A DNA stretch of 64,000 bases, taken from Erysipelotrichaceae bacterium (GTDB taxonomy: Bacteria > Bacillota_I > Bacilli_A > Erysipelotrichales > Erysipelotrichaceae). A model generated the notes under the pieces. That model had not been told where the DNA came from. It was given only the letters and a program-made list of their open reading frames with translations, and made no database searches. The DNA lies in the NCBI GenBank assembly GCA_017442805.1, contig JAFRZA010000025.1, positions 1 through 64,000 on the forward strand, written 5' to 3'. The position numbers and the translations under genes are program-made. Every line of letters begins with the position of its first letter. Positions within the stretch are counted from its first letter, which is position 1. Below are positions 1 to 64,000 of the stretch, one piece after another.

Positions 1-618
1 CCCGGTCTTTTCCAGCATTTCACTCATCTGCGCCGTTACCCGCGGCGGTCTTTCCCGGCGTTGGAATTCCATGCCGATGATGTAATGAATGTGCCAGCAG
101 GCGTAATCGAGAAACCTCATGGGTAAACCGCCTTGATACCTGTCAGCAGCCTTTATCAATGCGATATTGCCTTCCTGAATCAGGTCGATCATTTCGATGC
201 CCCGGCGGCGGTACTGTTTGCTGATGAAGACGGTCAGTCTCAGAGAAGCGTTGATGAGCTCATCTCTGGCCTTATCGTCTCCTTCTCTGATCAGCTCTGC
301 CAGTGCTCTTTCCCCTGCGGCGCTGATTGCCGGAATCCGGCAGATATAGTCGAGATATTCCTGAACGGTTTCATATTCTCCCACATGGATAATGCCTGGA
401 TCGGGGAGAATGTATTCTTCATCAAAGTACGGCGGTACTCTGATGCCGATGTCATGCATCCAGATGATGACTTCATCAACATCATCCAGACTCAGTCTTT
501 CATTCCACATCATTTCCGCGATCTTCTGCCGCGTTAACGCGGAATCACTCGCAGCCGCTTCGAAGATTTTCGCTTTAAGCTGCTCGACGGTCAGAAAATC
601 GTCATTTAAGTATGTCAA
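1..618 (-). CDS. rpoD: Primary-type sigma-70 factor, divergent, 3' end outside window
   Basis: Seen: an open frame of 206 codons running off the left edge. It starts with TTG at 618-616, inside the dnaG stop (TTGA overlap), so it is translationally coupled. Residues about 1-75 resemble region 1.1 of primary sigma factors. Residues about 117-165 hold a clear region 2.1-2.2 (INASLRL, IDLIQEGNIALIKA). Region 2.3-2.4 is degenerate: the usual FSTYATWWIRQAI reads FLDYACWHIHYII, and the following ADQARTIRIP-type stretch is not recognisable. The position after dnaG is the normal rpoD locus in Firmicutes. It is either the housekeeping sigma of a divergent lineage or a specialised paralogue. Regions 3-4 are not visible. 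Confidence 0.75.
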   Translation of the reverse strand, partial: MTYLNDDFLTVEQLKAKIFEAAASDSALTRQKIAEMMWNERLSLDDVDEVIIWMHDIGIRVPPYFDEEYILPDPGIIHVGEYETVQEYLDYICRIPAISAAGERALAELIREGDDKARDELINASLRLTVFISKQYRRRGIEMIDLIQEGNIALIKAADRYQGGLPMRFLDYACWHIHYIIGMEFQRRERPPRVTAQMSEMLEKTG

Positions 619-2414
619 TTCTTCTTTCTTACCCTCTCAGATTTCTTACTCTTCAGTTCCCTGATCTGCTGATTGATCTCCTTCTGCTGGCCGACATATT
701 TGGCCTTGACGACTCCGTCGTTGACCATCTTGATCTGTCTGCTGATATCTTCCTTCTGTTTTATCAGTTCATTGATCTTAATTTCAATGACGGCGTCATT
801 AAGGGTCTCTTCGTCAAACTCCTTGCGCAGGATCTCCGTCTCATTGATGTCATACAGCAGTGACTGCATCTCATCGCTGATCTGCGAAGCCAGTTCGCTG
901 ATCACCAGCCTGCCGTGCTGGGAAGCGTAGTCGATGATCTGCATCGCCAGCTCATTAAGGCTGGCGTCAGGCAGCTTGGAAAGCTGCTGCTTGAAGATCT
1001 CAATGCCGCGGTTGCTCTGCAGCATCTGCATGATGATCGTCTTCTGGGCGATCTCCAGTCCGTTGGTCAATATCGGCATCCGCGGACTGACGGGCTGAGG
1101 CTTATCAGCCTTTCTTTCGCCCGGTGCCTCTGCCGCCGACTGCTCAGCGGAGAGCAGGCTGTAATTGACGCCGGTGATCTCGGCAAGGCGGTGCCTGTAG
1201 TTTTCCCGGTCCATTGCCTCGCTGAGCTCATTGATGTGCTTCATGACCGCGCTGATGTATTCGCGCTTGTGGTTGTAGTTGGACAGGTCGTACTGCCGCC
1301 GGAAGTATTCCAGAATGAAATCCATCCAGTTCTTCGGCTTTTCGATCATGGCAGCCAATTCACCCTTGCCGTAGGTATTGATGATCTCGTCAGGGTCCAG
1401 TTCGGTGTTATTGTTCAGAACCGTTACCTGCATTCCCTTCTGCAGGGCCATCTGACCGGTACGGTAGATGGCTGACTGGCCGGCCTTGTCACCGTCATAC
1501 GCCAGTAACAGCCTGTTGGTCAGCCTCTTGATGGCCATGATCTGCTGATCGGTGGTTGCCGTTCCCATGGAACAGACCGCGTTGCCGTAGCCACCTCTTT
1601 CCAGCGCCATGACATCCATCGGGCCTTCGCAGATGATCATGAACTTCTTTTCCCTGACAACCTCTTTTGCTCTGTGCAGGTTGAACAGCACGTTGCTCTT
1701 GCGGAAAACGGGAGTCTCTGAAGTGTTGATGTACTTGCTGTTGGAATCGGGGTCCAGGGTCCGGGCGGTAAAGCCGATCGGGTGTCCCTCGCCGTCATAA
1801 ACCGGGATCATGATGCGGTTGGTGAAGACGTCATGCATGCCGCTGCTGCTCATGCGGCCCAGATTGGCTTCGATGATGTCCTTGTCCTGATAGCCCTTCT
1901 TGCTCAGATAGGCCGTCAGCTTGTCATCAGCCGGATTGTAGCCGATGGCGTACTTATCGATCATTTCATCATCGATATGGCGATTATGGAGATACTCCCT
2001 GAACGGCTTTCCGGCCTTGGTGGTCAGCTCATACTGGCAGAAGGCGATGGTCTCGCGGTTGAGCCGGTGGGTTACGCTTTCCACAAACAGTTTCTTGCCG
2101 GTATCGCCGAAATCGTACTGATAGCCGATCTGCTCGGCGACGATCTTTACGGCTTCCGGGAAGGTGACGTGCTTGTATTTCTCGACGAACTTGAAGACGT
2201 CTCCGGCGCTGCCGTTTTCGGCGGGGCAGGAGAAGCACTTGAACAGCTGCATCGAGACGTTGATGTGCAGGGAGGGATTATGGTCATCATGAAAGGGGCA
2301 ATAAGCGATGTAGTTATTGCCCTGGCGCTGCACGGTTATGTAACTGCCGATGATCTCTTCGATCCGGGCCCGTGAGCGGATGTCATTGATTACTTCCTGC
2401 GGTATGTTGTTCAT
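615..2414 (-). CDS. dnaG: DNA primase
   Basis: Synthesises RNA primers for lagging-strand replication and works with the replicative helicase. A CHC2 zinc site is visible (C39, H42, C60, C63), followed by the primase core and a TOPRIM fold with EGPMDVMAL near residue 262 and a DGDKAGQ acidic motif downstream. The length of 599 residues is normal for the family. AGGA sits 6 bases before the ATG. It lies between glyQS (gap of 8 bases) and the sigma gene (4-base overlap), the usual macromolecular-synthesis arrangement. The zinc site carries a short insertion after the last Cys (CPAENGSAGD instead of the common CGAGGD). Confidence 0.97.
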   Translation of the reverse strand: MNNIPQEVINDIRSRARIEEIIGSYITVQRQGNNYIAYCPFHDDHNPSLHINVSMQLFKCFSCPAENGSAGDVFKFVEKYKHVTFPEAVKIVAEQIGYQYDFGDTGKKLFVESVTHRLNRETIAFCQYELTTKAGKPFREYLHNRHIDDEMIDKYAIGYNPADDKLTAYLSKKGYQDKDIIEANLGRMSSSGMHDVFTNRIMIPVYDGEGHPIGFTARTLDPDSNSKYINTSETPVFRKSNVLFNLHRAKEVVREKKFMIICEGPMDVMALERGGYGNAVCSMGTATTDQQIMAIKRLTNRLLLAYDGDKAGQSAIYRTGQMALQKGMQVTVLNNNTELDPDEIINTYGKGELAAMIEKPKNWMDFILEYFRRQYDLSNYNHKREYISAVMKHINELSEAMDRENYRHRLAEITGVNYSLLSAEQSAAEAPGERKADKPQPVSPRMPILTNGLEIAQKTIIMQMLQSNRGIEIFKQQLSKLPDASLNELAMQIIDYASQHGRLVISELASQISDEMQSLLYDINETEILRKEFDEETLNDAVIEIKINELIKQKEDISRQIKMVNDGVVKAKYVGQQKEINQQIRELKSKKSERVRKKN

Positions 2415-2422
2415 TAATTATC

Positions 2423-3796
2423 CTAGAATTCGATCTTCTCGCTGATGTATTTCTCCAGGTCCTCGACCCTGACGTTTTCCTGTTCCATGCTGTCGCGGTG
2501 TCTGACCGTTACCATGCCGGTCTCGGCAGTGTCAAAGTCAACGGTAATGCACATCGGGGTTCCGATGGCGTCCTGTCTTCTGTATCTCTTGCCGATGGAG
2601 CCGGCTTCGTCATACTGGACGTCAAAGCTCTTGGCCAGTCTGGCGTAAAGCTGCTGGGCTTCTTCGGACTGTTTCTTGGTCAGCGGCATGATGGCAGCCT
2701 TGATCGGCGCCAGCGCCGGATGGAAGTGCATGACTACTCTGCTGTCCTTTTCCAGCTGCTCAACGTCATAGGCGTTGCAGCAGAAGGTGAGGAACAGACG
2801 GTCGACGCCGACAGCCGGTTCGACGCAGTAGGGCACGAACTTCTCATTGGTATAGGGATCCAGGTAGGAGAGGTCCTCACCGGAATGTTCCATGTGTCTC
2901 TTCAGGTCATAGTCGGTGCGGTCGGCAATGCCCCAGACTTCACCCCAGCCAAACGGGAACAGGTATTCGATGTCGCAGGTTCCCTTGGAATAGAAGGCCA
3001 GCTCTTCCGGAGTATGGTCGCGCATTCTCATCTTATCCTGATTCAGACCAAGATCGACCAGCCACTGACGGCAGAAGTTGCGCCAGTAGGGATACCACTT
3101 GTCGTCCTCACCGGGAGCGCAGAAGAACTCCATTTCCATCTGCTCAAACTCTCTGGTCCGGAAGATGAAGTTGCCCGGAGTGATCTCGTTACGGAAGCTC
3201 TTGCCGATCTGTCCGATGCCGAACGGCAGTTTCTTTCTCATCGTTCTCTGAACGTTCTTGAAGTTGACGAACATGCCCTGAGCGGTCTCCGGACGCAGAT
3301 AAACCGTGATCTTGGCGTCTTCCAGAACACCCTGGAAGGTCTTGAACATCAGGTTGAACTGCCGGATGTCAGTCCAGTCGCTGGCTCCGCAGTTGGGGCA
3401 GGTGACGCCGTGTTCCCTGATGTAGCTGACCATGTCTTCGTTTTTCATGGATTCAACAGATACTTCTTCCCTGGCCTGCTGTTCGATCAGCTGGTCGGCG
3501 CGGTATCTGCTCTTGCACTTCTTGCAGTCGATGAGCGGGTCGGCGAAGTTGGCCAGGTGTCCGGTCGCTACCCAGACCTGCGGATTCATCAGGATCGCGC
3601 TCTGGATCCCGACGTTATTGAGATCTTCCTGGATGAATTTCTTCCACCAGGCAAGCTTGATGTTCTTTTTCAGGTTGGCACCCAGCGGACCGTAATCCCA
3701 GGTGTTGGAAAGGCCGCCGTAGATTTCAGAACCCTGGAAGACAAAACCCGAGGTCCTTAAGTGATTAACAATCTCGTCAAATGAAAAATCAGTCAT
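2423..3796 (-). CDS. glyQS: Glycyl-tRNA synthetase, single-chain class II
   Basis: Charges tRNA-Gly. The 457-residue protein starts with the alpha2-type signature ([20 protein letters not shown]). A Cys pair (CPNCGA, with an earlier CKKC) suggests a zinc site in the insertion. The class II core follows, with RPETAQGMF and [19 protein letters not shown]. The C-terminal anticodon-binding domain lies after about residue 360. A GAGGGA ribosome site stands 7 bases before the ATG. It heads glyQS-dnaG-sigma. I found no T-box in the short upstream gap, so regulation is not apparent. Confidence 0.97.
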
Positions 3797-3825
3797 AATA
3801 TCATCCCTCTTCTAATATATAAATA

Positions 3826-3840
3826 CCGCCGCAGACGGCG
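3826..3840 (-). terminator. Short GC hairpin after the SDR gene, possible terminator
   Basis: CGCCG-TCTG-CGGCG on the minus strand between the SDR stop and glyQS. The following run is AT-rich (GTATTTATATATT) but has no clean T tract, so it could equally be a weak terminator or a protein site near the glyQS promoter. Confidence 0.3.
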
Positions 3841-3870
3841 AAAGTAAAATCAAAAACGGATTTTTATTGT

Positions 3871-4614
3871 TTAATAAACGGCTGGCTGGCTTTGAGCCCT
3901 GATGACGGCCTGTTCAAGAGTCAGACCGCAATAGTCCTGCGCCGCGAAGGTACGTCCGTTATGGCCGTCGTTTATGAAGGCGCCGACGATCACTCCGGGC
4001 AGTGCGCTTTCCGGTGAGTTAGGAGCGTGAGGACCTCCCAGATCGGTACGGCACCATCCCGGATCAGTCAGGCTGAGGATGATGTCGCTTCCTTCATATT
4101 TCATTCCCAGATCTCTGGTGACCTTGCTTAAGGCGGCCTTGGCGGCTGAGTAGCCGGCCTGCTGGGGATCAAGGTCAATGCCGCTGGTGGTATTGACGAT
4201 CCGGCCAAAGCTCCGTCTGACCATCGCCGGCAGGAAATGGTAACAGATCATCATCGGCGCCGTCGTATTGACCCGGAAACTGATGTCATAATCGCTGTAG
4301 GGAGTGGCAAGAAAGTCATTACGGTAGGCGATCTGCAGACCAGCGTTGTTCAGAATGATGTCGACGGGCGTTCCGGCTTCATCGATCTGCGTGCACATCC
4401 TTTCGACCTGCTCCATGTCGGCCAGTTCGGCTTCAACGCCATAGGCTTCCACGCCCTGTTGTCTGACTTCTTCAAGAACTTCATTCAGATGTTCCTTCCG
4501 GCGGCTGTGCAGTACCAGGTTGCAGCCCTGCCTGGCCATTTCAATGGCAGCCAGACGGCCGATGCCGCGGCTGGCACCGGTGATCAGCGTCCATTTTCCC
4601 TTAACGTTTATCAT
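3871..4614 (-). CDS. SDR family NAD(P)-dependent oxidoreductase
   Basis: A short-chain dehydrogenase of 247 residues; substrate unknown. Visible motifs are the Rossmann TGASRGIG near the N-terminus, NNAG, the catalytic YSAAKAAL, and a DPGW substrate-loop motif. I chose the ATG at 4614 (MINVKGKW) because GGAGAG lies about 8 bases upstream; an in-frame ATG at 4641 has no ribosome site. It sits alone between the recO terminator and glyQS, interrupting an otherwise conserved block, so it is probably a lineage-specific insertion. Confidence 0.85.
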   Translation of the reverse strand: MINVKGKWTLITGASRGIGRLAAIEMARQGCNLVLHSRRKEHLNEVLEEVRQQGVEAYGVEAELADMEQVERMCTQIDEAGTPVDIILNNAGLQIAYRNDFLATPYSDYDISFRVNTTAPMMICYHFLPAMVRRSFGRIVNTTSGIDLDPQQAGYSAAKAALSKVTRDLGMKYEGSDIILSLTDPGWCRTDLGGPHAPNSPESALPGVIVGAFINDGHNGRTFAAQDYCGLTLEQAVIRAQSQPAVY

Positions 4615-4683
4615 GATTGTTTCTCTCCGTTTCCATAACATGCATTTCCTTTATGTTATCAGCACATTTTCATTCCTTAAAGC

Positions 4684-4707
4684 AAAATGCCTGTTTTCAG
4701 GCATTTT
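4684..4707 (-). terminator. Intrinsic terminator after recO
   Basis: AAAATGCCTG and CAGGCATTTT form a perfect 10-bp stem with a 4-base loop, followed on the minus strand by GCTTT. It ends the phoH-ybeY-cdd-era-recO transcript. Confidence 0.75.
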
Positions 4708-4738
4708 GATCATCAGGCGCTGAATTGTCACGCTGCTT

Positions 4739-5464
4739 TCAGCCGTTAAGACTGACCAGCGAGCGGTAGCTGCGGAAGTCGGCGTCCAGATAGCTTGTCA
4801 GAAAGCTCATCAGATCGCGGGTGATCTGGAAACTGTTGAGTCCCAGTTTCATGATCTTTCCGGCAACGCTGAAATCCGCCTTGTTGATGATCCTGATCTT
4901 TCTCAGGTATTCGGCTTCGTTGACCGGGCGGTGCAGGTGCAGATTGCAGTCTGAACAGATGAAGCCGCCGTCCTCCACCGACAGAGCCACGATTCCTTCC
5001 GTCTTTCCGCACAGGCTGCAGCCGTCGACGTTGACGCCCAGCCCGGCTGCCCTGAGCGCCTGAGCCAGAAACAGATTAAGCACGGTATAGGGCTCATCAG
5101 TCTCATCCAGCAGGTCAAGAGCGCCTTTGAGGTCCTCATAGCCCTGTTCGCCGTATACACTGTCGGCGATCTCGCAGATCAGCGAGGCGATGGCCAGACG
5201 GTCATAATCACCCTTGATGCCCTTGTGTTCGTTTACCAGGGAAGCCGTCTTCAGAGTCTGGAATTTACTGACCGGATTGTAGTCAAAAAGAAAATCCGAC
5301 TCATCAAAGATCTGAGTGGCGTAGACGTTCCTGCTGGTGATCTTCTTATATCCTCTGACATAAAGAGAGATGCGGTCATACTCGCCCGTATAGACGGTTA
5401 TGATGGCATCGTTGTCCTTATAGTCGATCTGTTTTATGACGATTCCTCTTACCTTGTCATTCAT
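4739..5464 (-). CDS. recO: DNA repair protein RecO
   Basis: RecO loads RecA on SSB-coated DNA in the RecFOR pathway. The 241-residue protein begins with the OB-fold pattern (VRGIVIKQIDYKDNDAII) and has a four-Cys zinc element (CSLCG ... CSDC) around residues 150-175, as in Firmicutes RecO. It overlaps the 3' end of era by 8 bases, so the two are translationally coupled, and it is the last gene before a strong terminator. Confidence 0.95.
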   Translation of the reverse strand: MNDKVRGIVIKQIDYKDNDAIITVYTGEYDRISLYVRGYKKITSRNVYATQIFDESDFLFDYNPVSKFQTLKTASLVNEHKGIKGDYDRLAIASLICEIADSVYGEQGYEDLKGALDLLDETDEPYTVLNLFLAQALRAAGLGVNVDGCSLCGKTEGIVALSVEDGGFICSDCNLHLHRPVNEAEYLRKIRIINKADFSVAGKIMKLGLNSFQITRDLMSFLTSYLDADFRSYRSLVSLNG

Positions 5465-6353
5465 CTGTATGCCTGTCGTAATACCCGAACTGGGAAAGCT
5501 GGTACTTCTTGTTGCGCCAGTTCTCTTCCACGGAGACGAAGACTTCCAGGAAGACCTTCTTCTGCAGTCTTTCCTCCAGTTCGCTGCGGGCGAAGCTGGC
5601 GATCTCCTTGAGCTTTTCGCCTCTCTTGCCGATGATGATGCTCTTCTGCGAGGGTTTCTCGCAGACGATCAGAGCGTTGATGACATCCACTTCCTTCTTG
5701 TGCTCAATGTTCTCTATGGTAACCGCGATGGCGTGGGGGATCTCCTGTTCGGTATTGAGCATGATCTTTTCGCGGATGATCTCGCTGATCATGAATTCTT
5801 CCGGATAATCGGATATCATGTCGCTGGGATAGTACTGGACGTCTTCCTTAAGATAGTTCTTGACGGTATTGATCAGTTCCTCGATGTTGCGGCTGCGCAG
5901 GGCGCTGACGGGAATGATCTCGTCGAAAAGCGCCGTATCGACACCGGCTAGCAGGTCCAGCAGTTCGCTCTTGTTCAGCTTGTCGATCTTGTTGACGACC
6001 AGAAACTTCGGGATCTCCATGTCCCTGATCGAATCAATGATCAGCCGGTCAGCCGCGTCCAGCGGCTTGGTGGCGTCAATCAATAACATCAGCATGTCGA
6101 CATCCCTGATGGCGTCATAGGCGTGCTTGACCATCATTTCATTGAGCTTGGCTCTGGGCTTGTGGATGCCCGGGGTGTCGATGAAGACGATCTGGCAGTC
6201 TTCCATGGTAAGAATCCCGCGGATGTTGTCGCGGGTTGTCTGCGGTTTCGGTGTGGCGATGGCGACCTTCTTCTTCAGAATGGCGTTAAGAAGGGTGCTC
6301 TTGCCGACGTTCGGCTTGCCGATGATGGCAACGAAACCTGACTTAAAAGGCAT
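5457..6353 (-). CDS. era: Ribosome-assembly GTPase Era
   Basis: Binds GTP and the 3' end of 16S rRNA during 30S maturation. G motifs are in order: GKPNVGKS (residues 12-19), the TTRDNIRG switch I, DTPGIH, NKID, then a C-terminal KH domain with IIGKRGEKLKEI. The length of 298 residues is normal. The start ATG overlaps the cdd stop (TGATG), and the 3' end overlaps recO, giving a tightly coupled cdd-era-recO run. Confidence 0.97.
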   Translation of the reverse strand: MPFKSGFVAIIGKPNVGKSTLLNAILKKKVAIATPKPQTTRDNIRGILTMEDCQIVFIDTPGIHKPRAKLNEMMVKHAYDAIRDVDMLMLLIDATKPLDAADRLIIDSIRDMEIPKFLVVNKIDKLNKSELLDLLAGVDTALFDEIIPVSALRSRNIEELINTVKNYLKEDVQYYPSDMISDYPEEFMISEIIREKIMLNTEQEIPHAIAVTIENIEHKKEVDVINALIVCEKPSQKSIIIGKRGEKLKEIASFARSELEERLQKKVFLEVFVSVEENWRNKKYQLSQFGYYDRHTDE

Positions 6354-6751
6354 CAGTCAAGGTCCTCTTTGCCGAATGACATGGGCATCAGTTCGCCCAT
6401 CGTCTTGATGACGGTCTCCCTGCCGTTGGAAAGGATGATCGGTGTATACTCATTGAGCAGTTCCGAAAGCACTTGACGGCAGATGCCGCAGGGTGCCGCA
6501 ACGGTCTTGCCGCCGGAAACGATGGCCATGGCGATGATGTCATCCTTGCGGTAGCCGTAGGTATAGGCCGCGAAGATGGCGTTTCTTTCCGCGCAGCTGG
6601 TAGCGCCGTAGCTGGCGTTCTCCACGTTGGCTCCTAGGAAATAGTTGCCGTCCCTGACCAGGACGCAGGCGCCAACCTTATAGTTTGAATAAGGCGCGTA
6701 GGCGTTTTTCATGGCGTTGAAGGCCATGCTTACCAATTCTTTCTGTTCCAT
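6353..6751 (-). CDS. cdd: Cytidine deaminase
   Basis: Converts cytidine and deoxycytidine to the uridine forms in pyrimidine salvage. The 132-residue protein has the short homotetrameric form with zinc ligands and catalytic Glu in CAERNAIF and PCGICRQVL. GGGGGA precedes the ATG. The position between ybeY and era is standard in Firmicutes, where dgkA often intervenes; dgkA is absent here. Confidence 0.96.
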   Translation of the reverse strand: MEQKELVSMAFNAMKNAYAPYSNYKVGACVLVRDGNYFLGANVENASYGATSCAERNAIFAAYTYGYRKDDIIAMAIVSGGKTVAAPCGICRQVLSELLNEYTPIILSNGRETVIKTMGELMPMSFGKEDLD

Positions 6752-6763
6752 AATATTCCCCCT

Positions 6764-7219
6764 CTAATCCTGACGCGATACGATCTCATCGAGGATCCGC
6801 TTCTGATAAGTGATCATTTTCCTTTCATCTTCTTCGTTCTGGTGGTCAAAGCCGCACAGATGCAGCAAGCCGTGGGTAAACAGGAAGGCCGTCTCCCTCT
6901 TTACCGAGTGGCCGTATTCCTCAGCCTGGCGCTGGGCGGCATCGACATTGATGAAGATGTCCCCAAGTTCCGCCGGTATGTAGTCGTTTTCTTCAGTGTT
7001 GTCAGCCAGCGCGAAGCTGATGACGTCGGTCGTGCGGTCAACGCCGCGGTAGTCGCGGTTGATCTGATGCATTCTGCGGTCGCCAACGAAGATGACGCTG
7101 ACGGCGCTCTCCGGCGGCAGATCCAGCACTTCCCGCGCCTTCTCCATGATGGCCAGGAATACTTCACGGTATTTCACCTGCCCCTTGCGGCGGGTGTGAT
7201 TGATGACGTTAAGCTCCAT
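6764..7219 (-). CDS. ybeY: Endoribonuclease YbeY
   Basis: A zinc-dependent RNase needed for 16S rRNA 3'-end maturation. The diagnostic HGLLHLCGFDH motif with three His ligands is near residue 115. The length of 151 residues is typical. It lies 3 bases after phoH and 12 before cdd in the phoH-ybeY-cdd-era-recO operon. Confidence 0.96.
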   Translation of the reverse strand: MELNVINHTRRKGQVKYREVFLAIMEKAREVLDLPPESAVSVIFVGDRRMHQINRDYRGVDRTTDVISFALADNTEENDYIPAELGDIFINVDAAQRQAEEYGHSVKRETAFLFTHGLLHLCGFDHQNEEDERKMITYQKRILDEIVSRQD

Positions 7220-7222
7220 ATC

Positions 7223-8143
7223 CTACTCCACCTTCTCATAGGCATCGATGATCCGCGATACCAGAGGATGTCTGACGACGTCATAGTTGTGCATGTAGAT
7301 GATGCTGATGCCCTCGATTCCTTCGACGATCTTCACCGCCTGCAGCAGACCGCTGGGCTTGAAGGCCGGCAGGTCGATCTGGGTGATGTCGCCGGTGATG
7401 ATCATCTTGGAGTTGAACCCCAGTCGGGTCATGAACATCTTGATCTGCATCGGCGTGGTATTCTGCGCTTCATCAAGGATTACGCAGGCTTCATTGAGCG
7501 TCCGGCCTCTCATGTAGGCCAGCGGCGAGATCTCGATGATGTTCTTCTCGATCATCTTCTGGAGGTTTTCCTGCCCGCACAGCATCTCGAAGGCGTCATA
7601 GATAGGCCGGAGATAGGGGTCGACCTTTTCCCGCAGGTCGCCGGGCAGAAAACCCAGGGATTCGCCGGACTCGACGACCGGCCGGGTGATGATGATCCTC
7701 CGGATGGCTCCCTGCTTCAGCAGCGAATAGGCGTAGCAGACGGCCAGGAAGGTCTTGCCGGTACCGGCGGGACCGATGGCAAAGGTGATGACGTTGTCCT
7801 CAAAGCTGTCATAGAGCCGCTTCTGGCCGGTAGTCCTCAGATAGTACTTCCGGGAACCGGTTCCGGAGACGATGAACTGCTTGTAGTAGCTGTTATGCAG
7901 AAGGGAGATCACGTCCTGGGTCTCGATGCAGCCCTGTGACTGACAGATCAGGATCATGTTCTCCACGATCTTTCTGATCTGATCCGCTGAAGCCTCGTCG
8001 CTGGCATACAGCCGGCCATCGCTGAAGGACAGCGTGCAGTTGAAGAATTCACCGATGAGCTTCAGATTGTCATCGCTGTTTCCCAGCAGTTCGCTTATGA
8101 GTTCGATTCCGTATTGATTGAGATCCAGTATTTCCCTATCCAA
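7223..8143 (-). CDS. phoH: PhoH family ATPase
   Basis: A P-loop protein of 306 residues with Walker A (GPAGTGKT) and Walker B/DEAQ-like (VILDEAQN) motifs. PhoH partners with YbeY in many Firmicutes and is thought to act in RNA metabolism. The start is a TTG at 8143, preceded by AGAGGTAGGA; no ATG fits. It is the first gene of its operon, just after the rpsU terminator. Confidence 0.93.
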   Translation of the reverse strand: MDREILDLNQYGIELISELLGNSDDNLKLIGEFFNCTLSFSDGRLYASDEASADQIRKIVENMILICQSQGCIETQDVISLLHNSYYKQFIVSGTGSRKYYLRTTGQKRLYDSFEDNVITFAIGPAGTGKTFLAVCYAYSLLKQGAIRRIIITRPVVESGESLGFLPGDLREKVDPYLRPIYDAFEMLCGQENLQKMIEKNIIEISPLAYMRGRTLNEACVILDEAQNTTPMQIKMFMTRLGFNSKMIITGDITQIDLPAFKPSGLLQAVKIVEGIEGISIIYMHNYDVVRHPLVSRIIDAYEKVE

Positions 8144-8162
8144 ATTTCCTACCTCTTAGTTC

Positions 8163-8168
8163 ATTATA
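8163..8168 (-). promoter_or_regulatory. -10 element of the phoH operon
   Basis: TATAAT on the minus strand 20 bases upstream of the phoH TTG. The -35 side lies in the rpsU terminator and is poor, so this may be a weak promoter that adds to read-through from rpsU. Confidence 0.4.
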
Positions 8169-8171
8169 CGA

Positions 8172-8198
8172 TAAAAAAAGTGGTTTTTATACCACTTA
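8172..8198 (-). terminator. Terminator overlapping the rpsU stop codon
   Basis: AAGTGGT and ACCACTT form a 7-bp stem with a 6-base loop, followed by a run of seven T on the minus strand. The rpsU stop is inside the 5' arm. Confidence 0.8.
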
Positions 8199-8372
8199 TT
8201 TCTTTCTGGCCTTTCTGGCGGCTTCCTGTTTCAGCTTGCGCTTGACACCAGGCTTGACATAGTATTCTCTTTTACGAGCTTCAGCAAGGGTACCATTTCT
8301 TGAGACCTGTCTTTTAAAACGACGTAATGCATCATCAAGACCTTCGTTATCCTTCACTACTACCTTCGGCAT
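8196..8372 (-). CDS. rpsU: 30S ribosomal protein S21
   Basis: A 58-residue protein beginning [20 protein letters not shown], with the S21 pattern [18 protein letters not shown] and a basic C-terminal tail rich in Lys, Arg and Ala. A strong GGGAGGG ribosome site precedes the ATG. It has its own promoter and terminator, and lies upstream of phoH as in Bacillus (yqeY and its neighbour are absent). Confidence 0.97.
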
Positions 8373-8418
8373 TAACTACCCTCCCTTCTGAAACTGTAAA
8401 AATACTTTTACCGAAATA

Positions 8419-8447
8419 ATATTACACTAAGAAAAAGGGAATTGCAA
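8419..8447 (-). promoter_or_regulatory. rpsU promoter
   Basis: Minus-strand -35 TTGCAA (8442-8447), a spacer of exactly 17 bases, and -10 TAATAT (8419-8424), about 50 bases upstream of rpsU. Confidence 0.65.
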
Positions 8448-8513
8448 CGAAAAATGTGATGATTATGGGAGAAAAAGCGCACATTTTCGGCACATTTCCA
8501 TCTTTCCGAAACA

Positions 8514-8565
8514 AAAACCGTTCTACACGGCACGCCTGCTGCGTCAATGCCGGTACAACGGTTTT
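8514..8565 (-). terminator. Extended hairpin terminator after deoC
   Basis: Outer arms AAAACCGTT and AACGGTTTT enclose a second stem (CGGCA/TGCCG), giving a long imperfect hairpin followed by TTGTTTC on the minus strand. It closes the scpA-to-deoC transcript. The rest of the 8373-8586 gap holds the rpsU promoter and leader and nothing else I recognise. Confidence 0.7.
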
Positions 8566-8586
8566 CTTTCTGTCAATGCGGGATGT

Positions 8587-9246
8587 TCAGCCTCTGGCAG
8601 CGCGGTAGCCTTCAATGATCTTGATTCCGGCGCTGCAGCCGAGTCTCTCGGCTCCGGCATCGATCATCTTCTGAGCGTCTTCGTAGCTTCTGATGCCGCC
8701 GGCAGCCTTCACCTTGCAGACATCTCCGACAGTCTTCTTCATCAGAGCGACGTCATGTTCGGTAGCTCCGGCCGTGGAGAAACCGGTTGAGGTCTTGACG
8801 AACTGGGCACCGGCCCTCATGGCGCACTTGCAGGCTCTGACCTTTTCCTTGTCGGTCAGCAAGCAGGTCTCGATGATGACCTTGACGAGCTTGCCCTTGG
8901 CGGCCTTGACGACAGCCTTGATGTCCTTGGTCACGTATTTCCAGCTGCCTTCCTTGGCGGCACCGATGTTGATGACCATGTCGATCTCATCGGCTCCGTC
9001 CTTGACGGCCTGCTTGGTTTCAAAAGCCTTGGCCTGAATGCTCATGGCGCCCAAGGGGAAGCCGACGACGCAGCAGACATTCACGCCGCTGCCGTCAAGC
9101 AGCTGTCTGCACAGCGGTACGTAACAGGTGTTGACGCAGACGGAAGCGAAATCATTCTCGCGCGCTTCCTGGCACAGCTTGGTGATCTGCTCGCTGGTAG
9201 CATCAGCCTTTAATAAAGTGTGATCAATGTACTTGTTAATTTCCAT
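8587..9246 (-). CDS. deoC: Deoxyribose-phosphate aldolase
   Basis: Cleaves 2-deoxyribose 5-phosphate to acetaldehyde and glyceraldehyde 3-phosphate in deoxynucleoside catabolism. The 219-residue protein has the Schiff-base Lys in [13 protein letters not shown] and the family start [13 protein letters not shown] chose the ATG at 9246 (GGAG 6 bases upstream) over an in-frame TTG at 9261. It overlaps the 3' end of murE by 11 bases, so it is the last gene of a long operon. Confidence 0.95.
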
Positions 9247-10693
9247 TCTTATCTCCTTCAAGCATGTTCTTCAGAATGTCTCTGCATGCTTCATCATCAC
9301 CCATCCAGTCGACTTTTCCGTCGCCGATCTTGAAATAGCGCTCGTCCGCCTTGCCTAAAACGCAGACGGTATCGCCGCTGTTGGCCAGCTCGATGCCCTG
9401 TCTGATGGCATCGTAGCGGTCTTCAATGTATACATAGGAATGCTCGGTTATGCCGGAACCGATCTGCCGGCAGATCTCCGCCGGATCTTCCCAGTGATTG
9501 TCTTCGGAACAGAGAATGATGACGTCGGAATTCTCATCAGCGATCTTGCCAATCATCGGTCTCTTGGCATGGTCTCTGGCGCCGTGGGCGCCGAAGACGG
9601 AAATGATCCGCTTGCCTTCCGGAGTGATCTTCCTGACATAGTCATAGATCTTCTCATAGCCATCCGGTGTATGGGCGTAGTCAACGAGAACGTTGAAGTT
9701 CTGTCCCATGTCGATGCGCTCAGCCCGGCCCAGTACCTGCGGTATGGTGGCCAGATAAGCGTTCAGTTTCTCCATCGTATAGCCGTCTTCCAAAAGCGTT
9801 GCCAGAACGCCCAGCAGGTTATAGACGTTGAAGCGGGCTACCAGATTGGTATAGACCGGCAAGCGCTCTTCGCCGTGCACCAGGGTGAATTCGGTATGAT
9901 CGCCGAATTCCTGAATGTCTTCCGCCATGTAGTCGGCCTTTTTGTCAATGCCGTAGGTTACTACCCGGCAGGATGTATCGCTGATCAGCCTTTCGGCATA
10001 CTCGTCGTCGATGTTGATGACGGCGGTCTTGTCGGCCGGCATGTTTCTGAACATCTTGGCCTTGGCCTGATAGTAGTTTTCCATGGTCAGATGGTAATCC
10101 AAGTGGTCATGGGTCAGGTTGGTGAAGATGGCGTAGTCGAAATCGACGGTTTCCACCCGGCGCATGTCGATGCCCTGGGAAGAAGCTTCGATGGAAATGG
10201 AACGGCAGCCGTGGTTGTAGATCTGCTTGATCATCTTGTGAATGACGTTGACTTCCGGAGTGGTCAGGAAGCTGTCTCTGATGTCCTCATCCCACATATA
10301 GCCGATGGTTCCGATGTAGCCGCACTTCTTATAGCGGGAGACCAGGTATCTGATGATCCAGGCGATCGTCGTCTTGCCGTTAGTGCCGGTCACGCCGTAG
10401 ACCTTCATCTTTCTGGTGACGTTGCCGTAGAAGGCGGCGGTGAAGATGTTCAGTGCTCCCAGGGTATCCTCGACCTGAATGTAGGTGGTACCTTTATGAT
10501 ACTCTTCCAGATTCCTGGAATGAACGATGCAGATGGCGCCGTTTTCAATGGCCTGGTCGATGAAGTCATGACCGTCATTTACCAGTCCGGCAACGCAGAA
10601 AAAGATGGCGTTCTTCATCTTGACGCGAGAGTCCGTCATGATGTTCTTGATTTCCAGTGACGGTGCGTTTTCAAATATCGTTGAAATATTCAT
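9236..10693 (-). CDS. murE: UDP-N-acetylmuramoyl-tripeptide synthetase MurE
   Basis: Adds the third amino acid to UDP-MurNAc-L-Ala-D-Glu in peptidoglycan synthesis. The 485-residue protein has the Mur ligase ATP loop ([10 protein letters not shown]) and later [10 protein letters not shown] and ADYMAED blocks. The specificity loop reads DNHWEDP rather than the DNPR of meso-DAP enzymes or the DNPA type of some Lys enzymes, so the amino acid added cannot be read off. Neighbours are rRNA and tRNA modification genes rather than other cell-wall genes. Confidence 0.93.
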
Positions 10694-10702
10694 ATTGTCC
10701 CC

Positions 10703-11977
10703 TTAAATGATGTGTCCCCGCAGTTCTTCTTTTTCAAGACTGTCAACGCGGACACGGCAGATCTGACCGAGCAGATCCTCTTTTCCCTCCGCAGCGACCA
10801 TGATGTATTCGCTGCTGTGACCCTTGAGCAGCCCGTTTTCGCACGTTTCAAAAAGGACTTCGACCTCCCTGTTGAGATAGCTGCTTACATAATCATTATA
10901 TAGTTGCCCGCGGAGTTTAGTCAAACTCGCGGCCCGCTCTTTTTTCACGTTTTCCGCCACTTGTTTAAGGGTGGCGTCATAGGTATGTTCCTTACGGGCG
11001 TAGGGGAAAACATGCAGGAAGGAGAGCCGGCATTTTTCAATGAATTTCCTGGTTTCTTCATGTTCTTCATCGGTTTCCGTGGGCAGTCCGGCGATGATGT
11101 CCGAAGAGATCGAAATGCCGGGAAGCCGCTCTCTTATCTCGCCGATCCGCTGATAATACTGCTCAGTGGTGTACGGCCGGTTATTAAGCTTCAGCAGCCG
11201 GTCATTTCCGGTCTGCAGCGGGATGTGCAGGTGACGGGCAATGCGCCTGTCAGCGGCCATCAGTTCAATCAGCCGGTTGCTGACTTCGGTCATCTCGATG
11301 GAGGAAAGCCTGATCCTTTCGAGGCCTTCGACTTCATCAAGCAGCGCCTGCATCAGATCAGCCAGATCATGGCTGTCATCATGCCATCTGCCGGTATGAA
11401 TGCCGGTCAGAACGATTTCCCTGTGACCGTTTTCCACCAGCCTGCGGGCGTTTTCAATCACCTTTTTCAATGGCAGGCTTCTTTCCCGGCCGCGGGCCAG
11501 GGGAATGGTGCAGTAGCTGCAGAACTGATTACAGCCGTCCTGGATCTTCAGGTAGGCTCGGGTCTGATTGAAGCGCGTCAGCGCAATTTCCTCAAAGGGA
11601 CAGCTTTCAAACGGTCCGACATCGATGATCTTCTCTCGGGTAGCGATGAACTGCTCGATATACTCCGGCAGTCTGATCTTGTTTCTGGAACCGACCAGAA
11701 TGTCGCAGTCCGCAAAGATATCTTCATTGCGGTACTCCAGCTGCACGTAGCAGCTTACCACCGCGATGATGGCCTCGGGATTCTTCTTACGGGCCCTGTG
11801 GATCATCTGCCGGCTCTTGGAACCGGCGGTGTTGGTCACCGAGCAGCTGTTGATGATGTAGATGTCGGCCTTCTGGCTGAAATCCACTTCCTCATGGTTA
11901 ACAGCCAGCTGTTCAGCGTACCAGTTGGCTTCGTAGTTATTTACCTTGCATCCCAGATTACAGATGGCAAACTTCAT
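10703..11977 (-). CDS. mtaB: tRNA methylthiotransferase MtaB
   Basis: A radical-SAM enzyme that converts t6A37 of tRNA to ms2t6A. The 424-residue protein has an N-terminal cluster-binding domain (CNLGCKVN), the radical-SAM triad in CNQFCSYCTIPLARG, and a C-terminal TRAM-like region. It overlaps rsmE by 4 bases. The rsmE-mtaB pair is conserved in Firmicutes (yqeU-yqeV in B. subtilis). Confidence 0.95.
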   Translation of the reverse strand: MKFAICNLGCKVNNYEANWYAEQLAVNHEEVDFSQKADIYIINSCSVTNTAGSKSRQMIHRARKKNPEAIIAVVSCYVQLEYRNEDIFADCDILVGSRNKIRLPEYIEQFIATREKIIDVGPFESCPFEEIALTRFNQTRAYLKIQDGCNQFCSYCTIPLARGRERSLPLKKVIENARRLVENGHREIVLTGIHTGRWHDDSHDLADLMQALLDEVEGLERIRLSSIEMTEVSNRLIELMAADRRIARHLHIPLQTGNDRLLKLNNRPYTTEQYYQRIGEIRERLPGISISSDIIAGLPTETDEEHEETRKFIEKCRLSFLHVFPYARKEHTYDATLKQVAENVKKERAASLTKLRGQLYNDYVSSYLNREVEVLFETCENGLLKGHSSEYIMVAAEGKEDLLGQICRVRVDSLEKEELRGHII

Positions 11978-12684
11978 AGCGTGCTCCTTCTGGCGTCTAT
12001 AACAGCCAGAGCGTACAGGCAGGCGGTTTCAGCCCGCAGGATCCTTTCTCCCAGCGAGCAGCTGACAAAGCCCAGCGAATTGAGGAATGCGGCTTCCTCT
12101 TCCGCAAAGCCGCCTTCGGGTCCTAAGACGATGGTCATGTTTCTTTCATCAGCGAGTTCGATGATATTTCTTCCCTGCCGGTCCTCATAGGCCAGCAGGT
12201 TGTTTTCCGACATGTACTGTCTGATGTCTTTCAAATCGATCGGATCTTCAACAGTGCAGACGCTGGTGCGGTTGGACTGCTGGCAGGCTTCCAGCGCGAT
12301 CTTGTTCCAGCGCTGACTCTTCTTTTCCGCTTCTCTTTCATCGATGTGAACGATCGTGCGTTTGGAGATCAGCGGCACGATCCGGTCAGCTCCCAGTTCA
12401 GCAGCCTTCTGGATCAGCATCTCCCACTTTTCTCTCTTTATCAGACAGGCGCAGACGGTAATTCTTCCATTAACTGATCCTGCTTCCAGTTCTTCCGTGA
12501 TCAGCGCCCTGACCGATCCGTCAACGCTCAGCTGCGCAAGAAAAAGGCGGCTTCCGGCATCGACCAGCCTGATCATCTCGCCGCTTTTCATTCTTAAGAC
12601 GTTTCTGATATGATGGGCGGTCTCGCCGTCAAGCTCAACGGTGCTTCCGCACTGCAGGTTCTCCCTGACAAAATACTGGCGCAT
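11974..12684 (-). CDS. rsmE: 16S rRNA m3U1498 methyltransferase RsmE
   Basis: A SPOUT methyltransferase of 236 residues with an N-terminal PUA-like domain and the C-terminal knot motif LGPEGGF followed by LGERILRAETA. The stop of rluB and the start of rsmE share one base, and its 3' end overlaps mtaB. Confidence 0.95.
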   Translation of the reverse strand: MRQYFVRENLQCGSTVELDGETAHHIRNVLRMKSGEMIRLVDAGSRLFLAQLSVDGSVRALITEELEAGSVNGRITVCACLIKREKWEMLIQKAAELGADRIVPLISKRTIVHIDEREAEKKSQRWNKIALEACQQSNRTSVCTVEDPIDLKDIRQYMSENNLLAYEDRQGRNIIELADERNMTIVLGPEGGFAEEEAAFLNSLGFVSCSLGERILRAETACLYALAVIDARRSTL

Positions 12685-13415
12685 CAGTCAGCCTTTCCTT
12701 CCTCAGCCATCTGCCTGAGTGACTTGATCTCATGGGGACGCAGCCTCCGGTAGCTGCCGGAAGGTATCTGGTCATCGGTAACCGTGCCGAAACGGGTGCG
12801 GTGCAGACGCGACACTTCATAGCCGAGGGCTTCGATCATTCGTCTGACCTGGCGGTTGCGGCCTTCGTATATCGTGATGTCGATGGTGCACTTGTCGGCT
12901 TCCCGGTCATAGTTCACCATCTGGACTTCCGAGCGCATGGTCTTGACGCCGTCATCCAGGACGACTCCCCTTCTCAGCGCCAATAGGTCGTTCTTGTCAA
13001 GGACGCCCTTGATGGTGACATGATAGGTCTTGGGAATGTGATACTTCGGATGCGTCAGCATGTTGGCGAACTCACCGTCATTAGTTAAAATCAGTAAGCC
13101 GCTTGAGTCATAATCCAGCCTGCCCACGGGAAAGATCCGCTCCGGGCAGTCGATCAGGTCGGTGACCTTGGCCCGGCCGTGTTCGTCATCAGCGGTTGAA
13201 ATGTATTTTCTGGGCTTGTTGAGCAGGTAGTAGACCAGTTCTTCCCTTCTGATCGGCTTGTCATCGACGGTGATGATGTCGCTGTTACAGACCTGGCTGC
13301 CGAGCTTGTCGACGGTTACGCTGTTAACCTTTACCCGGCCCTGCGTGATCAGTTCTTCAGCCTTGCGCCGGGAAGCTACTCCCGCCCTGGCAATGACCTT
13401 CTGCAGTCTTTCCAT
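12684..13415 (-). CDS. rluB: 23S rRNA pseudouridine synthase, RluB type
   Basis: An S4 domain (residues 1-55) followed by the RsuA-family catalytic domain with GRLDYDSSGLLILTNDGE holding the catalytic Asp. The 243 residues match RluB, which modifies U2605 of 23S rRNA. It sits directly after scpB, as in B. subtilis, with single-base overlaps at both ends. Confidence 0.94.
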   Translation of the reverse strand: MERLQKVIARAGVASRRKAEELITQGRVKVNSVTVDKLGSQVCNSDIITVDDKPIRREELVYYLLNKPRKYISTADDEHGRAKVTDLIDCPERIFPVGRLDYDSSGLLILTNDGEFANMLTHPKYHIPKTYHVTIKGVLDKNDLLALRRGVVLDDGVKTMRSEVQMVNYDREADKCTIDITIYEGRNRQVRRMIEALGYEVSRLHRTRFGTVTDDQIPSGSYRRLRPHEIKSLRQMAEEGKAD

Positions 13416-13963
13416 CAGTCGAACAGTTCTCCTTCCTCCGTTACCTTCTGGTAATCGGGCAGTGCCGGCAGTTCCGCCAGTGACTTCAGCGAGAAGGTGT
13501 CCATGAACTGATCAGTCACTTCGTAGGTATAGGGCAACCCGGGCGTGTCAAGCCTTCCGGCTTCCCGGATCAGGCCGCGGGCCTGCAGCTTCTTGAGCAT
13601 CATTTCGCAGCTTACGCCTCTGATATCCTCGATCTCCACCCGGGTGACCGGCTGATTGTAGGCGATGATGGCCAGGGTTTCCAGAGCGGCCTGGGAGAAC
13701 TGAATGGTGGTATCCTGTTCAAAGAGCTTCTGGACATAAGGATGGCAGAGTGCCTTGGAGACCAGCTTGTAGTGATGGCCGAAATAGACGGCTTCCATGC
13801 CGCGCTCTTCCTGCTGATTGTATTCCATGATGTATTCATCCATCATCGGCTGCAGGCTTTCCTGACTGATGGTCAGAATGTCGGCCAGCTGAGCCAGGGT
13901 GACGCCTTCGTCGCCGCAGACGAACAGGATTCCTTCAATGATCGCTTTCAGTTCGTTATTCAT
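13415..13963 (-). CDS. scpB: Segregation and condensation protein B
   Basis: A kleisin-associated winged-helix protein of 182 residues that joins ScpA and SMC in the condensin complex. Family pattern seen: ETLAIIAYNQPVTRVEIEDIRGV. It overlaps scpA by 8 bases and rluB by 1. Confidence 0.95.
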   Translation of the reverse strand: MNNELKAIIEGILFVCGDEGVTLAQLADILTISQESLQPMMDEYIMEYNQQEERGMEAVYFGHHYKLVSKALCHPYVQKLFEQDTTIQFSQAALETLAIIAYNQPVTRVEIEDIRGVSCEMMLKKLQARGLIREAGRLDTPGLPYTYEVTDQFMDTFSLKSLAELPALPDYQKVTEEGELFD

Positions 13964-14687
13964 AATTCACACCTTTTTTAAAATATACTTCGTCCTTGTC
14001 GACCGCAAAGACCAGATAGCTGTTGTTGACCATGTTGAGCACGGCCAGGAAGGTGACCACGACGTCATAGACGTCCCGGCAGTCTTCCATCATCTCCGTC
14101 AGGGTGAAGGACTGCTTGTGGTCGTATTTGCGGTAGCGTCTGACCAGCTGCTTTTCCCTTTCTTCAGCAGTGGTGCGCTGAGTGGTAACGGAAACTTCAT
14201 AGGGATTGGCCATGGCATAGCGGTTGAGCACCCGTTTCATCGCCTTGATGAGCTCATAAGGCGAAGTGTCCTTATAGCTGCTTTCGCCGCTTATCCAGTC
14301 ATTGGCGATCTCCGACTGCACCTTGTCGTGCATTTCCGCTCTCTGCTTGTACATCTGGTCAAACTGAGCGGTGATCTCCTTGTACTTCTGATACTCGATC
14401 AGACGTTCCACGAGGTCCTTCTTCTGTTCTTCGTAATCGTCGATCAGTTCGCTCTCCTGCGCCGGCAGCAGTTTTTTTGACTTATATTCGATCAGCAGAG
14501 CCAGCTCCACGAGGTATTCGGAAGCCACGTCCAGATGCATCTGCTGCATCTGATGGATATAGGCGATGTACTGATCGGCCAGTTCCGCGATGTCCAGTTC
14601 AAAAATGTCCAGATTCTTCTCCTTGATAAGGTGAATCATCAGATCCAGCGGTCCGTCAAACTGATCGATCGTCACAACAAAAGACAT
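13956..14687 (-). CDS. scpA: Segregation and condensation protein A
   Basis: The kleisin subunit of bacterial condensin. The 243-residue protein starts with the ScpA signature (FDGPLDLMIHLIKEKNLDI) and ends with a winged-helix domain. I chose the ATG at 14687 (MSFVVTID), with GAGG about 9 bases upstream. A longer in-frame start at 14717 would overlap the promoter. It heads the scpA-scpB-rluB-rsmE-mtaB-murE-deoC operon. Confidence 0.94.
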   Translation of the reverse strand: MSFVVTIDQFDGPLDLMIHLIKEKNLDIFELDIAELADQYIAYIHQMQQMHLDVASEYLVELALLIEYKSKKLLPAQESELIDDYEEQKKDLVERLIEYQKYKEITAQFDQMYKQRAEMHDKVQSEIANDWISGESSYKDTSPYELIKAMKRVLNRYAMANPYEVSVTTQRTTAEEREKQLVRRYRKYDHKQSFTLTEMMEDCRDVYDVVVTFLAVLNMVNNSYLVFAVDKDEVYFKKGVNYE

Positions 14688-14707
14688 AGGGTTTACCTCG
14701 CCTAAAA

Positions 14708-14716
14708 AGTATAGCA
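14708..14716 (-). promoter_or_regulatory. Extended -10 promoter of the scpA operon
   Basis: TGC-TATACT on the minus strand, 21 bases before the scpA ATG. The -35 region (TTTAAT at a spacing of 17) is weak, so this reads as an extended -10 promoter. Confidence 0.5.
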
Positions 14717-14751
14717 CATTTATCTGACTGATTAAACAGCCAATCCGAAGT

Positions 14752-14782
14752 AAAAAGGGTCATCCGTTTACCGGATAACCCT
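14752..14782 (-). terminator. Terminator after the lysoplasmalogenase gene
   Basis: An 11-bp stem (AGGGT.ATCCG with CGGAT.ACCCT, one mismatch) and a 5-base loop, followed by TTTTTA on the minus strand. Confidence 0.8.
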
Positions 14783-14793
14783 AACTGATAAGC

Positions 14794-15456
14794 TTACAAA
14801 GCGGTGCTCAGCGCGATCAGCAGCAGGCCTACGAAGTAGGTCAGGCTGTTGGCGCGTATCAGCCACTTGTTCTCACCGAAGACGTAGTTGTAGAGGGTGA
14901 GAATGATGTCGGAGATCATGAACAGGAAGGAACCAATGCCCATGACCGTGAATCTGGTACCCGGAAGCAGCAGCGCCATGAACAGGCCGGTGATGCCGTG
15001 GGTGTAGATCGATGAAAGATAGAAGGTCATCAGCCATCTCATCTTTCCCAGCCTGAACTTCTCCGGCCAGCGGCCGCAGGCGTAGATGAAGCAGCTCAGC
15101 ATCAGGGCGACGACGGCGAAGATCCAGCACAGCTGGCTGAAGTTCTTGCCGTGCTCAACCATTACCATCAGCTCGTAGAAGATGAAGCAAAGGTTGCCGG
15201 CCAGAAAGAAATCGCCACCTCTTCCGAAGTCAAATACCAGGAAGATGTCGCCGAACCAGGCCAGTATGAACGCGACGATCAGCATCGTATGATAGCTGAC
15301 AAAGGTCTGCCGGGCGGCGGTATGACAGATGCCGTAGATCAGATACATGGTCGCCATGATGTACTTGTTGACGGCCCGGTATTTCTTGGTCCTGGAAGTT
15401 CTGGTAAAGAAGTAACAGAACAGGGCGATCAGATACAGGATGATGAAGATAATCAT
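14794..15456 (-). CDS. YhhN/TMEM86 family integral membrane protein, likely lysoplasmalogenase
   Basis: A 220-residue polytopic membrane protein of about eight hydrophobic segments. The family hydrolyses or binds the vinyl-ether bond of lysoplasmalogen in characterised members. Family-like features are the conserved acidic residue in AWFGDIFLVF and a late segment SFLFMISDIILTLY. I chose the ATG at 15456, preceded by GAGG; a longer frame would run into the upstream gene. It is the last gene of a four-gene operon whose other members also look lipid-directed. Function is inferred from family, not shown. Confidence 0.75.
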   Translation of the reverse strand: MIIFIILYLIALFCYFFTRTSRTKKYRAVNKYIMATMYLIYGICHTAARQTFVSYHTMLIVAFILAWFGDIFLVFDFGRGGDFFLAGNLCFIFYELMVMVEHGKNFSQLCWIFAVVALMLSCFIYACGRWPEKFRLGKMRWLMTFYLSSIYTHGITGLFMALLLPGTRFTVMGIGSFLFMISDIILTLYNYVFGENKWLIRANSLTYFVGLLLIALSTAL

Positions 15457-15466
15457 GATTCTTACC

Positions 15467-16618
15467 TCACAGATCAAAGATGGGAATTTCAATCTCCATG
15501 TCTGACAGCGGATAGCAGCAGCACGGATGGATGTAGCCGAACTTGCGGTCAGCCTGTCGGCGGAAGTCATCTTCCGGCTTCAGGTAATACTCCCCGCTGA
15601 TCAGCCGGCTGTGACAGAATCCGCAGACACCGCTGCGGCAGCGTACCACCGCCGGTATGCCGGCTCTTTCCAGAGCGGTAATGACCGTCTCATCATTTCT
15701 GGCCGTAAGCGCATAGACCTCGTCGCGGATGTGAACGGTAAGACGGTATATTTCCTCTCGGTCCACCCGGCGGTCAGTGACGCAGTTGCGCTCTCTTCTG
15801 ATCCGGGTAACGCCCAGCTTGTTTAGTTCATGAGTCACAAAGTCATACATGGCATCAGGTCCGCACATGAAGACGCTGCTGTCCTGCTCAATGAACTGGC
15901 TGAGGATGTCGGCGTTGATGAAGCCGTTGTAATAGCCTTCAGCCTGCTGGTCAGAGAGAACCGGAACGATGCTGATCCTTTCATCCTGATAGTCAGCCGG
16001 ATCGATCAGCAGATGTTCTCTGGTCCTGACGCCGTAAACCAGCGTCAGCCGGAAATCTTCGCTGCCTTCCCTGATGGCCTTCATCATTGAGATGAACGGG
16101 GTGACGCCGCTGCCGCCGGCAACGGCCAGCACATGTCCGCGATCCCGGATGTCATCATGACAGAAATCGCCGGACGGCTCGCTGACGGTAATGATGCTGC
16201 CGCTGCGGGCTTCATCGATCAGCCAGGATGAGAAAACGCCTTTTTTCTGTACGATGATCTCCAGTCTGCCATCCCTGGCCTGTTTTGGTGATGAGGCGAT
16301 TGAGTAAGGACGGCTGATGAAGGAGTCGTGGACCTCTGAGGACAGGGTCACAAACTGTCCGGCGCGGAAGAACGGAAAACTGCCGTCTTCCCTTAGGGAT
16401 TTCAGCGTTATCTTCCAGCAGTCAACACCGACTGGCTGTTTATCAGTGATTTTCGCCTTCAGCGTTCCCGGGTGCAGCGAGGCAGCCAGGCGGTTGACGC
16501 CGTAGACGGCAACGGGAATGTCCGCGGGACTTTCGGCAATCAGCTGACGGCGCTTCTGAGGCATTTCCAGACCGCGCTTGATGTCCTCTCCGGGATTATT
16601 GCTTCTCTTGAAAGTCAT
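15467..16618 (-). CDS. FNR-type flavoprotein reductase with C-terminal [2Fe-2S] ferredoxin domain
   Basis: A 383-residue electron-transfer protein: about 50 residues of unknown N-terminus, an FAD domain with RPYSIASSP, an NAD(P) domain with GGSGVTPFISMMKA and CGPDAMYDF, and a plant-type ferredoxin domain with Cys ligands in CRSGVCGFC and a final Cys in HPCCCYP. It would carry electrons from NAD(P)H to a partner oxidoreductase. The upstream gene is an FAD-dependent CrtISO/RetSat-like enzyme with 1 base between them, so that is the likely partner. Start supported by GGAGGG. Confidence 0.85.
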   Translation of the reverse strand: MTFKRSNNPGEDIKRGLEMPQKRRQLIAESPADIPVAVYGVNRLAASLHPGTLKAKITDKQPVGVDCWKITLKSLREDGSFPFFRAGQFVTLSSEVHDSFISRPYSIASSPKQARDGRLEIIVQKKGVFSSWLIDEARSGSIITVSEPSGDFCHDDIRDRGHVLAVAGGSGVTPFISMMKAIREGSEDFRLTLVYGVRTREHLLIDPADYQDERISIVPVLSDQQAEGYYNGFINADILSQFIEQDSSVFMCGPDAMYDFVTHELNKLGVTRIRRERNCVTDRRVDREEIYRLTVHIRDEVYALTARNDETVITALERAGIPAVVRCRSGVCGFCHSRLISGEYYLKPEDDFRRQADRKFGYIHPCCCYPLSDMEIEIPIFDL

Positions 16619-16619
16619 C

Positions 16620-18152
16620 CTAGCAGCCCTCCTTTTCCATGTCTCTGAGCGTCCTTGAGGCTTCGTTATAGCCGGACTTGTAACTGCTGGGGTAACCCAG
16701 CAGTCTTTCGCCGAAACCGCCGCCGATTCTTAAGCCGTCGACGCAGCGGTCTTCCTCGACCATCTGGATGCGGTTCATCAGACCGTCATAGTACTGCGAC
16801 TCATAGCCGTAGATGGTGCCCTGCGGATGGCCGCAGTAGCGTGCGTAGGTCTGCGGCGTGGCGATGGCGATCTCCTCGATGTGATCGTGTATGCTGGTGC
16901 CGGTAGCCTGCTCGAATCTTTCGATCATGGCCTTCGCTACCTTGTTCTTCATTTTGAAGTATTCTTCATCGCTTACCTGGCTCCAGACGTCGTCGGTAAA
17001 CAGCGTGGTCATGTAGAGAATGGCCGTCCCCGGTGGTGAGCACTGCGGATCAGCGTTATTCAGGCAGACCGTCGCCTGAGCGGCGGTGTTGCCGAACTTC
17101 TTCATGGCTTCATACTGCGCGACGCTGTCGCAGGTATCGTAAATGAAGTAGTTATGATCCTTAATTCCCAGTTCTTCCGCGGACTTATTCAGGCCGAGGA
17201 AGACAGTAAAGCCTCTTCCGGCCAGCTTGCGGTAGTTGGTCAGCCGGCGGGCCTTTTCGGGCACCGCTTCCGGCTTCATCAGCCTGCCGTAGACAACGTG
17301 CGGCGAGATGTCGGCAATGACGTGCCGGCTTTCGATGACCCGCCCGTCCCTGAGTCTGACGGCGCAGACGTGTCCGCTGTCATCGGTCAGGATCTCGGTC
17401 ACTTCGCTGTTGAACCAGATGTCGCCGCCCAGTTCGTGGATGCGCTGCTCAAAGGCCAGTGACAGTTCATGGGAACGGTGTTTGGGAATGGCGGCGCCCT
17501 TGCTGTAGTAGCTGTAGATCATGTTGGCGTAATGCAGGAAGCTGAGGTTATTGCCGTCAGATCCCAGGTAGCACCAGTAGGAATTCAGGTTATCGACGAT
17601 CTCCTTCGGATAGCCCAGGGCTTCGAAGGCTTCGTTAACGGAATAGGGACTGCAGGCCAGATAATCTGGATACTTCTCCATCATCACCTGCGGATCCGGC
17701 TTGCCCTTGGAAACGCTGAGGTATTCCATGGCGTCGCGGATCTGCTGACAGAGAGCGAAGAAATCACGGATGTATTTCTCGCCTTCCGGATGGATTCTGT
17801 TATTCGCCTTGGCGAATTCTTCATAACCAAAGGGCATGACATAGTCATAGCCTTCCTTGCGGGAGATCAGATGATAGGCGTCCTTAAGCTGGATCCATTC
17901 GATCTTGTCGGCCACTCCCAGCTGTTCAAACAGCTGGCGGGTGCTGCCTGGCTGCTCGGGAGTTCCGATGCCGTTGAATTCATGCAGAGAGGCCTCAAAC
18001 TCAAAGCGTCCCCTGACGAAACTCGTGACAAAACCGCCGGGTATGTTGTGCTTTTCACATACCAGACAGCTCTTTCCGGCCATCAGAACGCGGACGGCAG
18101 CGGCCAGACCGCCGTTACCGGCGCCGATGACGATCACATCGTACTTATTCAT
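16620..18152 (-). CDS. FAD-dependent oxidoreductase, phytoene desaturase/CrtISO/RetSat family
   Basis: A 510-residue flavoprotein with an N-terminal Rossmann motif (VIGAGNGGLAAAVRVLMAGK) then IPGG, and a C-terminal GGGFGERLLGYPSSYKSG block. Family members desaturate, isomerise or saturate polyenes and retinol. No other carotenoid genes are nearby, so a lipid or isoprenoid substrate is likely but unknown. The ATG at 18152 is one base after the lipid-kinase stop (TGAAATG). A GTG at 18161 is an alternative. The coupling to the kinase and the ferredoxin reductase suggests one pathway. Confidence 0.82.
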   Translation of the reverse strand: MNKYDVIVIGAGNGGLAAAVRVLMAGKSCLVCEKHNIPGGFVTSFVRGRFEFEASLHEFNGIGTPEQPGSTRQLFEQLGVADKIEWIQLKDAYHLISRKEGYDYVMPFGYEEFAKANNRIHPEGEKYIRDFFALCQQIRDAMEYLSVSKGKPDPQVMMEKYPDYLACSPYSVNEAFEALGYPKEIVDNLNSYWCYLGSDGNNLSFLHYANMIYSYYSKGAAIPKHRSHELSLAFEQRIHELGGDIWFNSEVTEILTDDSGHVCAVRLRDGRVIESRHVIADISPHVVYGRLMKPEAVPEKARRLTNYRKLAGRGFTVFLGLNKSAEELGIKDHNYFIYDTCDSVAQYEAMKKFGNTAAQATVCLNNADPQCSPPGTAILYMTTLFTDDVWSQVSDEEYFKMKNKVAKAMIERFEQATGTSIHDHIEEIAIATPQTYARYCGHPQGTIYGYESQYYDGLMNRIQMVEEDRCVDGLRIGGGFGERLLGYPSSYKSGYNEASRTLRDMEKEGC

Positions 18153-18153
18153 T

Positions 18154-19005
18154 TCAGACACCGGTCTCGACGGTATAGGTCAGAACATCTTCAATGACGT
18201 CGCCGTCGATCTGCAGAGCGCACGGTTCATCGAACGATACGGTCACCTTGCGGCCTCTTCTGACCGTTACCCAGTCGCTCTTTTTGACATGCTCGCCCTT
18301 ATTCAGAGAGGGGAAGCGCATCAGGGTGATCAGTCTGCTCTTCTTGTAGATGGTAACGGAGGAGACCAGACCTTCCTTTTCGAAACGGTCCTGATCCGGA
18401 GCGACCATCAGTCCGCCGCCGTAATAGCGGCCCTTCATGGTGGAAGCCAGCCAGACGTTTTCGAATTTCTGAGTCTCACCGTCAACCGTGACGGTTGCTT
18501 TCTTCAGTTTATATCCGCCTAACAACAGCTTAATGGCGATGTTGGAATAGTTCACCGGCTTGTCGGAAGTTGCTCTCTGAATGTCACCGACCCTGCAGGT
18601 CTCACCGTCAAGGCCATAGCCGATGCCGTTGAGGAAACGCCTCTGAATGCCGTTAACGGTGATCAGCGGCAGATTCTTCAGAAACGGCTTGAGGTCAAGC
18701 TTGCCGTCAACCACGTACTTCTCATTATCGCGGTAGAAGTCGTTTCCGCTTCCGCACTTGACATAGTACAGCGGGTTCTTGAATTCATAGCCATAGACAT
18801 CATTGGCGAAATGATTGATGGTTCCGTCTCCGCCGGTCAGGATGACCTCGTCATCCTTCTTAAGTCCGTCAAAGAAGGCCTTTAGATCCTTGATGTCCAG
18901 CAGGCTGGTAAAGGCGCAGTCAACATTGTGCTCGCCAGCCCATGCTCTGGCGTCACTTTCTCCGCGGGAATTATCGGCCAGCGGATTAAACAGTAAGTAA
19001 ATCAT
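18154..19005 (-). CDS. Diacylglycerol kinase family (YegS/LCB5) lipid kinase
   Basis: A 283-residue protein with the catalytic GGDGTINHFAND motif near residue 58 and the two-domain DAGK layout. Family members phosphorylate diacylglycerol or related lipids. GAGGAG lies 5 bases before the ATG at 19005 (MIYLLFNP); a longer in-frame start at 19020 lacks a site. First gene of the lipid operon. Confidence 0.86.
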   Translation of the reverse strand: MIYLLFNPLADNSRGESDARAWAGEHNVDCAFTSLLDIKDLKAFFDGLKKDDEVILTGGDGTINHFANDVYGYEFKNPLYYVKCGSGNDFYRDNEKYVVDGKLDLKPFLKNLPLITVNGIQRRFLNGIGYGLDGETCRVGDIQRATSDKPVNYSNIAIKLLLGGYKLKKATVTVDGETQKFENVWLASTMKGRYYGGGLMVAPDQDRFEKEGLVSSVTIYKKSRLITLMRFPSLNKGEHVKKSDWVTVRRGRKVTVSFDEPCALQIDGDVIEDVLTYTVETGV

Positions 19006-19093
19006 AATTTCTCCTCTCACAGGCCTTAAGCCTGCATCATTGTCATTTTTACAGCCGCCATCACGGACAGCGGACTGATGATTCTCTACTAAT

Positions 19094-19102
19094 ATATTAC
19101 CA
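19094..19102 (-). promoter_or_regulatory. Extended -10 promoter of the lipid operon
   Basis: TGG-TAATAT on the minus strand, about 90 bases before the kinase start, with no good -35. The leader between it and the gene carries a small hairpin (CAGGC/GCCTG, 19020-19034). Confidence 0.4.
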
Positions 19103-19146
19103 CATATGCACTGGTTTTAATCGCTTCATTATCTCGTAAGGCATGG

Positions 19147-19168
19147 AAAAAGCCGCCGCAGCGGCTTT
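19147..19168 (-). terminator. Terminator after the small membrane-protein gene
   Basis: AAAGCCGC and GCGGCTTT form an 8-bp stem with a 4-base loop, then TTCC on the minus strand. Confidence 0.75.
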
Positions 19169-19183
19169 CGCAGATATTTCGTT

Positions 19184-19573
19184 TCAGTGCTGACTTTCCA
19201 GCATCTCAATGACGCCCGTGATCTTCTTCCAGCTGATCTTCTGCTTTTCCGTTTCCATCTGTTTCCGATAATCTTCATCGTTTTCGTAGAGACGGGAAAG
19301 GACATAGGCGTGATAGTAACGGCCGAAGGCTTCATACTGGGAAGCGTCGACCTTCAGTTCATCCTCGGCGTACCTGTTTGACAGGGTGTAGACATAAACC
19401 TTGTGGTATTCACCGTTGCTGAAGGCTTCGTCCAGTTCGCTGAGACCATAGCTGCGGTTTCCATAACTGACATCCTTGCGGATCTCCACAAACAGCGCCA
19501 GGGCGTTGAAGAACAGCACGATGGCGAAGAATACGATGGCTATCCGGGCCAGTGATTTCCATTTACTTTTCAT
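19184..19573 (-). CDS. Single-pass membrane protein of unknown function
   Basis: 129 residues. One hydrophobic segment at about residues 8-28 (IAIVFFAIVLFFNALALFVE), then a charged, Tyr-rich domain predicted outside or peripheral. I do not recognise a family. The start overlaps the upstream zinc-ribbon gene by 11 bases, so it is the third gene of a three-gene transcript with it and the next zinc-ribbon protein. Confidence 0.7.
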   Translation of the reverse strand: MKSKWKSLARIAIVFFAIVLFFNALALFVEIRKDVSYGNRSYGLSELDEAFSNGEYHKVYVYTLSNRYAEDELKVDASQYEAFGRYYHAYVLSRLYENDEDYRKQMETEKQKISWKKITGVIEMLESQH

Positions 19574-20282
19574 AGCCTAACCTCTCATTCATGAGTATCA
19601 GCAGCGCTGATGAACTCAGATCACTGATTTTGGCGATGTCTTCATCAGTAAAATTCAGATATACCTTAAGCACCCTGTTGACTTCGTCATTGATCTTCTC
19701 AGCATAGCCGGTCATTTCTATGCTGAGTTCTCTGGACTGCGCATATCCGTAGCTTTCCTTGAACTCACCGATGTTCTGACAGAGTCTGACCAGCGGATCT
19801 TCATAGTTACTGGTACCGTAATAATAGTTATTCACGCTTTCCAGGATCCTGCTGTAGCTGTCAGCCAGTGACTCTATCGTCAGATAATCACGGTACTTCG
19901 CGTATGAGAGAATGAACTTGTCGGTAAAGACCTTGAATTCAATGAATTCGCCCTTTTTGAGAAGTTCATCCATTCTGGCGGTTATCTCTTCGTCAGACAT
20001 CCGGGAAGCGATGATCCTTTCGGCAATCTCATAGCTGGCAGAGTGCAGAGGAACCAGGATCAGATTGGCCAGTAACAGGATCGCCAGAATGACCAGCAGC
20101 GAATAGCCGCTTCTGACTTTCCTTACTTCCTCCCTGACTTCGTTTCGGGCGGATGCGTAATCCTTTTCCAGTTTCTTCAGTTTTCTGAGGTGTTCCTGAG
20201 CTTCCGGGTTAGGCGTTCCGCAATGCGGACATACGCTGTCCTTCAAAGTCAGGGGAGCGCCGCAGTTCTTACAGTTGACCAT
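19563..20282 (-). CDS. Zinc-ribbon membrane protein, unknown function
   Basis: 239 residues. An N-terminal zinc ribbon (CKNCG ... CPHCG, residues 4-22), a charged helix, one membrane segment around residues 60-80 (LLVILAILLLANLILVPL) and a C-terminal helical domain. The layout matches its upstream neighbour (zinc ribbon, basic helix, one membrane span, helical domain), suggesting duplicated or partner proteins. Gap of 1 base to that neighbour. Confidence 0.8.
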   Translation of the reverse strand: MVNCKNCGAPLTLKDSVCPHCGTPNPEAQEHLRKLKKLEKDYASARNEVREEVRKVRSGYSLLVILAILLLANLILVPLHSASYEIAERIIASRMSDEEITARMDELLKKGEFIEFKVFTDKFILSYAKYRDYLTIESLADSYSRILESVNNYYYGTSNYEDPLVRLCQNIGEFKESYGYAQSRELSIEMTGYAEKINDEVNRVLKVYLNFTDEDIAKISDLSSSALLILMNERLGYEK

Positions 20283-20283
20283 C

Positions 20284-21006
20284 TTAATCCCCCTCTACAT
20301 ACTTTTCCAGGGCATCGGTATCGATATAACCCTGCTTATCGCTGTTTTGCTGGTAGATCGTCTTCAGCTGATCTTCGCTGAAGCCCTTCTCTTCAAGCAT
20401 TTCCAGGATCTTCTGCCGCTGCTGCTGATACTTCTCCATGTCAGCGCTTTTCATCCGGTCACGTCCGGTGAAATACTCCGGCCAGTACAGGTAGTACAGC
20501 ATCCTCTGCAGCTGATACTTGTTGAAGCGGGTATCGCCGCTTATCTGCTCGAATTCATCAGCCAGCGCATAATCAGGATAGTGGCTCCATTTCATGACGA
20601 CGGTTCCGTTTTCGTAATAGAGCTTCTTTATGGCCTTCAGATCGCCTTCACGGTAGTATTCTTCCAGCTTATCGATGTTGGCTTCATACCACTCGATGTT
20701 CTCCAGCGTCTTCTGGTCATACTCATAGTCATTGTGATAATTCACATTGAATCTAAGCGATATCAGATAAGCCGCCGCAACGATCACCGCCACGATGATC
20801 AGCGAGCGGATCAAAGCTGATACGATCGAGCGGCTGACCGACTGGTGCGCTTCCTGCTTCATTCCCAGCATCCGGTCAATGAATCCGGCGACTTTCTGGC
20901 GGAAGCCCTTATAGGCGCCTTTCTTGTTCATGGTTCCGCAATAGGGACAGTATTCCGTGTCTTCACTGTAGGCTGCCCCGCAGTTTTTGCATATTATTTC
21001 CTTCAT
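20284..21006 (-). CDS. Zinc-ribbon membrane protein, unknown function
   Basis: 240 residues. Zinc ribbon at the N-terminus (CKNCGAAYSEDTEYCPYCG), a basic linker, one membrane segment around residues 65-85 (ALIRSLIIVAVIVAAAYLIS) and a Tyr-rich helical C-terminal part. The ATG at 21006 has GGAG upstream; an in-frame start at 21042 lacks support. It has its own strong promoter, separate from the TPM-protein transcript above it. Confidence 0.8.
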   Translation of the reverse strand: MKEIICKNCGAAYSEDTEYCPYCGTMNKKGAYKGFRQKVAGFIDRMLGMKQEAHQSVSRSIVSALIRSLIIVAVIVAAAYLISLRFNVNYHNDYEYDQKTLENIEWYEANIDKLEEYYREGDLKAIKKLYYENGTVVMKWSHYPDYALADEFEQISGDTRFNKYQLQRMLYYLYWPEYFTGRDRMKSADMEKYQQQRQKILEMLEEKGFSEDQLKTIYQQNSDKQGYIDTDALEKYVEGD

Positions 21007-21057
21007 ATTCTCATTTCTCCGCTGAAAAAGTACCCATGGCATTTTCTAACCTGTTTT

Positions 21058-21086
21058 ATTATATGGTCGGAGTCACTGACGGTCAA
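21058..21086 (-). promoter_or_regulatory. Promoter of the three-gene zinc-ribbon membrane operon
   Basis: -35 TTGACC (21081-21086), 17-base spacer, -10 TATAAT (21058-21063), about 50 bases before the start at 21006. One of the best promoter matches in the window. Confidence 0.75.
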
Positions 21087-21115
21087 TAACTGCTTAATAA
21101 AGATTGTAACAGCCA

Positions 21116-21150
21116 GAAAAAAGACAACCTTCACAGGGAAAGCTGTCTTT
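21116..21150 (-). terminator. Terminator after the TPM-domain gene
   Basis: AAAGACA and TGTCTTT arms with an inner CC/GG pairing, followed by a T run on the minus strand. It separates the two zinc-ribbon transcripts. Confidence 0.7.
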
Positions 21151-21162
21151 CGAAACAATAAA

Positions 21163-22248
21163 CTAGAATCCTCTTCGTCCGCCGCCGCCATGGGTAGCGC
21201 CGGATGATGAGGTGTGGGTCGAAGAACCGCCGGAGAATGATCCGCCGTGTCCTCCGCCGCCTGAAGAGCCTGAACTATGTGTTTCACGCGGCCGGGCCGT
21301 GCGGCTGGTCTTCGAATACATGTAATGATCGTGGTAATTGGTCAGATTGAAACTGCCCCTTTCCACATAGCGGTCGGCCTCGTACTTGCTGTGAACGGAC
21401 CTGTTCTTGGCCTTCATGATGCTGCATCCGATCAGCGCTGCCAGAATGCCGCTGCTGCTGGAAACGGCTCCGCCGGTGAGCAGATCATACGGTGCTCTTT
21501 CGGCTACCATGCTGATGTCGTATTCTTCGGAACCGCGTACGGTCACATCTGCCGGACGATTGTACTTATCGGTAATGTTATCGCACCTGATGACATATAC
21601 CGCGTTGGTATCTTCCGTTCCGATGTCAACATAACCTTCGCCGCGGTCAACATAAATCATGGTTATGTAGTCGCCGTTAGCGTCATAGACAGAGAAATGG
21701 CCGTTCAGGGGATTTCCCTTTTCGTCGTTCAGGTGAATGTAGAGACGGTTATAGTAGAAGTCGATCGGCTTGTCCGTGATAGCCGCATTGATGTACCGGT
21801 CACAGAGTTCGACGTATTTGGCTACAGCCACTTCAATATTGCCTGGCAGGAAAACATACACTTCATCAGCAATCGTTTCCAGACCGTAATCGGTAAAGTA
21901 GTCAATGCACTTTCCTCTGGTACTCAGATACATTTCCCGGCCGTTCATGTCAATGACCATGATTATTCCTGACCTCTCCGCTCCCCGGCCATAGCCGTTG
22001 TAGTCGAAGTAATCATCCGCAAAATCCACGATGTCCTTACCGTCGGTGTCAGCCGCGATGACGGCGATGACATCAACATCGTACTTGTCGCTGACCATCT
22101 GCAGCTGCTGCTGGCATATCTCCAGCCGCTCAGGTGCAAGTTCGCCGGTTTCATCAACGATCAGCGCGGTGTCTGCCGATGTACTGAGAGGCACGCTCAT
22201 CATAAACATCACTGCCAGGATGGTAAATAACTTAATAATTCTCTTCAT
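21163..22248 (-). CDS. TPM-domain secreted/membrane protein, YdjH-like
   Basis: 361 residues. A signal peptide at residues 1-25 (MKRIIKLFTILAVMFMMSVP), then a TPM fold (residues about 27-155) with LIVDETGELAPE, an extracellular stretch, a hydrophobic segment around residues 255-275, and a C-terminal tail of Gly, Ser and His. TPM proteins are membrane-linked and in B. subtilis YdjH works with YdjG and YdjI in placing PspA at the membrane. Here the neighbours are YdjG- and YdjI-like proteins, which supports the same role; no PspA gene is in view. Confidence 0.82.
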   Translation of the reverse strand: MKRIIKLFTILAVMFMMSVPLSTSADTALIVDETGELAPERLEICQQQLQMVSDKYDVDVIAVIAADTDGKDIVDFADDYFDYNGYGRGAERSGIIMVIDMNGREMYLSTRGKCIDYFTDYGLETIADEVYVFLPGNIEVAVAKYVELCDRYINAAITDKPIDFYYNRLYIHLNDEKGNPLNGHFSVYDANGDYITMIYVDRGEGYVDIGTEDTNAVYVIRCDNITDKYNRPADVTVRGSEEYDISMVAERAPYDLLTGGAVSSSSGILAALIGCSIMKAKNRSVHSKYEADRYVERGSFNLTNYHDHYMYSKTSRTARPRETHSSGSSGGGGHGGSFSGGSSTHTSSSGATHGGGGRRGF

Positions 22249-22260
22249 TGTCCTACCCTC

Positions 22261-23349
22261 CTAAAACAGTTTCAGCAGATATGTCGCCGCAAATACCAGT
22301 GCGCTTACCCCGGCCGCAATGATCGCAAAGTAGCGGGCATACAGACTGCCGTCGGTGGGCAGATCGCCGATCATCTTGCCGGTCTGACCGTTCATGGCAA
22401 AATAGTACTTCTTGCCGTTATAAGTCGTTACCAGCAGCCATACCGGCAGCAGGCAGTACTTGGCGTGTTCGCTTAAAAGCCGCATGTGCATGCCGGCTTC
22501 GCGCACGGATGTATAGCCGCTTACCGTTGATTCGATGGAGTTAGCCGTGGTGTTGCGGATGCGCTGGTTGGCCTTCTTGCCGCTTTCATCGGCGGTGATG
22601 TCGAATTTGTCGGCAAAATAGCCGGCCAGATAATTCATGTTGAAGTCAACCGCCTGACGCATGTCAAACGGCTCAATCGATTCCATCATCGCGGTATTCA
22701 TCTTGCTTGAGCCGTTGGCGGGAACATCATCAAAGCTGATGTCGCCATCGCGGAAGACATTGTAATACCGGGTTTCGGTATAGTCGTAATCATGGTCGGA
22801 CCAGCTTCTGGTCCTGGTGGCCACGTATCTGGCCTTGGCATGGACATCGGCGTCATACAGCCAGAAGGGGACGTAGACACCCTTGATCTCCTGCATGTGC
22901 TTTTCGGCCTTGAAGGCGGCCGGTGCCAGCGGCTTGTCCGAGACGTGTTCGCGGTACTTCTGAATGGCCTGCTGCTTGCTGAACTTGAAGGGGATGACCT
23001 TGTCAGGTCTTAAAGACCCCCTGAACTGATCGACCATGACGACGGGATTGCCGCAGTACGGACAGCTGGAAGCCGCAGTGGTTTCATCGGTAATGATGTC
23101 ACCACCGCAGCTCTTGCATACATACTCACGGATATTCTGCTTCTCCTGCTGACTCCATTCGCCATCGGGCTGGGCAGTCCAGCTGAGTTCGTTATTAACC
23201 GTTTCAGCAATATCCTCGTCATACTGCTTGATCATGTCAACGTCAAATTCAGAATGACAGAACGGGCATTTCAGATTCTGTGTAGATGAGTCGAATACCA
23301 GTATCCCACCGCAGTTAGGACATTTGTATTCCTTTAATCCATCACTCAT
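22261..23349 (-). CDS. TFIIB-type zinc-ribbon membrane protein, YdjG-like
   Basis: 362 residues. Two zinc ribbons (CPNCG ... CPFC at residues 10-33; CKSCG ... CPYC near 75-100), a long soluble domain containing PFWLYDADVHAKARY, and a C-terminal membrane segment (residues about 335-358). The family is common in Firmicutes, and YdjG of B. subtilis matches the layout. Spacing of 12 bases to the TPM gene. Confidence 0.82.
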   Translation of the reverse strand: MSDGLKEYKCPNCGGILVFDSSTQNLKCPFCHSEFDVDMIKQYDEDIAETVNNELSWTAQPDGEWSQQEKQNIREYVCKSCGGDIITDETTAASSCPYCGNPVVMVDQFRGSLRPDKVIPFKFSKQQAIQKYREHVSDKPLAPAAFKAEKHMQEIKGVYVPFWLYDADVHAKARYVATRTRSWSDHDYDYTETRYYNVFRDGDISFDDVPANGSSKMNTAMMESIEPFDMRQAVDFNMNYLAGYFADKFDITADESGKKANQRIRNTTANSIESTVSGYTSVREAGMHMRLLSEHAKYCLLPVWLLVTTYNGKKYYFAMNGQTGKMIGDLPTDGSLYARYFAIIAAGVSALVFAATYLLKLF

Positions 23350-23364
23350 TTGTAACCTCCCGTA

Positions 23365-23386
23365 ACAGCTGACAGGCGTCAGCTGT
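23365..23386 (-). repeat. Intercistronic hairpin
   Basis: ACAGCTGAC and GTCAGCTGT form a perfect 9-bp stem with a 4-base loop between the DUF4428 and YdjG-like genes. No T run follows on the minus strand, so it more likely affects mRNA stability or processing than termination. Confidence 0.5.
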
Positions 23387-23394
23387 CAAACTTT

Positions 23395-24237
23395 CTAAAG
23401 CTTGTGTCCGCAGCTGGGACAGAACTTGGTGTCGGCGTCGGTTATCTTGGTTCCGCATTCCGGACAGAATCTGTTGACTTCCGCTACCGGCTTGGGTGCT
23501 CCGCAGGCACGGCAGAACTTGCCGCCTTCGTTCTTGGTTCCGCACTTCATGCAGTACCAGACTTCGACTTCTTCCTTCTTTTCCTCCTCTTCGGTGAATT
23601 CGACGCCGTTCTTGTAGTAGGCAAATTCCTTCCGCGGATCTTCCCAGCCTCTGCTAGTCAGCTTGGTGCAGATCTGATTGGCCATTTCGGCGTATTCCTT
23701 ATAGAGGTCGCTTTCCGGAGAAGTCGGTCTCTTTTCCGTCAGTTCGAAGTTCAGGTCATCGAAGAAGTCATTTCTGACCTGGATGCAGACATTGAACTTG
23801 TACTCGTATTCGTACTTGGGCGGATTGAAGGAGACCTTCTTGCCTTCGCTGTCCTCGTCGTACTGCTCATCAACATCCTCGTCAACCGTGATCTTGACGC
23901 CCAGGACATCGCTGTAGCTGATCATGTCCGGATTGGCGCTGCGGAAGTTGGATGAGGCGGATACCAGGACCTTCTTGAGATTGTCGTCGAAGTAGACCTT
24001 ATATCTCTTGCCGATGATTTCCGTGGGGGCAAAGTTCTTCAGAGCGGACTCATTGGCCTCTCTGTACTGCAGCTGCTGCTTGATGGCAGCTACGGAAGTA
24101 TGTCTTCTGCCGGTAAACCAGGGAGAAAGCTTGGAGGCGCAGTCCTTGCACATGTTGCCGTCATCAAGCTTGCGGTTACCCAGCAGTTTGATTTCCTTAC
24201 CGCAGATGTCGCAGTATTTCTTATCGAATAAACCCAT
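23395..24237 (-). CDS. DUF4428-like protein with C-terminal double zinc ribbon
   Basis: 280 residues. An N-terminal four-Cys unit (CDICG ... CKDC) followed by WFTGRR is the DUF4428 type; a middle domain (residues 60-215) has beta-rich, charged sequence; the C-terminus carries two zinc ribbons (CMKCG ... CRACG; CPECG ... CPSCG). No enzyme motif is seen, so an adaptor role is plausible. It lies 11 bases downstream of the SPFH gene, so they are co-transcribed. Confidence 0.8.
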   Translation of the reverse strand: MGLFDKKYCDICGKEIKLLGNRKLDDGNMCKDCASKLSPWFTGRRHTSVAAIKQQLQYREANESALKNFAPTEIIGKRYKVYFDDNLKKVLVSASSNFRSANPDMISYSDVLGVKITVDEDVDEQYDEDSEGKKVSFNPPKYEYEYKFNVCIQVRNDFFDDLNFELTEKRPTSPESDLYKEYAEMANQICTKLTSRGWEDPRKEFAYYKNGVEFTEEEEKKEEVEVWYCMKCGTKNEGGKFCRACGAPKPVAEVNRFCPECGTKITDADTKFCPSCGHKL

Positions 24238-24248
24238 AGCGTCACCGC

Positions 24249-25334
24249 CTATTCAGGCTTCTTGGTTCCGCAGACTGAGCAGAAGTTACCGTTGCAGCCG
24301 GCACCGCAGTTGGGGCAGTACCACGAATACTGCTGAGTCTGAGCCGGAGCGACACCGGCGTTCAGGCCCGCCTGCTGAGCCATGTTGACACCGTAGTAAG
24401 CCATGGCCGGTCCATTGGGATTCTTGGCAGCGTCCTTCATGGCGGTGATGGTAGCGTCAGTTAAGCCGGCATCCTTGATGTACGGATTGGTGTACATGGC
24501 GGCCTTCTGAGCATCGGTGATGAGTTTCTGATCTTCTTCGGTCAGAGATACGGTTGCCAGAGCGACGTTGACGACCTGAATGCCCCGCAGTTCATTCCAC
24601 TTGGCATCCAGAGCTTCGTTGAGAGCGTTCTCCAGTTCGGTATTGTGAGCGATGATCTCGCTGGGTCTCAGTTCCATCGTTGACAGCTTGGCTAATGCCG
24701 GCTGTAAGGCGGAAACGAATTCGATCCTCAGCGTGTCTTTCAGCTGATCTACGTAGTAAGCCTCAGCGACGTTGCCGCAGACATTGACATAGAACAGGAT
24801 CGGGTCAGTGATCTTGAATGAATAGGTGCCGGCGCATCTGATCTGAATGTCGACATCCAGGTTGATGCGGGAATCAACTACTCTGAACGGTACCGGCGTA
24901 CTGGTGCCGAACTTGTTGTCGAGAATTTCCTTGGTGTTGAAGTAGTATACTCTCTGATCCTTGCCGGCTTCACCACCGTAGGTGAAACGCTTCTTGAAGG
25001 TCTCAAAGCTCTTCAGCAGGCCCTCGCCCAGAGAACCGGCGAAGATTGACGGTTCGGATGAAGAATCGAAGGTGTACAGGCCCGGTTCGGCGCAGACTTC
25101 AACGATCTTGCCATCCTCAACGATGATCATGCACTGACCGTCAGCGACGGCGATTCCGGATCCGCTGGTGATGATGTTGTCATTGCCGCGGTTGCCGGCG
25201 AACAGACCGGAGACTCTCTTGTGTCCCCTTTCAACCAGGACATTGCTGTCCATGGCTTCGCAGTAGAAGTATTCCTTCCACTGATCGGCGATTGTGCTGT
25301 TAAGCGCTTGTAATCCACTACTAATTAAACCCAT
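24249..25334 (-). CDS. SPFH-domain protein, YdjI-like, with C-terminal zinc ribbon
   Basis: 361 residues. The N-terminal two thirds (about 25-270) are an SPFH/virion-core-like domain with GLYTFDSSSEPSIF and RINLDVDIQIRCAGTYSFKI; residues 270-335 are Ala/Gly-rich; a zinc ribbon ends the protein (CPNCG ... CSVCG). Soluble, with no membrane segment, as in YdjI, which binds YdjG/YdjH at the membrane. AAAGGAG precedes the ATG. First structural gene after the HTH-Panacea regulator. Confidence 0.86.
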   Translation of the reverse strand: MGLISSGLQALNSTIADQWKEYFYCEAMDSNVLVERGHKRVSGLFAGNRGNDNIITSGSGIAVADGQCMIIVEDGKIVEVCAEPGLYTFDSSSEPSIFAGSLGEGLLKSFETFKKRFTYGGEAGKDQRVYYFNTKEILDNKFGTSTPVPFRVVDSRINLDVDIQIRCAGTYSFKITDPILFYVNVCGNVAEAYYVDQLKDTLRIEFVSALQPALAKLSTMELRPSEIIAHNTELENALNEALDAKWNELRGIQVVNVALATVSLTEEDQKLITDAQKAAMYTNPYIKDAGLTDATITAMKDAAKNPNGPAMAYYGVNMAQQAGLNAGVAPAQTQQYSWYCPNCGAGCNGNFCSVCGTKKPE

Positions 25335-25394
25335 AAATAACTCCTTTCGTTAATTAATAACTTCTGTATTCTCAAGCCCGCAGGCTTTGATACC

Positions 25395-26321
25395 TTACTG
25401 ATAGATCCGGGAGAAATACTCCCTGATCTCATTTCTTTCGATGCGCTCATCGATCTTCTTATTGGCGCAGGGCGGCTCGCTCTTACAGATGGACACCAGC
25501 AGAAGCAGTTCCAGCTGCCCATAGGACTCAATGACCGTATCGGCAATCTTGTGCAGGCCATTGCTGAGGTAAACCTCATCGTTTTCCTCCAGACGCTCCT
25601 TTCTGCCGTATTCGTGGCTGATCTCGGGAACATACGGGCCCAGTTTGCCCAGGTAGATGTCATTGGTGAAGGCGCTGCGCTGATAGATACACAGTGAGAG
25701 TGCTTCGACGAAGTACAAAAGCAGCTGCAGCTTGGCCGGGGTGATCATCACCGTCTCGACATCAAGCCAGTCATACTGATGGTTGTACTTCTTGATCATG
25801 TAGCGAGCGACGTCCAGAACACTGGTAGCCGTCAGGGTGAGATTGGTGAATTCGCTCATCTCGAAGCGGGCGATACGGTTACGCTGCAGTTTCTGCAGTT
25901 CCCTGACCGTATCCATCAGCCTGACGAAGTTCTCCTCTCTGAAGCAGTCGCGGTTGTTGTTGAGAAGTTTGTACATGTCATTGGCGTCCGCGCTCAGACG
26001 CATGATCTCATCATCGGCGTAGGACTGAATGCTGCCCTTTTCAAAGCGGTGGACGGTGATCTCGCCGAAACCAAGAGCCAGGGCATATTCCTTCTGAGTC
26101 ATCTGATAACGGCTGCGGATGTCCTTGATGTCCTGAGAAGTCAGCAGACCCTTCAGTTTCTTATAGCTTTCAATCATGCTGGCGCGGTTTTCCGCGACGA
26201 ATTCCTTGAGGTAGACCTCTTCATGACTGGCCGGATCAAAAGCATACTTCTCGTCGTACTCAACCAGTTCGTTACGGAACAGCTTGCTGGATTTTCTGAT
26301 TCTGATCTCGTAGTCAGGCAT
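25395..26321 (-). CDS. HTH regulator with C-terminal Panacea (SocA/DUF4065) domain
   Basis: 308 residues. Residues about 62-110 hold a Xre/MqsA-like helix-turn-helix (RYQMTQKEYALALGFGEITV, then HRFEKGS). Residues about 165-250 hold the Panacea pattern: KLQLLLYFVEALSLCIYQRS, then GPYVPEISHEYG. Panacea domains are antitoxins that neutralise diverse toxins, but no toxin gene is adjacent. It is 60 bases upstream of the SPFH gene with no terminator, so it probably heads that operon. The inverted repeats upstream suggest it controls itself. Confidence 0.8.
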   Translation of the reverse strand: MPDYEIRIRKSSKLFRNELVEYDEKYAFDPASHEEVYLKEFVAENRASMIESYKKLKGLLTSQDIKDIRSRYQMTQKEYALALGFGEITVHRFEKGSIQSYADDEIMRLSADANDMYKLLNNNRDCFREENFVRLMDTVRELQKLQRNRIARFEMSEFTNLTLTATSVLDVARYMIKKYNHQYDWLDVETVMITPAKLQLLLYFVEALSLCIYQRSAFTNDIYLGKLGPYVPEISHEYGRKERLEENDEVYLSNGLHKIADTVIESYGQLELLLLVSICKSEPPCANKKIDERIERNEIREYFSRIYQ

Positions 26322-26346
26322 TCGATCACCTCACTTTACTGATTTT

Positions 26347-26374
26347 ATTATAGTTTCTTAACAAAAATTATCAA
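26347..26374 (-). promoter_or_regulatory. Promoter of the Panacea-SPFH operon
   Basis: -35 TTGATA (26369-26374), 16-base spacer, -10 TATAAT (26347-26352). The -35 lies inside the proximal arm of the large inverted repeat, so a bound protein would block it. Confidence 0.75.
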
Positions 26375-26411
26375 GTGATAGCCGTCTTAAAACTATCAAT
26401 TGATAATTTTT
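26363..26411. promoter_or_regulatory. Paired palindromes, likely operator of the HTH-Panacea regulator
   Basis: Two 19-base arms (26363-26381 and 26393-26411) are inverted repeats of each other with one mismatch, 11 bases apart. Each arm is itself a palindrome: TATCAATTGATA (perfect) and TATCAAGTGATA (one mismatch). That is four half-sites, fitting two dimers. Placement over the -35 implies repression. Inference: the operon's own HTH protein binds here. Confidence 0.65.
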
Positions 26412-26427
26412 CGTTAATATGCACAAT

Positions 26428-26441
26428 CTTAACGCGTTAAG
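26428..26441. promoter_or_regulatory. Perfect 14-base palindrome
   Basis: CTTAACGCGTTAAG sits 10 bases before the flavin reductase stop codon region and upstream of the paired operator. Without a loop or T run it is a poor terminator; a protein site is possible. Confidence 0.3.
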
Positions 26442-26450
26442 TTGAAATAA

Positions 26451-27008
26451 TCAGATAAGCTTCTTTCCAACGCTGAAAGCTTCAGCAACGCTCTCTCCGA
26501 GAATCAGATACCGGTTATTGACCGCATCAAAGCTGATAGGTTTCAGTTTTTTGACATCTACCTTGCCGTCAGTCAGCACCGATTCGTCAATGGATATGCC
26601 GACGATCTCGCCGACCAGCCGCGGCTCATCTTCATAATAGGCTACCAGTTCACATTCCAGGGTAAAAGGAAGTTCTCTGAACAGCGGGGCGTTGACCTTC
26701 TCGCTTCTTACCGGCGTAAAGCCGGCTCTTTCCGTCTTGTCTTCTACCGCATTTCCGGAGGCCATGCCGACATAGTCGCAGCCGGCGACCGTATCGGCGG
26801 TGCCGACGGAAACGGTGAAGGCTTTTCTTTCAAGGATGTTCTTGGTGGTCTTATGGTAGTTGGATATGCAGATGGAGATCTGGGTATCATTGGAGATGCC
26901 TCCCCAGGCAGCATTCATCAGATTGGCATTGCCTTCTACGTCATACGAGCCGATGATCAGCACCGGCATCGGATACAGCCAGGCTTCAGGTTTGAATTCT
27001 TTGCGCAT
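26451..27008 (-). CDS. Flavin reductase family (flavoredoxin-like) protein
   Basis: 185 residues of FMN-binding split-barrel type, with the family start MPVLIIGSYDVEGNANLMN and ISNYHKTTKNILERKAFTVS. Members bind FMN and pass electrons in anaerobes. It follows mnmM by 13 bases and may be co-transcribed with it. Confidence 0.82.
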   Translation of the reverse strand: MRKEFKPEAWLYPMPVLIIGSYDVEGNANLMNAAWGGISNDTQISICISNYHKTTKNILERKAFTVSVGTADTVAGCDYVGMASGNAVEDKTERAGFTPVRSEKVNAPLFRELPFTLECELVAYYEDEPRLVGEIVGISIDESVLTDGKVDVKKLKPISFDAVNNRYLILGESVAEAFSVGKKLI

Positions 27009-27021
27009 GTACTTCTTCCTT

Positions 27022-27573
27022 TCAGTTATTAATAAGTATTATTTCCGGAGGACAGTTGTCCTGATTGGGCATTGACAGATAAGTGATATGGTACTCTCCG
27101 GGATCCAGCTGCCGGCAGTATTCCAGCACCGCTTTTCTTTCAGTTTTGCCCTGAGGATGACCCCAGTAGAGGGTCATGCTGATGGTACCGTGAGGCTTAA
27201 GAATCCCCAGAGCAGCTTTCAGACCTTCCAGAGTTTCCTCGGCTGATGTGGTGATGTCCTTATCTCCACCGGGCAGATAGCCGAGGTTGAAGACGATGAC
27301 GTCCGCCCCTTCTTCAACATATTCTTCCATTTTTGCGAAGGAACAGTTGAAAAGCTGATAGTTGGTCACGCCGTTTTCTTTTAACAATGCCTCAGTATTG
27401 TCAATCGCCTGCTTCTGGATGTCAAAACCATAGACCTTCTGACAATGCTGAGCCAGAAAAAGGGTATCCCTGCCATTGCCGCAGGTAGCGTCAACCGCCA
27501 CCTTATCTTTATCACAGCAGTTTTCAAGAATGAGCTTATTGAATTCGGTTATTCTTCTCAGATTGTACTTCAT
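27022..27573 (-). CDS. mnmM: tRNA (mnm5s2U34)-methyltransferase MnmM (YtqB family)
   Basis: A 183-residue class I SAM methyltransferase. Motif I reads DATCGNGRDTLFLA; the family-specific NLGYLPGGDK follows. YtqB/MnmM makes the last methylation of mnm5s2U in tRNA of Gram-positive bacteria. Ribosome site AAAAAGGTGAAG before the ATG; extended -10 promoter upstream, divergent from the phosphatase gene. Confidence 0.85.
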   Translation of the reverse strand: MKYNLRRITEFNKLILENCCDKDKVAVDATCGNGRDTLFLAQHCQKVYGFDIQKQAIDNTEALLKENGVTNYQLFNCSFAKMEEYVEEGADVIVFNLGYLPGGDKDITTSAEETLEGLKAALGILKPHGTISMTLYWGHPQGKTERKAVLEYCRQLDPGEYHITYLSMPNQDNCPPEIILINN

Positions 27574-27591
27574 CGCTTCACCTTTTTCTCA

Positions 27592-27600
27592 ATTATAACA
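27592..27600 (-). promoter_or_regulatory. Extended -10 promoter of mnmM
   Basis: TGT-TATAAT on the minus strand 19 bases before the mnmM start; no recognisable -35. Confidence 0.5.
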
Positions 27601-27619
27601 AATTACCAGTCATCAGGCT

Positions 27620-27648
27620 GTAACAGAAGCAGCTTATTGCCTTATAAT
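27620..27648 (+). promoter_or_regulatory. Promoter of the histidine phosphatase gene
   Basis: -35 GTAACA (27620-27625), 17-base spacer, -10 TATAAT (27643-27648), 25 bases before the ATG at 27674. Confidence 0.55.
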
Positions 27649-27673
27649 GTAACCGGAACAGGAGTCATTGCCT

Positions 27674-28315
27674 ATGAAAACCGTCAGATTCTTCTACGTC
27701 CGCCATGGACAGACCATCTTCAACCTCACCGCCAAGGCTCAGGGCTGGAGTGATTCGCCTCTTACTCCCCTGGGAATTCAGCAGGCTGAAGAAACGGGAG
27801 AGAAGCTGAAGGACATTCACTTTGACCGCTGTTACTGCTCCGATTTCACCAGAGCAAGGGAAACCTGTGAGATCATCGCCAGATATCATGACTGTCCGAT
27901 AATTCCTGACAAAGGACTGAGAGAGTTCAATTTCGGTCTGAAGGAAGGCGAGCCCTATACCCACGCCTACATAGACGGGGTAAGGGTCAGATGGAGCAAG
28001 CTGGATTATACTGACATCTATGGGGAAAATCCGGAGATCTTCGACAAACGCATCCGCAAGACACTGGACAGTTTCGTCGAAGAAGCCGCTGACGGCGATC
28101 AGGTCCTGCTGGTGGGCCACCGCGGTTATAGTACCGAGATACTGGAGCTGCTCTTCAAAATCGATATTACCCGATATGAGGAAATGTGCCGTCAAAGAGA
28201 TGTGGAGCCCATCCCCAACGGGTCCGTCATGATCTTCGAAAACACCGACGGTGTCTATTCTCTTAAGCAGATCCCGGGACTGGAAGACGTTCCAGCCAGC
28301 CAGCTGCAGAAATAA
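27674..28315 (+). CDS. Histidine phosphatase (phosphoglycerate mutase-like) family protein
   Basis: 213 residues. The catalytic RHG motif with FYVRHGQTIFN at residue 9, a second Arg in SDFTRARETCEI, and the GHRGYSTEI C-terminal His block. It could be a cofactor-dependent phosphoglycerate mutase relative, but the sequence fits the broad phosphatase branch rather than GpmA. ATG at 27674 has AGGAG 9 bases upstream. One of four plus-strand genes. Confidence 0.85.
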   Translation: MKTVRFFYVRHGQTIFNLTAKAQGWSDSPLTPLGIQQAEETGEKLKDIHFDRCYCSDFTRARETCEIIARYHDCPIIPDKGLREFNFGLKEGEPYTHAYIDGVRVRWSKLDYTDIYGENPEIFDKRIRKTLDSFVEEAADGDQVLLVGHRGYSTEILELLFKIDITRYEEMCRQRDVEPIPNGSVMIFENTDGVYSLKQIPGLEDVPASQLQK

Positions 28316-28332
28316 TTATTAATCTTAAGCGC

Positions 28333-28360
28333 ACGAAAGCCAGGTTGCCCTGGCTTTCGT
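28333..28360 (+). terminator. Bidirectional terminator between phosphatase and hydA
   Basis: ACGAAAGCCAGG and CCTGGCTTTCGT form a perfect 12-bp stem with a 4-base loop, followed by TGTTT on the plus strand. It can serve both the phosphatase gene and the convergent hydA. Confidence 0.8.
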
Positions 28361-28380
28361 TGTTTAATGGTTTGGATTTT

Positions 28381-30156
28381 TTACTTGATCTCGTTGAATC
28401 CTTCTCTGGCTGCATAGGTGGTATGCAGTAATTCATGAGCCTTATGGGAGTTCGGTTCACCCAGGAACTTGTCATACAGTTCAATGATCTGAGGATTGTT
28501 GTGAGACTGACGGATGACCTGACGCTCGTCCTCGGAATACAGAGCCTTGGCTCTCTTTTCCTTATAGGTGTCGATGATGTCCAGATCTTCGTTAGGCATC
28601 AGAGTCGGCTTGATGAACGGCTGGCCGCCGCCATTGATGCAGCCGCCCGGGCAGCCCATGATCTCAATGAACTGATACTTGGACTTGCCTTCGCGGATCT
28701 GATCGAGCAGCACCTTGGCGCTCTTCATGCCGGAAGCGATGGCTACATTGACGACCGTGCCGTTGATGTCGATGGAGGCTTCTCTGATACCGGCATCGTG
28801 ACCCTTGACTTCGTCAAAGGTGATCTTGTCCTTTTCCTTGCCGGTCAGCTTGAAGTAGACGGTACGTAAGGCGGCTTCCATGACGCCACCGGTAACACCG
28901 AAGATGACGCCGGCGCCGGTGTAATCGCCCATGATGTCCTGATCCCAATCTTCATCAGGGAGCTTGTTGAAGACGATACCGGAACGCTTGATCATCTTGG
29001 CCAGTTCTCTGGTGGTGATGACGGCATCGACATCTTCCAGGCCGTTGACCTTGAGCTGCTCTCTCTGTCTCTCAAACTTCTTGGCAATGCAGGGCATGAC
29101 GGATACGACGAAGATGTCCTTCGGATCAATGTCATGCTGCTGAGCCCAGTAGGACTTGATGATGGCGCCCTGCATCTGATGCGGGGACTTGCAGCTGGAA
29201 AGATGCGGCAGCAGATCGGAATAGTTGTATTCAGCGTAGTTGACCCAGCCCGGTGAGCAGGAAGTGATCATCGGCAGCACGCCGCCTTCAGTCAGGCGGT
29301 GCAGCAGCTCGGTGCCTTCTTCCATGATGGTCAGGTCAGCGCCGAAGTTGACGTCGTAGACTCTGTAGAATCCCAGTCTTCTCATGGCGGCGATCATCTT
29401 GCCGGTGACCGGAGTACCGACCTTGTAGCCGAACTCTTCACCTAAGGCAGCTCTGACAGCCGGAGCAGCCTGGATGATGACGTACTTGCCGTCTCTGAAG
29501 GCCTTGTCAACAAGGTCGATCTGAGAATGTTCCATCAGAGCGCCGGTCGGGCAGACGTTGACGCACTGACCGCACTGGATGCACGGTGAATCGGCAAAGC
29601 TTCTGTTTTCCGCCGGGGAGACGAAGGTCTTGAAGCCTCTGTTCTCGAAGCCGAGGATGCCTAAGCCATGGGCATTTGAGCATCTGGCAATGCAGCGGCC
29701 GCACAGGATGCACTTGGAAGTGTCTCTGACCAGAGCCGGAGCAAGCTGGTCAATGTGAGTTTCAGAGCGGACACCGGCGAAGGCGCCTTCTCTGGCACCG
29801 GTCAGCTGAGCGACATGCAGCAGCTCGCAGTGACCGTTTTTCTCACACTGCTGGCAGTTCATTGAGTGATTGGAAAGCAGCAGTTCAACACTTCTTCTTC
29901 TGGCTTCGGTAGCCTTCGGAGTGGAGATTCTGATCTCCATGCCTTCGGAAACCGGATAGACACAGCTGGCAACCAGTCCTCTGGCGCCGGTAGCTTCTAC
30001 CAAGCAGACACGGCAGGAACCCTGATTGCATTCGCCATGATTGAATGTACATAAGGAAGGAATTTCGTAGCCACACTGTCTGGCGGCTTCCAGGATGGTC
30101 AGCGAGCTGTCAACCTGATAGGGAACGCCTTCAATCTTGATATTTACTAATGACAT
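28381..30156 (-). CDS. hydA: [FeFe] hydrogenase catalytic subunit
   Basis: 591 residues. N-terminal [2Fe-2S] domain (C36, C48, C51), a His-Cys [4Fe-4S] stretch (HSMNCQQCEKNGHC), two 4Fe-4S ferredoxin sites (CILCGRCIARC, CIQCGQCVNVC), then the H-cluster motifs TSCSPGW, MPCIAKKFE and IEIMGCPGGCINGG. A C-terminal small-subunit-like tail follows. This is the HndD/HydA layout of multimeric NAD(P)-linked bifurcating hydrogenases: H2 formation or uptake using reduced ferredoxin and NADH together. Third gene of hydC-hydB-hydA. Confidence 0.95.
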   Translation of the reverse strand: MSLVNIKIEGVPYQVDSSLTILEAARQCGYEIPSLCTFNHGECNQGSCRVCLVEATGARGLVASCVYPVSEGMEIRISTPKATEARRRSVELLLSNHSMNCQQCEKNGHCELLHVAQLTGAREGAFAGVRSETHIDQLAPALVRDTSKCILCGRCIARCSNAHGLGILGFENRGFKTFVSPAENRSFADSPCIQCGQCVNVCPTGALMEHSQIDLVDKAFRDGKYVIIQAAPAVRAALGEEFGYKVGTPVTGKMIAAMRRLGFYRVYDVNFGADLTIMEEGTELLHRLTEGGVLPMITSCSPGWVNYAEYNYSDLLPHLSSCKSPHQMQGAIIKSYWAQQHDIDPKDIFVVSVMPCIAKKFERQREQLKVNGLEDVDAVITTRELAKMIKRSGIVFNKLPDEDWDQDIMGDYTGAGVIFGVTGGVMEAALRTVYFKLTGKEKDKITFDEVKGHDAGIREASIDINGTVVNVAIASGMKSAKVLLDQIREGKSKYQFIEIMGCPGGCINGGGQPFIKPTLMPNEDLDIIDTYKEKRAKALYSEDERQVIRQSHNNPQIIELYDKFLGEPNSHKAHELLHTTYAAREGFNEIK

Positions 30157-30168
30157 TTCGATACCCTC

Positions 30169-32052
30169 CTATCTCTTTGAAATAGCGCCGAACTTACATG
30201 ATGAGATACAGGTTCCGCACTTTACGCACTGGCTGGGGTCAATCTTCATGGAAGCGAGCTTATGACCCGGAGCCGTGTAATCGGTTCTGGTAATGCAGTT
30301 AGCCGGGCAGTTGCGCTGGCACATGCCGCAGCCGATGCACTTTTCGGGATCGATGTAGTATTCCATCAGGTTCTTGCAGACGTGAGCCGGGCACTTCTTA
30401 TCAACGATGTGAGCAATGTACTCATCCTTGAAGTGAGTCATTGTGGAAGTGATCGGGTTGGATGAAGTCTGACCTAAGGCACACAGTGAGTTGGCCTTGA
30501 CGGTCTGGCTCAGTTCTTCGAGTTCGTCGAAGTCCTTCATGGTGCCCTTGCCTTCGGTAATGCGGGTCAGGATCTCCAGCATTCTCTTGGTGCCGATACG
30601 GCACGGCGTGCACTTGCCGCAGGATTCATCGCAGATGAATTCCATGTAGAACTTGGCAACGTCAACCATGCAGTTGTCTTCGTCCATGACGATGGCACCG
30701 CCGGAACCCATCATGGAGCCCTTGGCTACCAGGTTATCGAAGTCGATCGGTTCATCGAGGTATTCCTCAGTCAGACAGCCGCCTGACGGACCGCCGGTCT
30801 GAATGGCCTTGAATTTCTTGCCATTGGGGATGCCGCCGCCGATATCGTAGATCAGTTCTCTTAAGGTCGTGCCCATCGGTACTTCAACCAGACCGACGTT
30901 GTTGACCTTACCGCCTAAGGCGAAGACCTTGGTGCCCTTGGACTTCTCAGTGCCTACTGACGCGAAGGCATCAGCGCCGTTTCTTAAGATGTAAGGAACA
31001 CAGGCCAGAGTTTCAACGTTGTTAACGCAGGTCGGCTTGCCCCATAAGCCCTTGACTGCCGGGAATGGAGGTCTCGGTCTGGGCATGCCGCGCTTGCCTT
31101 CGATGGAGTTCAGCAGAGCTGTTTCTTCACCGCAGACGAAGGCGCCGGCGCCTAAACGGATATGGCAACGGAAACTGAAGTCAGTTCCCAGAATGTGGTC
31201 GCCTAACAGACCAACTTCAGTTGCCTGCTTGATGGCAATTTTCAGACGCTTTACAGCGATCGGATACTCAGCACGTACATAGAAATAGCCTTCGGTAGCG
31301 CCGAACGCATAGCCGGCAATGACCATGCCTTCGATGACGGCCAGCGGGTTGCCTTCCAGAATGGAACGGTCCATGAATGCGCCCGGGTCGCCCTCGTCAC
31401 CATTACATACAACGTATTTCTGATCAGCATCGACATTTAAGGCAAACTGCCACTTGCGGCCGGTCGGGAATCCGCCGCCGCCGCGTCCGCGTAAACCGCT
31501 CTTTGATACTTCATCGACGACTTCCTGCGGAGTCATGGTCAGAGCCTTCTTGAGGCCTTCAAAGCCGCCCATGCCTAAGGCTTCGTTGATGTCTTCAGGA
31601 TTGATGACACCGCAGCCGTGCAGGGCAATACGTCTCTGCTTCTTATAGAAGTTGATTTCATCCTGTTTTGAGACCTTGGCCTTGGTAACAGGATCAACGT
31701 ATAACAGTCTTTCAACGACCGTGTTGTTGATGATGTCGCTTTCGACGATCTCTTCAACATCTTCGATCTTAACCATTCTGTATAAGGTATCTTCGGGGTA
31801 GATCTTGACGAACGGTCCCTGTGAGCAGAAACCGAAACAGCCTACCTGATTGACAGTGGCTCTGTCTTCGACACCCTTTTCCTTTAATACTTCTTCGAAT
31901 CTGGCCTTGATCTCATCGGAATGGCTGGACAGACAGCCGGTACCGCCGCATAAGACGATGTGACGCTTGCCGTCCGTGCCATTGATCTTGGTTTCGAGAT
32001 TAGCAGTACAGAGAGCCTGCTGGGCGTTTAATTCTTCTACAGTTCTAATCAT
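30169..32052 (-). CDS. hydB: Hydrogenase NADH/FMN subunit, NuoF-like
   Basis: 627 residues. An N-terminal thioredoxin-like [2Fe-2S] domain (CGGTGC ... CFGFC), the NuoF core with the FMN/NADH loop GRGGGGFPTGRKW near residue 190, the cluster motif ESCGKCTPCRIG, and two C-terminal 4Fe-4S sites (CIGCGMCQRNC, CVKCGTCISSC). It takes NADH or ferredoxin electrons to the hydrogenase subunit. The start overlaps the end of hydC by 4 bases (ATGA). Confidence 0.94.
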   Translation of the reverse strand: MIRTVEELNAQQALCTANLETKINGTDGKRHIVLCGGTGCLSSHSDEIKARFEEVLKEKGVEDRATVNQVGCFGFCSQGPFVKIYPEDTLYRMVKIEDVEEIVESDIINNTVVERLLYVDPVTKAKVSKQDEINFYKKQRRIALHGCGVINPEDINEALGMGGFEGLKKALTMTPQEVVDEVSKSGLRGRGGGGFPTGRKWQFALNVDADQKYVVCNGDEGDPGAFMDRSILEGNPLAVIEGMVIAGYAFGATEGYFYVRAEYPIAVKRLKIAIKQATEVGLLGDHILGTDFSFRCHIRLGAGAFVCGEETALLNSIEGKRGMPRPRPPFPAVKGLWGKPTCVNNVETLACVPYILRNGADAFASVGTEKSKGTKVFALGGKVNNVGLVEVPMGTTLRELIYDIGGGIPNGKKFKAIQTGGPSGGCLTEEYLDEPIDFDNLVAKGSMMGSGGAIVMDEDNCMVDVAKFYMEFICDESCGKCTPCRIGTKRMLEILTRITEGKGTMKDFDELEELSQTVKANSLCALGQTSSNPITSTMTHFKDEYIAHIVDKKCPAHVCKNLMEYYIDPEKCIGCGMCQRNCPANCITRTDYTAPGHKLASMKIDPSQCVKCGTCISSCKFGAISKR

Positions 32053-32540
32053 GCTGCTGCACCTTCCTTTGCCTTCAGATCCTCAACGATCTTAACAACC
32101 TGGTCGACGCTCATCTTGGGATGGACCTGGCCGTTGATGCTTACTGCCGGAGCGATGCCGCAGGCACCGATGCAGCGTAAGGCGTCAAGCGTGAACAGGC
32201 CGTCAGCTGAAGTCTCACCCGGCTTGATCTTGAGAACATCGGAGAACTTGTCAATGATCTGCTGAGCGCCCTTGACGTAGCAGGCGGTGCCCAGACAGCA
32301 ACCAATGATGTACTTTCCCTTCGGTGTCAGGGAGAAGAATGAATAGAAGGTAACTACACCGTAGATCTCGGCAACGGATATGCCGGTACGGGCAGAAACC
32401 AGTTCCTGCACTTCCAGAGGAATGTAGCCGTATTCATTCTGAATATCACTTAAAATCATCATTAACGGAGTTTTCTCATCCGTGTAACGGTCGCAGATTT
32501 CAAGGATCTTAGCAACTGCATTTGCACTGAGTTTTGCCAT
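32049..32540 (-). CDS. hydC: Hydrogenase [2Fe-2S] subunit, NuoE-like
   Basis: 163 residues of NuoE/HndA type: a helical N-terminus (PLMMILSDIQNEYGYIP) and a thioredoxin-like fold with Cys ligands in CLGTACYVKG and CIGACGIAP. The small electron-carrier subunit of the trimeric hydrogenase. AAAGGAAAGG precedes the ATG. Confidence 0.94.
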   Translation of the reverse strand: MAKLSANAVAKILEICDRYTDEKTPLMMILSDIQNEYGYIPLEVQELVSARTGISVAEIYGVVTFYSFFSLTPKGKYIIGCCLGTACYVKGAQQIIDKFSDVLKIKPGETSADGLFTLDALRCIGACGIAPAVSINGQVHPKMSVDQVVKIVEDLKAKEGAAA

Positions 32541-32577
32541 AAATATTCCTTTCCTTTAAACGCAAATATACAGATAT

Positions 32578-32583
32578 ATTATA
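32578..32583 (-). promoter_or_regulatory. -10 element of the hydrogenase operon
   Basis: TATAAT on the minus strand about 38 bases before hydC; the -35 side (TTTAAT at 17) is weak and abuts the terminator of the ABC operon. Confidence 0.4.
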
Positions 32584-32603
32584 AGTAAAAACGAACACAA
32601 ATT

Positions 32604-32648
32604 AAAGCACTTTCGCTAAAGTGTTATAACTTCTGCCGAAAGTGCTTT
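32604..32648 (-). terminator. Terminator overlapping the end of the ABC ATPase gene
   Basis: AAAGCACTTTCG and CGAAAGTGCTTT form a perfect 12-bp stem with a 21-base loop that holds the stop codon. The T run after it is short (TTTAATTTG), so termination is plausible but not certain. Confidence 0.6.
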
Positions 32649-33155
32649 TACTTCATCAAGTGAATGCGTTGATATCAGTGTCGGCTTGTTCTGACTTTTG
32701 ATTATCTCAGCCGCTTTTTCAATTAATTTCCCATCCATTCCCTTGAACGGTTCATCCATGATCAGCATGTCGCTGTCAAACAGCAGACACCTGATCAGCG
32801 CTACTCTTCTGGCCATGCCGCCGGAGAGTTCGCTGATCTTAAGATCACCGTCGATCTCCAGCCGGCTGAGCAGTTCATCCGCTTCCTTATGCTTGTCAGT
32901 GACCAGAAGAATGTTGTCTCTGACCGACAGCCATGGAAGCAGGCGGTCTTCCTGGAACATGAAGGAGATCCGCTTGTATTCATTCTCAATCGTTCCCTTC
33001 TGCGGCTCGAGCAGTCCGGCGATCAGCTTGAGCAGCGTGGTCTTGCCGATGCCGCTTTCTCCCATCAGGCAGGTAATGCCGTCACTGATCTCCAGATTCA
33101 AGCCTTCAAAGATGGGCTTGTTTTCATAATTGAACCATAAATCACTTATTCTCAT
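32616..33155 (-). CDS. ABC transporter ATPase, SsuB/TauB type, short
   Basis: 179 residues: Walker A GESGIGKTT, signature LSGGMARRVALIR, Walker B LIMDEP. It lacks the C-terminal 50-70 residues common in SsuB/TauB-type ATPases (usually about 240). The 3' end is intact, so the short form looks real. Start overlaps the permease by 14 bases. Confidence 0.88.
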   Translation of the reverse strand: MRISDLWFNYENKPIFEGLNLEISDGITCLMGESGIGKTTLLKLIAGLLEPQKGTIENEYKRISFMFQEDRLLPWLSVRDNILLVTDKHKEADELLSRLEIDGDLKISELSGGMARRVALIRCLLFDSDMLIMDEPFKGMDGKLIEKAAEIIKSQNKPTLISTHSLDEVKALSAEVITL

Positions 33156-33900
33156 GACTTACACCTCTGAAAAGCAGGAATCTTATTATCTTTTCAATCA
33201 GCATGCTCAGGATGACGACCACGGCCGTCCAGGCAAACAGTTCCGGAGTTTCCAGATAAAGTTTGGAGTAATACAGATTAGAGCCGATGGCCGCCTTGGG
33301 CTGGGACAGCACTTCAGCCGCAATACCGCTCTTCCAGGCCAGTCCCATGGCCGTCAGGCAGCCGGAGAGAAAGCCCGGAAAGGCGGAAGGTACATAGATA
33401 TAACGGAACTTCTTCCAGTCAGAAAGCCTATAGGCCTGAGCCATTTCAATCAGGTTCTTATCAGTAGCCTTATATTGGGCCGTGATGTTCTCCCATACTA
33501 CCGGGATGACCATCAGCATGGACATCAAAACGGGAACATTGCTCTTGCCCATCCATAACAAAGCCAGAATGATGAAACTGGCTACCGGCGTGGCTCTTAC
33601 CACCCGAATAACCGGAGAAATCAAAGTGTCGGCGGTCTCATAGCGACAGGTCAGTATTGCCAGAATGACCGCGCTGATGACACCGAGCAGATATCCGGAA
33701 ATGATCCTGATGATCGTGGTGACCGTATTGATCCAGAATCCGGACTGCGCTGCCAGATTAACCAATGCCTTAACAACGGCAAAAGGGCCGGGAAGGATGA
33801 GTTCCTTTCCAACCTTTAAGGCGCACAGCTGCCAGACAGACAGCCAGAACGTCAGTGCCAGAATTCTTTTGAGATGCCTATTCACCAGGATAGAAATCAT
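33142..33900 (-). CDS. ABC transporter permease, SsuC/TauC type
   Basis: About 252 residues, with five or six membrane segments and the EAA-like loop LIEMAQAYRLSDWKKFRYIYVPSAFPGF. I chose the ATG at 33900 (MISILVNR), overlapping the substrate-binding gene; a longer frame reaches 33996 but would lie inside it. The start is the least certain in this operon. Confidence 0.85.
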   Translation of the reverse strand: MISILVNRHLKRILALTFWLSVWQLCALKVGKELILPGPFAVVKALVNLAAQSGFWINTVTTIIRIISGYLLGVISAVILAILTCRYETADTLISPVIRVVRATPVASFIILALLWMGKSNVPVLMSMLMVIPVVWENITAQYKATDKNLIEMAQAYRLSDWKKFRYIYVPSAFPGFLSGCLTAMGLAWKSGIAAEVLSQPKAAIGSNLYYSKLYLETPELFAWTAVVVILSMLIEKIIRFLLFRGVSHENK

Positions 33901-34858
33901 CACCGGGCATGCTGCCTCCAATTGACTTTGGATTGGCGTCAAACAGAACCTTGTAGTAGCCTTCAATGGCCGGTCTGATGTCCTTGCCGGATACAAAGAT
34001 CAGGTTGGCATCGGGGATGGCCTTGGCTGCGATTGCTGCTGACGGTACGATCTCATACTTTTCGCACAGCGCAGCGGCTTCGCCGACATTGGCCTTTACA
34101 TAGTTGATGGATTCCTCATATTCCTTAAGGAACTGGTCTACAGCAACTTTGTTATTCTCATAGAACTCGCTTCTGACCGCAATGCAGCCCATGGTCAGAA
34201 GGCTGCCGTTATTCAGCTTATCCCACTCTTCGGAAAGATTGAGAGCTGAACGCATTTCGCTGTTCTTGGCCAAGACGGTCGTGGCAGCCGGTACCGGAAG
34301 CATGCATACTTCAACATTGCCGCTGGCAGCCTTGGTGGTCAGCTCAGCGCTGTCCAGGAATTCTACAAAGACATCAGTTCCGACCGTCAGACCGTTCTGA
34401 GTCAGGATGTAATTAAGTACATATTCAGGATTGGATCCCTGGCCGACAGCATAGATGGTCTTATCCTTGAGATCAGCGATGCTGCTTACCGCATTGCCCT
34501 TTTCCAGAATGTATAGAACGCCGGCGGTGTTCAGAGCAATGATCTTGACTCCGCCATTGGTCTTGGCATACAGAGAGCTGGCAACATTAGTCGGGACAGC
34601 GGCCATATCCAGTTCACCGGAAGCCAGCAGGGAAACCATTGCGGTTGCCTCGGCTTCAACAGTGACGGCGTAATTGTTCAGTGATTCGCCAGTGCTGTTT
34701 TTCTCCAGCAGATAGCTGGCGCCGATGCCGGTCGGGCCCTTCAGGACGCCGAGCTTGACGTCGTATCTGACCGGATCAGGATCCTTTTTGGCGGTGCATC
34801 CGGCAAAAAGTGTCATTGTCATCAATAAGGTAATAAGTGCGATTAATGTCTTTTTCAT
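33878..34858 (-). CDS. ABC substrate-binding lipoprotein, SsuA/THI5-like
   Basis: 326 residues. Signal peptide with lipobox LFAGC (Cys21), then a two-lobe periplasmic-binding fold of the nitrate/taurine/thiamine-precursor group, with KGPTGIGASYLL and VEAEATAMVSLLASGELDMA. The ligand is not evident from the sequence. AGAGGGG precedes the ATG. Encoded 16 bases after a Crp-type regulator, with permease and ATPase downstream. Confidence 0.87.
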   Translation of the reverse strand: MKKTLIALITLLMTMTLFAGCTAKKDPDPVRYDVKLGVLKGPTGIGASYLLEKNSTGESLNNYAVTVEAEATAMVSLLASGELDMAAVPTNVASSLYAKTNGGVKIIALNTAGVLYILEKGNAVSSIADLKDKTIYAVGQGSNPEYVLNYILTQNGLTVGTDVFVEFLDSAELTTKAASGNVEVCMLPVPAATTVLAKNSEMRSALNLSEEWDKLNNGSLLTMGCIAVRSEFYENNKVAVDQFLKEYEESINYVKANVGEAAALCEKYEIVPSAAIAAKAIPDANLIFVSGKDIRPAIEGYYKVLFDANPKSIGGSMPGDDFYPGE

Positions 34859-34874
34859 TTTTAACCCCTCTTTT

Positions 34875-35561
34875 CTAACTGTTTTTCAAGGCTTCCTGAT
34901 TAAGAAGCATAATGTTGCGTCCGTCCCGGCTGATGATTCCCCGGCTTTCCAGATCATCAAGCGCCCGGTATAGCGAACTGCGTCCCATGTTGAGATTTCT
35001 GGCCAGCTGAGTGTAGGAGACATCCAGACGGAAAGTCTCACCGAAGCGGCTGGCTGCGTTGGCCAGGTAGCCGATCAGGCTGTTTTCCGAAGAACTGTTT
35101 GCCAGCAAGCTGATCTTGCGGTTCAGGAAGCGGATCCGGCTGCCCAGAAAGCGGACATAGTTCATCGCAAATTCCGCATTCTCTCTGATGCACTGTTCTA
35201 CCATTTCTTCTTTGAAGAAGATGATCTTCATGTTCTTGACAGCCCTTATCTCGGTGACATATCTTGTCTCTTCGTTAAACAGAGCGGCTACCCCGAAGAA
35301 GCTGCCTTCTTCAATACGGCGCATCGGAAACTCGTCACGGTCAGCCATCAGCATGGAGATAGTTGCCGTTCCCTTCAGGATATAGGCCAGAGACCTGCTG
35401 TACTGTTCCGGTTTGAAGACGGTTTCTCCCTTGCCGTATTGCCGGCAGAGGACTCTCTCATCCTGCAGTATGGACTGGACCGTCTTGTGCTCCATATTTT
35501 CAAACAGGAAGGTTTCGCATATTTCTTTCAGCTGGTTTTTCGTTACTTCGTTAAGTTTCAT
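34875..35561 (-). CDS. Crp/Fnr family transcription regulator
   Basis: 228 residues. cNMP-binding-like domain at about 25-130 (YILKGTATISML, EEGSFFGVAALF), dimer helix, and a C-terminal winged HTH (QLARNLNMGRSSLYRALDDL). No Fnr-type N-terminal Cys cluster is seen. The ATG at 35561 has no clear ribosome site. It leads the ABC transporter operon, and a palindrome sits in its promoter, so it likely autoregulates. Confidence 0.88.
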   Translation of the reverse strand: MKLNEVTKNQLKEICETFLFENMEHKTVQSILQDERVLCRQYGKGETVFKPEQYSRSLAYILKGTATISMLMADRDEFPMRRIEEGSFFGVAALFNEETRYVTEIRAVKNMKIIFFKEEMVEQCIRENAEFAMNYVRFLGSRIRFLNRKISLLANSSSENSLIGYLANAASRFGETFRLDVSYTQLARNLNMGRSSLYRALDDLESRGIISRDGRNIMLLNQEALKNS

Positions 35562-35571
35562 ACGCTATTCT

Positions 35572-35585
35572 GTCCCATTTGGGAC
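35572..35585. promoter_or_regulatory. Palindromic operator in the crp-like gene leader
   Basis: GTCCC-ATTT-GGGAC, a perfect inverted repeat 12 bases downstream of the -10 and just before the gene. Placement near the start of transcription suggests repression by a bound regulator. Confidence 0.6.
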
Positions 35586-35597
35586 TATTTCGATAAT

Positions 35598-35626
35598 ATT
35601 ATCTGTTTATTTCCGGCATTTGTCAA
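35598..35626 (-). promoter_or_regulatory. Promoter of the Crp-ABC operon
   Basis: -35 TTGACA (35621-35626, perfect), 17-base spacer, -10 GATAAT (35598-35603). The strongest consensus promoter in the window. Confidence 0.8.
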
Positions 35627-35660
35627 TTTTAATGCCCGAGATTTCCTATTAACCGCAAGA

Positions 35661-35681
35661 AAAACTGCCACAGGCAGTTTT
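35661..35681 (-). terminator. Terminator after the HAD phosphatase gene
   Basis: AAAACTGCC and GGCAGTTTT, 9-bp stem with a 3-base loop, followed by TCTTG on the minus strand. Confidence 0.75.
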
Positions 35682-35688
35682 CATTAAT

Positions 35689-36459
35689 TTAAATCAGTTT
35701 CAGATGCTTCAACGCCCTGTAAATGCCGTCATCGTCGATATCCGGAGCGACATAGTCAGCAACTTTCTTCAGTTCCTCAACCGCATTCCCCATGGCAACG
35801 CCATAACCGGCTGCCTTCAGCATGCTTTCATCATTGAAGCTGTCGCCGAAGGCCATGGTTTCTTCTCTGGAAAGATTATGCTTACTGATGTACTTCTCAA
35901 TGGCTTCCGCCTTGCCTCCGGCATTATAGACGATGTCGACCGCATAGGGATTCCAGCGGGCAAAGACAGCGTTGGGAAGATACTGCCTGATCTGTTCCTC
36001 CTCTTTTCTGCTTACATAGGCCACCCCGTTAAGCAGTCTTTCTCCATTATAGGTACCTACCACCCCGGTGGGAATGTCAAGCTCATCAGTGACCTCAAGC
36101 ACCTGTTTGCTGAAACAGTTCAGGATCAGTTTTTCCGAGGTCGCCAGCATGGTCGGAACGATCTTCATGTTGAAGAAACTGACCAGCTCCTGAGTCTGCT
36201 GTTCATTCAGATAGTCTATCTCTACCGGATTCAGTTCTTCATCGAAATAACCCTGGCCGTTATCAGTATAGTAACCGTCAAAATCCAGATCGAATTCTTT
36301 AATGCCTTCCATCTCGCCGATGTTTCGCCCCGTGCAGCAGATCCTCTTTATGCCCTTTTCCTTAAGAAGGCGCAACGCTTCCCTGGTGGAATCCAGCACC
36401 GGCACGCCGGTATGGGAAAGGACCGTTCCGTCCAGATCAAAGAAGATGACCTTAATCAT
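35689..36459 (-). CDS. HAD-superfamily phosphatase, Cof type
   Basis: 256 residues. Motif I FFDLDGTVLS at the N-terminus, motif II CCTGRN, motif IV GDSFNDESML. Type IIB cap. Cof-type enzymes hydrolyse sugar phosphates or cofactor phosphates; the substrate is unknown. ATG at 36459 has AAGGAAGA upstream and overlaps the end of the methyltransferase gene by 8 bases. Confidence 0.87.
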   Translation of the reverse strand: MIKVIFFDLDGTVLSHTGVPVLDSTREALRLLKEKGIKRICCTGRNIGEMEGIKEFDLDFDGYYTDNGQGYFDEELNPVEIDYLNEQQTQELVSFFNMKIVPTMLATSEKLILNCFSKQVLEVTDELDIPTGVVGTYNGERLLNGVAYVSRKEEEQIRQYLPNAVFARWNPYAVDIVYNAGGKAEAIEKYISKHNLSREETMAFGDSFNDESMLKAAGYGVAMGNAVEELKKVADYVAPDIDDDGIYRALKHLKLI

Positions 36460-37666
36460 GACGATCTTCCTTTCTTTCAATCTGCAGAACATAGAACTTC
36501 AGGTATTCGGTTTCGCCGTTGCACCTCAAGACCGGATGGTCGGGACTCTGCGAGCCGACATGTATCGTCTTAAAGCTTATGCCTTCCATTTCCGCCGCTT
36601 CCCTGAGCATTCTTTCGAAGTTTTCCTTCTCCATGAAGCGCGAACAGGAACAACTGATCAGATAACCGCCGTCTTCCAGCAGTTTCATGGCCTTGCGGTT
36701 GATCTCCAGATAGCCGTTATAGGCGTGATCGATGGTTCTTCTGCTTTTGGTGAAGGCGGGAGGGTCAAGAACGATCAGATCGTATTCTCCTCTTTTACAT
36801 TTATTAAGATAATCAAACACATCATCCTGGATAAAGGTGATTTTCTTTTCCAGTCCGTTCATCAGGGCATTCTGATAACCCTGATCCAGGGCGGTCCGGG
36901 AAACGTCGACGGCAGCCACCTCTTTGGCACCGCCCTTGGCCGCATTGAGCGCAAAGCCGCCGGTGTGACTGAAGCAGTCCAGTACCTTTAATCCCTCAGC
37001 CATCTTCTGAAGATAAAGACGGTTGAATTTCTGATCGAGAAAATAGCCGGTCTTCTGACCGTTGGCGTAGTCCACGCCTATTCTGATGCCGTTTTCGGTT
37101 ATGACCGTTGAAACAGGCAGATCGGCATTGCCGTAAAAACCCTTATGCAGCGGCAGGCCTTCCTTTTCTCTTGCTCTGATGTCATTGCGTTCGTAGACGG
37201 CTTCAATCAGCACGTTTCTTTTCTGATACTCTTCATTGAGCAGTCGGTAAAGAAGCTGTTTTCTCATTTCCACCCCGGCACAACTGATCTGACTGACCAG
37301 CACATTGTTGTAGCGGTCAGCCGTCAGTCCGGGCAGACCGTCGGCTTCGCCGTAGATCACCCGGCAGTTATCCTGCGAGCCCGCCATCTTCTGCTCTCTC
37401 ATGCTGATGGCCTGAGCGATCCGGTTACGGAAGAAGTCTTCATCGATGGTCTGATTCTGATCAAAGGTCAGAATGCGGACCGCGATGTGGCTGACAGCCG
37501 AATAAAAGCCGGAGGCTACAAAAGCGCCGTCTTCGCTGATGATGTCAGCGATGTCACCGTCCCGGATCTCCTCATCGGCAGAGATCAGGTTATTGCGGAA
37601 CATCCACAGCTGACCGTTTTCCAGATATTTTCTTCCCGTATCGGATACCGTTACTCTTCTGTTCAT
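36452..37666 (-). CDS. 23S rRNA (cytosine) methyltransferase, RlmI/RlmK-like
   Basis: 404 residues. N-terminal PUA domain, then an EEHEE-like linker and a Rossmann SAM domain with VLDCFSHTGGFALNAA near residue 225 and the LDPPAF motif. RlmI makes m5C1962. The exact target is inferred. The start at 37666 was chosen because the first ATG at 37702 lies inside the -10 element. Confidence 0.86.
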   Translation of the reverse strand: MNRRVTVSDTGRKYLENGQLWMFRNNLISADEEIRDGDIADIISEDGAFVASGFYSAVSHIAVRILTFDQNQTIDEDFFRNRIAQAISMREQKMAGSQDNCRVIYGEADGLPGLTADRYNNVLVSQISCAGVEMRKQLLYRLLNEEYQKRNVLIEAVYERNDIRAREKEGLPLHKGFYGNADLPVSTVITENGIRIGVDYANGQKTGYFLDQKFNRLYLQKMAEGLKVLDCFSHTGGFALNAAKGGAKEVAAVDVSRTALDQGYQNALMNGLEKKITFIQDDVFDYLNKCKRGEYDLIVLDPPAFTKSRRTIDHAYNGYLEINRKAMKLLEDGGYLISCSCSRFMEKENFERMLREAAEMEGISFKTIHVGSQSPDHPVLRCNGETEYLKFYVLQIERKEDRHD

Positions 37667-37690
37667 TTCCGTGTCTTTTCTTTCCCTGTC

Positions 37691-37720
37691 ATTATAAACC
37701 AATTACCCTGATTGTTTGAA
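37691..37720 (-). promoter_or_regulatory. Promoter of the RlmI-like/HAD pair
   Basis: -10 TATAAT (37691-37696), spacer of 18, weak -35 TTCAAA (37715-37720). The 14 bases TTGGTTTATAATGA are shared exactly with the nfnA promoter. Confidence 0.5.
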
Positions 37721-37725
37721 AAGAA

Positions 37726-37747
37726 AAGGTCTGCACTCACAGACCTT
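37726..37747 (-). terminator. Terminator after nfnB
   Basis: AAGGTCTG and CAGACCTT form an 8-bp stem with a 6-base loop, followed by TTCTTTTC on the minus strand. Confidence 0.75.
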
Positions 37748-37754
37748 AGCATTC

Positions 37755-39143
37755 TTATTTCCCGGAAAGGTATTCGTCAATGCCTCTGGCTGCCGTCTTT
37801 CCGGCACCCATGGCCAGGATCACGGTCGCGGCGCCGCTGACGGCGTCGCCCCCCGCGAACACTCCCTTTCTGGTCGTCTCGCCGTTTTCCTCTCTGGCGA
37901 TAATGCAGCCATGGGAATTGACTTCCAGGCCCTGCGTCGTTGAGGTCAGCATCGGATTGGGCGAAGTTCCCAGCGACATGATGACGGTATCGCAGTCAAT
38001 GACATATTCCGAACCCGGTACCTCTACCGGTCTTCTTCTGCCGGAAGCGTCCGGTTCGCCGAGTTCCATTTTGATGACCTTCATACCCCTGACCCAGTCG
38101 TTTTCATCAGTCAGTATTTCAATGGGATTCTGTAACAGATCAAAGATGACGCCTTCTTCCCTGGCGTGGTGTACCTCTTCCCTGCGGGCCGGCAGTTCCG
38201 CTTCACTGCGGCGGTAAACGATGTGCGTCTCCGCGCCTAAGCGCAGGGCCGTACGGGCGGCGTCCATGGCGACGTTGCCCCCGCCGACCACAACTACCTT
38301 CTTGCCGCATCTGATCGGGGTATCGGAATCCTGACGGTAAGCCTTCATCAGGTTATTGCGGGTCAGAAATTCATTGGCGGAATAAACGCCGTTGGCTATT
38401 TCTCCCGGTATGTTCATGAACTTGGGTAGCCCGGCGCCGGTGCCGATGAAGACGGCGTCATAACCCTGCTCGTCGAGCAGTTCATCAATGGTTATGGAAC
38501 GTCCGACGATGACGTTGGTTTCAAATCTGACGCCCAGCTTTCTGATCTTTTCAATCTCCGGCTTGACGACCGCGTCCTTGGGCAGACGGAATTCGGGAAT
38601 GCCGTAGACCAGCACGCCCCCGGGCTGATGGAAGGCTTCAAAGACGGTTACCTGATAGCCCATCAGCGCCAGATCGCCGGCGCAGGTCAGTCCGGCCGGA
38701 CCGGAACCGACAATGGCGACCTTCTTGCCGTTAGGCTCACCTGCCTTGGCAGCCTGATAATCGTTATTTCTGGCCCAGTCAGCCACGAATCTTTCCAGTT
38801 TGCCGATAGAAACGGGTTCACCCTTGATGCCGCGGATGCACTTGCCTTCGCACTGGGTCTCCTGCGGACATACCCGGCCGCAGATTGCCGGTAAGGCGCT
38901 GGCCTGCGCGATCACATCAGCGGCAGCCTCGAAGTTTCCTTCTCTGATCTGCCTGATGAAGGCGGGAATGTTGATGGAAACCGGGCACCCCTGCTGACAC
39001 AGGGGATTTCTGCAGTTAAGGCAGCGCGATGCTTCGGCAACCGCTTCTTCTTCATCATATCCCAGGCAGACTTCATCAAAGTTGGTGGCTCTTGCCCTGG
39101 GGTCCTGCTCACGGACCGGTACTCTCTTGGTCAGATCCATCAT
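37755..39143 (-). CDS. nfnB: NADH-dependent ferredoxin:NADP+ oxidoreductase, large subunit (GltA-like)
   Basis: 462 residues. N-terminal 4Fe-4S Cys clusters (CLNCRNPLCQQGC, CGRVCPQETQCEGKC), two Rossmann motifs (VGSGPAGLTCAGDLALMGY, VVGGGNVAMDAAR) and FAD sites. Alone it resembles the GltD-type glutamate synthase small subunit, but pairing with an FNR-like gene directly upstream is the NfnAB arrangement: electron bifurcation between NADPH, NADH and ferredoxin. Confidence 0.87.
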   Translation of the reverse strand: MMDLTKRVPVREQDPRARATNFDEVCLGYDEEEAVAEASRCLNCRNPLCQQGCPVSINIPAFIRQIREGNFEAAADVIAQASALPAICGRVCPQETQCEGKCIRGIKGEPVSIGKLERFVADWARNNDYQAAKAGEPNGKKVAIVGSGPAGLTCAGDLALMGYQVTVFEAFHQPGGVLVYGIPEFRLPKDAVVKPEIEKIRKLGVRFETNVIVGRSITIDELLDEQGYDAVFIGTGAGLPKFMNIPGEIANGVYSANEFLTRNNLMKAYRQDSDTPIRCGKKVVVVGGGNVAMDAARTALRLGAETHIVYRRSEAELPARREEVHHAREEGVIFDLLQNPIEILTDENDWVRGMKVIKMELGEPDASGRRRPVEVPGSEYVIDCDTVIMSLGTSPNPMLTSTTQGLEVNSHGCIIAREENGETTRKGVFAGGDAVSGAATVILAMGAGKTAARGIDEYLSGK

Positions 39144-40021
39144 GCTGCCTCCTTCCTATCACAACAGCCGCAGTGATGCTCTTCGTATTCATGCATAGCA
39201 GCTGTTTCCTCTTCCTTATACTGTCTGGCTCTCTTCATGGCCAGATCATAATCAACCAGATGACCGTCGAATTCCGGACCGTCGACGCAGGCGAACTTCA
39301 CCTTGCCGTCAACGACGATGCGGCAGGCGCCGCACATGCCGGTTCCGTCGATCATGATCGGATTCATGGAGACAACGGTGGGAATGCCCAGTTCCTTGGT
39401 GCACAGACTGGTGAACTTCATCATGATCACCGGTCCGATGGCGACGCAGCGGTCGTAATGCCTTCCTTCTTCACTGACCAGTTTTCTGACCATGTCGGTG
39501 CCCACACCCTTCATGCCGTAGGAACCGTCATCGGTCGTGATGAAGACGTTTTCGGCCACCGAGCGCATCTGTTCTTCATAGAAGATAAGATCCCTGCTGC
39601 GGGCCGCCATGATGACATCGCATTTAACACCATGCCGGGACAGCCACTTGACCTGCGGGTAGACCGGGGCAATGCCGACACCGCCGCAGACAAACAGATA
39701 ATGCATCTTCCTCAGTTCTTCAGGATCCTCATTGACGAAATCCGAGGGACGGCCCAAAGGACCGACAATGTCAGTCAGGCATTCGCCTTCCTTCAGTTCG
39801 CTTAACCGGGCGGTGGAAACGCCGACGACCTGGAATACGATGGTTACCGTCTCCTTCTCCCTGTCATAATCACAGATGGTCAGCGGAATTCTTTCCCCCA
39901 TTTCGCCGGTGCGGACGATCAGAAACTGACCGGGCTGGCACCGTCTGGTGATGTAAGGCGCTTCGATCTCCATCAGCCAGTTCTTTTCCGACAGATGTTG
40001 TACTTTCAGGATTCTGTACAT
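39140..40021 (-). CDS. nfnA: NADH-dependent ferredoxin:NADP+ oxidoreductase, small subunit (FNR-like)
   Basis: 293 residues. FAD domain (RIPLTICDYDREKETV), NAD(P) domain (FVCGGVGIAPVYPQVKWL) and C-terminal [2Fe-2S] ligands (CGACR ... C). Matches the NfnA/SudB type; sulfide dehydrogenase is an alternative name for related pairs. It overlaps nfnB by 4 bases, and AAGGAG precedes the ATG. Confidence 0.87.
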   Translation of the reverse strand: MYRILKVQHLSEKNWLMEIEAPYITRRCQPGQFLIVRTGEMGERIPLTICDYDREKETVTIVFQVVGVSTARLSELKEGECLTDIVGPLGRPSDFVNEDPEELRKMHYLFVCGGVGIAPVYPQVKWLSRHGVKCDVIMAARSRDLIFYEEQMRSVAENVFITTDDGSYGMKGVGTDMVRKLVSEEGRHYDRCVAIGPVIMMKFTSLCTKELGIPTVVSMNPIMIDGTGMCGACRIVVDGKVKFACVDGPEFDGHLVDYDLAMKRARQYKEEETAAMHEYEEHHCGCCDRKEAA

Positions 40022-40050
40022 TATTCCTCACTCCTTGTCATTACTCAATC

Positions 40051-40056
40051 ATTATA
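40051..40056 (-). promoter_or_regulatory. -10 element of nfnAB
   Basis: TATAAT 30 bases before nfnA; no good -35. It carries the same TTGGTTTATAATGA context as the RlmI-like promoter. Confidence 0.45.
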
Positions 40057-40113
40057 AACCAAACACACCGCCATTCCCATTGCTTCACACTGTTCAAGGA
40101 CCGCTATTTACAG

Positions 40114-40119
40114 TAAAAT
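40114..40119 (+). promoter_or_regulatory. -10 element of the flavodiiron gene
   Basis: TAAAAT 26 bases before the ATG at 40146; the -35 is not clear. Confidence 0.35.
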
Positions 40120-40145
40120 GAAAGTACCTGATAGGAGGATAATCA

Positions 40146-42152
40146 ATGCATAATACTAGAAGAGTTCTCGATGATCTGCTCTGGGTCGGAGCGGATGACC
40201 GCAGACTGTCCTGTTTTGAAGGCGTCTATGACGTCCCCAACGGCGTATCCTACAACTCATACTTACTGCTGGATGAAAAGACGGTGCTGTTTGACACCTG
40301 TGACCACGCCGTGGAAGTCCAGTTTCTGGAAAACGTCGCCTACGGTCTTAATGGCCGCAAGCTCGACTATCTGGTCGTCCATCACATGGAACCCGACCAT
40401 GCCGCCACTCTGGAAGCCTTATATCTGCGCCATCCGGAAGTCACCATCGTCTGCAACGCCAAGATCGCCACGCTGATCGACCAGTTCTTTGAAACCGACA
40501 TGTCGGCGCACATAAAGACCGTCAATGAAGGTGACATTCTGAATACCGGAAAGCATGAACTGACCTTCGTCAATGCACCAATGGTCCACTGGCCGGAAGT
40601 CATGTTCAGCTATGACAAAACTGACGGCATTCTCTTCTCGGCTGACGCCTTCGGTACCTTCGGAGCTCTGAACGGGCATCTGTTTGCCGATGAAGTCGAC
40701 TTCTTCCGCGATTATGTCGATGAAGCCAGAAGATACTACACTAACATCGTCGGCAAGTACGGTCCGCAGGTCCAGAATGTCCTTAAGAAGGCCGGATCGC
40801 TGGACATCCGGTACGTCTGCCCGCTGCACGGCTTTGTCTGGAGAAGAAACTTCGCTGACTTCCTGGAGAAATACGACGCCTGGAGCAGCTACCGTCCGGA
40901 GGTAAAGGGCGTCTGTCTGGCTTACGCATCTGTATACGGTCATACCGAAAACATGATCAACATCCTGGCCGGCAAGCTTTCCGAGAAAGGCATTCCGGTC
41001 GAGATGTTCGACACTTCCGTCATCCCGGCCAGCCACATTCTGTCAGCCTGCTTCAAGTACAGCCACCTGGTCTTTGCCTCAACGACCTATAACGCCGGCA
41101 TCTTCGTGACCATGGAAGCCCTGATTCACGACATCGTCAATCACTCATTGCGCAACCGCCGCATCGCCTTACTGGAAAACGGCTCCTGGGGACCCACCAG
41201 CGGCAGGCTGATGCATGAGCTGCTGGAGAAACTTCCGGGTGTCAGCTTCATCAATGAACCGCTGACCATCAAGTCAGCCGTCAAACCTGAAACCCTGGAT
41301 CAGCTGGAAGCGCTGGCTGAAACCATCGCAGAAGAAATCAGACCCAGCCGCAAGGCCGAGTCAGCACCGGCTCCGGTCATCAACAATACCCTGGAAGTCG
41401 CCAATGAAGCCTTCTTCAACTTCACCTACGGCGTTGAGATCGTCACTACCAGAGTCAACGGTACTGATTACGGCTGCGTCATCAACACTGCCATGCAGGT
41501 AGCCGCCGGTGATGAGAAGAAAGTCGCCATCTCGGTGATCAATCAGAACCATACCAGAAAGATGATCGAAGAATCCGGTGTTTTCAATGTCTCCGTGCTG
41601 ACCGAGGAAGTGCCCTTCTCCCTGCTGGAGCGCTTCGGCTTCCATTCCGGCAGAGACACCGACAAGTTCGAAGGCCTGGATTACGATAACCGCACTGCCA
41701 ACGGCGTGCGTTACATTCCAGAATACACCAATGCCATCTTCAGCTGCGAAGTCATTCACAGCGTTGACCTCGGCGCCTCCACTCTGTTTGTCGGCAAGGT
41801 CATTGAAGCGGTTAAACTCTCCGATAAGCCCAGCTGCACCTACGGCTATTACCACGCTCACATCAAGCCGAAGAAAAAGGCCGAACCTGAACAGAAGGAA
41901 GGCTGGCGCTGCAAGGTCTGCGGCTACTTCTATGAAGGCAAGGATCTGCCGGAAGACTTCATCTGCCCGCTGTGCAATCACGGAGCTGAGGAATTCGAAT
42001 ATGTGCCGGCCGTCACCGTAAAGAAAAAGAGAGGCTTCATCTGCCAGGTCTGCGGACACTTCGAGGAAACGGACGCCGACAGGCTGCCTGATGATTACCT
42101 CTGCCCGATCTGCAATCACGGTCCCGAGGACTTCGAGCCGGCAGAACAGTAA
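40146..42152 (+). CDS. Flavodiiron protein with flavin-reductase and two rubredoxin-like domains
   Basis: 668 residues. The N-terminal beta-lactamase-like diiron domain holds the ligands (HHMEPDHAATLE, then MVHWPEVMF, SADAFG, CPLHGFVW). A flavodoxin domain follows (about 258-395, YASVYGHTENM), then a flavin-reductase-like domain (about 415-570), and two short rubredoxin-like domains (CKVCG ... CPLC; CQVCG ... CPIC). Reduces O2 to water or NO to N2O in anaerobes; the extra domains would let it take electrons directly. AGGAGG ribosome site. Faces nfnAB from across a divergent promoter region. Confidence 0.92.
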   Translation: MHNTRRVLDDLLWVGADDRRLSCFEGVYDVPNGVSYNSYLLLDEKTVLFDTCDHAVEVQFLENVAYGLNGRKLDYLVVHHMEPDHAATLEALYLRHPEVTIVCNAKIATLIDQFFETDMSAHIKTVNEGDILNTGKHELTFVNAPMVHWPEVMFSYDKTDGILFSADAFGTFGALNGHLFADEVDFFRDYVDEARRYYTNIVGKYGPQVQNVLKKAGSLDIRYVCPLHGFVWRRNFADFLEKYDAWSSYRPEVKGVCLAYASVYGHTENMINILAGKLSEKGIPVEMFDTSVIPASHILSACFKYSHLVFASTTYNAGIFVTMEALIHDIVNHSLRNRRIALLENGSWGPTSGRLMHELLEKLPGVSFINEPLTIKSAVKPETLDQLEALAETIAEEIRPSRKAESAPAPVINNTLEVANEAFFNFTYGVEIVTTRVNGTDYGCVINTAMQVAAGDEKKVAISVINQNHTRKMIEESGVFNVSVLTEEVPFSLLERFGFHSGRDTDKFEGLDYDNRTANGVRYIPEYTNAIFSCEVIHSVDLGASTLFVGKVIEAVKLSDKPSCTYGYYHAHIKPKKKAEPEQKEGWRCKVCGYFYEGKDLPEDFICPLCNHGAEEFEYVPAVTVKKKRGFICQVCGHFEETDADRLPDDYLCPICNHGPEDFEPAEQ

Positions 42153-42160
42153 ATGACAAA

Positions 42161-42188
42161 AGAAAGATGTGGAACTCCACATCTTTCT
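42161..42188 (+). terminator. Bidirectional terminator between the flavodiiron and aldolase genes
   Basis: AGAAAGATGTGG and CCACATCTTTCT, perfect 12-bp stem with a 4-base loop. The plus-strand side is followed by TCATA, so termination is best for both convergent genes by stem strength. Confidence 0.75.
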
Positions 42189-43061
42189 TCATATCTGAGG
42201 TTCAGAGAACAGCGTGATGGCTGATCTTACTTTTTCTCTGACCGCTTCCCTCATCAGCACGGCCAGTTCATGGACTTTCCAGAATTTCACCGGGTCGCTG
42301 GCAAAGGCGCCCTTTACGGCGTTGGAAGCCGCCAGCGAGGCATAGGTGTAGTAATTTATCTTACGCACGCCGTTTCTGATGACCTTGGCGTAGTCTTCTT
42401 CGTTGATCCCCGAAGATCCGTGCATGACCAGCGGTATGCTGGTCTTTTCGGCGATTTCATGAAGCAGTTCAATGTCCAGTACCGGTGGTTCCTTGTAGAT
42501 GCCGTGGGCATTGCCGAAGGAACAGGCCAGCATGTCCAGTCCGGTTCTGGCCACGAAATCGCCCGCCTGATCGGGATTGGTATAGTTTTCCCGCTTGACC
42601 AGGCGTTCTTCCATTATCATGTCATTTCTCAGGGTATTGCCGGCCATCTTGCCCAGTTCGCCTTCCACCATGACATTATATTTGCGGCCCATCTCCACCG
42701 CCTTTAATGTATTGGCAATGTTTTCCTCGTAGGGAAGCGCCGAGCCGTCATACATGATGGAGGTAAAGCCGATGTCGATGGCCTTCTTAAGATAATCCAG
42801 GTCAACGCCATGGTCCAGATGCACGGCTACCGGCACTTTGGCTCTCTCGGCGTACTGCATCATCACCGGGCCGATCTCATCCAAGGTCACGATGCCCCTG
42901 GTTTCATGAGAGGTCGCAAACTCAATAATGATGCCCTGGTTGACGTCTTCCGCCGCCAGGATGATCCCCTGCAGCATGGACAGCGTCGTGACATTGAAGG
43001 CACCGACACCGATGTGCTTTTCAACGGCGTTATCGATCAGTTCTCTTGTGGTTACCAGCAT
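42189..43061 (-). CDS. Class II fructose-bisphosphate aldolase family
   Basis: 290 residues of the zinc-dependent class II type: VPVAVHLDHGVDLDYLKKAI with the zinc His and DH pair, VMVEGELGKM, and SFGNAHGIY. Could be fructose- or tagatose-bisphosphate aldolase; sequence alone does not decide. It has its own promoter and shares a terminator with the flavodiiron gene. Confidence 0.88.
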   Translation of the reverse strand: MLVTTRELIDNAVEKHIGVGAFNVTTLSMLQGIILAAEDVNQGIIIEFATSHETRGIVTLDEIGPVMMQYAERAKVPVAVHLDHGVDLDYLKKAIDIGFTSIMYDGSALPYEENIANTLKAVEMGRKYNVMVEGELGKMAGNTLRNDMIMEERLVKRENYTNPDQAGDFVARTGLDMLACSFGNAHGIYKEPPVLDIELLHEIAEKTSIPLVMHGSSGINEEDYAKVIRNGVRKINYYTYASLAASNAVKGAFASDPVKFWKVHELAVLMREAVREKVRSAITLFSEPQI

Positions 43062-43088
43062 AACAATTTTCTCCGTATTTCTGATTTG

Positions 43089-43097
43089 ATTGTATCA
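43089..43097 (-). promoter_or_regulatory. Extended -10 promoter of the aldolase gene
   Basis: TGA-TACAAT on the minus strand 28 bases before the start; weak -35. Confidence 0.4.
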
Positions 43098-43119
43098 CAT
43101 ATCATTAATGGATACCCGA

Positions 43120-43791
43120 TTACCTGAGGGTCTTCAGATATTCCTTGTGTTCATCAGTCACCCGGAAGCTCTCAATGGCTTTCTGAATGGCCTTCTTATG
43201 GCACCAGTCGTCAAGCCGGTGCTCTTCAAAGACGCCGATGGCAGCGTCGTACTGCTTGGCCAGCGCTGTGGCGAAGTACCAGGCGATCATCATCTTCAGG
43301 TAGTAGTCATCACCCTCTTTGGATGCTACCCAGTCGAGATACACCGGCTTGAAATCATCATCCAGAAATTCATTCATCAGCATTCTCATTCCAAATCTTG
43401 AGGTATAGACATGATCGGAATCGATCCATTTTCGAATCAGCGGCAGCAGTCTTTCATGGTTCTTCTTGAAGGACTTGGGAGAAGACTGGTCGCAGACCGG
43501 CCAGCAGTCGATGTAGGGAAGAAAGCATTCAGTCTCCCTGACGCATTCATCGAAGTCCTTTATCTGGGCGATCAGAAAGAAATGAACGAGGTTTTCCTCG
43601 TAATACTGATGCGGCAGTTCTTCCATGAACTCTTTCCCTTCTTCGGTTCCGAAGACTTCTTTCGCAATCTTTCTCATCTCCGGAGTCCGCACTCCCAGTA
43701 TCCTGTCCCTGGAAATGTTGGGGACGAGATTACTCTGGAAGTCCCGGTATTCATCATCCTTATGCTCAATCAGTCTTTCGTATACCGTCAT
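43120..43791 (-). CDS. DNA alkylation repair-like protein (AlkD/HEAT family)
   Basis: 223 residues of HEAT-like helical repeats, with the family start NLVPNISRDRILGVRTPEMR and WPVCDQSSPK then a repeat of WIDSDHVYTSRFGMRMLMNE. AlkD-type proteins remove alkylated bases; not all members are glycosylases. AAAGGAG precedes the ATG at 43791. Confidence 0.8.
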   Translation of the reverse strand: MTVYERLIEHKDDEYRDFQSNLVPNISRDRILGVRTPEMRKIAKEVFGTEEGKEFMEELPHQYYEENLVHFFLIAQIKDFDECVRETECFLPYIDCWPVCDQSSPKSFKKNHERLLPLIRKWIDSDHVYTSRFGMRMLMNEFLDDDFKPVYLDWVASKEGDDYYLKMMIAWYFATALAKQYDAAIGVFEEHRLDDWCHKKAIQKAIESFRVTDEHKEYLKTLR

Positions 43792-43828
43792 AGTCTTCTC
43801 CTTTCCGAAGAATCGCATATCTGGTTAA

Positions 43829-43837
43829 ATTATAACA
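43829..43837 (-). promoter_or_regulatory. Extended -10 promoter of the AlkD-like gene
   Basis: TGT-TATAAT on the minus strand, followed by the leader to the ATG at 43791. A small inverted repeat (TGTCC-CTGT-GGACA, 43845-43858) lies directly upstream. Confidence 0.5.
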
Positions 43838-43938
43838 GTTTCAGTGTCCCTGTGGACATTGCTTAGCGGTCAAGGCATGATCAGCGTTACACACTGTTAT
43901 TTATGATATGATATTAGCAGACAAGGAGGGTATGGATT

Positions 43939-44757
43939 ATGTACCGTGTACTGGCCTGCGATCTGGACGGCACCCTGCTCAGAGACGACAAGACGATTTC
44001 TGAAGAAACCAAGGAAGCCTTAAGAAAGATTACCGAAAAAGGCGTGATCTTTCTGCCTTCGACCGGCCGTACCCACCGGGAACTTCCCACCATTCTCAGG
44101 GACCTGCCCTTCTTACAGTATGCTCTCTGCTGCAACGGCGGCTCGGTCTACGATTACCGGAAGGACTGCTACATCTATGAAGACGCCATTCCCCATGATC
44201 TGGCTCTGGAGGTCCTGCAGTTCGTCAAGACGCTGCCGGTCTATGAAACCGTTGTCGTCAACGGCGCCAGGATCGTCAAGGGTGACGAAAACGACGAGAT
44301 CTGCGATTACATCCGCCAGGTCGCCGTCAAGGGACTGCTGTTCAACTTCACCGGCGCTCATGATGTTAAGGCGGCTTTTGCCAAGACGGAAATGGATGCC
44401 CAGAAGTTTCTGCTTTACCTGGCTGAAGGGGCCGACCGCGATCAGGTGATGAGCCAGCTCAGTGAACAATTTCCGCAGCTGCTGGTTTCCTCTTCCGGCC
44501 CCAAGTTCATTGAAGTGAACATCAGGGGCGTTGATAAGGGCAAGGCCTTAATCAGATTCTGCCAGCTGATGAATGTTCCCATCGAGGAAAGCATGGCCTT
44601 TGGCGACGCTGAGAACGACATCAGCATGCTGGATGCCGCCGGCAGAGCCGTCGTAATGGAAAACGGCACGCCGGAAACCAAGAAGCATGCCGACATGATC
44701 TGCCCTTCCAACAATGACGACGGGGTCCGCAAGGTCATTGAAGAGATCTGGCAGTAA
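43939..44757 (+). CDS. HAD-superfamily phosphatase, Cof type
   Basis: 272 residues. CDLDGTLLRDD, STGRTHRE, and FGDAENDISMLDAAG are the HAD motifs; the C2-type cap lies between. Similar in type to the HAD gene at 36 kb but not obviously a duplicate. AAGGAGG lies about 10 bases before the ATG. Confidence 0.87.
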   Translation: MYRVLACDLDGTLLRDDKTISEETKEALRKITEKGVIFLPSTGRTHRELPTILRDLPFLQYALCCNGGSVYDYRKDCYIYEDAIPHDLALEVLQFVKTLPVYETVVVNGARIVKGDENDEICDYIRQVAVKGLLFNFTGAHDVKAAFAKTEMDAQKFLLYLAEGADRDQVMSQLSEQFPQLLVSSSGPKFIEVNIRGVDKGKALIRFCQLMNVPIEESMAFGDAENDISMLDAAGRAVVMENGTPETKKHADMICPSNNDDGVRKVIEEIWQ

Positions 44758-44779
44758 TACTGATTGCTTATAACAGAGA

Positions 44780-44810
44780 AAAACATCCAGCCTCATGGAC
44801 TGGATGTTTT
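44780..44810 (+). terminator. Bidirectional terminator between the HAD and LURP-one genes
   Basis: AAAACATCCAG and CTGGATGTTTT, 11-bp stem with a 9-base loop, T-run on both strands (TTG on plus, TTTTTC on minus). Confidence 0.8.
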
Positions 44811-44813
44811 TTG

Positions 44814-45320
44814 TTAATGATGTGAGTGGCTGCCTGATGAGCTGTGCGAAGCGGCGGAGAGATCCTTGTCGTACTGGTTTATGGCCAGCAGCACCAGCAT
44901 GATCAGCTCTTCGCGGCTTTCGTCAAGGACATCCACGCAGTAGTGTCTGGTCAGATGGAACAGTTCCTGGTCAACCTCGCAGATCAGGCGGTCAGTTTCG
45001 TCGTAGATCTTATAGTTCAGAGCCAGCCAGTCCCCTCTGATGGTCCAGCCCAAACGCTCCAGCACCAACTCCTGACGGAAGAAGGTGAACTGCTGCTGCA
45101 GGGAATCGACCACACTGTCATTAAGAACGATGTCATAATTTCTGAGAAAGAAGGTAAAGTTCTTCTTGACGTGGCCGATCTTCTCACCGTACTTGTACAG
45201 GTCGATCTGCGGCAGAAACAACGTCTGGTTCTCATAGGTATATACCGGCAGTTCGTTTTCATCATACATGGTACCGTCAGCGTACAGCAGACGGAAGTTT
45301 TCTTTGAAATAGTACTTCAT
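44814..45320 (-). CDS. LURP-one-related (YxjI-like) protein with His-rich tail
   Basis: 168 residues. The tubby-like LURP-one fold is suggested by LYKYGEKIGHVKKNFTFFL and YKIYDETDRLICEVDQELF; a Ser/His tail (SHSSSGSHSHH) ends the protein. Function unknown; family members include membrane-lipid-binding-like folds. The ATG at 45320 has GGGAGG 8 bases upstream; an ATG at 45326 is too close to it. It follows the flotillin gene, and the tail could bind metal. Confidence 0.72.
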   Translation of the reverse strand: MKYYFKENFRLLYADGTMYDENELPVYTYENQTLFLPQIDLYKYGEKIGHVKKNFTFFLRNYDIVLNDSVVDSLQQQFTFFRQELVLERLGWTIRGDWLALNYKIYDETDRLICEVDQELFHLTRHYCVDVLDESREELIMLVLLAINQYDKDLSAASHSSSGSHSHH

Positions 45321-45329
45321 TATCATTAC

Positions 45330-45365
45330 CTCCCTTCAGGGAGCCAGCCCCCTAAGGGGCTGGCT
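45330..45365 (-). promoter_or_regulatory. Two hairpins between flotillin and LURP-one genes
   Basis: A 10-bp GC-rich stem (AGCCAGCCCC/GGGGCTGGCT, 45342-45365) is followed by CTCCC-TGAA-GGGAG (45330-45343), whose 3' arm is the GGGAG ribosome site of the LURP-one gene. On the minus strand no T run follows the first, so a read-through transcript with reduced or controlled translation is likely. Confidence 0.5.
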
Positions 45366-45375
45366 TTATTATACA

Positions 45376-46857
45376 TTACTTGTTGTTTTCCAAGCCGGTC
45401 ACGTTGATGTTCTTGGTGACCTTGGCGTCATAGGTGTTGGCCTTCATGATCTCTCTCAGATCCACGCCGGTAGCTTCCGACATGGTGTCAAACACCTGCT
45501 TCATGATCACCGGCATGTTGCCTGAGACCTGAGCCACGCCGCTTTCGCCACCTGAGCCCTCATAAATGGTCACCTTGTCGATGGCGCTGATGGGCTTGGC
45601 GATTTCGGCAGCCAGCTGCGGCATGATCCTGATCATCATTTCCGCCATGGCGGCACCGTTGTACTTCTGATAGGCTTCAGCCTTCTTTTCCATGGCTTCG
45701 GCCTCGGCCATGCCCTTCAGGCGGATGGCTTCCGCTTCGGCCTTGCCCTTGGCCTCGATGGCCTCAGCTTCGGTCTGAGCCTTATGCAGGTTAGCCTGTG
45801 CTTCGGCTTCACCCCTGGCCTTGATAGCGTCAGCCTCCATCTGCGCGATGTAGCGCTTGGCTTCCGCGTCCTTCTTGGACTGGATCAGATCAGCCTCGGC
45901 TTTCTGCTCCTTGGCATATCTGTCGGCATCAGCCTGCTTCTCAATGGAAGCGGCCAGTTCCTGGGTGCGGATCTCAACTTCCTTCTGCTTCAGCTCGGCC
46001 TCGCGGTCAGCCTTTGCGATCTGCGCATTTACGGTAGCCGTCTGGATGGTCTTTTCCTGTTCCTGCTTCTGGATCTCATAGGCGGCATCGGCCATGGCGA
46101 TCTTCTTGTCGCTTTCCAGCTTCAGTTCCGCCTTCTGAATGGCCAGTTCATTGTTCTTCTTGGCCATCTCCGTTTCCGCAGCCACCCTGGCGTCATTGGC
46201 AGCCTTGTCAGCCAACGCCTTGGCAATGGCGACATCTCTGTCAGCCTCGGCTCTGGCGATCTGAGCGTCCTTCTTGATCTTTGAAGTGTTGTCCATGCCC
46301 AGATCATTGATCAGGCCGTTTTCGTCGGTGACGTTCTGGATGTTGCAGGAGAGGATCTCAATTCCCAACTTCTCCATGTCCTTGCTGGCCTTGGCCATAA
46401 CCTGATCGGAGAATGAATCACGGTCGGTATTGATGGTCTTGAGGTCCAGTGTACCGATGATCTCACGCATGTTGCCCTGCAGAGAATCCTGCAACTCAAA
46501 GGCAATTTCTTCAGGTCTCTTGTTCAGGAAGTTCCTTTCGGCCTTCAGCATGCCCTCGGGGCTGGTGTCAATACGCACCTTGGCGATGGCATCGACCTTC
46601 ACATTGATGAAGTCATTGGTCGGAATGTAGGAATCGGTCTTGATGTCCACGGAAATCTGACCCAGATGCAGGTAGTCGACCTTCTCCAGGAAGGGAACCT
46701 TGATACCGGCCCGACCGATCAGCACCCGGGGCGTTTTGTTAAGCCCGGAGATGATCACGGCGACGTCCGGTGAAGCCTTGACATAGCCTGACATCAGAAT
46801 GACAATCACCGCTACTGCGATTACCGCAGCGATGATGTAGGGAATAAATCTTTCCAT
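45376..46857 (-). CDS. Flotillin-like SPFH protein
   Basis: 493 residues. An N-terminal membrane anchor (residues 5-23), an SPFH/Band 7 domain (about 28-190), a long Ala/Glu/Lys-rich coiled coil with repeated EAEA units (about 200-400), and a C-terminal flotillin segment with YNGAAMAEMM. The layout matches YuaG/FloT, which scaffold membrane microdomains. No NfeD partner is in view. The leader carries a yybP-ykoY-type riboswitch and two terminators, with GGAGG before the ATG, so expression is likely controlled at termination. Confidence 0.9.
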   Translation of the reverse strand: MERFIPYIIAAVIAVAVIVILMSGYVKASPDVAVIISGLNKTPRVLIGRAGIKVPFLEKVDYLHLGQISVDIKTDSYIPTNDFINVKVDAIAKVRIDTSPEGMLKAERNFLNKRPEEIAFELQDSLQGNMREIIGTLDLKTINTDRDSFSDQVMAKASKDMEKLGIEILSCNIQNVTDENGLINDLGMDNTSKIKKDAQIARAEADRDVAIAKALADKAANDARVAAETEMAKKNNELAIQKAELKLESDKKIAMADAAYEIQKQEQEKTIQTATVNAQIAKADREAELKQKEVEIRTQELAASIEKQADADRYAKEQKAEADLIQSKKDAEAKRYIAQMEADAIKARGEAEAQANLHKAQTEAEAIEAKGKAEAEAIRLKGMAEAEAMEKKAEAYQKYNGAAMAEMMIRIMPQLAAEIAKPISAIDKVTIYEGSGGESGVAQVSGNMPVIMKQVFDTMSEATGVDLREIMKANTYDAKVTKNINVTGLENNK

Positions 46858-46904
46858 AGTAAGTTCCTCCTTTAATTTCTTTCAAAGAACGGTACCCTTT
46901 TGCG

Positions 46905-46936
46905 TAAAAAGGATACGGCAGTACTGCTGTATCCTT
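46905..46936 (-). terminator. Second terminator in the flotillin leader
   Basis: Arms AAGGATAC and GTATCCTT around GCAG-TAC-TGC, followed by TTTT. About 55 bases before the flotillin start. Confidence 0.75.
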
Positions 46937-46942
46937 GTCTTT

Positions 46943-46975
46943 TAATAAAAACTCATACAGCAATACTGCATGAGT
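46943..46975 (-). terminator. Riboswitch expression-platform terminator
   Basis: ACTCATGCAG pairs with CTGTATGAGT (one G-U), then a TTTTTATT run. Its 5' arm contains the ACTCAT that also closes riboswitch stem P1, so aptamer folding and termination exclude each other. Confidence 0.75.
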
Positions 46976-47051
46976 CTCACAGTTCAATGTTCGCCGGGCA
47001 TTTCTGCCGACTGACGGCTTCACAACACTTACGTGCCTGTTACTCCCTCAT
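46970..47051 (-). ncRNA. yybP-ykoY family manganese riboswitch, upstream of flotillin gene
   Basis: Minus-strand RNA of about 82 nt. P1 is AUGAG (5') with CUCAU (3'), flanking GGAGUAAC and GAGA, matching the family's GGGGAGUAG and GAGACC around a P1 with a covariant exchange. A second internal loop has GCCGUCA, a GGCA-GAAA-UGCC hairpin and CGGC, in the order and spacing of the family's CGUCA-hairpin-CGGC. Known members sense Mn2+ and turn genes on. A flotillin target is not one I know of. Assignment is by eye. Confidence 0.8.
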
Positions 47052-47060
47052 TGGAAGATT

Positions 47061-47088
47061 ATTATAACACTTCTGCAGGGGTTGTAAA
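47061..47088 (-). promoter_or_regulatory. Promoter of the riboswitch-flotillin transcript
   Basis: -35 TTTACA (47083-47088), 16-base spacer, -10 TATAAT (47061-47066), about 10 bases before P1 of the riboswitch. Confidence 0.7.
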
Positions 47089-47170
47089 GTACTTTCTTAA
47101 CGATTTTTAAGCGTTTTCTGAGGCTTTTTGCCCCTCAGAGGTTTGTTTATACCTCCTCATATGCTTTTAA

Positions 47171-47184
47171 GGCCCAGCAGGGCC
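47171..47184 (-). terminator. Possible terminator after the hypothetical gene at 47.2 kb
   Basis: GGCCC-AGCA-GGGCC stem with TTAAAAG after it on the minus strand. Weak. The rest of the 46858-47209 gap holds the riboswitch, its terminators and promoter. Confidence 0.3.
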
Positions 47185-47209
47185 GCTGGTGTTCCAAACG
47201 CAGCCACTG

Positions 47210-47767
47210 TTATTTCGGCAGGCAGAAGGCAAAATACTGAAAGGCCACCTCGTCTGCATCATCATTAATCAAAGCAGCGTGGAGCTTCGGACAATTCTCT
47301 TGTTCAAATGTCTCAAATTGCCTGCTCTTGTAAGGCTTCAGAGCGTCATAGAGATGCTCGGCAAAGCGGTCGATGTTCACTTCCTCGTAACCGTCAACGG
47401 CGGTTGAATATTCCCCATTACGTTGTTTAACCAGTTTTCCGGCACCACTCAGAAGCAGATACCTTCCATCCGCACAGATGACCGCACTGTCAGTGGTGTA
47501 CCAGCCCTCTCTGGAGTCCCAGCGCCGCAGATGAACGCACTTGATGGTTTCCTTCCGCCTTACCAGAAAGGATTTCTGTTCATGCTCATACACCTTCCAG
47601 ACATCGTTTCTGACCAGCGCCTGGTAAAACTCGGGAAGCGCTCTGATGAAGGCAGCGACATAGCGCGCCTTAAGCTCATCGGCTTCCAGTTCCTTCTGCG
47701 TATTGCCGGCTATCTGATCCGCTTTCTCTTTGCGGTTCTGATCGATCAGTTCATCATATCTTGACAT
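47210..47767 (-). CDS. Hypothetical protein
   Basis: 185 residues, charged, with a single coherent frame and no membrane segment. N-terminal third is Lys/Glu-rich and probably helical; a beta-rich middle has HLRRWDSREGWYTTDSAVIC. No family recognised. It follows the small membrane-protein gene by 24 bases and is probably its operon partner. Confidence 0.65.
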   Translation of the reverse strand: MSRYDELIDQNRKEKADQIAGNTQKELEADELKARYVAAFIRALPEFYQALVRNDVWKVYEHEQKSFLVRRKETIKCVHLRRWDSREGWYTTDSAVICADGRYLLLSGAGKLVKQRNGEYSTAVDGYEEVNIDRFAEHLYDALKPYKSRQFETFEQENCPKLHAALINDDADEVAFQYFAFCLPK

Positions 47768-47791
47768 AACTTACCTCCAAATCCTTAATGC

Positions 47792-48268
47792 TTATCTGCC
47801 GCTGCGCTGAGTCCTGCTTCTGATTACCATTACCAATAACGAAAGATCCACAATGAAGATCAGCGGCATGTAAACCCTGGGTATTTCGAAATGTTCAAAC
47901 ATCAGCATGTTTATCTCATAATGATGCCTTAAGGCCATAAAGGCCAGAAAAGCGTCCAGAATCATCAGAACAATGGCCGTACCTGAATAACCTGCTAAAC
48001 CGATGATTATCGGTAAGACCATTCCCGCAACTTCCAGACAGATGTGCTCCCAGAACGCTCTGGCGCTCCAGAAGCGGCAGTAGATCTGATACCAGTTATA
48101 ATACGGTATCAGTGCCTTTTTCCGGTCCAGGCCCAGCGAGGGAAACAGCTGATGGAAAAACAGCATATCCAGCATGATGACCAGCGCGGTCACGATCAGA
48201 ACCGTTTCCTCAACGACTTCCCAGAAACCCAGGAAATTAAGCTTTCCAAAGAAATGAAGAATGTTCAT
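47792..48268 (-). CDS. Small membrane protein, DUF5684-like
   Basis: 158 residues with four hydrophobic segments and the motif GLDRKKALIPYYNWYQ typical of DUF5684-type proteins. Function unknown. It lies directly after the truncated antiporter gene and probably uses the same promoter. Confidence 0.65.
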   Translation of the reverse strand: MNILHFFGKLNFLGFWEVVEETVLIVTALVIMLDMLFFHQLFPSLGLDRKKALIPYYNWYQIYCRFWSARAFWEHICLEVAGMVLPIIIGLAGYSGTAIVLMILDAFLAFMALRHHYEINMLMFEHFEIPRVYMPLIFIVDLSLLVMVIRSRTQRSGR

Positions 48269-48301
48269 CCTTTATCCTCACCGTTATGAATCATAACTTT
48301 T

Positions 48302-48610
48302 CTATGACTCCAGCAGCATGATCGGCTTGATATTGGAGATGAACCGGGAAAAATGAACCTTGCTGGCTCCGGCAAACAGCATGAAGCACAGAACCCCTTC
48401 CAGCAGAAATTCTTCCAGGTCAACTTCCGTAATCAGTGAGACATCCCAATTCCACCAGCCTAATCGGCCGGGAACGGTCAGCAGGATGCCGACGATCAGT
48501 GAGAAGGCGACCAGAGCGATGTCTGACGGCATGTGAAAGAACCGGTTGTTTATCATGCCGATCACAACGATCAGACTTAACAGAATCACCAACAGCAGCA
48601 GTAATTCCAT
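48302..48610 (-). pseudogene. Truncated CPA1-type cation:proton antiporter
   Basis: 102 residues that read like the first two to three membrane segments of an NhaP-like antiporter (hydrophobic start, FHMPSDIALVAFSLIVG, then FLLEGVLCFMLFAGASKVHF), which is normally 400 residues or longer. The frame stops after MLLES, and the next gene starts 33 bases downstream with no antiporter remnant. Promoter and ribosome site are intact. Confidence 0.6.
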
Positions 48611-48642
48611 GATCCTTCCTCCTTAACCGTCAATATAAGAAA

Positions 48643-48651
48643 ATTATATCA
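48643..48651 (-). promoter_or_regulatory. Extended -10 promoter before the antiporter remnant
   Basis: TGA-TATAAT on the minus strand, about 30 bases before the start, followed by AAGGAGGAAGG. Confidence 0.45.
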
Positions 48652-48690
48652 TTATTCCGGTGCCTGCTTCGATTAAATCTGCCAAACAAA

Positions 48691-48708
48691 AACTGCCTTT
48701 CGGCAGTT
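48691..48708 (-). terminator. Terminator of the thyA-folA operon
   Basis: AACTGCC and GGCAGTT, 7-bp stem with a 4-base loop, followed by TTTGTTTGG on the minus strand. Confidence 0.75.
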
Positions 48709-48721
48709 GTTAATAACGGAC

Positions 48722-49150
48722 CTATGATTTACCGGCTTTCTCCAATGCTTCATATGTCTCCGAAAGCCACTCATTGTAGTGGTCATAGGGAGTCCTGGTC
48801 CACCAGTCCAGAAGTTCATTCAGGGTATTGACGTCTTCTTCAATGCTGGTGCAGCCGTACTGCTGAGGATCGCGGTTGACCGTCACATGATGATTGCCGT
48901 CTTCACTGAAGTCGATCCGGTAGATGCAGTAGCCTGTCCAGCTGCGATGAGCCCAGAGGGAATCATTTTCCATATACCAGAACCACTTGTCTTCCATGGC
49001 CTGGGGAATGTTGCCGCGGCGCAGCGCGTCCATTTCCTCAGCGCTGAAAGACCGGTTGAGCACGAAAGTTTCATGCTGATCCGGCATGGGTTCTGTTTTC
49101 CAGTCACTGCGCTGAGCTACGCGGATTTGGTTTTCACTTTCTTCCGGCAT
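48722..49150 (-). CDS. Hypothetical protein
   Basis: 142 residues, acidic, with aromatic-rich motifs (EDKWFWYMENDSLWAHRSWT, then GYCIYRIDF). I recall similar sequences beside or fused to macro-domain or ADP-ribose hydrolases, but cannot confirm that here. It is 9 bases after folA, so it is the third gene of thyA-folA. Confidence 0.6.
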   Translation of the reverse strand: MPEESENQIRVAQRSDWKTEPMPDQHETFVLNRSFSAEEMDALRRGNIPQAMEDKWFWYMENDSLWAHRSWTGYCIYRIDFSEDGNHHVTVNRDPQQYGCTSIEEDVNTLNELLDWWTRTPYDHYNEWLSETYEALEKAGKS

Positions 49151-49159
49151 GGTTTGCGT

Positions 49160-49630
49160 TTATCCTCTTCTTCTTACCAGTTCCCGGTAGATGAATTCTT
49201 CATACTCATCTTCCCTGGTTATGAACCAGTCATCAAAATCGAATACCTCGAAACGGGTATCGACTTCATATTCCTTCTTCACGAATGATATGTAAGCCTT
49301 CTTACAGTAAGGATAGCTCTGACGGTAGATGGAAGCTCCGCCGCAGATGAAATATTCTTCCTCGTCATCCTGATGCTCTTTCAGAAAGGGAATCAGGTCT
49401 CTGACGATGGAGACTTCATCGTCATGGTAGTTTTCGTCGTTGGAAACAACGAAGATCCTGCGGTCAGTCAGCTTGCGGGGCAGATTCTCATAGGTTGTCT
49501 GACCCATAACGATGTTCTTTCCCAGGGTATTCTGCTTGAAGAGCCTGAGATCATCCCTGATGTGCCAGGGCAGTGAACCCTTAATGCCGATTCCCTGCTT
49601 GGGGTCAAAGGCAACGATGAAGCTCAGCAT
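49160..49630 (-). CDS. folA: Dihydrofolate reductase
   Basis: 156 residues. Reduces dihydrofolate to tetrahydrofolate with NADPH. Family pattern: IVAFDPKQGIGIKGSLPWHI, KNIVMGQTTYENLP, and FICGGASIYRQSYPYC. Its first base overlaps the thyA stop. Directly supports thymidylate synthase, which oxidises the folate cofactor. Confidence 0.95.
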   Translation of the reverse strand: MLSFIVAFDPKQGIGIKGSLPWHIRDDLRLFKQNTLGKNIVMGQTTYENLPRKLTDRRIFVVSNDENYHDDEVSIVRDLIPFLKEHQDDEEEYFICGGASIYRQSYPYCKKAYISFVKKEYEVDTRFEVFDFDDWFITREDEYEEFIYRELVRRRG

Positions 49631-50502
49631 CAGACGGATACCTTTCCGGCGATCTTCGGCCAGGGATCGTAACCCTCAAGGGTAAAGTCCTCATAGGTGA
49701 AGTCTTCGATGTTCTTTACTTCCGGATTGAGGATCAGTCTGGGGAGCGGTCTGGGCTCTCTGGTCAGCTGCTCCTTGATCAGGTCAACATGGTCGTTGTA
49801 GATGTGCAAATCACCGAAGGTATGAACCATTTCATAGGGCTCATATCCGCATACCTGCGCGACCATCATCAGAAACAGGGCGTAAGAGGCGATGTTGAAG
49901 GGAACGCCCAGGAAAGTATCGGCGCTTCTCTGATAAAGCTGCAGAGACAGTTTCTTCTTATCAGCGCTGACATAGAACTGCACGAAGGCGTGGCAGGGCG
50001 GCAAGGCCATCTTATCGACCTCAGCCGGGTTGTAGGCCACCATGATATGACGGCGGGAGAAGGGGTCATTCTTCAGGTTTTCAATCACGTTCTTCAGCTG
50101 GTCGACGCCGAAGAAATCGCGCCACTGTTTGCCGTAAACCGGACCCAGGTCACCGTATTTGGCTGCGAACTGGTCGTCTTCAACGATCCGGGCAACGAAT
50201 TCATCGACCGTTTCGCCATGATAGTCTTCGCTCTTGCAGAACTTGGCGTAGGGCCATTCGTTCCAGATGCGTACCTTATTCTTTACCAGCGGCTGAATGT
50301 TCGTGGAACCGCTGATGAACCATAACAGCTCATAGGCAATTGATTTGAAGTGTACTTTCTTGGTCGTTAATAAGGGGAATCCTTCTTCCAGATTGTATCT
50401 GGTCTGATAGCCAAAGGTTGAAATCGTGCCGGTACCGGTTCTGTCGCCGCGGGGAATGCCGTTTTCCAGAACATGTCTGCACATGTCAAGATATTGTTTC
50501 AT
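49630..50502 (-). CDS. thyA: Thymidylate synthase
   Basis: 290 residues. Methylates dUMP to dTMP using methylene-tetrahydrofolate. Catalytic Cys in [19 protein letters not shown]-type motif reads [20 protein letters not shown]. The ATG at 50502 (MKQYLDMC) has AGAGGTGAA upstream; a longer in-frame start at 50547 is in the promoter region. Confidence 0.96.
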
Positions 50503-50523
50503 GCTGTTCACCTCTTGATAACT

Positions 50524-50552
50524 ATTATAAGTGAAACAACCGGTCAACTCAA
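50524..50552 (-). promoter_or_regulatory. thyA promoter
   Basis: -35 TTGAGT (50547-50552), 17-base spacer, -10 TATAAT (50524-50529). Confidence 0.6.
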
Positions 50553-50627
50553 TCAGAATGAAAGTTTCAACCGGGTAATCAAGGACTCTGAAGACCGAAC
50601 TGCTAATACTATAAGCAGGGAGGTATC

Positions 50628-50945
50628 ATGTTTAATCAGATAGTCATCGTCGGCCGAATTGAGGAACTGCAGGCCGATTACAGCGAAGACCGGCTCAACG
50701 GCATGATCAGGATCGCCGTGGAAAGGGAATTCCCCGAAAGCAACAGCGAATACCTGACCGATCATTTCAATGTCCGCCTCTGGCGGGGCATGGTAGAAAC
50801 CATTAAGGAGAACTACGGTGCCGGTGATCTGATCGGCATCAACGGCCGCATTCAGACGGAGCCGGAGACCGGACTGCCGCTGATCATCGCTGAAAAGGTC
50901 TCGCTGATCCGGCGGGCCGGAAAAAAAGAGCGTCCGGTTAATTGA
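50628..50945 (+). CDS. Short single-stranded DNA-binding-like protein
   Basis: 105 residues with an SSB-type start (MFNQIVIVGRIEEL) and OB-fold pattern, but lacking the usual C-terminal flexible region and acidic DDDIPF tip. Plus-strand gene convergent with tsf, sharing a terminator. AGGGAGG precedes the ATG. May be a specialised SSB paralogue; the principal SSB would be elsewhere. Confidence 0.72.
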   Translation: MFNQIVIVGRIEELQADYSEDRLNGMIRIAVEREFPESNSEYLTDHFNVRLWRGMVETIKENYGAGDLIGINGRIQTEPETGLPLIIAEKVSLIRRAGKKERPVN

Positions 50946-50954
50946 CGCTCTTTT
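50924..50954 (+). terminator. Bidirectional terminator between the SSB-like gene and tsf
   Basis: AAAAGAGCGTC and GACGCTCTTTT, perfect 11-bp stem with a 9-base loop; the stop codon of the SSB-like gene is inside the loop. A T run follows on both strands. Confidence 0.85.
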
Positions 50955-50976
50955 TTCTTAAGTCAGTTTAAATCTC

Positions 50977-51864
50977 TTAGCTGTTTAAGGCTGCCTGGAC
51001 CTCTTCGACCCAGTTGTCAACCTTCTTTTCAATGCCTTCGCCAACGCCGTATCTGACGAATCTGGCAACGGACATGCCGTTGTTGGCCAGATAGGTCTTG
51101 ACGGTCATGCTGGGATCCAGCAGGTAATCCTGTTCAACCAGACACATGTCCTTCAGGCTCTTGGAGATCTTGCCTTCAACCATCTTGGCGATGATGTTTT
51201 CCGGCTTGTTGGCGTTCTTTTCGTCGTTCTTGACGATTTCAGTCTGAACGGCTCTCTCGTGCTCGACGATGTCGGCGGGCATGGAGTCTCTGTCAACATA
51301 CTGAGCGTTCATGCCGACGATCTGCATGGCTACGTTCTTGGCAACTTCTTCCTTGTCGCCGTTGAGGACAACGACGCAGGCCTTCTTGCCGTCGAAGTGA
51401 ACGTACTGACCGAAGATCTGATCATCGTTCTTGGTGACTTCTTCGAATCTTCTTAAAGTCATCTTTTCACCGGTCGCAAAGGACAGGGCGGCGATGGCTT
51501 CGGAAAGCTTGCCTTCGGCAGTCGGCAGATCCAGTGCTTCTTCCAGAGTTTCCGCATGGTTCTTCAGTAAGGTATTGGCGACCAGATCGACCAGTTCCTT
51601 GAACTTTTCGTTTCTGGCGGTGAAGTCGGTCTCAGAGTTGACTTCGACGATGACGGCCTTATTGCCGTCGACCAGGACCTTGGCCAGGCCTTCAGCAGCA
51701 ACTCTGCCGGCCTTGGCAGCGCTCTTGGCGATGCCCTTTTCTCTTAACCAGTCAATGGCCTTTTCCAGGTCTTCGCCGGTTGATTCAAGAGCCTTTTTGC
51801 AGTCGGCAAAGCCGGCACCGGTTCTCTCTCTTAATTCCTTAACTAATTCGATTAAACTTGCCAT
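50977..51864 (-). CDS. tsf: Translation elongation factor Ts
   Basis: 295 residues. Nucleotide exchange factor for EF-Tu. N-terminal UBA-like motif LRERTGAGFADCKKALE, then VIVEVNSETDFTARNEKF. I chose the ATG at 51864 with GGAGGAA upstream; the long upstream extension of the frame is antiframe to rpsB and not real. One base after the rpsB stop. Last gene before the terminator; pyrH does not follow. Confidence 0.97.
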   Translation of the reverse strand: MASLIELVKELRERTGAGFADCKKALESTGEDLEKAIDWLREKGIAKSAAKAGRVAAEGLAKVLVDGNKAVIVEVNSETDFTARNEKFKELVDLVANTLLKNHAETLEEALDLPTAEGKLSEAIAALSFATGEKMTLRRFEEVTKNDDQIFGQYVHFDGKKACVVVLNGDKEEVAKNVAMQIVGMNAQYVDRDSMPADIVEHERAVQTEIVKNDEKNANKPENIIAKMVEGKISKSLKDMCLVEQDYLLDPSMTVKTYLANNGMSVARFVRYGVGEGIEKKVDNWVEEVQAALNS

Positions 51865-51865
51865 A

Positions 51866-53074
51866 CTATTCCTCCACGGCGGCAGCTGCTTCTTCAACAG
51901 CTTCCTTGACTTCCTCAACTGCCTTCTTGGTTCTTCTGACCGTCTTCTTGACGGGCTCAGCAGCGGCTTCAACTGCTTCTTCAGCAGCTTCCTTGACCTC
52001 TTCAGCAGCCTTCTTGGTTCTTCTGACGGTCTTCTTGACGGTTTCGGCAGCGGCCTCAACGACTTCAGCGGCAGCTTCCTTGACTTCTTCGACGACAGCG
52101 GGAGCTTCCTCAGCGACAGCGGCAACAGTTTCCCTGACTTCTTCAGCAACAGCCGGAACTTCCTGGACTACGGCTTCAGCAGCAGCCGGGGCAGCTTCTT
52201 CAGTCTTCTGTTCAGCAGGTCTTTCTCTTCTGGTGAACGGACGGCGCTGACGGTTGTTCATCTGCTGACGTCTTTCTTCATTGCGCTGTTTTCTTCTTCT
52301 CTCGTTCTCAGCGTTCTGCTGATCAACGGCGATGATGACATCACTCATGGTGACTTCCGGAAGTTCATCCTCAGTATAGGCAACTTCCAGGACCTGTCCC
52401 TTGGCTTCCATGATGGCGTCGGCCATTAAGGATACCAGCAGCTTGATGCTCTTGACGGCATCATCATTGCCCGGGATGGCATGATCGACTAAGGCCGGAT
52501 CACAGTTGGTATCGCAGATACCGAATACGGGGATGCTCAGCTTCTTTGATTCCAATACAGCATTGTAGTCTTCCTTGGGGTCAACTACGAATACGGCATC
52601 GGGAAGCTTCTTCATTTCCTTGATTCCGCCTAAGAAGTTTTCCAGCTTGGCAGCTTCCTTCCTGATCAGAGCGATTTCCTTCTTCGGATAATTCTCGATC
52701 GTTCCGGTTTCTTCCATCTGTTCGATCTCAATGAGTCTTCTGATTCTCTTCTGAATCGTGCGGTAGTTGGTCAGAGTGCCGCCCAGCCATCTCTGATTGA
52801 CATAGAAGGAACCGCTTCTTAAGGCTTCTTCCATGACGACGGCCTGAGCCTGCTTCTTGGTACCGACGAACAGTACTCTTCCGCCCTTTTCGCTGATGGC
52901 CTTCAGTTCGTTGTAGGCAGCATCAACTGCTTCCTGGGTCTTTTCCAGGTTGATGATGTGGAAGCCGTTCTTGACGGTGTAGATGTTGGGTTTCATCTTC
53001 GGGTCCCATCTTCTGGTCTGATGACCGAAGTGAACGCCAGCCTCTAACAATTTGCGCATGGTAACAACTGACAT
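51866..53074 (-). CDS. rpsB: 30S ribosomal protein S2 with long repeat-rich C-terminal tail
   Basis: 402 residues. Residues 1 to about 235 are S2 ([40 protein letters not shown]). Typical S2 is 230-260 residues. The extra 165 residues start with an Arg/Gln-rich stretch (residues about 255-275), then Ala/Glu/Val-rich sequence and two 29-residue repeats containing [11 protein letters not shown]. The tail is in frame, with a continuous codon pattern, and tsf follows with a normal 1-base gap. Core function is certain; the role of the tail is unknown. Confidence 0.96.
51884..52057 (-). repeat. Two tandem 87-base repeats in the S2 tail
   Basis: Residues 340-368 and 369-397 share [11 protein letters not shown] followed by EEVKEA. 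At DNA level the copies are 87 bases apart and differ at scattered positions, so the repeat is not recent. Confidence 0.8.
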
Positions 53075-53183
53075 TAAATAAATCCTCTCTTTCCGTTGTT
53101 TCCTCCACCATTTCGAAGATCAATAACACCTTTCGATGCACGGAATGACCCATCCATGGTGTGTGTAATTGCTCACAAAGAGC
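53075..53183 (-). promoter_or_regulatory. rpsB leader, possible structured region
   Basis: An approximately 110-base leader with a GCTC/GAGC hairpin and a partly repeated UCGAAA-GGUG stretch. Long for a simple leader and suggestive of S2 autoregulation, but not matched to a known family. Confidence 0.3.
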
Positions 53184-53189
53184 CTTTAT

Positions 53190-53217
53190 AATTCTACCAT
53201 AAAAAAGACAGTAATCA
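53190..53217 (-). promoter_or_regulatory. rpsB promoter, overlapping the glgA terminator
   Basis: -35 TTGATT (53212-53217), 16-base spacer, extended -10 TGG-TAGAAT (53190-53195). The -35 lies in the terminator stem and loop. Confidence 0.5.
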
Positions 53218-53240
53218 AGGGAAATTTCCTTTACTGTCTT
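53204..53240 (-). terminator. Terminator after glgA
   Basis: AAGACAGTAA and TTACTGTCTT, 10-bp stem with a 17-base loop, followed by TTTT on the minus strand. Confidence 0.75.
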
Positions 53241-53268
53241 CTGTTTTTACAATGTCCCGTTAAGGTGT

Positions 53269-55083
53269 TCAGTCTTCCGCTTTTCCCAGCAGATTGCGCA
53301 GCTTAGCGCCCATGGAAATGTTGCCTTCAACCTTCATCTGCCCGTTGACGAACAGCTTGTCGGCTGAGACGGCTCCGGTAGCCATGTTGAACAGGTTGTC
53401 CAGGCTGGTGGCCAGTTTGACATCAGCGTCATCATAGCTGTAAGGCTGCATCTCCAGACCCTGCTTATTGACTTTCACATAGAAGGTTCCCTCACCGGGA
53501 CCGACAATGCGGATCTGAGCGACGACACTGAAGTCATCAGGCTGTCTGGCCAGATATTCGTTGCGGCTGATCTCCAGGTCCTCGTAGACGACCTTCAGGG
53601 CGTCATAGGCATCCTTGAAGGTGACGTTAGGATCGTGCTGAGATGAAGCGATGTCGGAATACATCTTGATGTAGGTCTGAGCTGACTTGTCCCAGGAGAA
53701 GTCCTTCTTCATGCAGCGCTCTCTCAGCTTCTTGAAGGTCTTACGCTCGGCGAAGTAGATCTTAATGGCTTCGTCGATTGCCAGCATCAGTGCCTTGGAA
53801 TTATATTCGGTGAAAGAGAAACCGTCACCGATGCCGTCGAAGTCGGAATACGGTCTGACGGTATCCTTCAGACCGCCGGTTTCATGAACGACCGGCACGG
53901 TACCGTAGCGCATGGCCATCATCTGCGACAGTCCGCAGGGTTCAAATTCAGAAGGCATCAGGTAGAGGTCGGCACCCGCAAACACCTTGGCGGCCATCTC
54001 TTCCGAATAGTCATCAGAGAAGCCCAGCTGACCCTGATAGACCTGAGTGTAATGGCGGAAATGATCGGTATATTTCTTTTCTCCCTGGCCGAAGATGATC
54101 AGCTGAATTCCCTTCTTCATTAATTCGGGAAGCAGTTCCATGATCAGGTCAACACCCTTCTGGGGAACCAGACGGGCTACTACCGTGAACAGAGGCCAGT
54201 GATTTTCCTTGCGCAGGCCGAAGAAGTCCTGCAGATAGTGCTTGCACTCCAGCTTACCGGCCATGTCATCAACCGAGAAGTTGGCTGGAAGTCTCTTGTC
54301 CTTGGAGGGATCGTAGTGGTCGGGATCGATGCCGTTGATGATTCCGTACATTTTGTCTTCGACCATGTCGGCCACCCCCTGCAGTCCCTTGCCGAACTTC
54401 GGGTTATGCAGCTCACGGGCGTAGGTCGGCGAGACCGTGGAAACGGCGTCGCTCATCAGCATGGCGCCCTTCATCAGGTTAACGTCGTGACGGCCTTCGT
54501 ATTCATAGCCCAGTCCTCCGGCGTACCAGCCGGGATCAAGGGCGAAGGTAGTGGTCAGCTGATCAGCGCCGTACTGGCCCTGATAGGCGATGTTATGGAT
54601 CGTATAAACCGTTCTGATGTTGCGGTATGTGGTATAAATGGTCTGATGATCACGCAGATAAATGATCGCCAGAGCGCTTTCCCAGTCGTTGCAGTGGAGA
54701 ATGTCTGGTACGAAATCAAGTAAGCGCAGGACGTCGATGACGGCCTTGGAGAACCAGGCGAAACGGAACTTGTCGTCGTCATAGCCATAGAGCCTGTCGC
54801 GGTTGAACAGATCCTCATTGTCGATGAACCAGACCTTGACGCCGTTGAGCTCACCCTTCAGCAAACCGCAATACAGCGTCGCCTGTCCCAGAGTCACGGT
54901 CGTGCTGGTGACCGGGGTGATCTGGGAGCCGAAACGCTCCTTGGCGCACTTGTAGTAAGGGGTGATGATCTGAATCTCCTCACCCTCTCTTTTCAGAGCG
55001 GGAGGCAGAGAAAAGGCCACATCGGCCAGGCCGCCGGACTTGGAGAACGGCGCGCATTCACTGGTAACAAACAGAATCTTCAT
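53269..55083 (-). CDS. glgA: Glycogen synthase fused to a C-terminal SCP2-like domain
   Basis: 604 residues. Residues 1 to about 485 are a GT5 glycogen synthase (ADP-glucose): KSGGLADV at the N-terminus, HCNDWESAL, and ESFEPCGLSQ-type motif reading SEFEPCGLSQMMAMRYG. Standard length is about 480. The last 110 residues resemble an SCP2 sterol-carrier domain, with ADKLFVNGQMKVEGNISMGA close to its C-terminus. The gene is alone between the xerC-side operon and rpsB; no glgC or glgB is adjacent. AGGAG is 9 bases before the ATG. Confidence 0.92.
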   Translation of the reverse strand: MKILFVTSECAPFSKSGGLADVAFSLPPALKREGEEIQIITPYYKCAKERFGSQITPVTSTTVTLGQATLYCGLLKGELNGVKVWFIDNEDLFNRDRLYGYDDDKFRFAWFSKAVIDVLRLLDFVPDILHCNDWESALAIIYLRDHQTIYTTYRNIRTVYTIHNIAYQGQYGADQLTTTFALDPGWYAGGLGYEYEGRHDVNLMKGAMLMSDAVSTVSPTYARELHNPKFGKGLQGVADMVEDKMYGIINGIDPDHYDPSKDKRLPANFSVDDMAGKLECKHYLQDFFGLRKENHWPLFTVVARLVPQKGVDLIMELLPELMKKGIQLIIFGQGEKKYTDHFRHYTQVYQGQLGFSDDYSEEMAAKVFAGADLYLMPSEFEPCGLSQMMAMRYGTVPVVHETGGLKDTVRPYSDFDGIGDGFSFTEYNSKALMLAIDEAIKIYFAERKTFKKLRERCMKKDFSWDKSAQTYIKMYSDIASSQHDPNVTFKDAYDALKVVYEDLEISRNEYLARQPDDFSVVAQIRIVGPGEGTFYVKVNKQGLEMQPYSYDDADVKLATSLDNLFNMATGAVSADKLFVNGQMKVEGNISMGAKLRNLLGKAED

Positions 55084-55124
55084 GTTTATGCTCTCCTGTA
55101 TTAATGTTATTGCTTCTTTATTTC

Positions 55125-55133
55125 AGTATAGCA
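55125..55133 (-). promoter_or_regulatory. Extended -10 promoter of glgA
   Basis: TGC-TATACT on the minus strand, 42 bases before glgA. Same form as the scpA promoter. Confidence 0.45.
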
Positions 55134-55146
55134 CAACCCGAAGGAA

Positions 55147-55175
55147 AAGGCCGCCATCGATTGGATGACAGCCTT
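55147..55175 (-). terminator. Terminator after xerC
   Basis: AAGGC...GCCTT with inner CATC/GATG, imperfect hairpin, followed by TTTCC on the minus strand. Confidence 0.55.
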
Positions 55176-55180
55176 CATTA

Positions 55181-56077
55181 TTAACGGTTTTCAAAAGCCT
55201 TGTCATAACTCTCGCGCAGATGCTCGGAAGTTATGTGGGTGTAGATCTGGGTGGTCGAGAGATTGGAGTGACCCAATAGTTCCTGCACGATTCTGATGTC
55301 CGCTCCCTTGTCCAATAGATGGGTGGCAAAGGAGTGCCTCAGGGTATGGGGATGTACGTGCATGGGCAAGTTATTGTCCAGTACCGTCTTTTCCAAGAGA
55401 TACTGCACGCCCCGAGGAGTCAGTTTCTTTCCGTTCTTATTGACGAAAACATAATCATGCTCTTCCTTAAGATAACGGGGCCGGATGTTATTGAGATAAT
55501 TTCTTAACAGCTTTCCGATCATGTCATAGAACGGAACCAGACGCTGCTTTGAGCCCTTGCCGGTGATTCTTAACAACCGGTTGGAAAAGTCGATGTCGCC
55601 GATCTTCAGGTTGCAGGCTTCGGAAAGACGCAGTCCGCAGCCGTACATCGTCTCAAAGATGGTCCGGTTGCGGTAGCCCATGTCGTCATGGAGATCAAAG
55701 CAGCCTAACAGGGTATCAACTTCATCTTCAAACAGATAGTCGGGCAGCCGGTTCTTCTCAACCTTGATCTTCACCGCGGTAAAGGGATTGCCTTCGGCGA
55801 TCTTCATCTCATTGAGATAGCGGTAAAAACTCCGCAAGGCACTCAGATTACGGGCAATCGAGCGGTTGGAAATGTCGGAAAACTGCTTGTCAGTCCGCAG
55901 GTAGTTCAGATAGCCCAGTACCACCGTCCGGTCAGCGTCCGACCAGCCGGTTATTCCCTGCTGCTTCAAATAGGAAAGATAGCGCTGCAGATCCCGGCCG
56001 TAGGACTTGCGGGTATCTTCAGAGCCGCTGTTGACGTTTACGATGTAATCCAGGAAATTCTGAACATCCTGATCCAT
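55181..56077 (-). CDS. xerC: Tyrosine recombinase XerC-like
   Basis: 298 residues. SAM-like N-terminal domain, then a catalytic domain with the C-terminal HTLRHSFATHLL, LGHSNLSTTQIYTH, catalytic Tyr at YTH. Resolves chromosome dimers at dif. In the order topA-trmFO-xerC, as in Firmicutes, where hslVU-codY follow; those are missing here. Confidence 0.93.
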   Translation of the reverse strand: MDQDVQNFLDYIVNVNSGSEDTRKSYGRDLQRYLSYLKQQGITGWSDADRTVVLGYLNYLRTDKQFSDISNRSIARNLSALRSFYRYLNEMKIAEGNPFTAVKIKVEKNRLPDYLFEDEVDTLLGCFDLHDDMGYRNRTIFETMYGCGLRLSEACNLKIGDIDFSNRLLRITGKGSKQRLVPFYDMIGKLLRNYLNNIRPRYLKEEHDYVFVNKNGKKLTPRGVQYLLEKTVLDNNLPMHVHPHTLRHSFATHLLDKGADIRIVQELLGHSNLSTTQIYTHITSEHLRESYDKAFENR

Positions 56078-56080
56078 TTG

Positions 56081-57370
56081 TTACCACTCCTGAGCGTACT
56101 GTTCGATGATGGGAAGGGACTGTTTGCTGTAGGCTTCCTTGCGGTCCTGCTTGCGGACGAAGCCTTCCAGTAGGAAGATGCCGAAGTTGGCGTTCATCGG
56201 CTGGAAGTTCTCTCCGGCATGGGTGATGTAATGGGCCATGGCTCCGATCATCGTGGCCTGAGGCATGATTAAAGGCTCTTTGCCTTCCAATAATAATGCC
56301 ATGTTATGACCGGCCAGCAGACCGCTGGCGGCGGATTCAATGTATCCTTCCACTCCGGTCATCTGACCGGCGAAGAAGAGGTCGTCTCTTCTGATCGTCT
56401 GATAAGTCGGCCTTAAGATCAACGGCGACTTCAGATAGGTGTTGCGGTGCATGACTCCGTAGCGGACGATCTCGCAGTTTTCCAGTCCGGGGATCAGGGA
56501 GAAGACGCGCTTCTGCTCACCCCACTTCAGATGAGTCTGGAAACCGACGATGTTGTAAAGGGTATCAACAGCGTTGTCCTGCCTTAACTGGACGACCGCG
56601 TACGGTCTTTCCCCTTCCCGGCCCAGGCCTACCGGCTTCAGGGGGCCGAAGGTCAGGGTCTGGGGGCCACGCTTGGCCATGACTTCGATAGGCATGCAGC
56701 CTTCGAAGTAGATTTCCTTATCGACGCCGTGGACCTCGGCGGTCTCGGCGTTTATAAGTTCATTGTAGAAAACGTCAAACTGTTCTCTGGTAAACGGACA
56801 GTTGATGTAGTCGGCATCACCCTTGTCGTAGCGGCTCTTGTAATAGGCAACATCCATGTTGATGGATTCCTTGGTCACGATCGGAGCGGCCGCGTCAAAG
56901 AAATACAGGCTGTCCAGATTGAAGTAATCTCCAATCGTCTTAGCCAATGAATCGGAAGTCAATGGTCCGGTGGCGATGATGGTCGGTCCTTCCGGTATCT
57001 CGCTGACTTCTTCATTGATGACTTCCACGTTGGGGTCGTTTCTCAGAAACTCAGTGACGTCGTTGGCAAAGTTTTCCCGGTCAACGGCCAGCGCCGAGCC
57101 GGCGGGCAGGGCATTGCGGTCAGCCATCTTCATTATCAGGGAGTCCAGCAAGCGCATTTCCTGCTTCAAAAGCCCGACCGCATTAGTCAGGGCATTGGAG
57201 CGCAGGGAATTGGAACAGACCAGTTCGGCGAACCGGTCGGTATGATGAGCGCCGGTCGAAGAAACCGGACGCTGTTCGTAAAGTCTTACCTTGAAGCCCT
57301 TGCGGCTTAACTGCCAGGCGGCTTCACTGCCGGCCAGACCGGCACCGATGACGTTGACGGTCTTATTCAT
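56081..57370 (-). CDS. trmFO: tRNA m5U54 methyltransferase TrmFO
   Basis: 429 residues. Folate- and FAD-dependent methylation of U54 in tRNA. N-terminal FAD motif [19 protein letters not shown], then [11 protein letters not shown]. It overlaps topA by 8 bases and is 3 bases before xerC. Confidence 0.96.
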
Positions 57371-59513
57371 CCTTGGCCTTTTCCGCCTTCTTACGGCCGC
57401 TTGGCTTGATGTAGCGGCATTTGGGATAATTGGAACAGCCGATGAAGTCCTTGCCGTAGCGGGACTTACGCTTGACCAACGGCGAGCCGCATTCGGGACA
57501 CAGTTCTCCGGTCTCTACCGGAGCGGCTTTTTCCTTCTTCTGGATGTACTTGCAGGTCGGATAATTCGAACAGGCGATGAACTTGCCGTACTTGCCGCGC
57601 TTTTCCACCAGGGGGTTACCGCACTGCGGGCAGGTTCCGTAGTCCTTTTTTTCCTGCTGAGCGTTTTCGTCTTCCTTGTCCTCATGATACTTGCACTTGG
57701 GATAGTTGGAGCAGGCAATGAAGACGCCGTACTTGCTTTTGCGTTCGACCAGTTCGCTGCCGCACTGCGGGCACAGTCTGCCGACCTTGACGGGAGCGAT
57801 CTTCTCCATGTTCTCCTTGGCGTTGTCGACCAGCTCCATGAAGGGATCGTAGAACTGATTGAGGGAATCCAGCTTGGCCAGTTTGCCCTCGGCGATGTCG
57901 TCAAGCTGCTTTTCCATGTCGGAAGTGTATTTGACGTTGATGATGGAACTGAAGTATTCATCCAGTTTCTCCGTCGTCAGAATTCCCTGTTCGGTGGGTA
58001 CGAAGACTTTGATGCGGGAACCTTCGTTGCTTTTCTGCAGGGAGACGTATTCTCTCTTGATGATGGTATCGATGATGGTGGCATAGGTGGAAGGACGGCC
58101 GATGCCGTTTTCTTCCATTGCCTTGATCAGCCGGGCTTCGGAATAGCGTAAGGGCGGTTCGGTGAAGTGCTGGTCAGCCTTCACATCCTGAGCCTTCAGC
58201 CTTTCATCCTTTTCCAGTAACGGCAGTTCTTTATCCTCAGCGCTTTCGTAATCCTTATATACCTTTAAATAACCGTCAAAGATCAGCGTGCGGCCGCTGG
58301 CGGTGAATTCATAGTTAAGGCAGTCCAATCGGGCAGTACGGCTGTTGAACAGCGCGTCCGCCATCATGGCGGCCAGCGTGCGGTAGTAGATCATCTTATA
58401 GAGCTTCAGCTCATCATTGGTCAGATGGGAAGCAATCTTTTCCGGGGTGTTTTCCACGTTGGTGGGACGGATGGCTTCATGAGCGTCCTGGGCGTTCTTG
58501 TCGACCTTCTGATGGAAATAGCCGCAGTACTTCTCGCCGTAGTTTTCCTTGATGAATTCTCTGGCCTGAGCCATGAACACCGGCGACAGACGGGCAGCGT
58601 CGGTACGCATGTAGGTGATCAGACCGGTAGTGGTGGAGCCGATGTTGACGCCTTCGTAAAGACGCTGGGCGATGGACATGGTCTTCTTGGAAGTGAAATT
58701 AAGCTTATTGGCGGCATCCTGCTGCAAAGTTGAAGTGATGTAGGGAAGCTTGGGCTTGCGGTGCTTGACTTCCTCACTGACTTCGCCAACGGTAAATTCA
58801 TTATTAAGACAGTCGTCTCTGATCTTCAGAGCCTCCTGTTCATGAGCAATCTCAGCCTTCTGACCGTCGATCTTGGTCAGCTGAGCCTGGAAATCCTTCT
58901 TGTCCTTCAGGAAATCAGCGGTGATCGTCCAGTATTCCTCCGGAACGAAGGCGGCGATCTCCTTTTCCCGGTCGACGATCAGCTTCAAGGCCACCGACTG
59001 CACGCGGCCGGCGGACTTGGACTTGATCTTGCTGTTGAGCAAGGTGGAAAGCTTGAAGCCGATGATCCTATCCAGCATCCTTCTGGTCTCCTGGGAGTCG
59101 ACCAGATCCATGTCAACCTGACGCGGTTCACTGATGGCCTTCTGAACAGCCGGCTTGGTTACTTCGTGGAAGACGATGCGGTTGTCCTGATCCAGCGGGA
59201 TGTTAAGGGTGTTGGCCAGATGATAGGCAATGGCCTCGCCTTCCCGGTCCGGGTCGGTGGCCAGTAAGACGTTATCGGCCTTCCTGACCTCGTCCTTAAG
59301 CTGCTTGACAATGCTCTTCTTGGCACTGGAAATGGTATATGTAGGGGTAAAGCCGTTTTCGACATCAATGCCCAGATGTCCCTTGCCGCTGGTCGCCAGG
59401 TCGTTGATGTGACCCTTGGAAGCGACGACTTCGTAGTCCTTACCCAGGTATTTTTCAATTGTGCTTGCCTTGCTCGGCGATTCTACAATTACTAAATTCT
59501 TGATCTTATTCAT
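57363..59513 (-). CDS. topA: DNA topoisomerase I
   Basis: 716 residues. N-terminal TOPRIM ([18 protein letters not shown]), catalytic Tyr in [12 protein letters not shown], and three C-terminal zinc ribbons (CPQCG...CSNYPKCKY repeats). Removes negative supercoils. I chose the ATG at 59513 (MNKIKNL) because AGGTGG lies 10 bases upstream; the first in-frame ATG at 59522 abuts that site. Confidence 0.96.
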
Positions 59514-59554
59514 AGTTTTCATCCACCTGTGATATATTCTTTACCATTTATCCT

Positions 59555-60292
59555 TTATTTGTCAACTGCCTGTTTTTCCCTGCCGAAGCCTTCGATGTTC
59601 AGCATCAGGGCCCCATCGGCGATCAGCTGATTACAGCCCTGACCGCTGGCATCATCATAGGGATAGACCAAGGCGTGGACTCTGCGTCCGAGTTTCAGGG
59701 CTTCACTTGCGGTCAAAAGTGAGCCGGAATGAACCCCGGCCTGCATGACCACGGTATCTTCGGAAAGGGCCGCGATCAGCCGGTTGCGGAAGGGAAAGTG
59801 ATAGCGCTGAGGCCTTACGTCAAGAGGGTATTCACTGATCAGTAACTGCTTCTCTCTCATGTACTGATACAGGGAAGCGTTACAGGCCGGATAGTCATAG
59901 TTCAAGCCGTTTCCCAGTACCCCGATCGTCCTTTCGGCGTTGCGGTGAACGATGGCGTCAATGCCTCTGGCCATGCCCGAGACCAGGGTATATCTTTCCC
60001 TGACCTCATTTACCAGCTGCTCGGTGGCGTGAATGCCGTAATACGAAGGCTCTCTGGTTCCCACGATGGACAGGCATTTGCTTTTCAATAATGAAATATC
60101 GCCGATGTAAAACAGCACGTAAGGCGGATACTTCAGATCCCGCAGGCTCTGGGGATACTCTTCATCCAGAACGGTAAGAGCCCGCTGGATCCTGATGGTT
60201 TCATCAGGCTGTTCATGCTCCTTAAGTGCCCTGGTTATGGCTCCGTACTGACCCGAATACTGAATGGCCAGTCTGATCAGCTGATTGCGCAT
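59555..60292 (-). CDS. dprA: DNA-processing protein DprA, short form
   Basis: 245 residues. RecA-loading protein of natural transformation. Family motifs: VGTREPSYYGIH, SGMARGIDAIVH, GVLGNGLNYDYPA, and FPFRNRLIAALSE. Shorter than the usual 290-360 residues; a C-terminal winged helix is not evident. The ribosome site AGGAGG is part of a hairpin. Confidence 0.88.
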   Translation of the reverse strand: MRNQLIRLAIQYSGQYGAITRALKEHEQPDETIRIQRALTVLDEEYPQSLRDLKYPPYVLFYIGDISLLKSKCLSIVGTREPSYYGIHATEQLVNEVRERYTLVSGMARGIDAIVHRNAERTIGVLGNGLNYDYPACNASLYQYMREKQLLISEYPLDVRPQRYHFPFRNRLIAALSEDTVVMQAGVHSGSLLTASEALKLGRRVHALVYPYDDASGQGCNQLIADGALMLNIEGFGREKQAVDK

Positions 60293-60298
60293 AAAGAA

Positions 60299-60328
60299 AA
60301 CCTCCTGACTGATATTTCGCCGGAGGCT
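60299..60328 (-). terminator. Hairpin spanning the dprA ribosome site
   Basis: On the minus strand AGCCTCC pairs with GGAGGTT (7 bp, one G-T) over a 16-base loop, followed by TTCTTT. The 3' arm is the dprA ribosome site, so it could be a weak terminator after rnhB or a translation control. Confidence 0.45.
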
Positions 60329-60338
60329 TGTCTCTTTC

Positions 60339-60947
60339 CTAAAACAGCTTGCCCTGCATCACGTCAATCACCGGCTTGTAGGAGCGCCGGTGGATCTCCA
60401 GTACCCCATACTTTTCCAGAGCTTCCAGGTGTTCCCTGGTGGGATAGCCTTTATGCTTCTTAAAGCCGTATTGCGGATAGATCTCATCAAGGCGGTACAT
60501 GATGTGATCCCTGGTCACCTTGGCCAGAATCGAACCGGCGGCGATGCTGACGGACTTCTGGTCACCCTTGACGATGTCGATGACTTTCTTGTCGATGTAA
60601 AGTTTCATGGCGTCGGTCAAAACGACTTCTACCGGTGCCTTCAGAGCGATGGTGCTCATCGCCTGGCGGGTCGCCTCCAGGATGTTGAGACGGTCGATGG
60701 TTTCGACATCAACGATCTCGATGTCATAGAAGACGGCATCCTTAATGATCTGGGGAAACAGTTCTTCCCGCTTCTTTTCCGTCAGCTTCTTGGAGTCGTA
60801 AATGGCTTCGGAAACATAATCCTTGGGAAAAACGACCCCGGCGACCACCAATGGTCCGGCCAAAGGGCCTCTTCCGGCTTCGTCGATCCCTACAACCAGC
60901 TTATTCTGCTCCCAGAACAGCTTTTCAAACTCATTGGCTGTCTGCAT
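60339..60947 (-). CDS. rnhB: Ribonuclease HII
   Basis: 202 residues. Removes RNA from RNA-DNA hybrids. Catalytic DEAGRGPLAGP near residue 22 and the GSILAKVTRDH motif. Start lies inside the end of rbgA (overlap of 17 bases). Standard order rbgA-rnhB-dprA. Confidence 0.95.
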   Translation of the reverse strand: MQTANEFEKLFWEQNKLVVGIDEAGRGPLAGPLVVAGVVFPKDYVSEAIYDSKKLTEKKREELFPQIIKDAVFYDIEIVDVETIDRLNILEATRQAMSTIALKAPVEVVLTDAMKLYIDKKVIDIVKGDQKSVSIAAGSILAKVTRDHIMYRLDEIYPQYGFKKHKGYPTREHLEALEKYGVLEIHRRSYKPVIDVMQGKLF

Positions 60948-61806
60948 CTTCCGGTTTCTCCCAGGATATGCCGCCCAGCTGGCTGTCGCGGATGTCCTTC
61001 AGAATCAGCGCATAGATGCGCTTGTAGTCATAGACTCCATCAGCGCTCAGGCAGCCCCTGGCTTCGCCGATCCTGTCTATTACCTCAACGGCATAACCGC
61101 TTACCTCAATGCCATAACGCTGCTCCAGTTTTTCGGGATGGTTGACGATAAGTTCGCCAACAGCGTAACGCACGACATCCTCCACCGGTAATATGTCATC
61201 ATTGATGGCGCCGGTAATGGCCAGATTCAGAGCGGTCTTTTCATCTTCAAACTTCGGCCATAAGACGCCCGGGGTATCCAGCAATGCGACATCGCTGCTG
61301 ATCTTGATCCACTTCAGGCTTCTGGTAACCCCCGGCCTATCAGCCGTCTTGGCCGCCTTCTTCTGGGCGACCGCGTTTATCAGGGTGCTCTTGCCGACAT
61401 TGGGAATGCCGACGACCATGGCCTTGATCTCGACGTGCTTCATGCCCTTGGCCTTGTATTTATTTACCTTGTCAGCCATGATTTTCAGACAGGCGTCGGA
61501 GATCTTCTTGCTGATGGACTTGTCGGCGATCAGATTCAGGGCAATGGCTTCTTTTCCCTGAGCGCGGAAATATTCGATCCATCGGGCCGTCACTTCGTCT
61601 TCGGCCTTGTCCTTCTTGGAAATGACGATCAGCCGGGGCTTGTTGCCGGCGATCTCCCGTAACAGGGGATTTTCCGAACTGGCCACGATGCGGCCGTCCC
61701 TGATCTCAATGACCATGTCGACGTATTTGATGTTTTCGCTCATTTCCCGTCTGGCCTTGGCCATGTGACCGGGAAACCAGTTGATGTTGGTCTTGGTTTC
61801 GCTCAT
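60931..61806 (-). CDS. rbgA: Ribosome biogenesis GTPase RbgA (YlqF)
   Basis: 291 residues, circularly permuted GTPase of late 50S assembly. NWFPGHMAKA N-terminus, G4 SKKDKA, G1 GIPNVGKST, G3 DTPGVLWPK. AAAGGAGG ribosome site. Confidence 0.95.
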   Translation of the reverse strand: MSETKTNINWFPGHMAKARREMSENIKYVDMVIEIRDGRIVASSENPLLREIAGNKPRLIVISKKDKAEDEVTARWIEYFRAQGKEAIALNLIADKSISKKISDACLKIMADKVNKYKAKGMKHVEIKAMVVGIPNVGKSTLINAVAQKKAAKTADRPGVTRSLKWIKISSDVALLDTPGVLWPKFEDEKTALNLAITGAINDDILPVEDVVRYAVGELIVNHPEKLEQRYGIEVSGYAVEVIDRIGEARGCLSADGVYDYKRIYALILKDIRDSQLGGISWEKPEDADSQ

Positions 61807-61846
61807 CGTCCTTTCCTCCTTTCCGCTGATTAAAACTATCAGATTG

Positions 61847-62653
61847 TTATTCGATATCCAGATTCAGTCCTACGCCGACTTCCTGTATGTTCAGTTGTTT
61901 TCCCATTTCCACTTTCGCCTTCAGGGAAACGCAGTGGCAGGGATATAGCAGCGGTATCTGATTGTCCTTAAGATATTCAATGGTCTTATGCAGCCGCTCA
62001 TCCACCTCAAACAGATGGAAGCCACCGATTACGCCCACGATCCTGTCTTCGTGACAGATCTTTTTGGCGTGCTCAATGATGTTGCAGATGCCGGAATGGG
62101 AACAGCCGGTGATCACAAACAGACCGTCCTTTCCCCTGTAAACCAGCGCTGAATCATCATAGATGTAATCATCCTGCAGTTCACCCTTGATCAGCGACCT
62201 GCCGATGCGGTAGCGGGGTTCAAAGTCCAGGTACTGCGGTATCTCACCCAGATAGGTCAGATGTTCGCTGACCGCTGCCGGTTCCCTGCTCAGCTGCAGA
62301 GAGGCTTTTTCTTCCAGATCCATTCTGTTCAGGGGTGAGGAAATGGCCAGGCCCTCGTCATCCTGACGGTAAAGGAAACTGTCAGGATGGGTGATGATGG
62401 TTGCCCAGCGGTTGATCTCAAGCAGATGCCTCAAACCGCCGGTATGGTCATTGTGACCGTGGGAGATCACGACCTTGTTGACGGTCTTCAGTTCCAGGGC
62501 CATCTTGCGGGCGTTGATCATGAAGGCGTCGGAATAGCCGGTATCAAAGAGGATGCGGTCCCGGCCGTCCTCCAGATAAAAGCTGAGAGCCGGTTCGCCC
62601 AGATAATACATGTCAATATAGGTGTTGTTGTCCACCAGAACCTTCAGTTTCAT
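61847..62653 (-). CDS. MBL-fold metallohydrolase, unknown substrate
   Basis: 268 residues. HxHxDH motif at SHGHNDHTGG, then TGCSHSGICNI. Resembles the group that includes 7,8-dihydropterin-6-methyl-4-aminobenzene phosphate synthase-type proteins. Not usually in this operon; sits between lepB and rbgA. Confidence 0.82.
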   Translation of the reverse strand: MKLKVLVDNNTYIDMYYLGEPALSFYLEDGRDRILFDTGYSDAFMINARKMALELKTVNKVVISHGHNDHTGGLRHLLEINRWATIITHPDSFLYRQDDEGLAISSPLNRMDLEEKASLQLSREPAAVSEHLTYLGEIPQYLDFEPRYRIGRSLIKGELQDDYIYDDSALVYRGKDGLFVITGCSHSGICNIIEHAKKICHEDRIVGVIGGFHLFEVDERLHKTIEYLKDNQIPLLYPCHCVSLKAKVEMGKQLNIQEVGVGLNLDIE

Positions 62654-62707
62654 GTCAATTCCTCTTACCTTATATATTATCTTACCACATTGTTTAGGCC
62701 GTAAAAA

Positions 62708-62729
62708 ACTCCACCGTCTCAGGTGGAGT
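62708..62729 (-). terminator. Terminator after lepB
   Basis: ACTCCACC and GGTGGAGT, 8-bp stem with a 6-base loop, followed by TTTTT on the minus strand. Confidence 0.85.
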
Positions 62730-62745
62730 CTTAATCTGATTGCGG

Positions 62746-63354
62746 CTAGTCCCTGACACCGCCGAAATGGTCGAACGGCCAGAGAACGAAGACGCTCTTG
62801 GCGACGATCTGCTCGGCTTTGAATGGTCCGTAGCTGCGGGAGTCAATGGAGACGATGCGGTTATCGCCCAGGCAGTAATACTCATCATCAGCCAGAGTTA
62901 TGACCTCGGTGTTGCCGGTGAAGTTTTCCCGGCTGTACTTGTTTTTCTGCTGCTGGACGTAGACCGGATCAAAGAATTCCTCGCTGACCGGTGCGCCGTC
63001 TACATACAGAGTATCGTTCATGTACCAGATGGTTTCCCCGGGCAGACCGACGACTCTCTTTACCAGGTTTTCCTCTTCATCGTTGAGCTTGATGATGACG
63101 ATGTCGAAACGCTCGATGTCGTCAAAGCGGCGGGAGATGATGCTGGAAAAGCCGACGGACTTGTTCTCGATGGTGGGATACATGCTGGTACCGTCAACAC
63201 GGACCGGCATGAAGAAAAAGTTCGTGACCACGAAGCAGACCGCTACCGTGATCAGTCCGGTAACCACCAGGTCAATGATGTCATCCAGATCCATCATGAT
63301 CTTCAAAATGAGGGTGCCGAAGAAATCGGCAATCTTGATCTTCAGTTTTTCCAA
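62746..63354 (-). CDS. lepB: Signal peptidase I
   Basis: 202 residues. One N-terminal membrane segment (about residues 35-55), then the catalytic Ser motif DGTSMYPTI, the Lys motif VKRVVGLPGE and the LGDNR ... SIDSRSYGPF box. Type I leader peptidase of the Sec pathway. TTG start at 63354 with AAGGAG 6 bases upstream. A TTG-containing longer frame at 63372 has no site. Confidence 0.93.
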   Translation of the reverse strand: MEKLKIKIADFFGTLILKIMMDLDDIIDLVVTGLITVAVCFVVTNFFFMPVRVDGTSMYPTIENKSVGFSSIISRRFDDIERFDIVIIKLNDEEENLVKRVVGLPGETIWYMNDTLYVDGAPVSEEFFDPVYVQQQKNKYSRENFTGNTEVITLADDEYYCLGDNRIVSIDSRSYGPFKAEQIVAKSVFVLWPFDHFGGVRD

Positions 63355-63372
63355 TTGACACTCCTTAAACAA

Positions 63373-63392
63373 AAAACTGGTTACCCAGTTTT
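63373..63392 (-). terminator. Terminator after rplS
   Basis: AAAACTGG and CCAGTTTT, 8-bp stem with a 4-base loop, then TTTGTTT on the minus strand. It sits just before the lepB start, so lepB may depend on read-through. Confidence 0.8.
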
Positions 63393-63743
63393 TTATCTGC
63401 GTTTTTCAACAATTCTGCTTGCTTTACCAGAACGGCCGCGTAAGTAGTAGAGCTTGGCTCTTCTGACCTTACCAAAACGAACAACTTCAATCTTATCAAT
63501 GATTGGTGAATGAACTGGGAATGTTCTTTCAACGCCGACACCGCTTGACATCTTTCTGACGGTGAAGGTTTCGGCAATACCTGAACCATTGATTGCGATG
63601 ACGACACCTTCAAATACCTGAATACGTGTCTTGTCGCCTTCCTTGATCTTGACATGGACCTTTACGGTGCAGCCAGGTTCGAAGTAGGGGATGTCGTTCT
63701 TCATCTGGGCCTTGGTAATCTGCTTAACAAGATTCAAATTCAT
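63393..63743 (-). CDS. rplS: 50S ribosomal protein L19
   Basis: 116 residues. Family pattern: [50 protein letters not shown] at 63743 has AAAGGAG upstream; an in-frame ATG at 63773 lies in the leader hairpin. Order trmD-rplS is standard. Confidence 0.97.
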
Positions 63744-63772
63744 AACTTTCTCCTTTTCCATGCATGTATTCA

Positions 63773-63804
63773 ATAGTTCATGAACCGATGGCCAGCGGAA
63801 CTAT
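63773..63804 (-). promoter_or_regulatory. Leader hairpin of rplS, possible L19 leader
   Basis: ATAGTTC and GAACTAT arms (7 bp) with an inner CCG/CGG pairing, within the leader from the rplS promoter. Firmicutes L19 leaders are known, but I could not confirm a match. Confidence 0.4.
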
Positions 63805-63822
63805 CTCAGCTAACGCCTAATC

Positions 63823-63851
63823 ATATTAACATAGTAATACTCAATAATCAA
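63823..63851 (-). promoter_or_regulatory. rplS promoter
   Basis: -35 TTGATT (63846-63851), 17-base spacer, -10 TAATAT (63823-63828). Confidence 0.7.
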
Positions 63852-63867
63852 CAGGTTTTTTCCGGCT

Positions 63868-64000
63868 TTACTGCTGAGCATTCTGCTCGGCAATTTCCAG
63901 TTTGATGTCATCAAGCATCCGCTCCTCTTCCTTAGTCAGCTGCCGGTTTTCCAGCAGATCGGGCCGGTTGAGATAGGTGAGCTTGAGACTTTCGTATAAC
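63868..64000 (-). CDS. trmD: tRNA (m1G37) methyltransferase TrmD, C-terminal end
   Basis: The last 43 codons of a gene entering from the right edge. The peptide matches the TrmD C-terminus (SLKLTYLNRPDLLENRQLT), and rplS follows, as in Firmicutes. The stop TAA is at 63868-63870. Confidence 0.85.
   Translation of the reverse strand, partial: LYESLKLTYLNRPDLLENRQLTKEEERMLDDIKLEIAEQNAQQ

Follow-up and report, generated by a model that had tools for sequence, protein, structure and literature searches.

The locus described here raised the question of what is accomplished by a lipid kinase, a carotenoid isomerase-like flavoenzyme, a reductase and a lysoplasmalogenase-family membrane protein that are encoded together in an Erysipelotrichaceae bacterium. 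The original prediction was that the four genes form one operon and that its products phosphorylate a lipid, reduce or isomerise a double bond with electrons from the reductase and handle a vinyl-ether lipid. The genes were located, all on the minus strand, within the 64,000-nucleotide stretch of DNA that was analysed (the window). ORF and domain tests identified gene 1 as a YegS/DgkB-type lipid kinase (18154..19005; 283 aa), followed by a CrtISO/CrtI-fold FAD enzyme that forms the core catalytic subunit (gene 2, 16620..18152; 510 aa), an FNR-type NAD(P)H reductase carrying a [2Fe-2S] domain at its C terminus (gene 3, 15467..16618; 383 aa) and a YhhN-family membrane protein (gene 4, 14794..15456; 220 aa). 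The gaps between them were 1, 1 and 10 bases, and the ORFs, strand, coordinates and gaps were all as predicted; together with the recurrence of the same order in other genomes, this spacing supported a single operon of four genes. A terminator-like hairpin of 11 pairs with the tail TTTTACTT was detected 3' of gene 4 (14756..14782, minus strand), for which support was moderate since the region contained six such sites versus 3.9 in shuffled sequences. The sole promoter-like match lay 5' of gene 1 (19091..19120, minus strand; 9 of 12 matches) and may be due to chance, as 2.9 matches were expected.

Gene 2 matched the Amino_oxidase family of Pfam (PF01593) at 58.5 bits, and its best NCBIfam model was that of carotenoid isomerase (TIGR02730), with a score of 107.5 bits that did not reach the cut-off of 586.9. 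An AlphaFold2 model (pLDDT 86, pTM 0.87) had gamma-carotene desaturase as its nearest solved fold (4rep; Z 35.9, rmsd 2.9 over 470 residues), and PPOX, CrtI and the polyenoic fatty acid isomerase PAI of Cutibacterium (Propionibacterium) acnes, which makes conjugated linoleic acid (2b9w; Z 24.9), exhibited the same fold. Gene 2 therefore shares its whole-length fold and best NCBIfam models with the CRTISO/CrtI family (TIGR02730, TIGR02734; PDB 4rep, 4dgk) but differs in having scores far under the family cut-offs, in being genetically tied to an FNR-[2Fe-2S] reductase and in residing in a genome in which no carotenoid synthesis gene was detected. A carotenoid synthesis context was rejected, as a search of the organism's own genome (94% complete) for the phytoene/squalene synthase family (PF00494) gave no matches. 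Gene 2 is not itself a PAI despite the common FAD superfamily fold: identity in the fold alignment was 11%, and 2b9w was absent from the phmmer hits of gene 2.

Gene 3 scored over the cut-offs of the FAD_binding_6 (PF00970), NAD_binding_1 (PF00175) and Fer2 (PF00111) families. These FAD, NAD and [2Fe-2S] domains are shared with the multicomponent reductases Hcr, BenC and PaaE, but gene 3 scored under the equivalog cut-offs, its partner is a CrtI-fold enzyme rather than an oxygenase and it carries a conserved N-terminal extension of ∼50 aa that terminates in an LHP motif. Of 120 FNR ORFs of the family, some of which are repeats of one locus, 113 contained this motif and 117 the [2Fe-2S] cysteine pattern.

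A survey of FAD-enzyme genes detected an FNR gene beside 90 of 97, with pairing defined as location on the same strand and within 2.6 kb; the seven unpaired genes were mostly at contig ends or were very distant copies. This association supported the predicted flow of electrons from the FNR protein to a CrtISO/RetSat-like enzyme acting on a double bond. Relatives of the FAD enzyme and its reductase were found across Bacillota at 27 to 60% identity. At a threshold of E 1e-20 or better, FAD-enzyme relatives were present in 25 of 392 genomes of a phylum sample, 17 of 348 genomes of a Lachnospiraceae sample and 13 of 341 genomes of a Clostridia-class sample. In a tree of 84 proteins, the loci with a kinase and a YhhN gene formed one clade with 100/100 support. 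The core of the operon is thus the FAD enzyme and its reductase: the FNR is paired with the FAD enzyme in nearly all cases surveyed, and the kinase and YhhN protein, being confined to one clade, are accessories rather than the engine.

Several unusual forms of the pair were also encountered. Two loci (L214 and L215) had a tandem CrtISO-FNR-CrtISO arrangement in which two different FAD enzymes accompany one reductase gene. In L186 and L187 (genomes G453 and G468), a CrtISO gene with an FNR nearby contained five in-frame TGA codons, which suggests that TGA is translated as an amino acid in these genomes. At L193:6923-8704 and L218:6485-8245, the FNR was extended at its C terminus by ∼190 aa, and the extension in L218 gave no Pfam match. 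Related membrane proteins flanked the pair in L060, L101 and L206; one of those in L206 belongs to DUF5692 (PF18948), and the other is a weak match to it.

A scan of species genomes yielded 60 loci, ∼28 of which had near full-length relatives of the FAD enzyme. All four genes were present in the same order in 20 other loci (the 19 comprising L034-L043, L045-L052 and L056, plus L169), and in two more (L044 and L053) the four-gene locus was cut by contig ends. A lack of conservation of the order, which would have counted against the original prediction, was thereby not observed, and recurrence at this level indicated that the order was not due to chance. Titled records for these window-type loci were almost all from the ruminant gut (RUG, RGIG goat and sheep, and water buffalo), with two 'SIG' records naming no host, and the carriers spanned two bacterial classes. 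Comparison of the window genome with a Mogibacterium-labelled assembly (G478) detected 79% identity for the FAD enzyme and 82% for the kinase versus 46% for the housekeeping GTPase Era. A second comparison (G424) gave 74% for the FAD enzyme versus 47% for Era, with less striking values for the kinase (64%), FNR (52%) and YhhN protein (48%). These identities suggest that the cassette has passed horizontally between bacterial classes, a conclusion that we regard as likely rather than proven because Era was the sole housekeeping gene compared. A plasmid origin was rejected, as there were just three distant plasmid hits at 25 to 28% identity. In the sister clade of the window operon, 6 of the 12 rows had a TetR gene upstream, and one locus only (L102) contained an ene-reductase whose best solved match was 2,4-dienoyl-CoA reductase (1ps9).

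The neighbors of more distant relatives provided an indication of the substrate. Directly upstream of the pair, one branch of the tree carries a gene for a PAI homologue (E 4e-148 to 2b9w), and some of these loci additionally encoded an AMP-ligase, an ACP and an acyl-ACP thioesterase. In 14 of 14 genomes carrying this PAI subtype (L100 type), the gene was on the same strand as the FAD enzyme and 20 to 229 bases from it. In G869, PAI was observed as a fragment only. Of these genomes, seven came from a PAI-based search of Lachnospiraceae and three from a PAI-based search of other carriers, indicating that the linkage was not only an artefact of searching with the FAD enzyme. Nine of 12 PAI genomes in Lachnospiraceae had the FAD enzyme (0.59 expected; p 3e-11), as did 7 of 10 in a sample of relatives (0.62 expected; p 2e-8), with both p values being inflated by genome kinship. 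The window organism itself has a second CrtISO-FNR pair (L094:7537-13631, G000:C12), which is 40% identical to the window pair and whose FAD gene is followed by a PAI homologue ∼3.1 kb downstream; in another genome of the same genus (G003), PAI begins at a contig end, ∼200 bases past the FNR.

This linkage is a feature of relatives. The FAD enzymes of the PAI-linked clade are 30 to 36% identical to that of the window, PAI is not adjacent to the window operon, only ∼8 of 20 carriers of a window-type locus have a PAI anywhere in the genome, and PAI was found in none of the seven sister-clade genomes that were searched. No acyl ligase or thioesterase gene is present within the window operon. A universal association of PAI with the pair was rejected, as the second PAI subtype (L094 type) occurred close to the pair in the window's own genus only and otherwise stood alone or beside a large Fe-S flavoprotein. 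The association with a fatty acid isomerase nevertheless supported the lipid context that had been predicted and answered indirectly, in favor of lipids, whether the substrate of the FAD enzyme might be unrelated to them. A separate observation concerned an Fe-S/GltD-like flavoprotein of ∼940 aa, found either close to PAI of the second subtype or following the FNR of the pair (L262, L264, L266, L268, L269, L272 and L273; L198, L199, L201 and L221) and at times accompanied by HypA/HypB-like nickel genes.

From the observed gene order, pairing, phylogeny and PAI linkage of relatives, we infer that genes 2 and 3 encode a two-component biohydrogenation system that uses NAD(P)H to reduce the C=C bonds of unsaturated acyl chains. 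The probability of this reading was put at about one half, as it depends on homology at 30 to 36% identity to the PAI-linked clade. The FNR-[2Fe-2S] protein would take electrons from NAD(P)H and maintain the CrtI-fold enzyme's FAD in its reduced form. This enzyme, which is probably located at the membrane surface (CrtI is a membrane-peripheral enzyme [PMC3382138]), would then hydrogenate, or isomerise and hydrogenate, an acyl double bond. The substrate would most likely be a dietary polyunsaturated or conjugated fatty acid, either free or in a glycerolipid, and the outcome would be detoxification of unsaturated fat. The weakest assignments are those of the accessories: the kinase probably returns the resulting (di)acylglycerol to phosphatidic acid, and the YhhN protein probably removes lysolipid. 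Their involvement in the clearance or rebuilding of glycerolipids is conjectural.

Two alternatives concern the accessories. The kinase is recognizable as such from the YegS_C (PF19279; 58.8 bits, cut-off 27) and DAGK_cat (PF00781; 34.7 bits, cut-off 23.6) families, with a TIGR00147 score of 60.5 bits under the cut-off of 118.65 and a GGDGT motif kept in seven aligned copies. Gene 4 matched the YhhN family (PF07947; 60.7 bits, cut-off 25.6), a lysoplasmalogenase family whose bacterial members are active (PMC9052158), and a lysoplasmalogenase with an adjacent lipid kinase would suit an operon whose products phosphorylate, reduce and recycle the cell's own vinyl-ether lipids. YhhN proteins are, however, also frequent in bacteria that do not synthesise plasmalogens (PMC9052158), and this part of the original prediction did not hold up. 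A search of the window organism's genome (94% complete) for the plsA-type family (DUF2229, PF09989) gave no matches, so that plasmalogen synthesis was rejected, and most relatives have the core pair without YhhN or kinase, YhhN being an addition of one clade that lies outside the core. In addition, gene 4 appears to keep seven of the eight residues proposed for the lysoplasmalogenase/TMEM86 active site (K, G, D, H, G, S, D and Y), the His being replaced, as read from spacing and an alignment to another genomic YhhN copy. A plasmalogen route is accordingly the least probable of the readings considered. No solved structure for YhhN was retrieved by sequence search at up to E 1; three YhhN genes are present in this 1.8-Mb genome (G000:C3:30807-31373, G000:C1:14806-15342 and G000:C1:110039-110536). 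The other alternative, clean-up of lysolipids or dietary phospholipids in which the fatty aldehyde or chain freed by YhhN is processed by the flavin pair, draws on the release of fatty aldehyde by YhhN and its protection from toxic lysolipids (PMC9052158) and on the position of YhhN as the last gene in all complete window-type loci. It is very unlikely, given that the pair occurs elsewhere without YhhN and that neither of its proteins resembles an aldehyde dehydrogenase.

Two further alternatives concern the reaction of the flavin pair itself. RetSat-like chemistry is known in the superfamily of gene 2, and the closest solved folds are the carotenoid desaturase 4rep and CrtI, so that the pair could reduce dietary isoprenoids or other lipophiles that are abundant in forage, such as carotenoids, retinoids, phytol, sterols or quinones. 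The neighbors found in relatives, namely PAI, ligase, ACP and acyl-ACP thioesterase, are not isoprenoid genes, which makes this quite unlikely; the lack of a phytoene/squalene synthase match argues in the same direction, if not against dietary substrates. A non-redox cis-trans or positional isomerisation of fatty acids, with the FNR serving only to keep the FAD reduced, is unlikely but has a precedent: CRTISO is active only with reduced FAD and performs an isomerisation without redox change, and FADred-dependent isomerisation is likewise known for anaerobic CrtI (PMC3382138). The presence of an FNR alone is thus no proof of reduction, as reduction of the flavin from NAD(P)H could give either hydrogenation or redox-neutral isomerisation. 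Isomerisation is also consistent with carotenoid isomerase being the best NCBIfam model of gene 2 and with the PAI that adjoins the pair in relatives being an isomerase. Against it, a dedicated and nearly obligate NAD(P)H reductase would be a costly means of supplying a catalytic reduced flavin, and PAI, where present, would already perform the isomerase step. On these two grounds, hydrogenation of acyl chains was preferred over isomerisation.

Biohydrogenation detoxifies polyunsaturated fatty acids (PMC2836310). Rumen bacteria convert dietary unsaturated fats to trans and saturated fats, which shapes the fat of milk and meat, and the conjugated linoleic acids produced by gut bacteria act on the host. 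The reported reductase for conjugated linoleic acid (rumenate, c9,t11-18:2) of Butyrivibrio fibrisolvens uses NADH at 1:1 and is membrane associated but non-integral (PMC4478896); it constitutes 0.5% of cell protein and is considered part of a detoxifying process (PMC2836310). The proposed reaction and the setting in a rumen anaerobe are shared with the window enzyme, a likeness by description only, and the cofactor ratio and membrane association would fit the latter but do not identify it. In the open literature found, a single sequence is reported for the reductase step, and this oxidoreductase is described as missing from KEGG, COG and Pfam (PMC4478896); a recent review of gut fatty acid conversion gives an isomerase for the same step but no reductase (PMC11271093). 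No CrtISO-plus-FNR fatty acid reductase, gene for a conjugated linoleic acid reductase or RetSat-like gut enzyme was found described in the open-access literature searched, outside which most subscription papers lie. The four-gene cassette is therefore a candidate for the poorly known genes of rumen fat hydrogenation. A conserved, mobile and compact pair, with PAI beside its relatives, renders the question of the biohydrogenation genes directly testable, and the candidate pair would provide marker genes for metagenomes. More tentatively, and with rather less confidence than in the reaction itself, the CrtI-fold enzyme with its dedicated FNR might be the previously unassigned basis of much fatty acid biohydrogenation in the gut and rumen, functioning as an isomerise-then-reduce module beside PAI in one clade and represented in the window by a mobile kinase/YhhN cassette that crosses bacterial classes in ruminants.

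Two other regions of the window were noted. A run of genes on one strand at 20284-25334 encodes small zinc-ribbon proteins, a TPM-domain protein and an SPFH/Band-7 protein, and several of these genes also adjoin the operon in L034, which is from the same genus. At 28381-32052, genes for an [FeFe]-hydrogenase and a NuoF-like subunit are adjacent, an arrangement comparable to that of electron-bifurcating hydrogenases.

Follow-up and report, generated by a model that had tools for sequence, protein, structure and literature searches.

A probable antitoxin-derived regulator heads a PspA-free SPFH–DUF4428–YdjG–TPM operon in Erysipelotrichaceae

Results

Organisation of the operon

We analysed a 64,000-nucleotide stretch of an Erysipelotrichaceae bacterium genome (assembly GCA_017442805.1, contig JAFRZA010000025.1), which we refer to as the window. 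Five minus-strand open reading frames (ORFs) lie head to tail between positions 26321 and 21163 (ORF coordinates). The intergenic gaps, 5' to 3' along the operon, are 60, 11, 45 and 12 nt. The head gene (25395..26321, minus strand) encodes an HTH-Panacea protein, hereafter PANA. Briefly, PANA consists of an MqsA-type N-terminal beta domain without cysteines, an MqsA/HigA-type HTH and a degenerate Panacea domain; it is the predicted repressor of the operon. No promoter-like site was found in the gap between this gene and the next, which encodes a YdjI-like SPFH protein (24249..25334, minus strand). The SPFH protein was recognised by the Pfam Band_7_1 model (65 bits), and for this family no solved structure was matched by sequence. 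It ends in a zinc ribbon whose cysteines (C340, C343, C352 and C355) are common to PspA-linked homologues.

The third gene (23395..24237, minus strand) encodes a DUF4428 protein and putative adaptor. It has an N-terminal 4-Cys zinc finger, a PH-like core (about residues 63–200) and a C-terminal double zinc ribbon; Pfam identifies both DUF4428 and the double ribbon. Twelve zinc-type cysteines, in three groups, are invariant. The structure model has a pLDDT of 77 overall. Its modelled core matches PH-like folds at Z 5–6, and Foldseek returned no match below 0.001. The PH-like matches are suggestive only, and would fit an adaptor that binds membranes or proteins. A second DUF4428-type protein (182 aa) is encoded elsewhere in the same genome (L101:7090-7638, contig 12), away from any SPFH gene.

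The fourth gene (22261..23349, minus strand) encodes a YdjG-like protein with two 4-Cys zinc ribbons, TFIIB-type according to Pfam, followed by a globular domain and one C-terminal transmembrane (TM) helix (residues 335–362). Over the zinc-ribbon region this protein also weakly matches the PADLOC candidate-defence model PDC-S64 (1e-5). A hairpin with an 11 bp stem and no U-run separates the DUF4428 and YdjG genes (23363..23388, minus strand) and is a possible mRNA stabiliser or partial attenuator. The last gene (21163..22248, minus strand) encodes a YdjH-like TPM-domain protein (PF04536, 68 bits, above cut-off). It has a hydrophobic, signal-like N-terminal segment and a Gly/Ser-rich tail. These results confirm the YdjI/YdjG/YdjH-type set, with SPFH, DUF4428, YdjG-like and TPM genes consecutive, that was proposed in the initial annotation.

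A strong rho-independent terminator (21119..21151, minus strand; -16.2 kcal/mol, z -3.4) follows the TPM gene. Hence, three small minus-strand ORFs beyond it (19184–21042) form a separate unit. Two of these encode a zinc ribbon and a TM helix, one with a weak match to TcaA. They have a promoter-like site of their own (21086–21058) and have no counterpart at the syntenic position in the nearest named relative (L107). We rejected them as parts of the operon. Upstream of the operon, at 28381–32052 (minus strand), are two large iron-sulfur proteins that resemble subunits of an NADH-linked [FeFe] hydrogenase when judged by eye only.

Zinc ribbons are numerous in the operon, and the initial annotation took this to suggest a zinc-dependent assembly. 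Such an assembly was not established. The eight zinc cysteines of YdjG are invariant among 13 sequences, PspA-linked ones included, and those of SPFH are nearly so. Since the cysteines are kept even in PspA-linked homologues, the ribbons look like ordinary structural parts. We also rejected zinc sensing by PANA: the region corresponding to the MqsA-type zinc domain lacks any cysteine.

Relatives of the head gene

PANA matches the Pfam models for MqsA-like HTH and SocA_Panacea, the latter at 24.0 bits, just under the cut-off of 25.7. It also matches TIGR03830, the MqsA-type HTH (2e-15, 56.7 bits; cut-off 61.8). We collected 30 close relatives from a scan of named species genomes. In 21 of these loci an MqsR-type ORF lies directly upstream of PANA (gap -16 to 109 nt); what lies downstream differs from locus to locus. 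Outside the genus, the short ORF directly upstream of close PANA relatives matches MqsR in Pfam, above cut-off at L094 and weakly at L093, L095 and L105. One of these loci (L105:5481-6826) has consecutive genes for MqsR, a short HTH protein resembling PanA and a SecB-like chaperone, an arrangement like that of a toxin-antitoxin-chaperone module.

The second class of loci has no MqsR. Here, as in the window, PANA heads an SPFH operon (6/30: L107, L109, L112, L114, L116 and L130; L112 is on the same contig as genome G073 and L116 on the same contig as G026). Three loci were unclassed, with no MqsR ORF called (L117), a contig edge (L121) or a fragmentary gene (L135). In the headed operons of relatives the order is PANA, often a 5'-nucleotidase, SPFH, DUF4428, sometimes a lipoprotein, YdjG, TPM and often DUF6935. 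The five-family order of the window is thus kept in six other genomes, some with one to three extra genes. Its recurrence is far above chance, and coincidence is not supported. The DUF4428 protein and Panacea regulator, flagged at the outset as unfamiliar additions to the described system, are real and conserved in these operons. The nearest named relative is an Erysipelotrichaceae metagenome-assembled genome (MAG; L107), with 95% identity in SPFH and 83% in PANA.

The nucleotidase or metallophosphatase between PANA and SPFH in relatives (L032:6779-8266, L130, L109 and L114) has no obvious signal peptide, and is not present in the window's operon. The DUF6935 protein follows TPM in nucleotidase-bearing, PANA-headed operons (L032:12762-13244 and equivalents). 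At one locus (L042:3488-7920) the nucleotidase is present in three tandem copies before SPFH. That locus continues with DUF4428, YdjG and TPM but has no PANA. Hence, DUF4428 need not have arrived with PANA.

Identity between the window's PANA and the toxin-antitoxin (TA) class is 61% in the HTH, 30% in the N-terminal domain and 35% in the Panacea domain. The recognition helix has been kept, but the Panacea signature is eroded. The motif AWxYGPV has become xGPY (GPY in the window, versus GPV or GPI), and THEExPW is lost in all seven headed-operon PANAs. Consistent with this, Panacea Pfam scores were 18–25 bits, below cut-off, in the headed operons tested versus 53–77 in the TA proteins. Kurata 2022 describes GPV as critical for neutralisation (PMC8832971). 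For the B. fungorum MqsR:PanA pair, neutralisation of MqsR was traced to the zinc-binding domain, and a sensor role was proposed for Panacea (Ernits 2023, PMC10440598). Close TA relatives lack the cysteines of the N-terminal zinc domain as well, and the exapted clade is thus not alone in having lost them. An AlphaFold2 model of PANA (mean pLDDT 91) has MqsA (3gn5) as its top PDB match, with HigA/MqsA HTH domains at Z 7–10. For the Panacea part no clear match emerged in the PDB, since the score of a DarTG chain (7yk3_B, Z 7.7) was within chance range.

Loss of the toxin

We built an MqsR profile from 10 MqsR sequences and ran it alongside positive controls. It gave no match in six relatives, and scored 1e-41 and 1e-53 in two TA-bearing control genomes. 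No MqsR-like frame or remnant was found in the window, or upstream of PANA at any headed locus. Elsewhere in the window's genome there is one marginal, unlinked MqsR-like domain (E 0.0026) in the C-terminal half of a 242-aa ORF (L210:1765-2493, contig 27). We did not count this ORF as linked to PANA; it is on another contig, has unrelated neighbours and no adjoining Panacea antitoxin.

In a phylogenetic tree the seven operon-linked PANAs form one clade (100/100 support) with a long stem (1.05), nested among MqsR-paired proteins. The outgroups were more distant PanA proteins, including one from L095, where an MqsR match precedes the gene, and some branches of the tree are long. SPFH proteins of the headed operons also form one clade (SH-aLRT 95), and their main groups are in an order matching the PANA tree. 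Hence, the simplest reading of the two trees is that PANA was recruited once and then inherited jointly with the operon. We conclude from these comparisons that an MqsR:PanA antitoxin without its toxin heads the operon and retains the TA operator described below, a relationship not visible from the single sequence.

Operators and promoter

The sequence upstream of PANA is 27% G+C, versus 52% for the window. It contains two candidate operators, both read on the minus strand, that resemble TTATCAATTGATAA, a perfect 14-bp palindrome. At TA loci the palindrome precedes mqsR, and at headed operons it precedes PANA. The distal copy in the window (26393..26406, TTATCAATTGATAG) has one mismatch to it. 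The proximal copy (26368..26381, CTATCACTTGATAA) has two mismatches, is 25 bp from the distal one and contains the -35 hexamer of a sigma-70-type promoter (TTGATA-16-TATAAT; 26347..26374, minus strand; 11/12 consensus matches). By chance, 0.20 matches would be expected in the whole window, against the two found at 26393 and 26368.

With at most one mismatch, TTATCAATTGATAA occurs near PANA in the window and at 28 of the 30 loci; only the contig-edge locus and the fragmentary gene lack it. Away from PANA there was one stray site, at the same threshold, in 389 kb. The distal operator is the only such site in the window's genome. Hence, PANA appears to be a local regulator. In the nearest relative's genome (G514) a second perfect TTATCAATTGATAA lies at L206:1501-1514, about 190 bp upstream of a gene for a 203-aa membrane protein, and is possibly a second target or a chance match.

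When two mismatches are allowed, TA operons carry a single copy of the palindrome; L131 is the exception, with two copies spaced by 39 bp. In each of the seven headed operons there are two copies, 25–26 bp apart. In the operon class, and at nearly all TA loci, the -35 element TTGATA falls inside the proximal palindrome, with a -10-like hexamer 16–18 nt away. Because a near-consensus promoter is overlapped at its -35 element, we infer that repression is favoured over activation. An HTH protein that overlaps a promoter could, in principle, be an activator. We consider it very likely that PANA represses its own operon.

PspA and the SPFH–YdjG–TPM triad

We examined 35 SPFH loci for the triad of SPFH, YdjG and TPM genes. 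The triad was present at 20, nearly all without PANA. PANA is therefore dispensable for the scaffold. This bears on the possibility of a toxin-antitoxin or abortive-infection module, with an SPFH/DUF4428/YdjG/TPM effector neutralised by the Panacea protein. In its favour, the Panacea domain is known as a hyperpromiscuous antitoxin (PMC8832971, PMC10440598), the head gene descends from an antitoxin and the operon is patchily distributed. However, partners that so often occur without PANA need no antidote. Furthermore, the Panacea signature has decayed in just these operons, defence models give no strong match and the arrangement was inherited across deep divergence. We consider such a module improbable.

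The initial annotation saw no PspA gene in view. This holds genome-wide: the PspA model PF04012 had no match in the window's whole 1.82-Mb genome (94% complete), and none in six further headed-operon genome handles, two of which coincide with contigs of G026 and G073. Control genomes were positive. Among 95 family genomes, mostly draft MAGs like the others compared here, 35 have relatives of the window's SPFH and five have PspA above cut-off. The two sets overlap in two genomes (G003 and G039). In these, SPFH is divergent (35–36% identity), on a contig apart from PspA and without YdjG or TPM neighbours. Across 295 genomes of the phylum, Band_7_1 was found in 63 and PspA exceeded its cut-off in five. 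Given PspA-poor genomes and the frequency of the triad, Ydj-type modules of this family as a rule do without PspA.

In two genomes (G117 and G140; loci L175 and L176) pspA, ydjG and an SPFH gene lie in a row, and these served as our reference. The window's YdjG has 28% identity to the reference over 338 aa (E 6e-56) and its SPFH 24% (E 3e-13), with PspA-linked SPFH proteins in general at 23–25%. Such homology, 28% for YdjG and 24% for SPFH, could mean that a Psp system is present in disguise, the triad serving a PspA/ESCRT-III-like protein that is encoded elsewhere or too divergent to detect. The published function of Ydj proteins, recruitment of PspA (PMC8581546), fits this reading. It is opposed by the PF04012 searches, negative in the window's genome, G026, G073 and the headed-operon genomes reached through loci, and by the near separation of SPFH and PspA across the family. 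We regard a hidden Psp system as a little less probable still than a defence module, and a PspA-free scaffold as likely.

Least probable by some way is that PANA works in the manner of SocA, handing an operon product to ClpXP as a proteolytic adaptor, and that its autoregulation is a side function: SocA, as quoted in PMC8832971, carries a Panacea domain and is a ClpXP adaptor, but no sequence feature points to ClpXP delivery here, neither ClpXP nor Lon is needed by other PanAs (PMC8832971) and the doubled operator would be left unexplained.

Discussion

Our preferred interpretation, which the comparisons make probable, is that an antitoxin has been co-opted as a dedicated repressor that acts locally on a PspA-free membrane-scaffold operon of the Ydj type. 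On the sequence evidence, the head protein descends from an MqsR:PanA pair that lost its toxin and kept the ancestral HTH and operator. PANA dimers would occupy both palindromes and, with the proximal one holding the -35 hexamer, block RNA polymerase. The Panacea domain may respond to an envelope signal or to a product of the operon, distinguishing free from assembled scaffold, and so lift repression. When scaffold is needed, PANA would be removed, or its Panacea domain bound by the signal or operon product, and SPFH, DUF4428, YdjG and TPM proteins would be made. YdjG and TPM may anchor SPFH oligomers at the membrane, by analogy with B. subtilis (PMC8581546). In that organism, membrane fluidity falls when YdjI is lost, and cell-wall synthesis is mislocalised when YdjG/H are lost (PMC8581546).

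Any particular inducing signal can be named only tentatively. One speculative version, which we consider rather doubtful, is that Panacea directly reads assembly of the PspA-free SPFH scaffold by binding SPFH or the PH-like DUF4428 adaptor, in place of the TA pair to which its ancestor responded. TA autoregulation would then have become a feedback loop matching scaffold supply to demand.

The locus offers an unusually clean case of antitoxin domestication: sister loci still bear the toxin, the DNA target is shared with them, the operator is doubled and a single regulated operon can be identified. The Panacea domain has been kept, in altered form, without a toxin. Hence, the sensor idea is testable by itself. 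Across the family the Ydj membrane module mostly occurs without PspA, and a PspA-independent role is open to study. Exaptation of antitoxins as transcription factors is an accepted idea (PMC8987985). Our literature search, in which subscription journals were thinly covered, found no report of an SPFH/Ydj operon under a Panacea or MqsA-type regulator, or of DUF4428 in such a role.

Three known systems invite comparison. The pspA-ydjGHI operon of Bacillus subtilis (PMC8581546; Popp 2022, PMC9239133; Ravi 2024, PMC11237479) shares with the window an adjacent SPFH protein with a zinc ribbon, a YdjG with two ribbons and a TM helix, and a TPM membrane protein. It differs in that the window's genome has no PspA, the gene order is changed and a DUF4428 adaptor is added. 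Furthermore, pspA-ydjGHI belongs to the SigW regulon, whereas an HTH-Panacea regulator heads the operon described here. MqsR:PanA TA systems (Ernits 2023, PMC10440598; Kurata 2022, PMC8832971) have the same MqsA-type N-terminal domain, HTH and Panacea domain, and those of close relatives share, by sequence, the same 14-bp promoter operator. Unlike them, the window has no MqsR, two operators where TA loci usually have one, a degraded Panacea signature and membrane scaffold genes downstream. Finally, as in other cases where antitoxins became transcription factors (see the review PMC8987985), the antitoxin would have left its TA operon for a dedicated regulatory role. In contrast to those examples, the intermediates are visible here, as sister TA loci, a retained operator, operator doubling and a regulated operon.

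Follow-up and report, generated by a model that had tools for sequence, protein, structure and literature searches.

The window, which is the whole 64,000-nt stretch of DNA analysed, carries on its minus strand a gene for an HTH-Panacea regulator. Two palindromes lie over the promoter of this gene, and it is followed by a set of genes for an SPFH protein, zinc-ribbon proteins and a TPM-domain protein. The features are, from the promoter onwards:

26363-26381 and 26393-26411: inverted arms of 19 nt each, 95% complementary
26394-26405: predicted distal operator, the exact palindrome TATCAATTGATA
26369-26380: predicted proximal operator, TATCAAGTGATA (minus strand TATCACTTGATA), whose right half is the -35 hexamer
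26347-26374, minus strand: promoter, TTGATA (26374-26369), 16-nt spacer, TATAAT (26352-26347)
25395-26321, minus strand: HTH-Panacea regulator gene, 308 aa
24249-25334, minus strand: SPFH (Band_7_1) protein, YdjI-like; PF13421, E 8.6e-18; in 7/7 genus loci
23395-24237, minus strand: DUF4428/double zinc-ribbon protein; PF14471, E 1.3e-15; in 7/7 genus loci
22261-23349, minus strand: TFIIB-type zinc-ribbon protein, YdjG-like by domain content; PF08271; in 7/7 genus loci
21163-22248, minus strand: TPM-domain protein; PF04536, E 1.3e-18; in 7/7 genus loci
20284-21042 and 19563-20282 (together 19563-21042), minus strand: two more zinc-ribbon proteins, a possible extension of the operon

The regulator is organized into a metal-free remnant of the MqsA zinc domain (residues ~1-50), an MqsA-type HTH (~60-105), a linker and a Panacea domain (198-282 by Pfam). 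The joining of an HTH to a Panacea domain, proposed in a preliminary description of this DNA, was recovered by profile searches. The N-terminal half matches TIGR03830 with an E value of 2e-15 (56.7 bits, cut-off 61.8) and the orthologue in genome G123 reaches 66.6 bits, so that the HTH is assigned by sequence to the MqsA type. Residues 198-282 match SocA_Panacea (PF13274) with an E value of 7.8e-5 and 24.0 bits by hmmscan (cut-off 25.7), and a genome-wide search gave 25.9 bits, which passes the same cut-off; membership of the Panacea family is borderline. Scores for this domain are weak across the genus, at 18-24 bits against the cut-off of 25.7, and the genome-wide profile search found no second Panacea protein in the 1.8 Mb assembly. 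The two cysteine pairs of the N-terminal zinc-binding domain of MqsA are absent from 7/7 genus proteins. A sequence search against solved structures returned a marginal match to MqsA, and the predicted structure of the regulator, built from three sequences only, has a mean pLDDT of 51.7 and is unusable over the Panacea domain (~30-45). An N-terminal HTH is nothing out of the ordinary for this family, since HTH-Panacea fusions have already been described (PMC8832971, PMC10440598).

Two 19-base palindromic arms lying over a strong -35 had also been reported. Both arms are present and the promoter matches 11 of 12 consensus positions; the second palindrome, TATCAAGTGATA, is one base pair from perfect, and the proximal arm alone overlaps the -35. 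As for recurrence of the palindrome elsewhere in the genome, TATCANNTGATA is found in the 1.8 Mb assembly solely at the two promoter sites, and this search of the assembly revealed no further targets of the regulator in the source genome. With at most 2 mismatches allowed, the palindromic 12-mer has 2 hits in the window versus 2.4 expected, so that as a loose motif it does not stand out there. In anatomy alone, the region resembles that of MqsA in placing a putative palindromic operator over the regulator's own promoter.

In the source genome, the SPFH gene begins 60 nt downstream of the regulator, and on the minus strand this gap contains no other promoter-like site and no terminator-like site. 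The regulator and the SPFH operon are predicted to be co-transcribed across it. The same 60 nt could be read to mean that the regulator controls itself alone, the SPFH genes being mere neighbours with a promoter of their own. This is highly improbable given the lack of a promoter-like site in the gap, a gene order shared by all seven genomes at protein identities as low as 34%, and the 10-17 nt that separate the regulator from the next gene in five species. By domain content, as opposed to direct comparison with the Bacillus proteins, the operon products appear to be counterparts of YdjG, YdjH and YdjI, and an SPFH protein, a TFIIB-type ribbon and a TPM domain are combined in one predicted operon as in pspA-ydjGHI. 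No match to PspA (PF04012) was obtained in 7/7 genus genomes by a search that detects the PspA proteins of B. subtilis and E. coli. The zinc-ribbon genes at 19563-21042 have no matching counterparts at the other genus loci and are confined to the source genome. PADLOC returned no match for the regulator, SPFH, DUF4428 and TPM proteins and weak zinc-ribbon-type hits for one protein; assignment to a known defence system was rejected.

A full-length regulator orthologue is encoded in all seven available genomes of the genus, whose members are gut bacteria, the other six being 34-83% identical to the source protein. The SPFH, DUF4428/zinc-ribbon, TFIIB-ribbon and TPM genes lie downstream of it in each, and its other flank has the same methyltransferase gene close by. 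The tie between regulator and SPFH operon that had been suspected is borne out by this invariant upstream position (7/7). A mobile element was rejected as an explanation, since the locus has no close phage or plasmid relatives and keeps the methyltransferase gene nearby in 7/7 genomes.

In five species, a gene for a 5′-nucleotidase-like protein is inserted between the regulator and SPFH and starts 10-17 nt past the regulator stop codon; it is missing from the operon in G000 and G140. Such a gene precedes SPFH in G127 as well as in the five species of the source genus, and in G069 (locus L110, 4.5 kb before SPFH) three tandem copies lie directly upstream of SPFH. The nucleotidase was rejected as a fixed partner, being absent from the G000 and G140 operons and adjoining SPFH without the regulator elsewhere. 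A related proposal is that the locus encodes a new toxin-antitoxin-like pair, in which one of the operon products (SPFH, TPM, zinc-ribbon or nucleotidase-like) is harmful and is neutralised through binding by the Panacea domain. Panacea antitoxins swap partners frequently (PMC8832971), and the close spacing of the nucleotidase gene in five species would fit such a pair. However, 2/7 species lack the nucleotidase in the operon, and the SPFH-type operon is present in many other genera of the family, with no adjoining HTH-Panacea gene in the loci examined. Since the operon and the nucleotidase occur in many genera without an HTH-Panacea protein, no antidote seems to be needed, which makes this proposal quite improbable.

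The double palindrome is as constant as the genes. Two TATC-N4-GATA sites occur at each regulator promoter in 7/7 genus loci, 25 bp apart (26 in G140), always with the -35 inside the proximal site; the genes immediately upstream of the seven promoters differ, yet the double palindrome is kept. Across 315 genomes of the order (7 of the genus and 308 others), the paired pattern is found exactly once per genus genome (7/7), always at the regulator promoter, and in 6/308 of the others, where a reversed control pattern is found in 4/308. The G140 genome also carries a lone TTATCAATTGATAA at position ~1560 of locus L166 (G140:C26:7058-7071), ~200 nt upstream of a gene for a 203-aa predicted membrane protein; this could be a second target in that species or a chance occurrence.

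No toxin gene was found at the locus, as had been claimed, among ORFs of at least 60 aa in the window or at least 40 aa in two relatives. Alignment of the toxin against all seven genomes gave no relative in the genus, and a leave-one-out profile, which recovers each of the MqsR-like proteins of G294, G467 and G321 at an E value of 1.2e-12 or better, found none in the seven genus neighbourhoods; the absence is as firm as the sensitivity of these searches and the draft state of the genomes (80-99% complete) allow. The genus loci have neither the adjacent toxin of a two- or three-gene PanA locus, which the outside relatives do have, nor, in 7/7 cases, an MqsR gene directly upstream, as MqsA has. 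The three closest homologues outside the genus are found in the same family (G294) and in two other families of the class (G467 and G321). They are full-length, likewise lack the zinc-finger cysteines and have clear Panacea domains (53-76 bits). Each lies directly behind a gene of 101-106 aa with similarity to MqsR_toxin (E 2.4e-5 in G294, 5.2e-6 in G321 and a weaker 0.023 in G467). More distant homologues keep the zinc finger and are mostly also located behind an MqsR-like gene. The tree places the genus in one clade (support 100/98) and joins this clade to the three toxin-linked homologues (96/93).

Linkage to a toxin in relatives had been named as evidence against a regulator. It is seen outside the genus (G294, G467, G321) and not within it, and does not overturn the regulator reading: comparison of sequence and gene order shows that the regulator derives from the antitoxin of a predicted MqsR-like/MqsA-Panacea toxin-antitoxin module. 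In the simplest history, such a module would have come to precede the SPFH operon, and its toxin gene would have disappeared in the ancestor of the genus. This would have left the antitoxin, together with its own operator and promoter, at the head of a chromosomal operon for SPFH, zinc-ribbon and TPM proteins. Separately, genome G022 contains a zinc-finger HTH-Panacea gene (L058:1435-2475) with no adjoining toxin gene and two TATC-N4-GATA sites upstream, flanked by a lipoprotein gene on one side and a membrane-protein-like gene on the other; this is perhaps a second, independent toxin-less regulator.

The operator sequence is also found beyond the genus. In G294, G467 and G321 the toxin promoter contains TATCAATTGATA, and in 10/10 loci of the clade (seven genus and three toxin-linked) the right half of one site is the -35 TTGATA. 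A -10 element with at least 5/6 matches follows TTGATA by 16-18 nt in all ten, as compared with 5% of background positions. Of the 23 HTH-Panacea loci examined outside the genus, 13 carry TATC-N4-GATA in the 150 nt preceding the first gene, where shuffled sequences predict 0.15 and 2/200 control ORFs show it. The site accompanies the HTH whether the next gene encodes a toxin or SPFH, so the motif goes with the protein rather than with what lies downstream. TATCAATTGATA is probably a shared operator of the MqsR-like/MqsA-Panacea antitoxins of the class, and TATC-N4-GATA, mostly in the form TATCAATTGATA, is pointed to as an operator common to a large group of MqsA-Panacea antitoxins. No paper among those searched contains the operator string. 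MqsR-like loci with TATCAATTGATA upstream of the toxin gene include L057, L060, L066, L148, L149, L152, L108, L146 and L147.

Dimers of the HTH most likely bind both TATC-N4-GATA palindromes. Since the proximal site contains the -35 hexamer, binding there would shut the promoter off, and the operon would be negatively autoregulated; the overlap suggests repression. Type II modules are, as a rule, autorepressed. The alternative that the regulator activates the operon from the palindromes draws on the distal site: at ~60 bp before the probable transcription start, it stands where activators are known to bind. Activation is nonetheless unlikely: the whole -35 hexamer lies inside the proximal site, a promoter with 11/12 consensus positions would need no activator, and the same layout is found at the toxin promoters of close relatives. 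From these features we infer DNA binding, repression rather than activation, and, from what follows, a sensing role for the Panacea domain and a partner for it.

Whole-gene pairwise dN/dS is mostly 0.05-0.17 where synonymous sites are unsaturated, and the Panacea part gives 0.07-0.15; these values are rough, several pairs being saturated. The low ratio of the Panacea part means that the domain is not decaying, and by this measure the regulator, Panacea included, is under strong purifying selection. The domain has diverged all the same. Panacea identity is 45% among the three toxin-linked proteins and 31-34% between these and the genus, whereas HTH identity is 47-50% in both comparisons. The motif H-x-E-x-P-W is common to the three toxin-linked homologues, and its His and Trp are replaced in 7/7 genus proteins. 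In one Panacea antitoxin, a His in the conserved core is essential for neutralisation (PMC10440598); it probably occupies the same position as the His replaced in the genus.

These observations bear on whether the orphan antitoxin could serve as an anti-addiction guard against MqsR-like toxins carried by mobile elements, its position beside SPFH being incidental. Toxin-linked relatives do exist in the same family, and the gene is under purifying selection. Against a guard, the zinc domain that neutralises MqsR in a dissected relative (PMC10440598) has no cysteines in the genus, the Panacea domain has diverged with loss of the His and Trp, and both the operator and the linkage to the operon are invariant in 7/7 genomes; such a role is accordingly improbable. 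With its toxin lost, one genus-wide location, purifying selection and the operator kept, the gene has the expected attributes of a domesticated antitoxin.

The best explanation, which we regard as likely, is that an antitoxin was co-opted to repress its own promoter at the head of a YdjGHI-like envelope operon that lacks PspA, the Panacea domain probably being kept for sensing or partner binding. As selection has kept this domain without a toxin, its most likely role is to sense a signal or bind a partner and thereby relieve repression; the partner is possibly an operon product at the membrane. More tentatively, and with somewhat less than even chances, the Panacea domain might read the state of an SPFH/TPM membrane complex, or an activating cue, and free the HTH from the operators. 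If so, this would be the first Panacea protein known as a purely transcriptional sensor. The interpretation of the preliminary description is, overall, partly supported.

The study that dissected one ZBD-HTH-Panacea antitoxin assigned the neutralisation of MqsR to its zinc domain, HTH-Panacea and Panacea alone being inactive in this respect, and its authors favour a sensor role for Panacea (PMC10440598). A genus without toxin and without the neutralising zinc part but with Panacea is what the sensor idea would predict; a complication for the argument from the zinc part is that its zinc-binding cysteines are missing from the three closest toxin-linked homologues too. The genus offers a natural separation of functions, in which toxin and zinc finger are gone while HTH, operator and Panacea remain under selection, and it makes the sensor idea testable by a simple reporter. 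A sensing Panacea domain here would support the proposal of a Panacea sensor in toxin-antitoxin systems (PMC10440598), and a plausible regulator is offered for a PspA-less YdjGHI-like envelope operon.

The MqsR:PanA modules of Bacillus fungorum and Lactobacillus rossiae, with their ZBD-HTH-Panacea antitoxin, share the order of an MqsA-type HTH followed by Panacea, and their antitoxins are homologous to the toxin-linked relatives of the regulator (PMC10440598). In contrast, the regulator locus has no toxin gene and no zinc-binding cysteines, and an SPFH envelope operon lies next to it. MqsA of E. coli, also an HTH antitoxin, recognises a pair of palindromes in its operon promoter (PMC4894380), as is predicted for the regulator; whether MqsA globally regulates other genes is disputed (PMC6918082). 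The operators differ (AACCT-N-AGGTT for MqsA, TATC-N4-GATA here), and MqsA has a toxin and no Panacea domain, whereas the regulator has a Panacea domain and no toxin. The pspA-ydjGHI operon of B. subtilis, an envelope-stress operon, likewise encodes an SPFH (band 7) protein together with a TFIIB-ribbon membrane protein; its products assemble into a complex that acts in membrane stress (PMC8581546, PMC9239133). That operon is controlled by SigW and begins with pspA, while the genus operon begins with the HTH-Panacea gene, PspA not being found in the genus genomes. GndRX of Legionella (PMC12457610) is also derived from a toxin-antitoxin module, genus-wide and apparently in cellular use. Both of its genes persist and it functions under genotoxic stress, whereas here the antitoxin alone is retained and probably regulates an unrelated operon.

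Follow-up and report, generated by a model that had tools for sequence, protein, structure and literature searches.

A conserved yybP-ykoY-class (putative Mn2+) riboswitch leader upstream of a flotillin operon in Erysipelotrichaceae

The window (the whole stretch of DNA analysed, 64,000 nucleotides from an Erysipelotrichaceae bacterium of the gut) carries on its minus strand a flotillin operon preceded by a promoter and a structured leader, the parts of which are as follows.

47061-47088, minus strand: sigma-70-type promoter, TTTACA-16-TATAAT, with TG before the -10
46969-47053, minus strand: aptamer of the yybP-ykoY (Mn2+ riboswitch) class, from P1.1 to P1.1', supported by the covariance models R1 and R2 and by conserved leaders
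47051-47047 with 46974-46970, minus strand: helix P1, named P1.1 in current nomenclature (AUGAG with CUCAU)
47041-47046, minus strand: GGAGUA, 5' side of loop L1, facing GAGA at 46975-46978; invariant columns
47037-47040, minus strand: ACAG, 5' strand of P1.2, pairing with CUGU at 46979-46982
47012-47016, minus strand: CGUCA of loop L3, followed by a hairpin and by CCGG at 46997-46994
46950-46976, minus strand: terminator 1 (hairpin H1), its 5' arm holding the 3' strand of P1.1, CUCAU (46974-46970)
46951-46947, minus strand: U tract of terminator 1
46955-46969, minus strand: 5' strand of the putative antiterminator, GCAGUAUUGCUGUAU, 15 bp with 46932-46918
46911-46934, minus strand: stem of terminator 2, with its U tract at 46910-46906
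45376-46857, minus strand: flotillin of 493 aa with SPFH/Band 7 and Flot domains, ribosome-binding site GGAGG at 46870-46866
44814-45326, minus strand: second gene of the operon, a 170-aa divergent LURP-one-related (LOR)/tubby-like protein

Both Pfam domains of the flotillin score above their cut-offs (Band_7, 72.5 bits, 5.6e-20; Flot, 39.9 bits, 5.4e-10), and the FloT model NF058507 reaches 294 bits, short of the 700 that its equivalog cut-off demands. The 170-aa protein matches LOR only weakly (0.0057) and is related to a protein of locus L033 that matches LOR at 49.7 bits. The promoter places the predicted transcript start at about 47054, the foot of P1.1 and of the aptamer.

The sequence of the leader is AAUGAG-GGAGUA-ACAG-hairpin-...GC-CGUCA-hairpin-CCGGC...CUGU-GAGA-CUCAU, after which come two terminator-like hairpins. 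A preliminary description, made from the sequence alone, had named P1, the loops, the two terminators and the flotillin reading frame, all of which are present on the minus strand. Its pairing of GGAGUAAC against GAGA held only in part, since the internal loop L1 is made up of GGAGUA and GAGA, and it is ACAG that pairs with CUGU as P1.2. This loop, GGAGUA/(A/G)AGA between P1.1 and P1.2, is invariant across the flotillin and mntP groups of leaders, and L3 with the equivalent of C40-A41, followed by P3.1, is also present, the transfer of numbering being inferred. In known riboswitches of the class, Mn2+ is bound at N7 of an invariant adenosine of L3, which in L. lactis is A41, and the docking contact involves A10 of L1 (PMC9190785, PMC6754395); by alignment, A47012 and A47044 would be the respective equivalents, an assignment for which there are no binding data. 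The fold of the window leader beats 199 of 200 shuffles (z-score -4.0), with an irregular P3 containing A-G and A-A. Solved yybP-ykoY structures show P4 and a four-way junction, both absent from the window leader, where P3 and P1.2 leave no room for them, which means a three-way junction. P4 is likewise missing from most of the mntP leaders of Erysipelotrichaceae detected with the Rfam model RF00080, and for this reason it was not counted as defining.

Membership of the class had been proposed in the preliminary description, which had named the lack of a significant RF00080 hit as grounds for refutation. Literally, this is what was found: RF00080 gave no match to the window leader, either at its gathering score (45 bits) or at E-values up to 10, and no family in the whole of Rfam reached its gathering score there. 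Nevertheless, the cut-off fails every leader of the family, since none of 146 family genomes passes it, mntP leaders included, and the miss is therefore traced to an insensitive cut-off and not to the window leader. Below the threshold, RF00080 matches appear in 31 of the 146 genomes, the best of them full-length (20-32 bits) and upstream of mntP and P-type ATPase genes. From 18 leaders of such genes retrieved with RF00080, flotillin leaders being excluded, the covariance model R1 was built; it matched the window leader over its full length with 47.3 bits (E 7.1e-9, 147 kb searched), and the ten other flotillin-type leaders were all recovered as well, with 34-61 bits. The next match was a chance one and scored 11.8 bits. 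With a second model, R2, built from both leader groups, the window leader scored 71.6 bits (E 2e-16 per genome). BLASTN with the leader alone retrieved near relatives only; its weak matches (L009-L013, L015-L019) were discarded as fragments, R1 detecting nothing in any of them.

In the joint alignment of the two groups, GGAGUA, the C-A of L3 and AGAC show no variation, and the helices vary by compensation. P1.2 consists of A-U, C-G and A-U in flotillin leaders (strands A-C-A/U-G-U in the window leader) versus G-C, U-A and U-A in mntP leaders (G-U-U/A-A-C), so a common structure has been preserved by compensatory change; the pair closing L3 is G-C in the former and A-U in the latter. Taken over both groups, a structure of 12 pairs shows 98.3% pairing, and its covariation reaches 0.675 where shuffles give 0.29. 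For 35 flotillin leaders alone, in an alignment fitted to the model, 21 pairs are 89.9% paired and 17 of the 21 show double changes. Compensatory changes support all of P1.1, P1.2, P3 and P3.1. Homology to the Mn2+ riboswitches thus rests on an independently trained covariance model together with compensatory changes across both groups, and the leader is, by core and structure, a yybP-ykoY-class aptamer, as had been proposed. Mn2+ as its ligand is an inference, as neither ligand-binding nor expression data exist.

A leader not conserved upstream of flotillin orthologues would also have refuted the preliminary description, an outcome clearly not met. In fact, the leader precedes 29 of 30 family flotillins with at least 77% identity and none of 15 distant ones. 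Among named genomes, it was found before 27 of 28 flotillins of ruminant-gut Erysipelotrichaceae/Solobacterium and at 8 of 52 others, mostly Lachnospiraceae. Carriers among the latter are Butyrivibrio sp. AE3009, B. proteoclasticus P6B7 and Butyrivibrio sp. MC2013, for example; most Butyrivibrio flotillins are without it. The Butyrivibrio leaders, GAUAAAAGGGAGUAGC...GCAAGACUUUUAUC, belong to a different subtype with the same core, and those of AE3009 and MC2013 resemble the other copies of their own genomes, upstream of a CitMHS-type permease. On the flotillin tree the presence of the leader requires 9 changes, at least 5 of them forced by well-supported branches, which implies more than one gain, or gains plus losses. 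The association between leader and flotillin is thereby shown to be conserved, whereas the ligand, the direction of switching and the physiological role in the proposed Mn2+ control are still inferred. A second SPFH protein, HflK, has a copy of the riboswitch in a related genus (G149; TIGR01933, 219.8 bits, above cut-off; L160:151-1254).

R2 matches occur in 223 of 273 family genomes, with up to seven per genome. The tally of targets was limited to the best 117 matches, one of which runs off its contig, and comprised MntP (49), P-type ATPases (25), CaCA Na/Ca exchangers (13), Na/Pi cotransporters (12), PiT (5), flotillin (4), CitMHS-type permeases (2), a 553-aa membrane protein (2), ABC ATPases (2), HflK (1) and a TetR regulator (1). 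The genome of the window contains exactly two R2 sites, of which one is the flotillin leader and the other precedes a P-type Ca2+/Mn2+-type ATPase, the classic target type of the Mn2+ riboswitch.

Several side observations concern the remaining targets. Riboswitches before phosphate transporters (PiT and NptA-like Na/Pi; L007, L020, L021, L107, L108 and others) suggest a tie between Mn2+ excess and phosphate handling. Those before CaCA Na/Ca exchanger-like genes (L106, L110, L118, L127, L132, L140, L148, L151, L154, L158, L164, L176, L181) mark these genes as possible Mn2+ exporters, and the CitMHS/ArsB-like permease that follows a riboswitch in Erysipelotrichaceae and Butyrivibrio (L161, L185, L295, L299) might constitute a new exporter family for Mn2+. 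Riboswitch-like leaders also precede ABC ATPase genes and a TetR regulator (L174, L186, L168).

The partners of flotillin are connected with the riboswitch in other genomes. A homologue of the 170-aa LOR-like protein has a riboswitch of its own in G072. In genus g24 the operon is made up of flotillin, LOR and the 553-aa membrane protein, and the latter has a separate riboswitch copy in G167 and G196, where the operon genes stand apart. This protein of about 553 aa is uncharacterised and belongs to no Pfam family (L120, L165, L006, L189-L192; G000:C1:86739-88223); before its homologue in the window genome (G000:C1:86739-88223) no riboswitch was seen by eye. A LOR-family gene (L033:2733-3230) is also found downstream of a distant flotillin without the leader, so that the pairing of flotillin and LOR is either older than the riboswitch association or recurrent.

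As regards switching, the preliminary description had P1 sharing bases with a terminator and a second terminator following, and both points were confirmed (46976-46950 and 46934-46911), even though neither terminator was on the list produced by a simple terminator scan of the minus strand. Terminator 1 and P1.1 have 46974-46970 in common, and the antiterminator strand, 46969-46955, is the rest of terminator 1 and does not overlap P1.1; the presence of mutually exclusive hairpins in the leader is thus shown by the sequence. The antiterminator pairing forms when P1.1 and P1.2 are forced, yet it also appears in the free minimum-energy fold (-60.4 kcal/mol for the full leader when free, -59.7 kcal/mol with P1.1 forced, the antiterminator being present in both). 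Therefore, the fold alone cannot prove a Mn2+-dependent choice and, the antiterminator being already as stable as the terminators in the free fold, the direction of switching rests on the cotranscriptional order. In 15 of 18 two-hairpin orthologues the native antiterminator duplex beats shuffles (P of 0.032 or less), a result which likeness between the two hairpins could inflate. A relay from the antiterminator to terminator 2, supported in most but not all two-hairpin orthologues, is accordingly regarded as likely without having been shown. Leaders of the g3 genus have terminator 1 only, and in some genera the hairpin overlapping P1.1 lacks a U tract, in which case terminator 2 would be the sole terminator.

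In the established mechanism, P1.1 is stabilised by Mn2+, by which the terminator is blocked and the gene turned ON (PMC6754395, PMC11087558). By analogy, under excess cytosolic Mn2+ L1 would dock on L3 and stabilise P1.1, whose 3' strand, CUCAU, would then be withheld from terminator 1; the freed segment 46969-46955 could pair with 46932-46918 in terminator 2, whose 5' arm this is, terminator 2 would be broken and flotillin would be made. Without Mn2+, terminator 1 and next terminator 2 would form. A yybP-ykoY Mn2+ riboswitch acting as a transcriptional ON switch of the flotillin-LOR operon is, overall, held with high confidence as the reading of the locus, in which ligand and direction are inferred.

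Three other explanations have to be considered. The first is that the aptamer, while of yybP-ykoY type, responds here mainly to something other than Mn2+, such as Ca2+, divalent cations in general or a phosphate-linked signal. In its favour, phosphate transporters (Na/Pi and PiT) and Na/Ca exchangers are among the targets in the family, and the pneumococcal mgtA riboswitch has been described as Mn/Ca-sensing (PMC11434433). However, MntP is the commonest target, the Mn2+-contacting core (GGAGUA and the C-A of L3) is invariant and common to mntP leaders, and the sister copy in the window genome precedes a P-ATPase of the classic target type, all of which make this explanation unlikely. The second takes the riboswitch as real and flotillin as a passenger, the switch serving another gene or lacking physiological meaning. 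The Erysipelotrichaceae cases could all go back to a single ancient gain with subsequent descent, and the scarcity of the leader among Butyrivibrio flotillins points the same way. Against this, flotillin comes first in the operon, and within a diverse clade of flotillins the leader has been retained by 28 of 29. It is also present in Lachnospiraceae, with the forced changes mentioned above, and operon partners and HflK have copies of their own in other genomes; this possibility is also considered improbable. The third, an ordinary terminator leader or independent small RNA resembling the motif by chance, could appeal to the silence of RF00080 and to a best Rfam family (SSRC10) of only 14.5 bits, but it is contradicted by the E-value of 7e-9 with an independent model, by the covariation, by the retention of the leader before flotillin in dozens of species and by SSRC10 itself, which has the same core upstream of a calcium transporter gene, and is all but excluded.

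Returning to the Mn2+-responsive reading, the pairing of riboswitch and flotillin in dozens of related species and, separately, in some Butyrivibrio suggests that the membrane is probably remodelled at Mn2+ excess. The favoured role, inferred and judged slightly more likely to be wrong than right, is that flotillin, together with its lipid-binding-like partner, acts as a scaffold or stabiliser for membrane proteins needed at Mn2+ excess, for example the Mn2+-exporting P-ATPase with the sister riboswitch. In B. subtilis, FloT and FloA co-purify with MeeF/MeeY, which are Mn2+ transporters and in whose absence FtsH turns essential (PMC10550928). HflK is a modulator of FtsH. The exclusion of FloT from mycobacterial Zn efflux foci (PMC9374683) counts against a general efflux scaffold, and it is not established that flotillin takes part in metal efflux. 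In a bolder reading, Mn2+ excess would trigger an RNA-controlled membrane-organisation response in these Firmicutes, where SPFH proteins (flotillin in Erysipelotrichaceae and some Butyrivibrio, HflK in another genus), the LOR/tubby-like protein and the uncharacterised membrane protein would form a Mn2+-tolerance module beside the classical exporters; this reading is judged about as likely to be right as wrong.

Little is known about which signals set flotillin levels in bacteria and which stress flotillins serve. A conserved Mn2+ riboswitch would give a testable answer in one clade, namely that flotillin is demanded at high cytosolic Mn2+. It would also take the regulon of the Mn2+ riboswitch beyond transport and into membrane organisation, which fits the co-purification of FloT/FloA. 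Moreover, the RF00080 cut-off hides widespread Mn2+ riboswitches, as R2 finds them in 223 of 273 genomes and RF00080 in 0 of 146. The preliminary description had considered a Mn2+-controlled flotillin to be new, and the literature searched, which did not cover the target-gene tables of Dambach 2015 and Price 2015, yielded neither a link between the Mn2+ riboswitch and flotillin nor any flotillin under Mn2+ control. What is new is the flotillin target, the Rfam-invisible subtype and, probably, the two-terminator relay, the aptamer class being already known.

Among known systems, the best Rfam match of the window leader is SSRC10 (RF02617), a Streptococcus sRNA, over window positions 46943-47052. 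With 14.5 bits against a gathering score of 56 bits, it was rejected as the identity of the leader. SSRC10 nevertheless resembles it in the core, GGGAGUAG...CCGUC...CCGG...GAGAC, and in the accompanying terminator, and it lies upstream of a calcium transporter gene, while differing in that it is filed as a small RNA and has no flotillin; it is probably the Mn2+ riboswitch of mgtA-type ATPases in Streptococcus, wrongly entered as an sRNA. L. lactis yoaB and Streptococcus mgtA, of the RF00080 class, share with the window leader L1 (GGAGUA/GAGA), L3 with C-A, the P1.1 switch helix overlapping a terminator and, as inferred for the window, the transcriptional ON logic. In contrast to them, the window leader lacks P4, its P1.2 starts with A-U and not G-C, it lies below RF00080 detection, it has a second terminator and possibly a relay antiterminator, and its gene is a flotillin, not a transporter. 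The mntP and P-ATPase leaders of the family (L049-L067) have a homologous aptamer, the model trained on them detecting the window leader. In L3, GUCAACA is found in mntP leaders and CGUCA in flotillin leaders; the former mostly contain one terminator, the latter often both terminator 1 and terminator 2. Finally, bacterial FloT/FloA operons have Band_7 plus Flot in common with the window flotillin, with a weak match to NF058507, and the window operon differs from them in that the partner of flotillin is a LOR-like protein.
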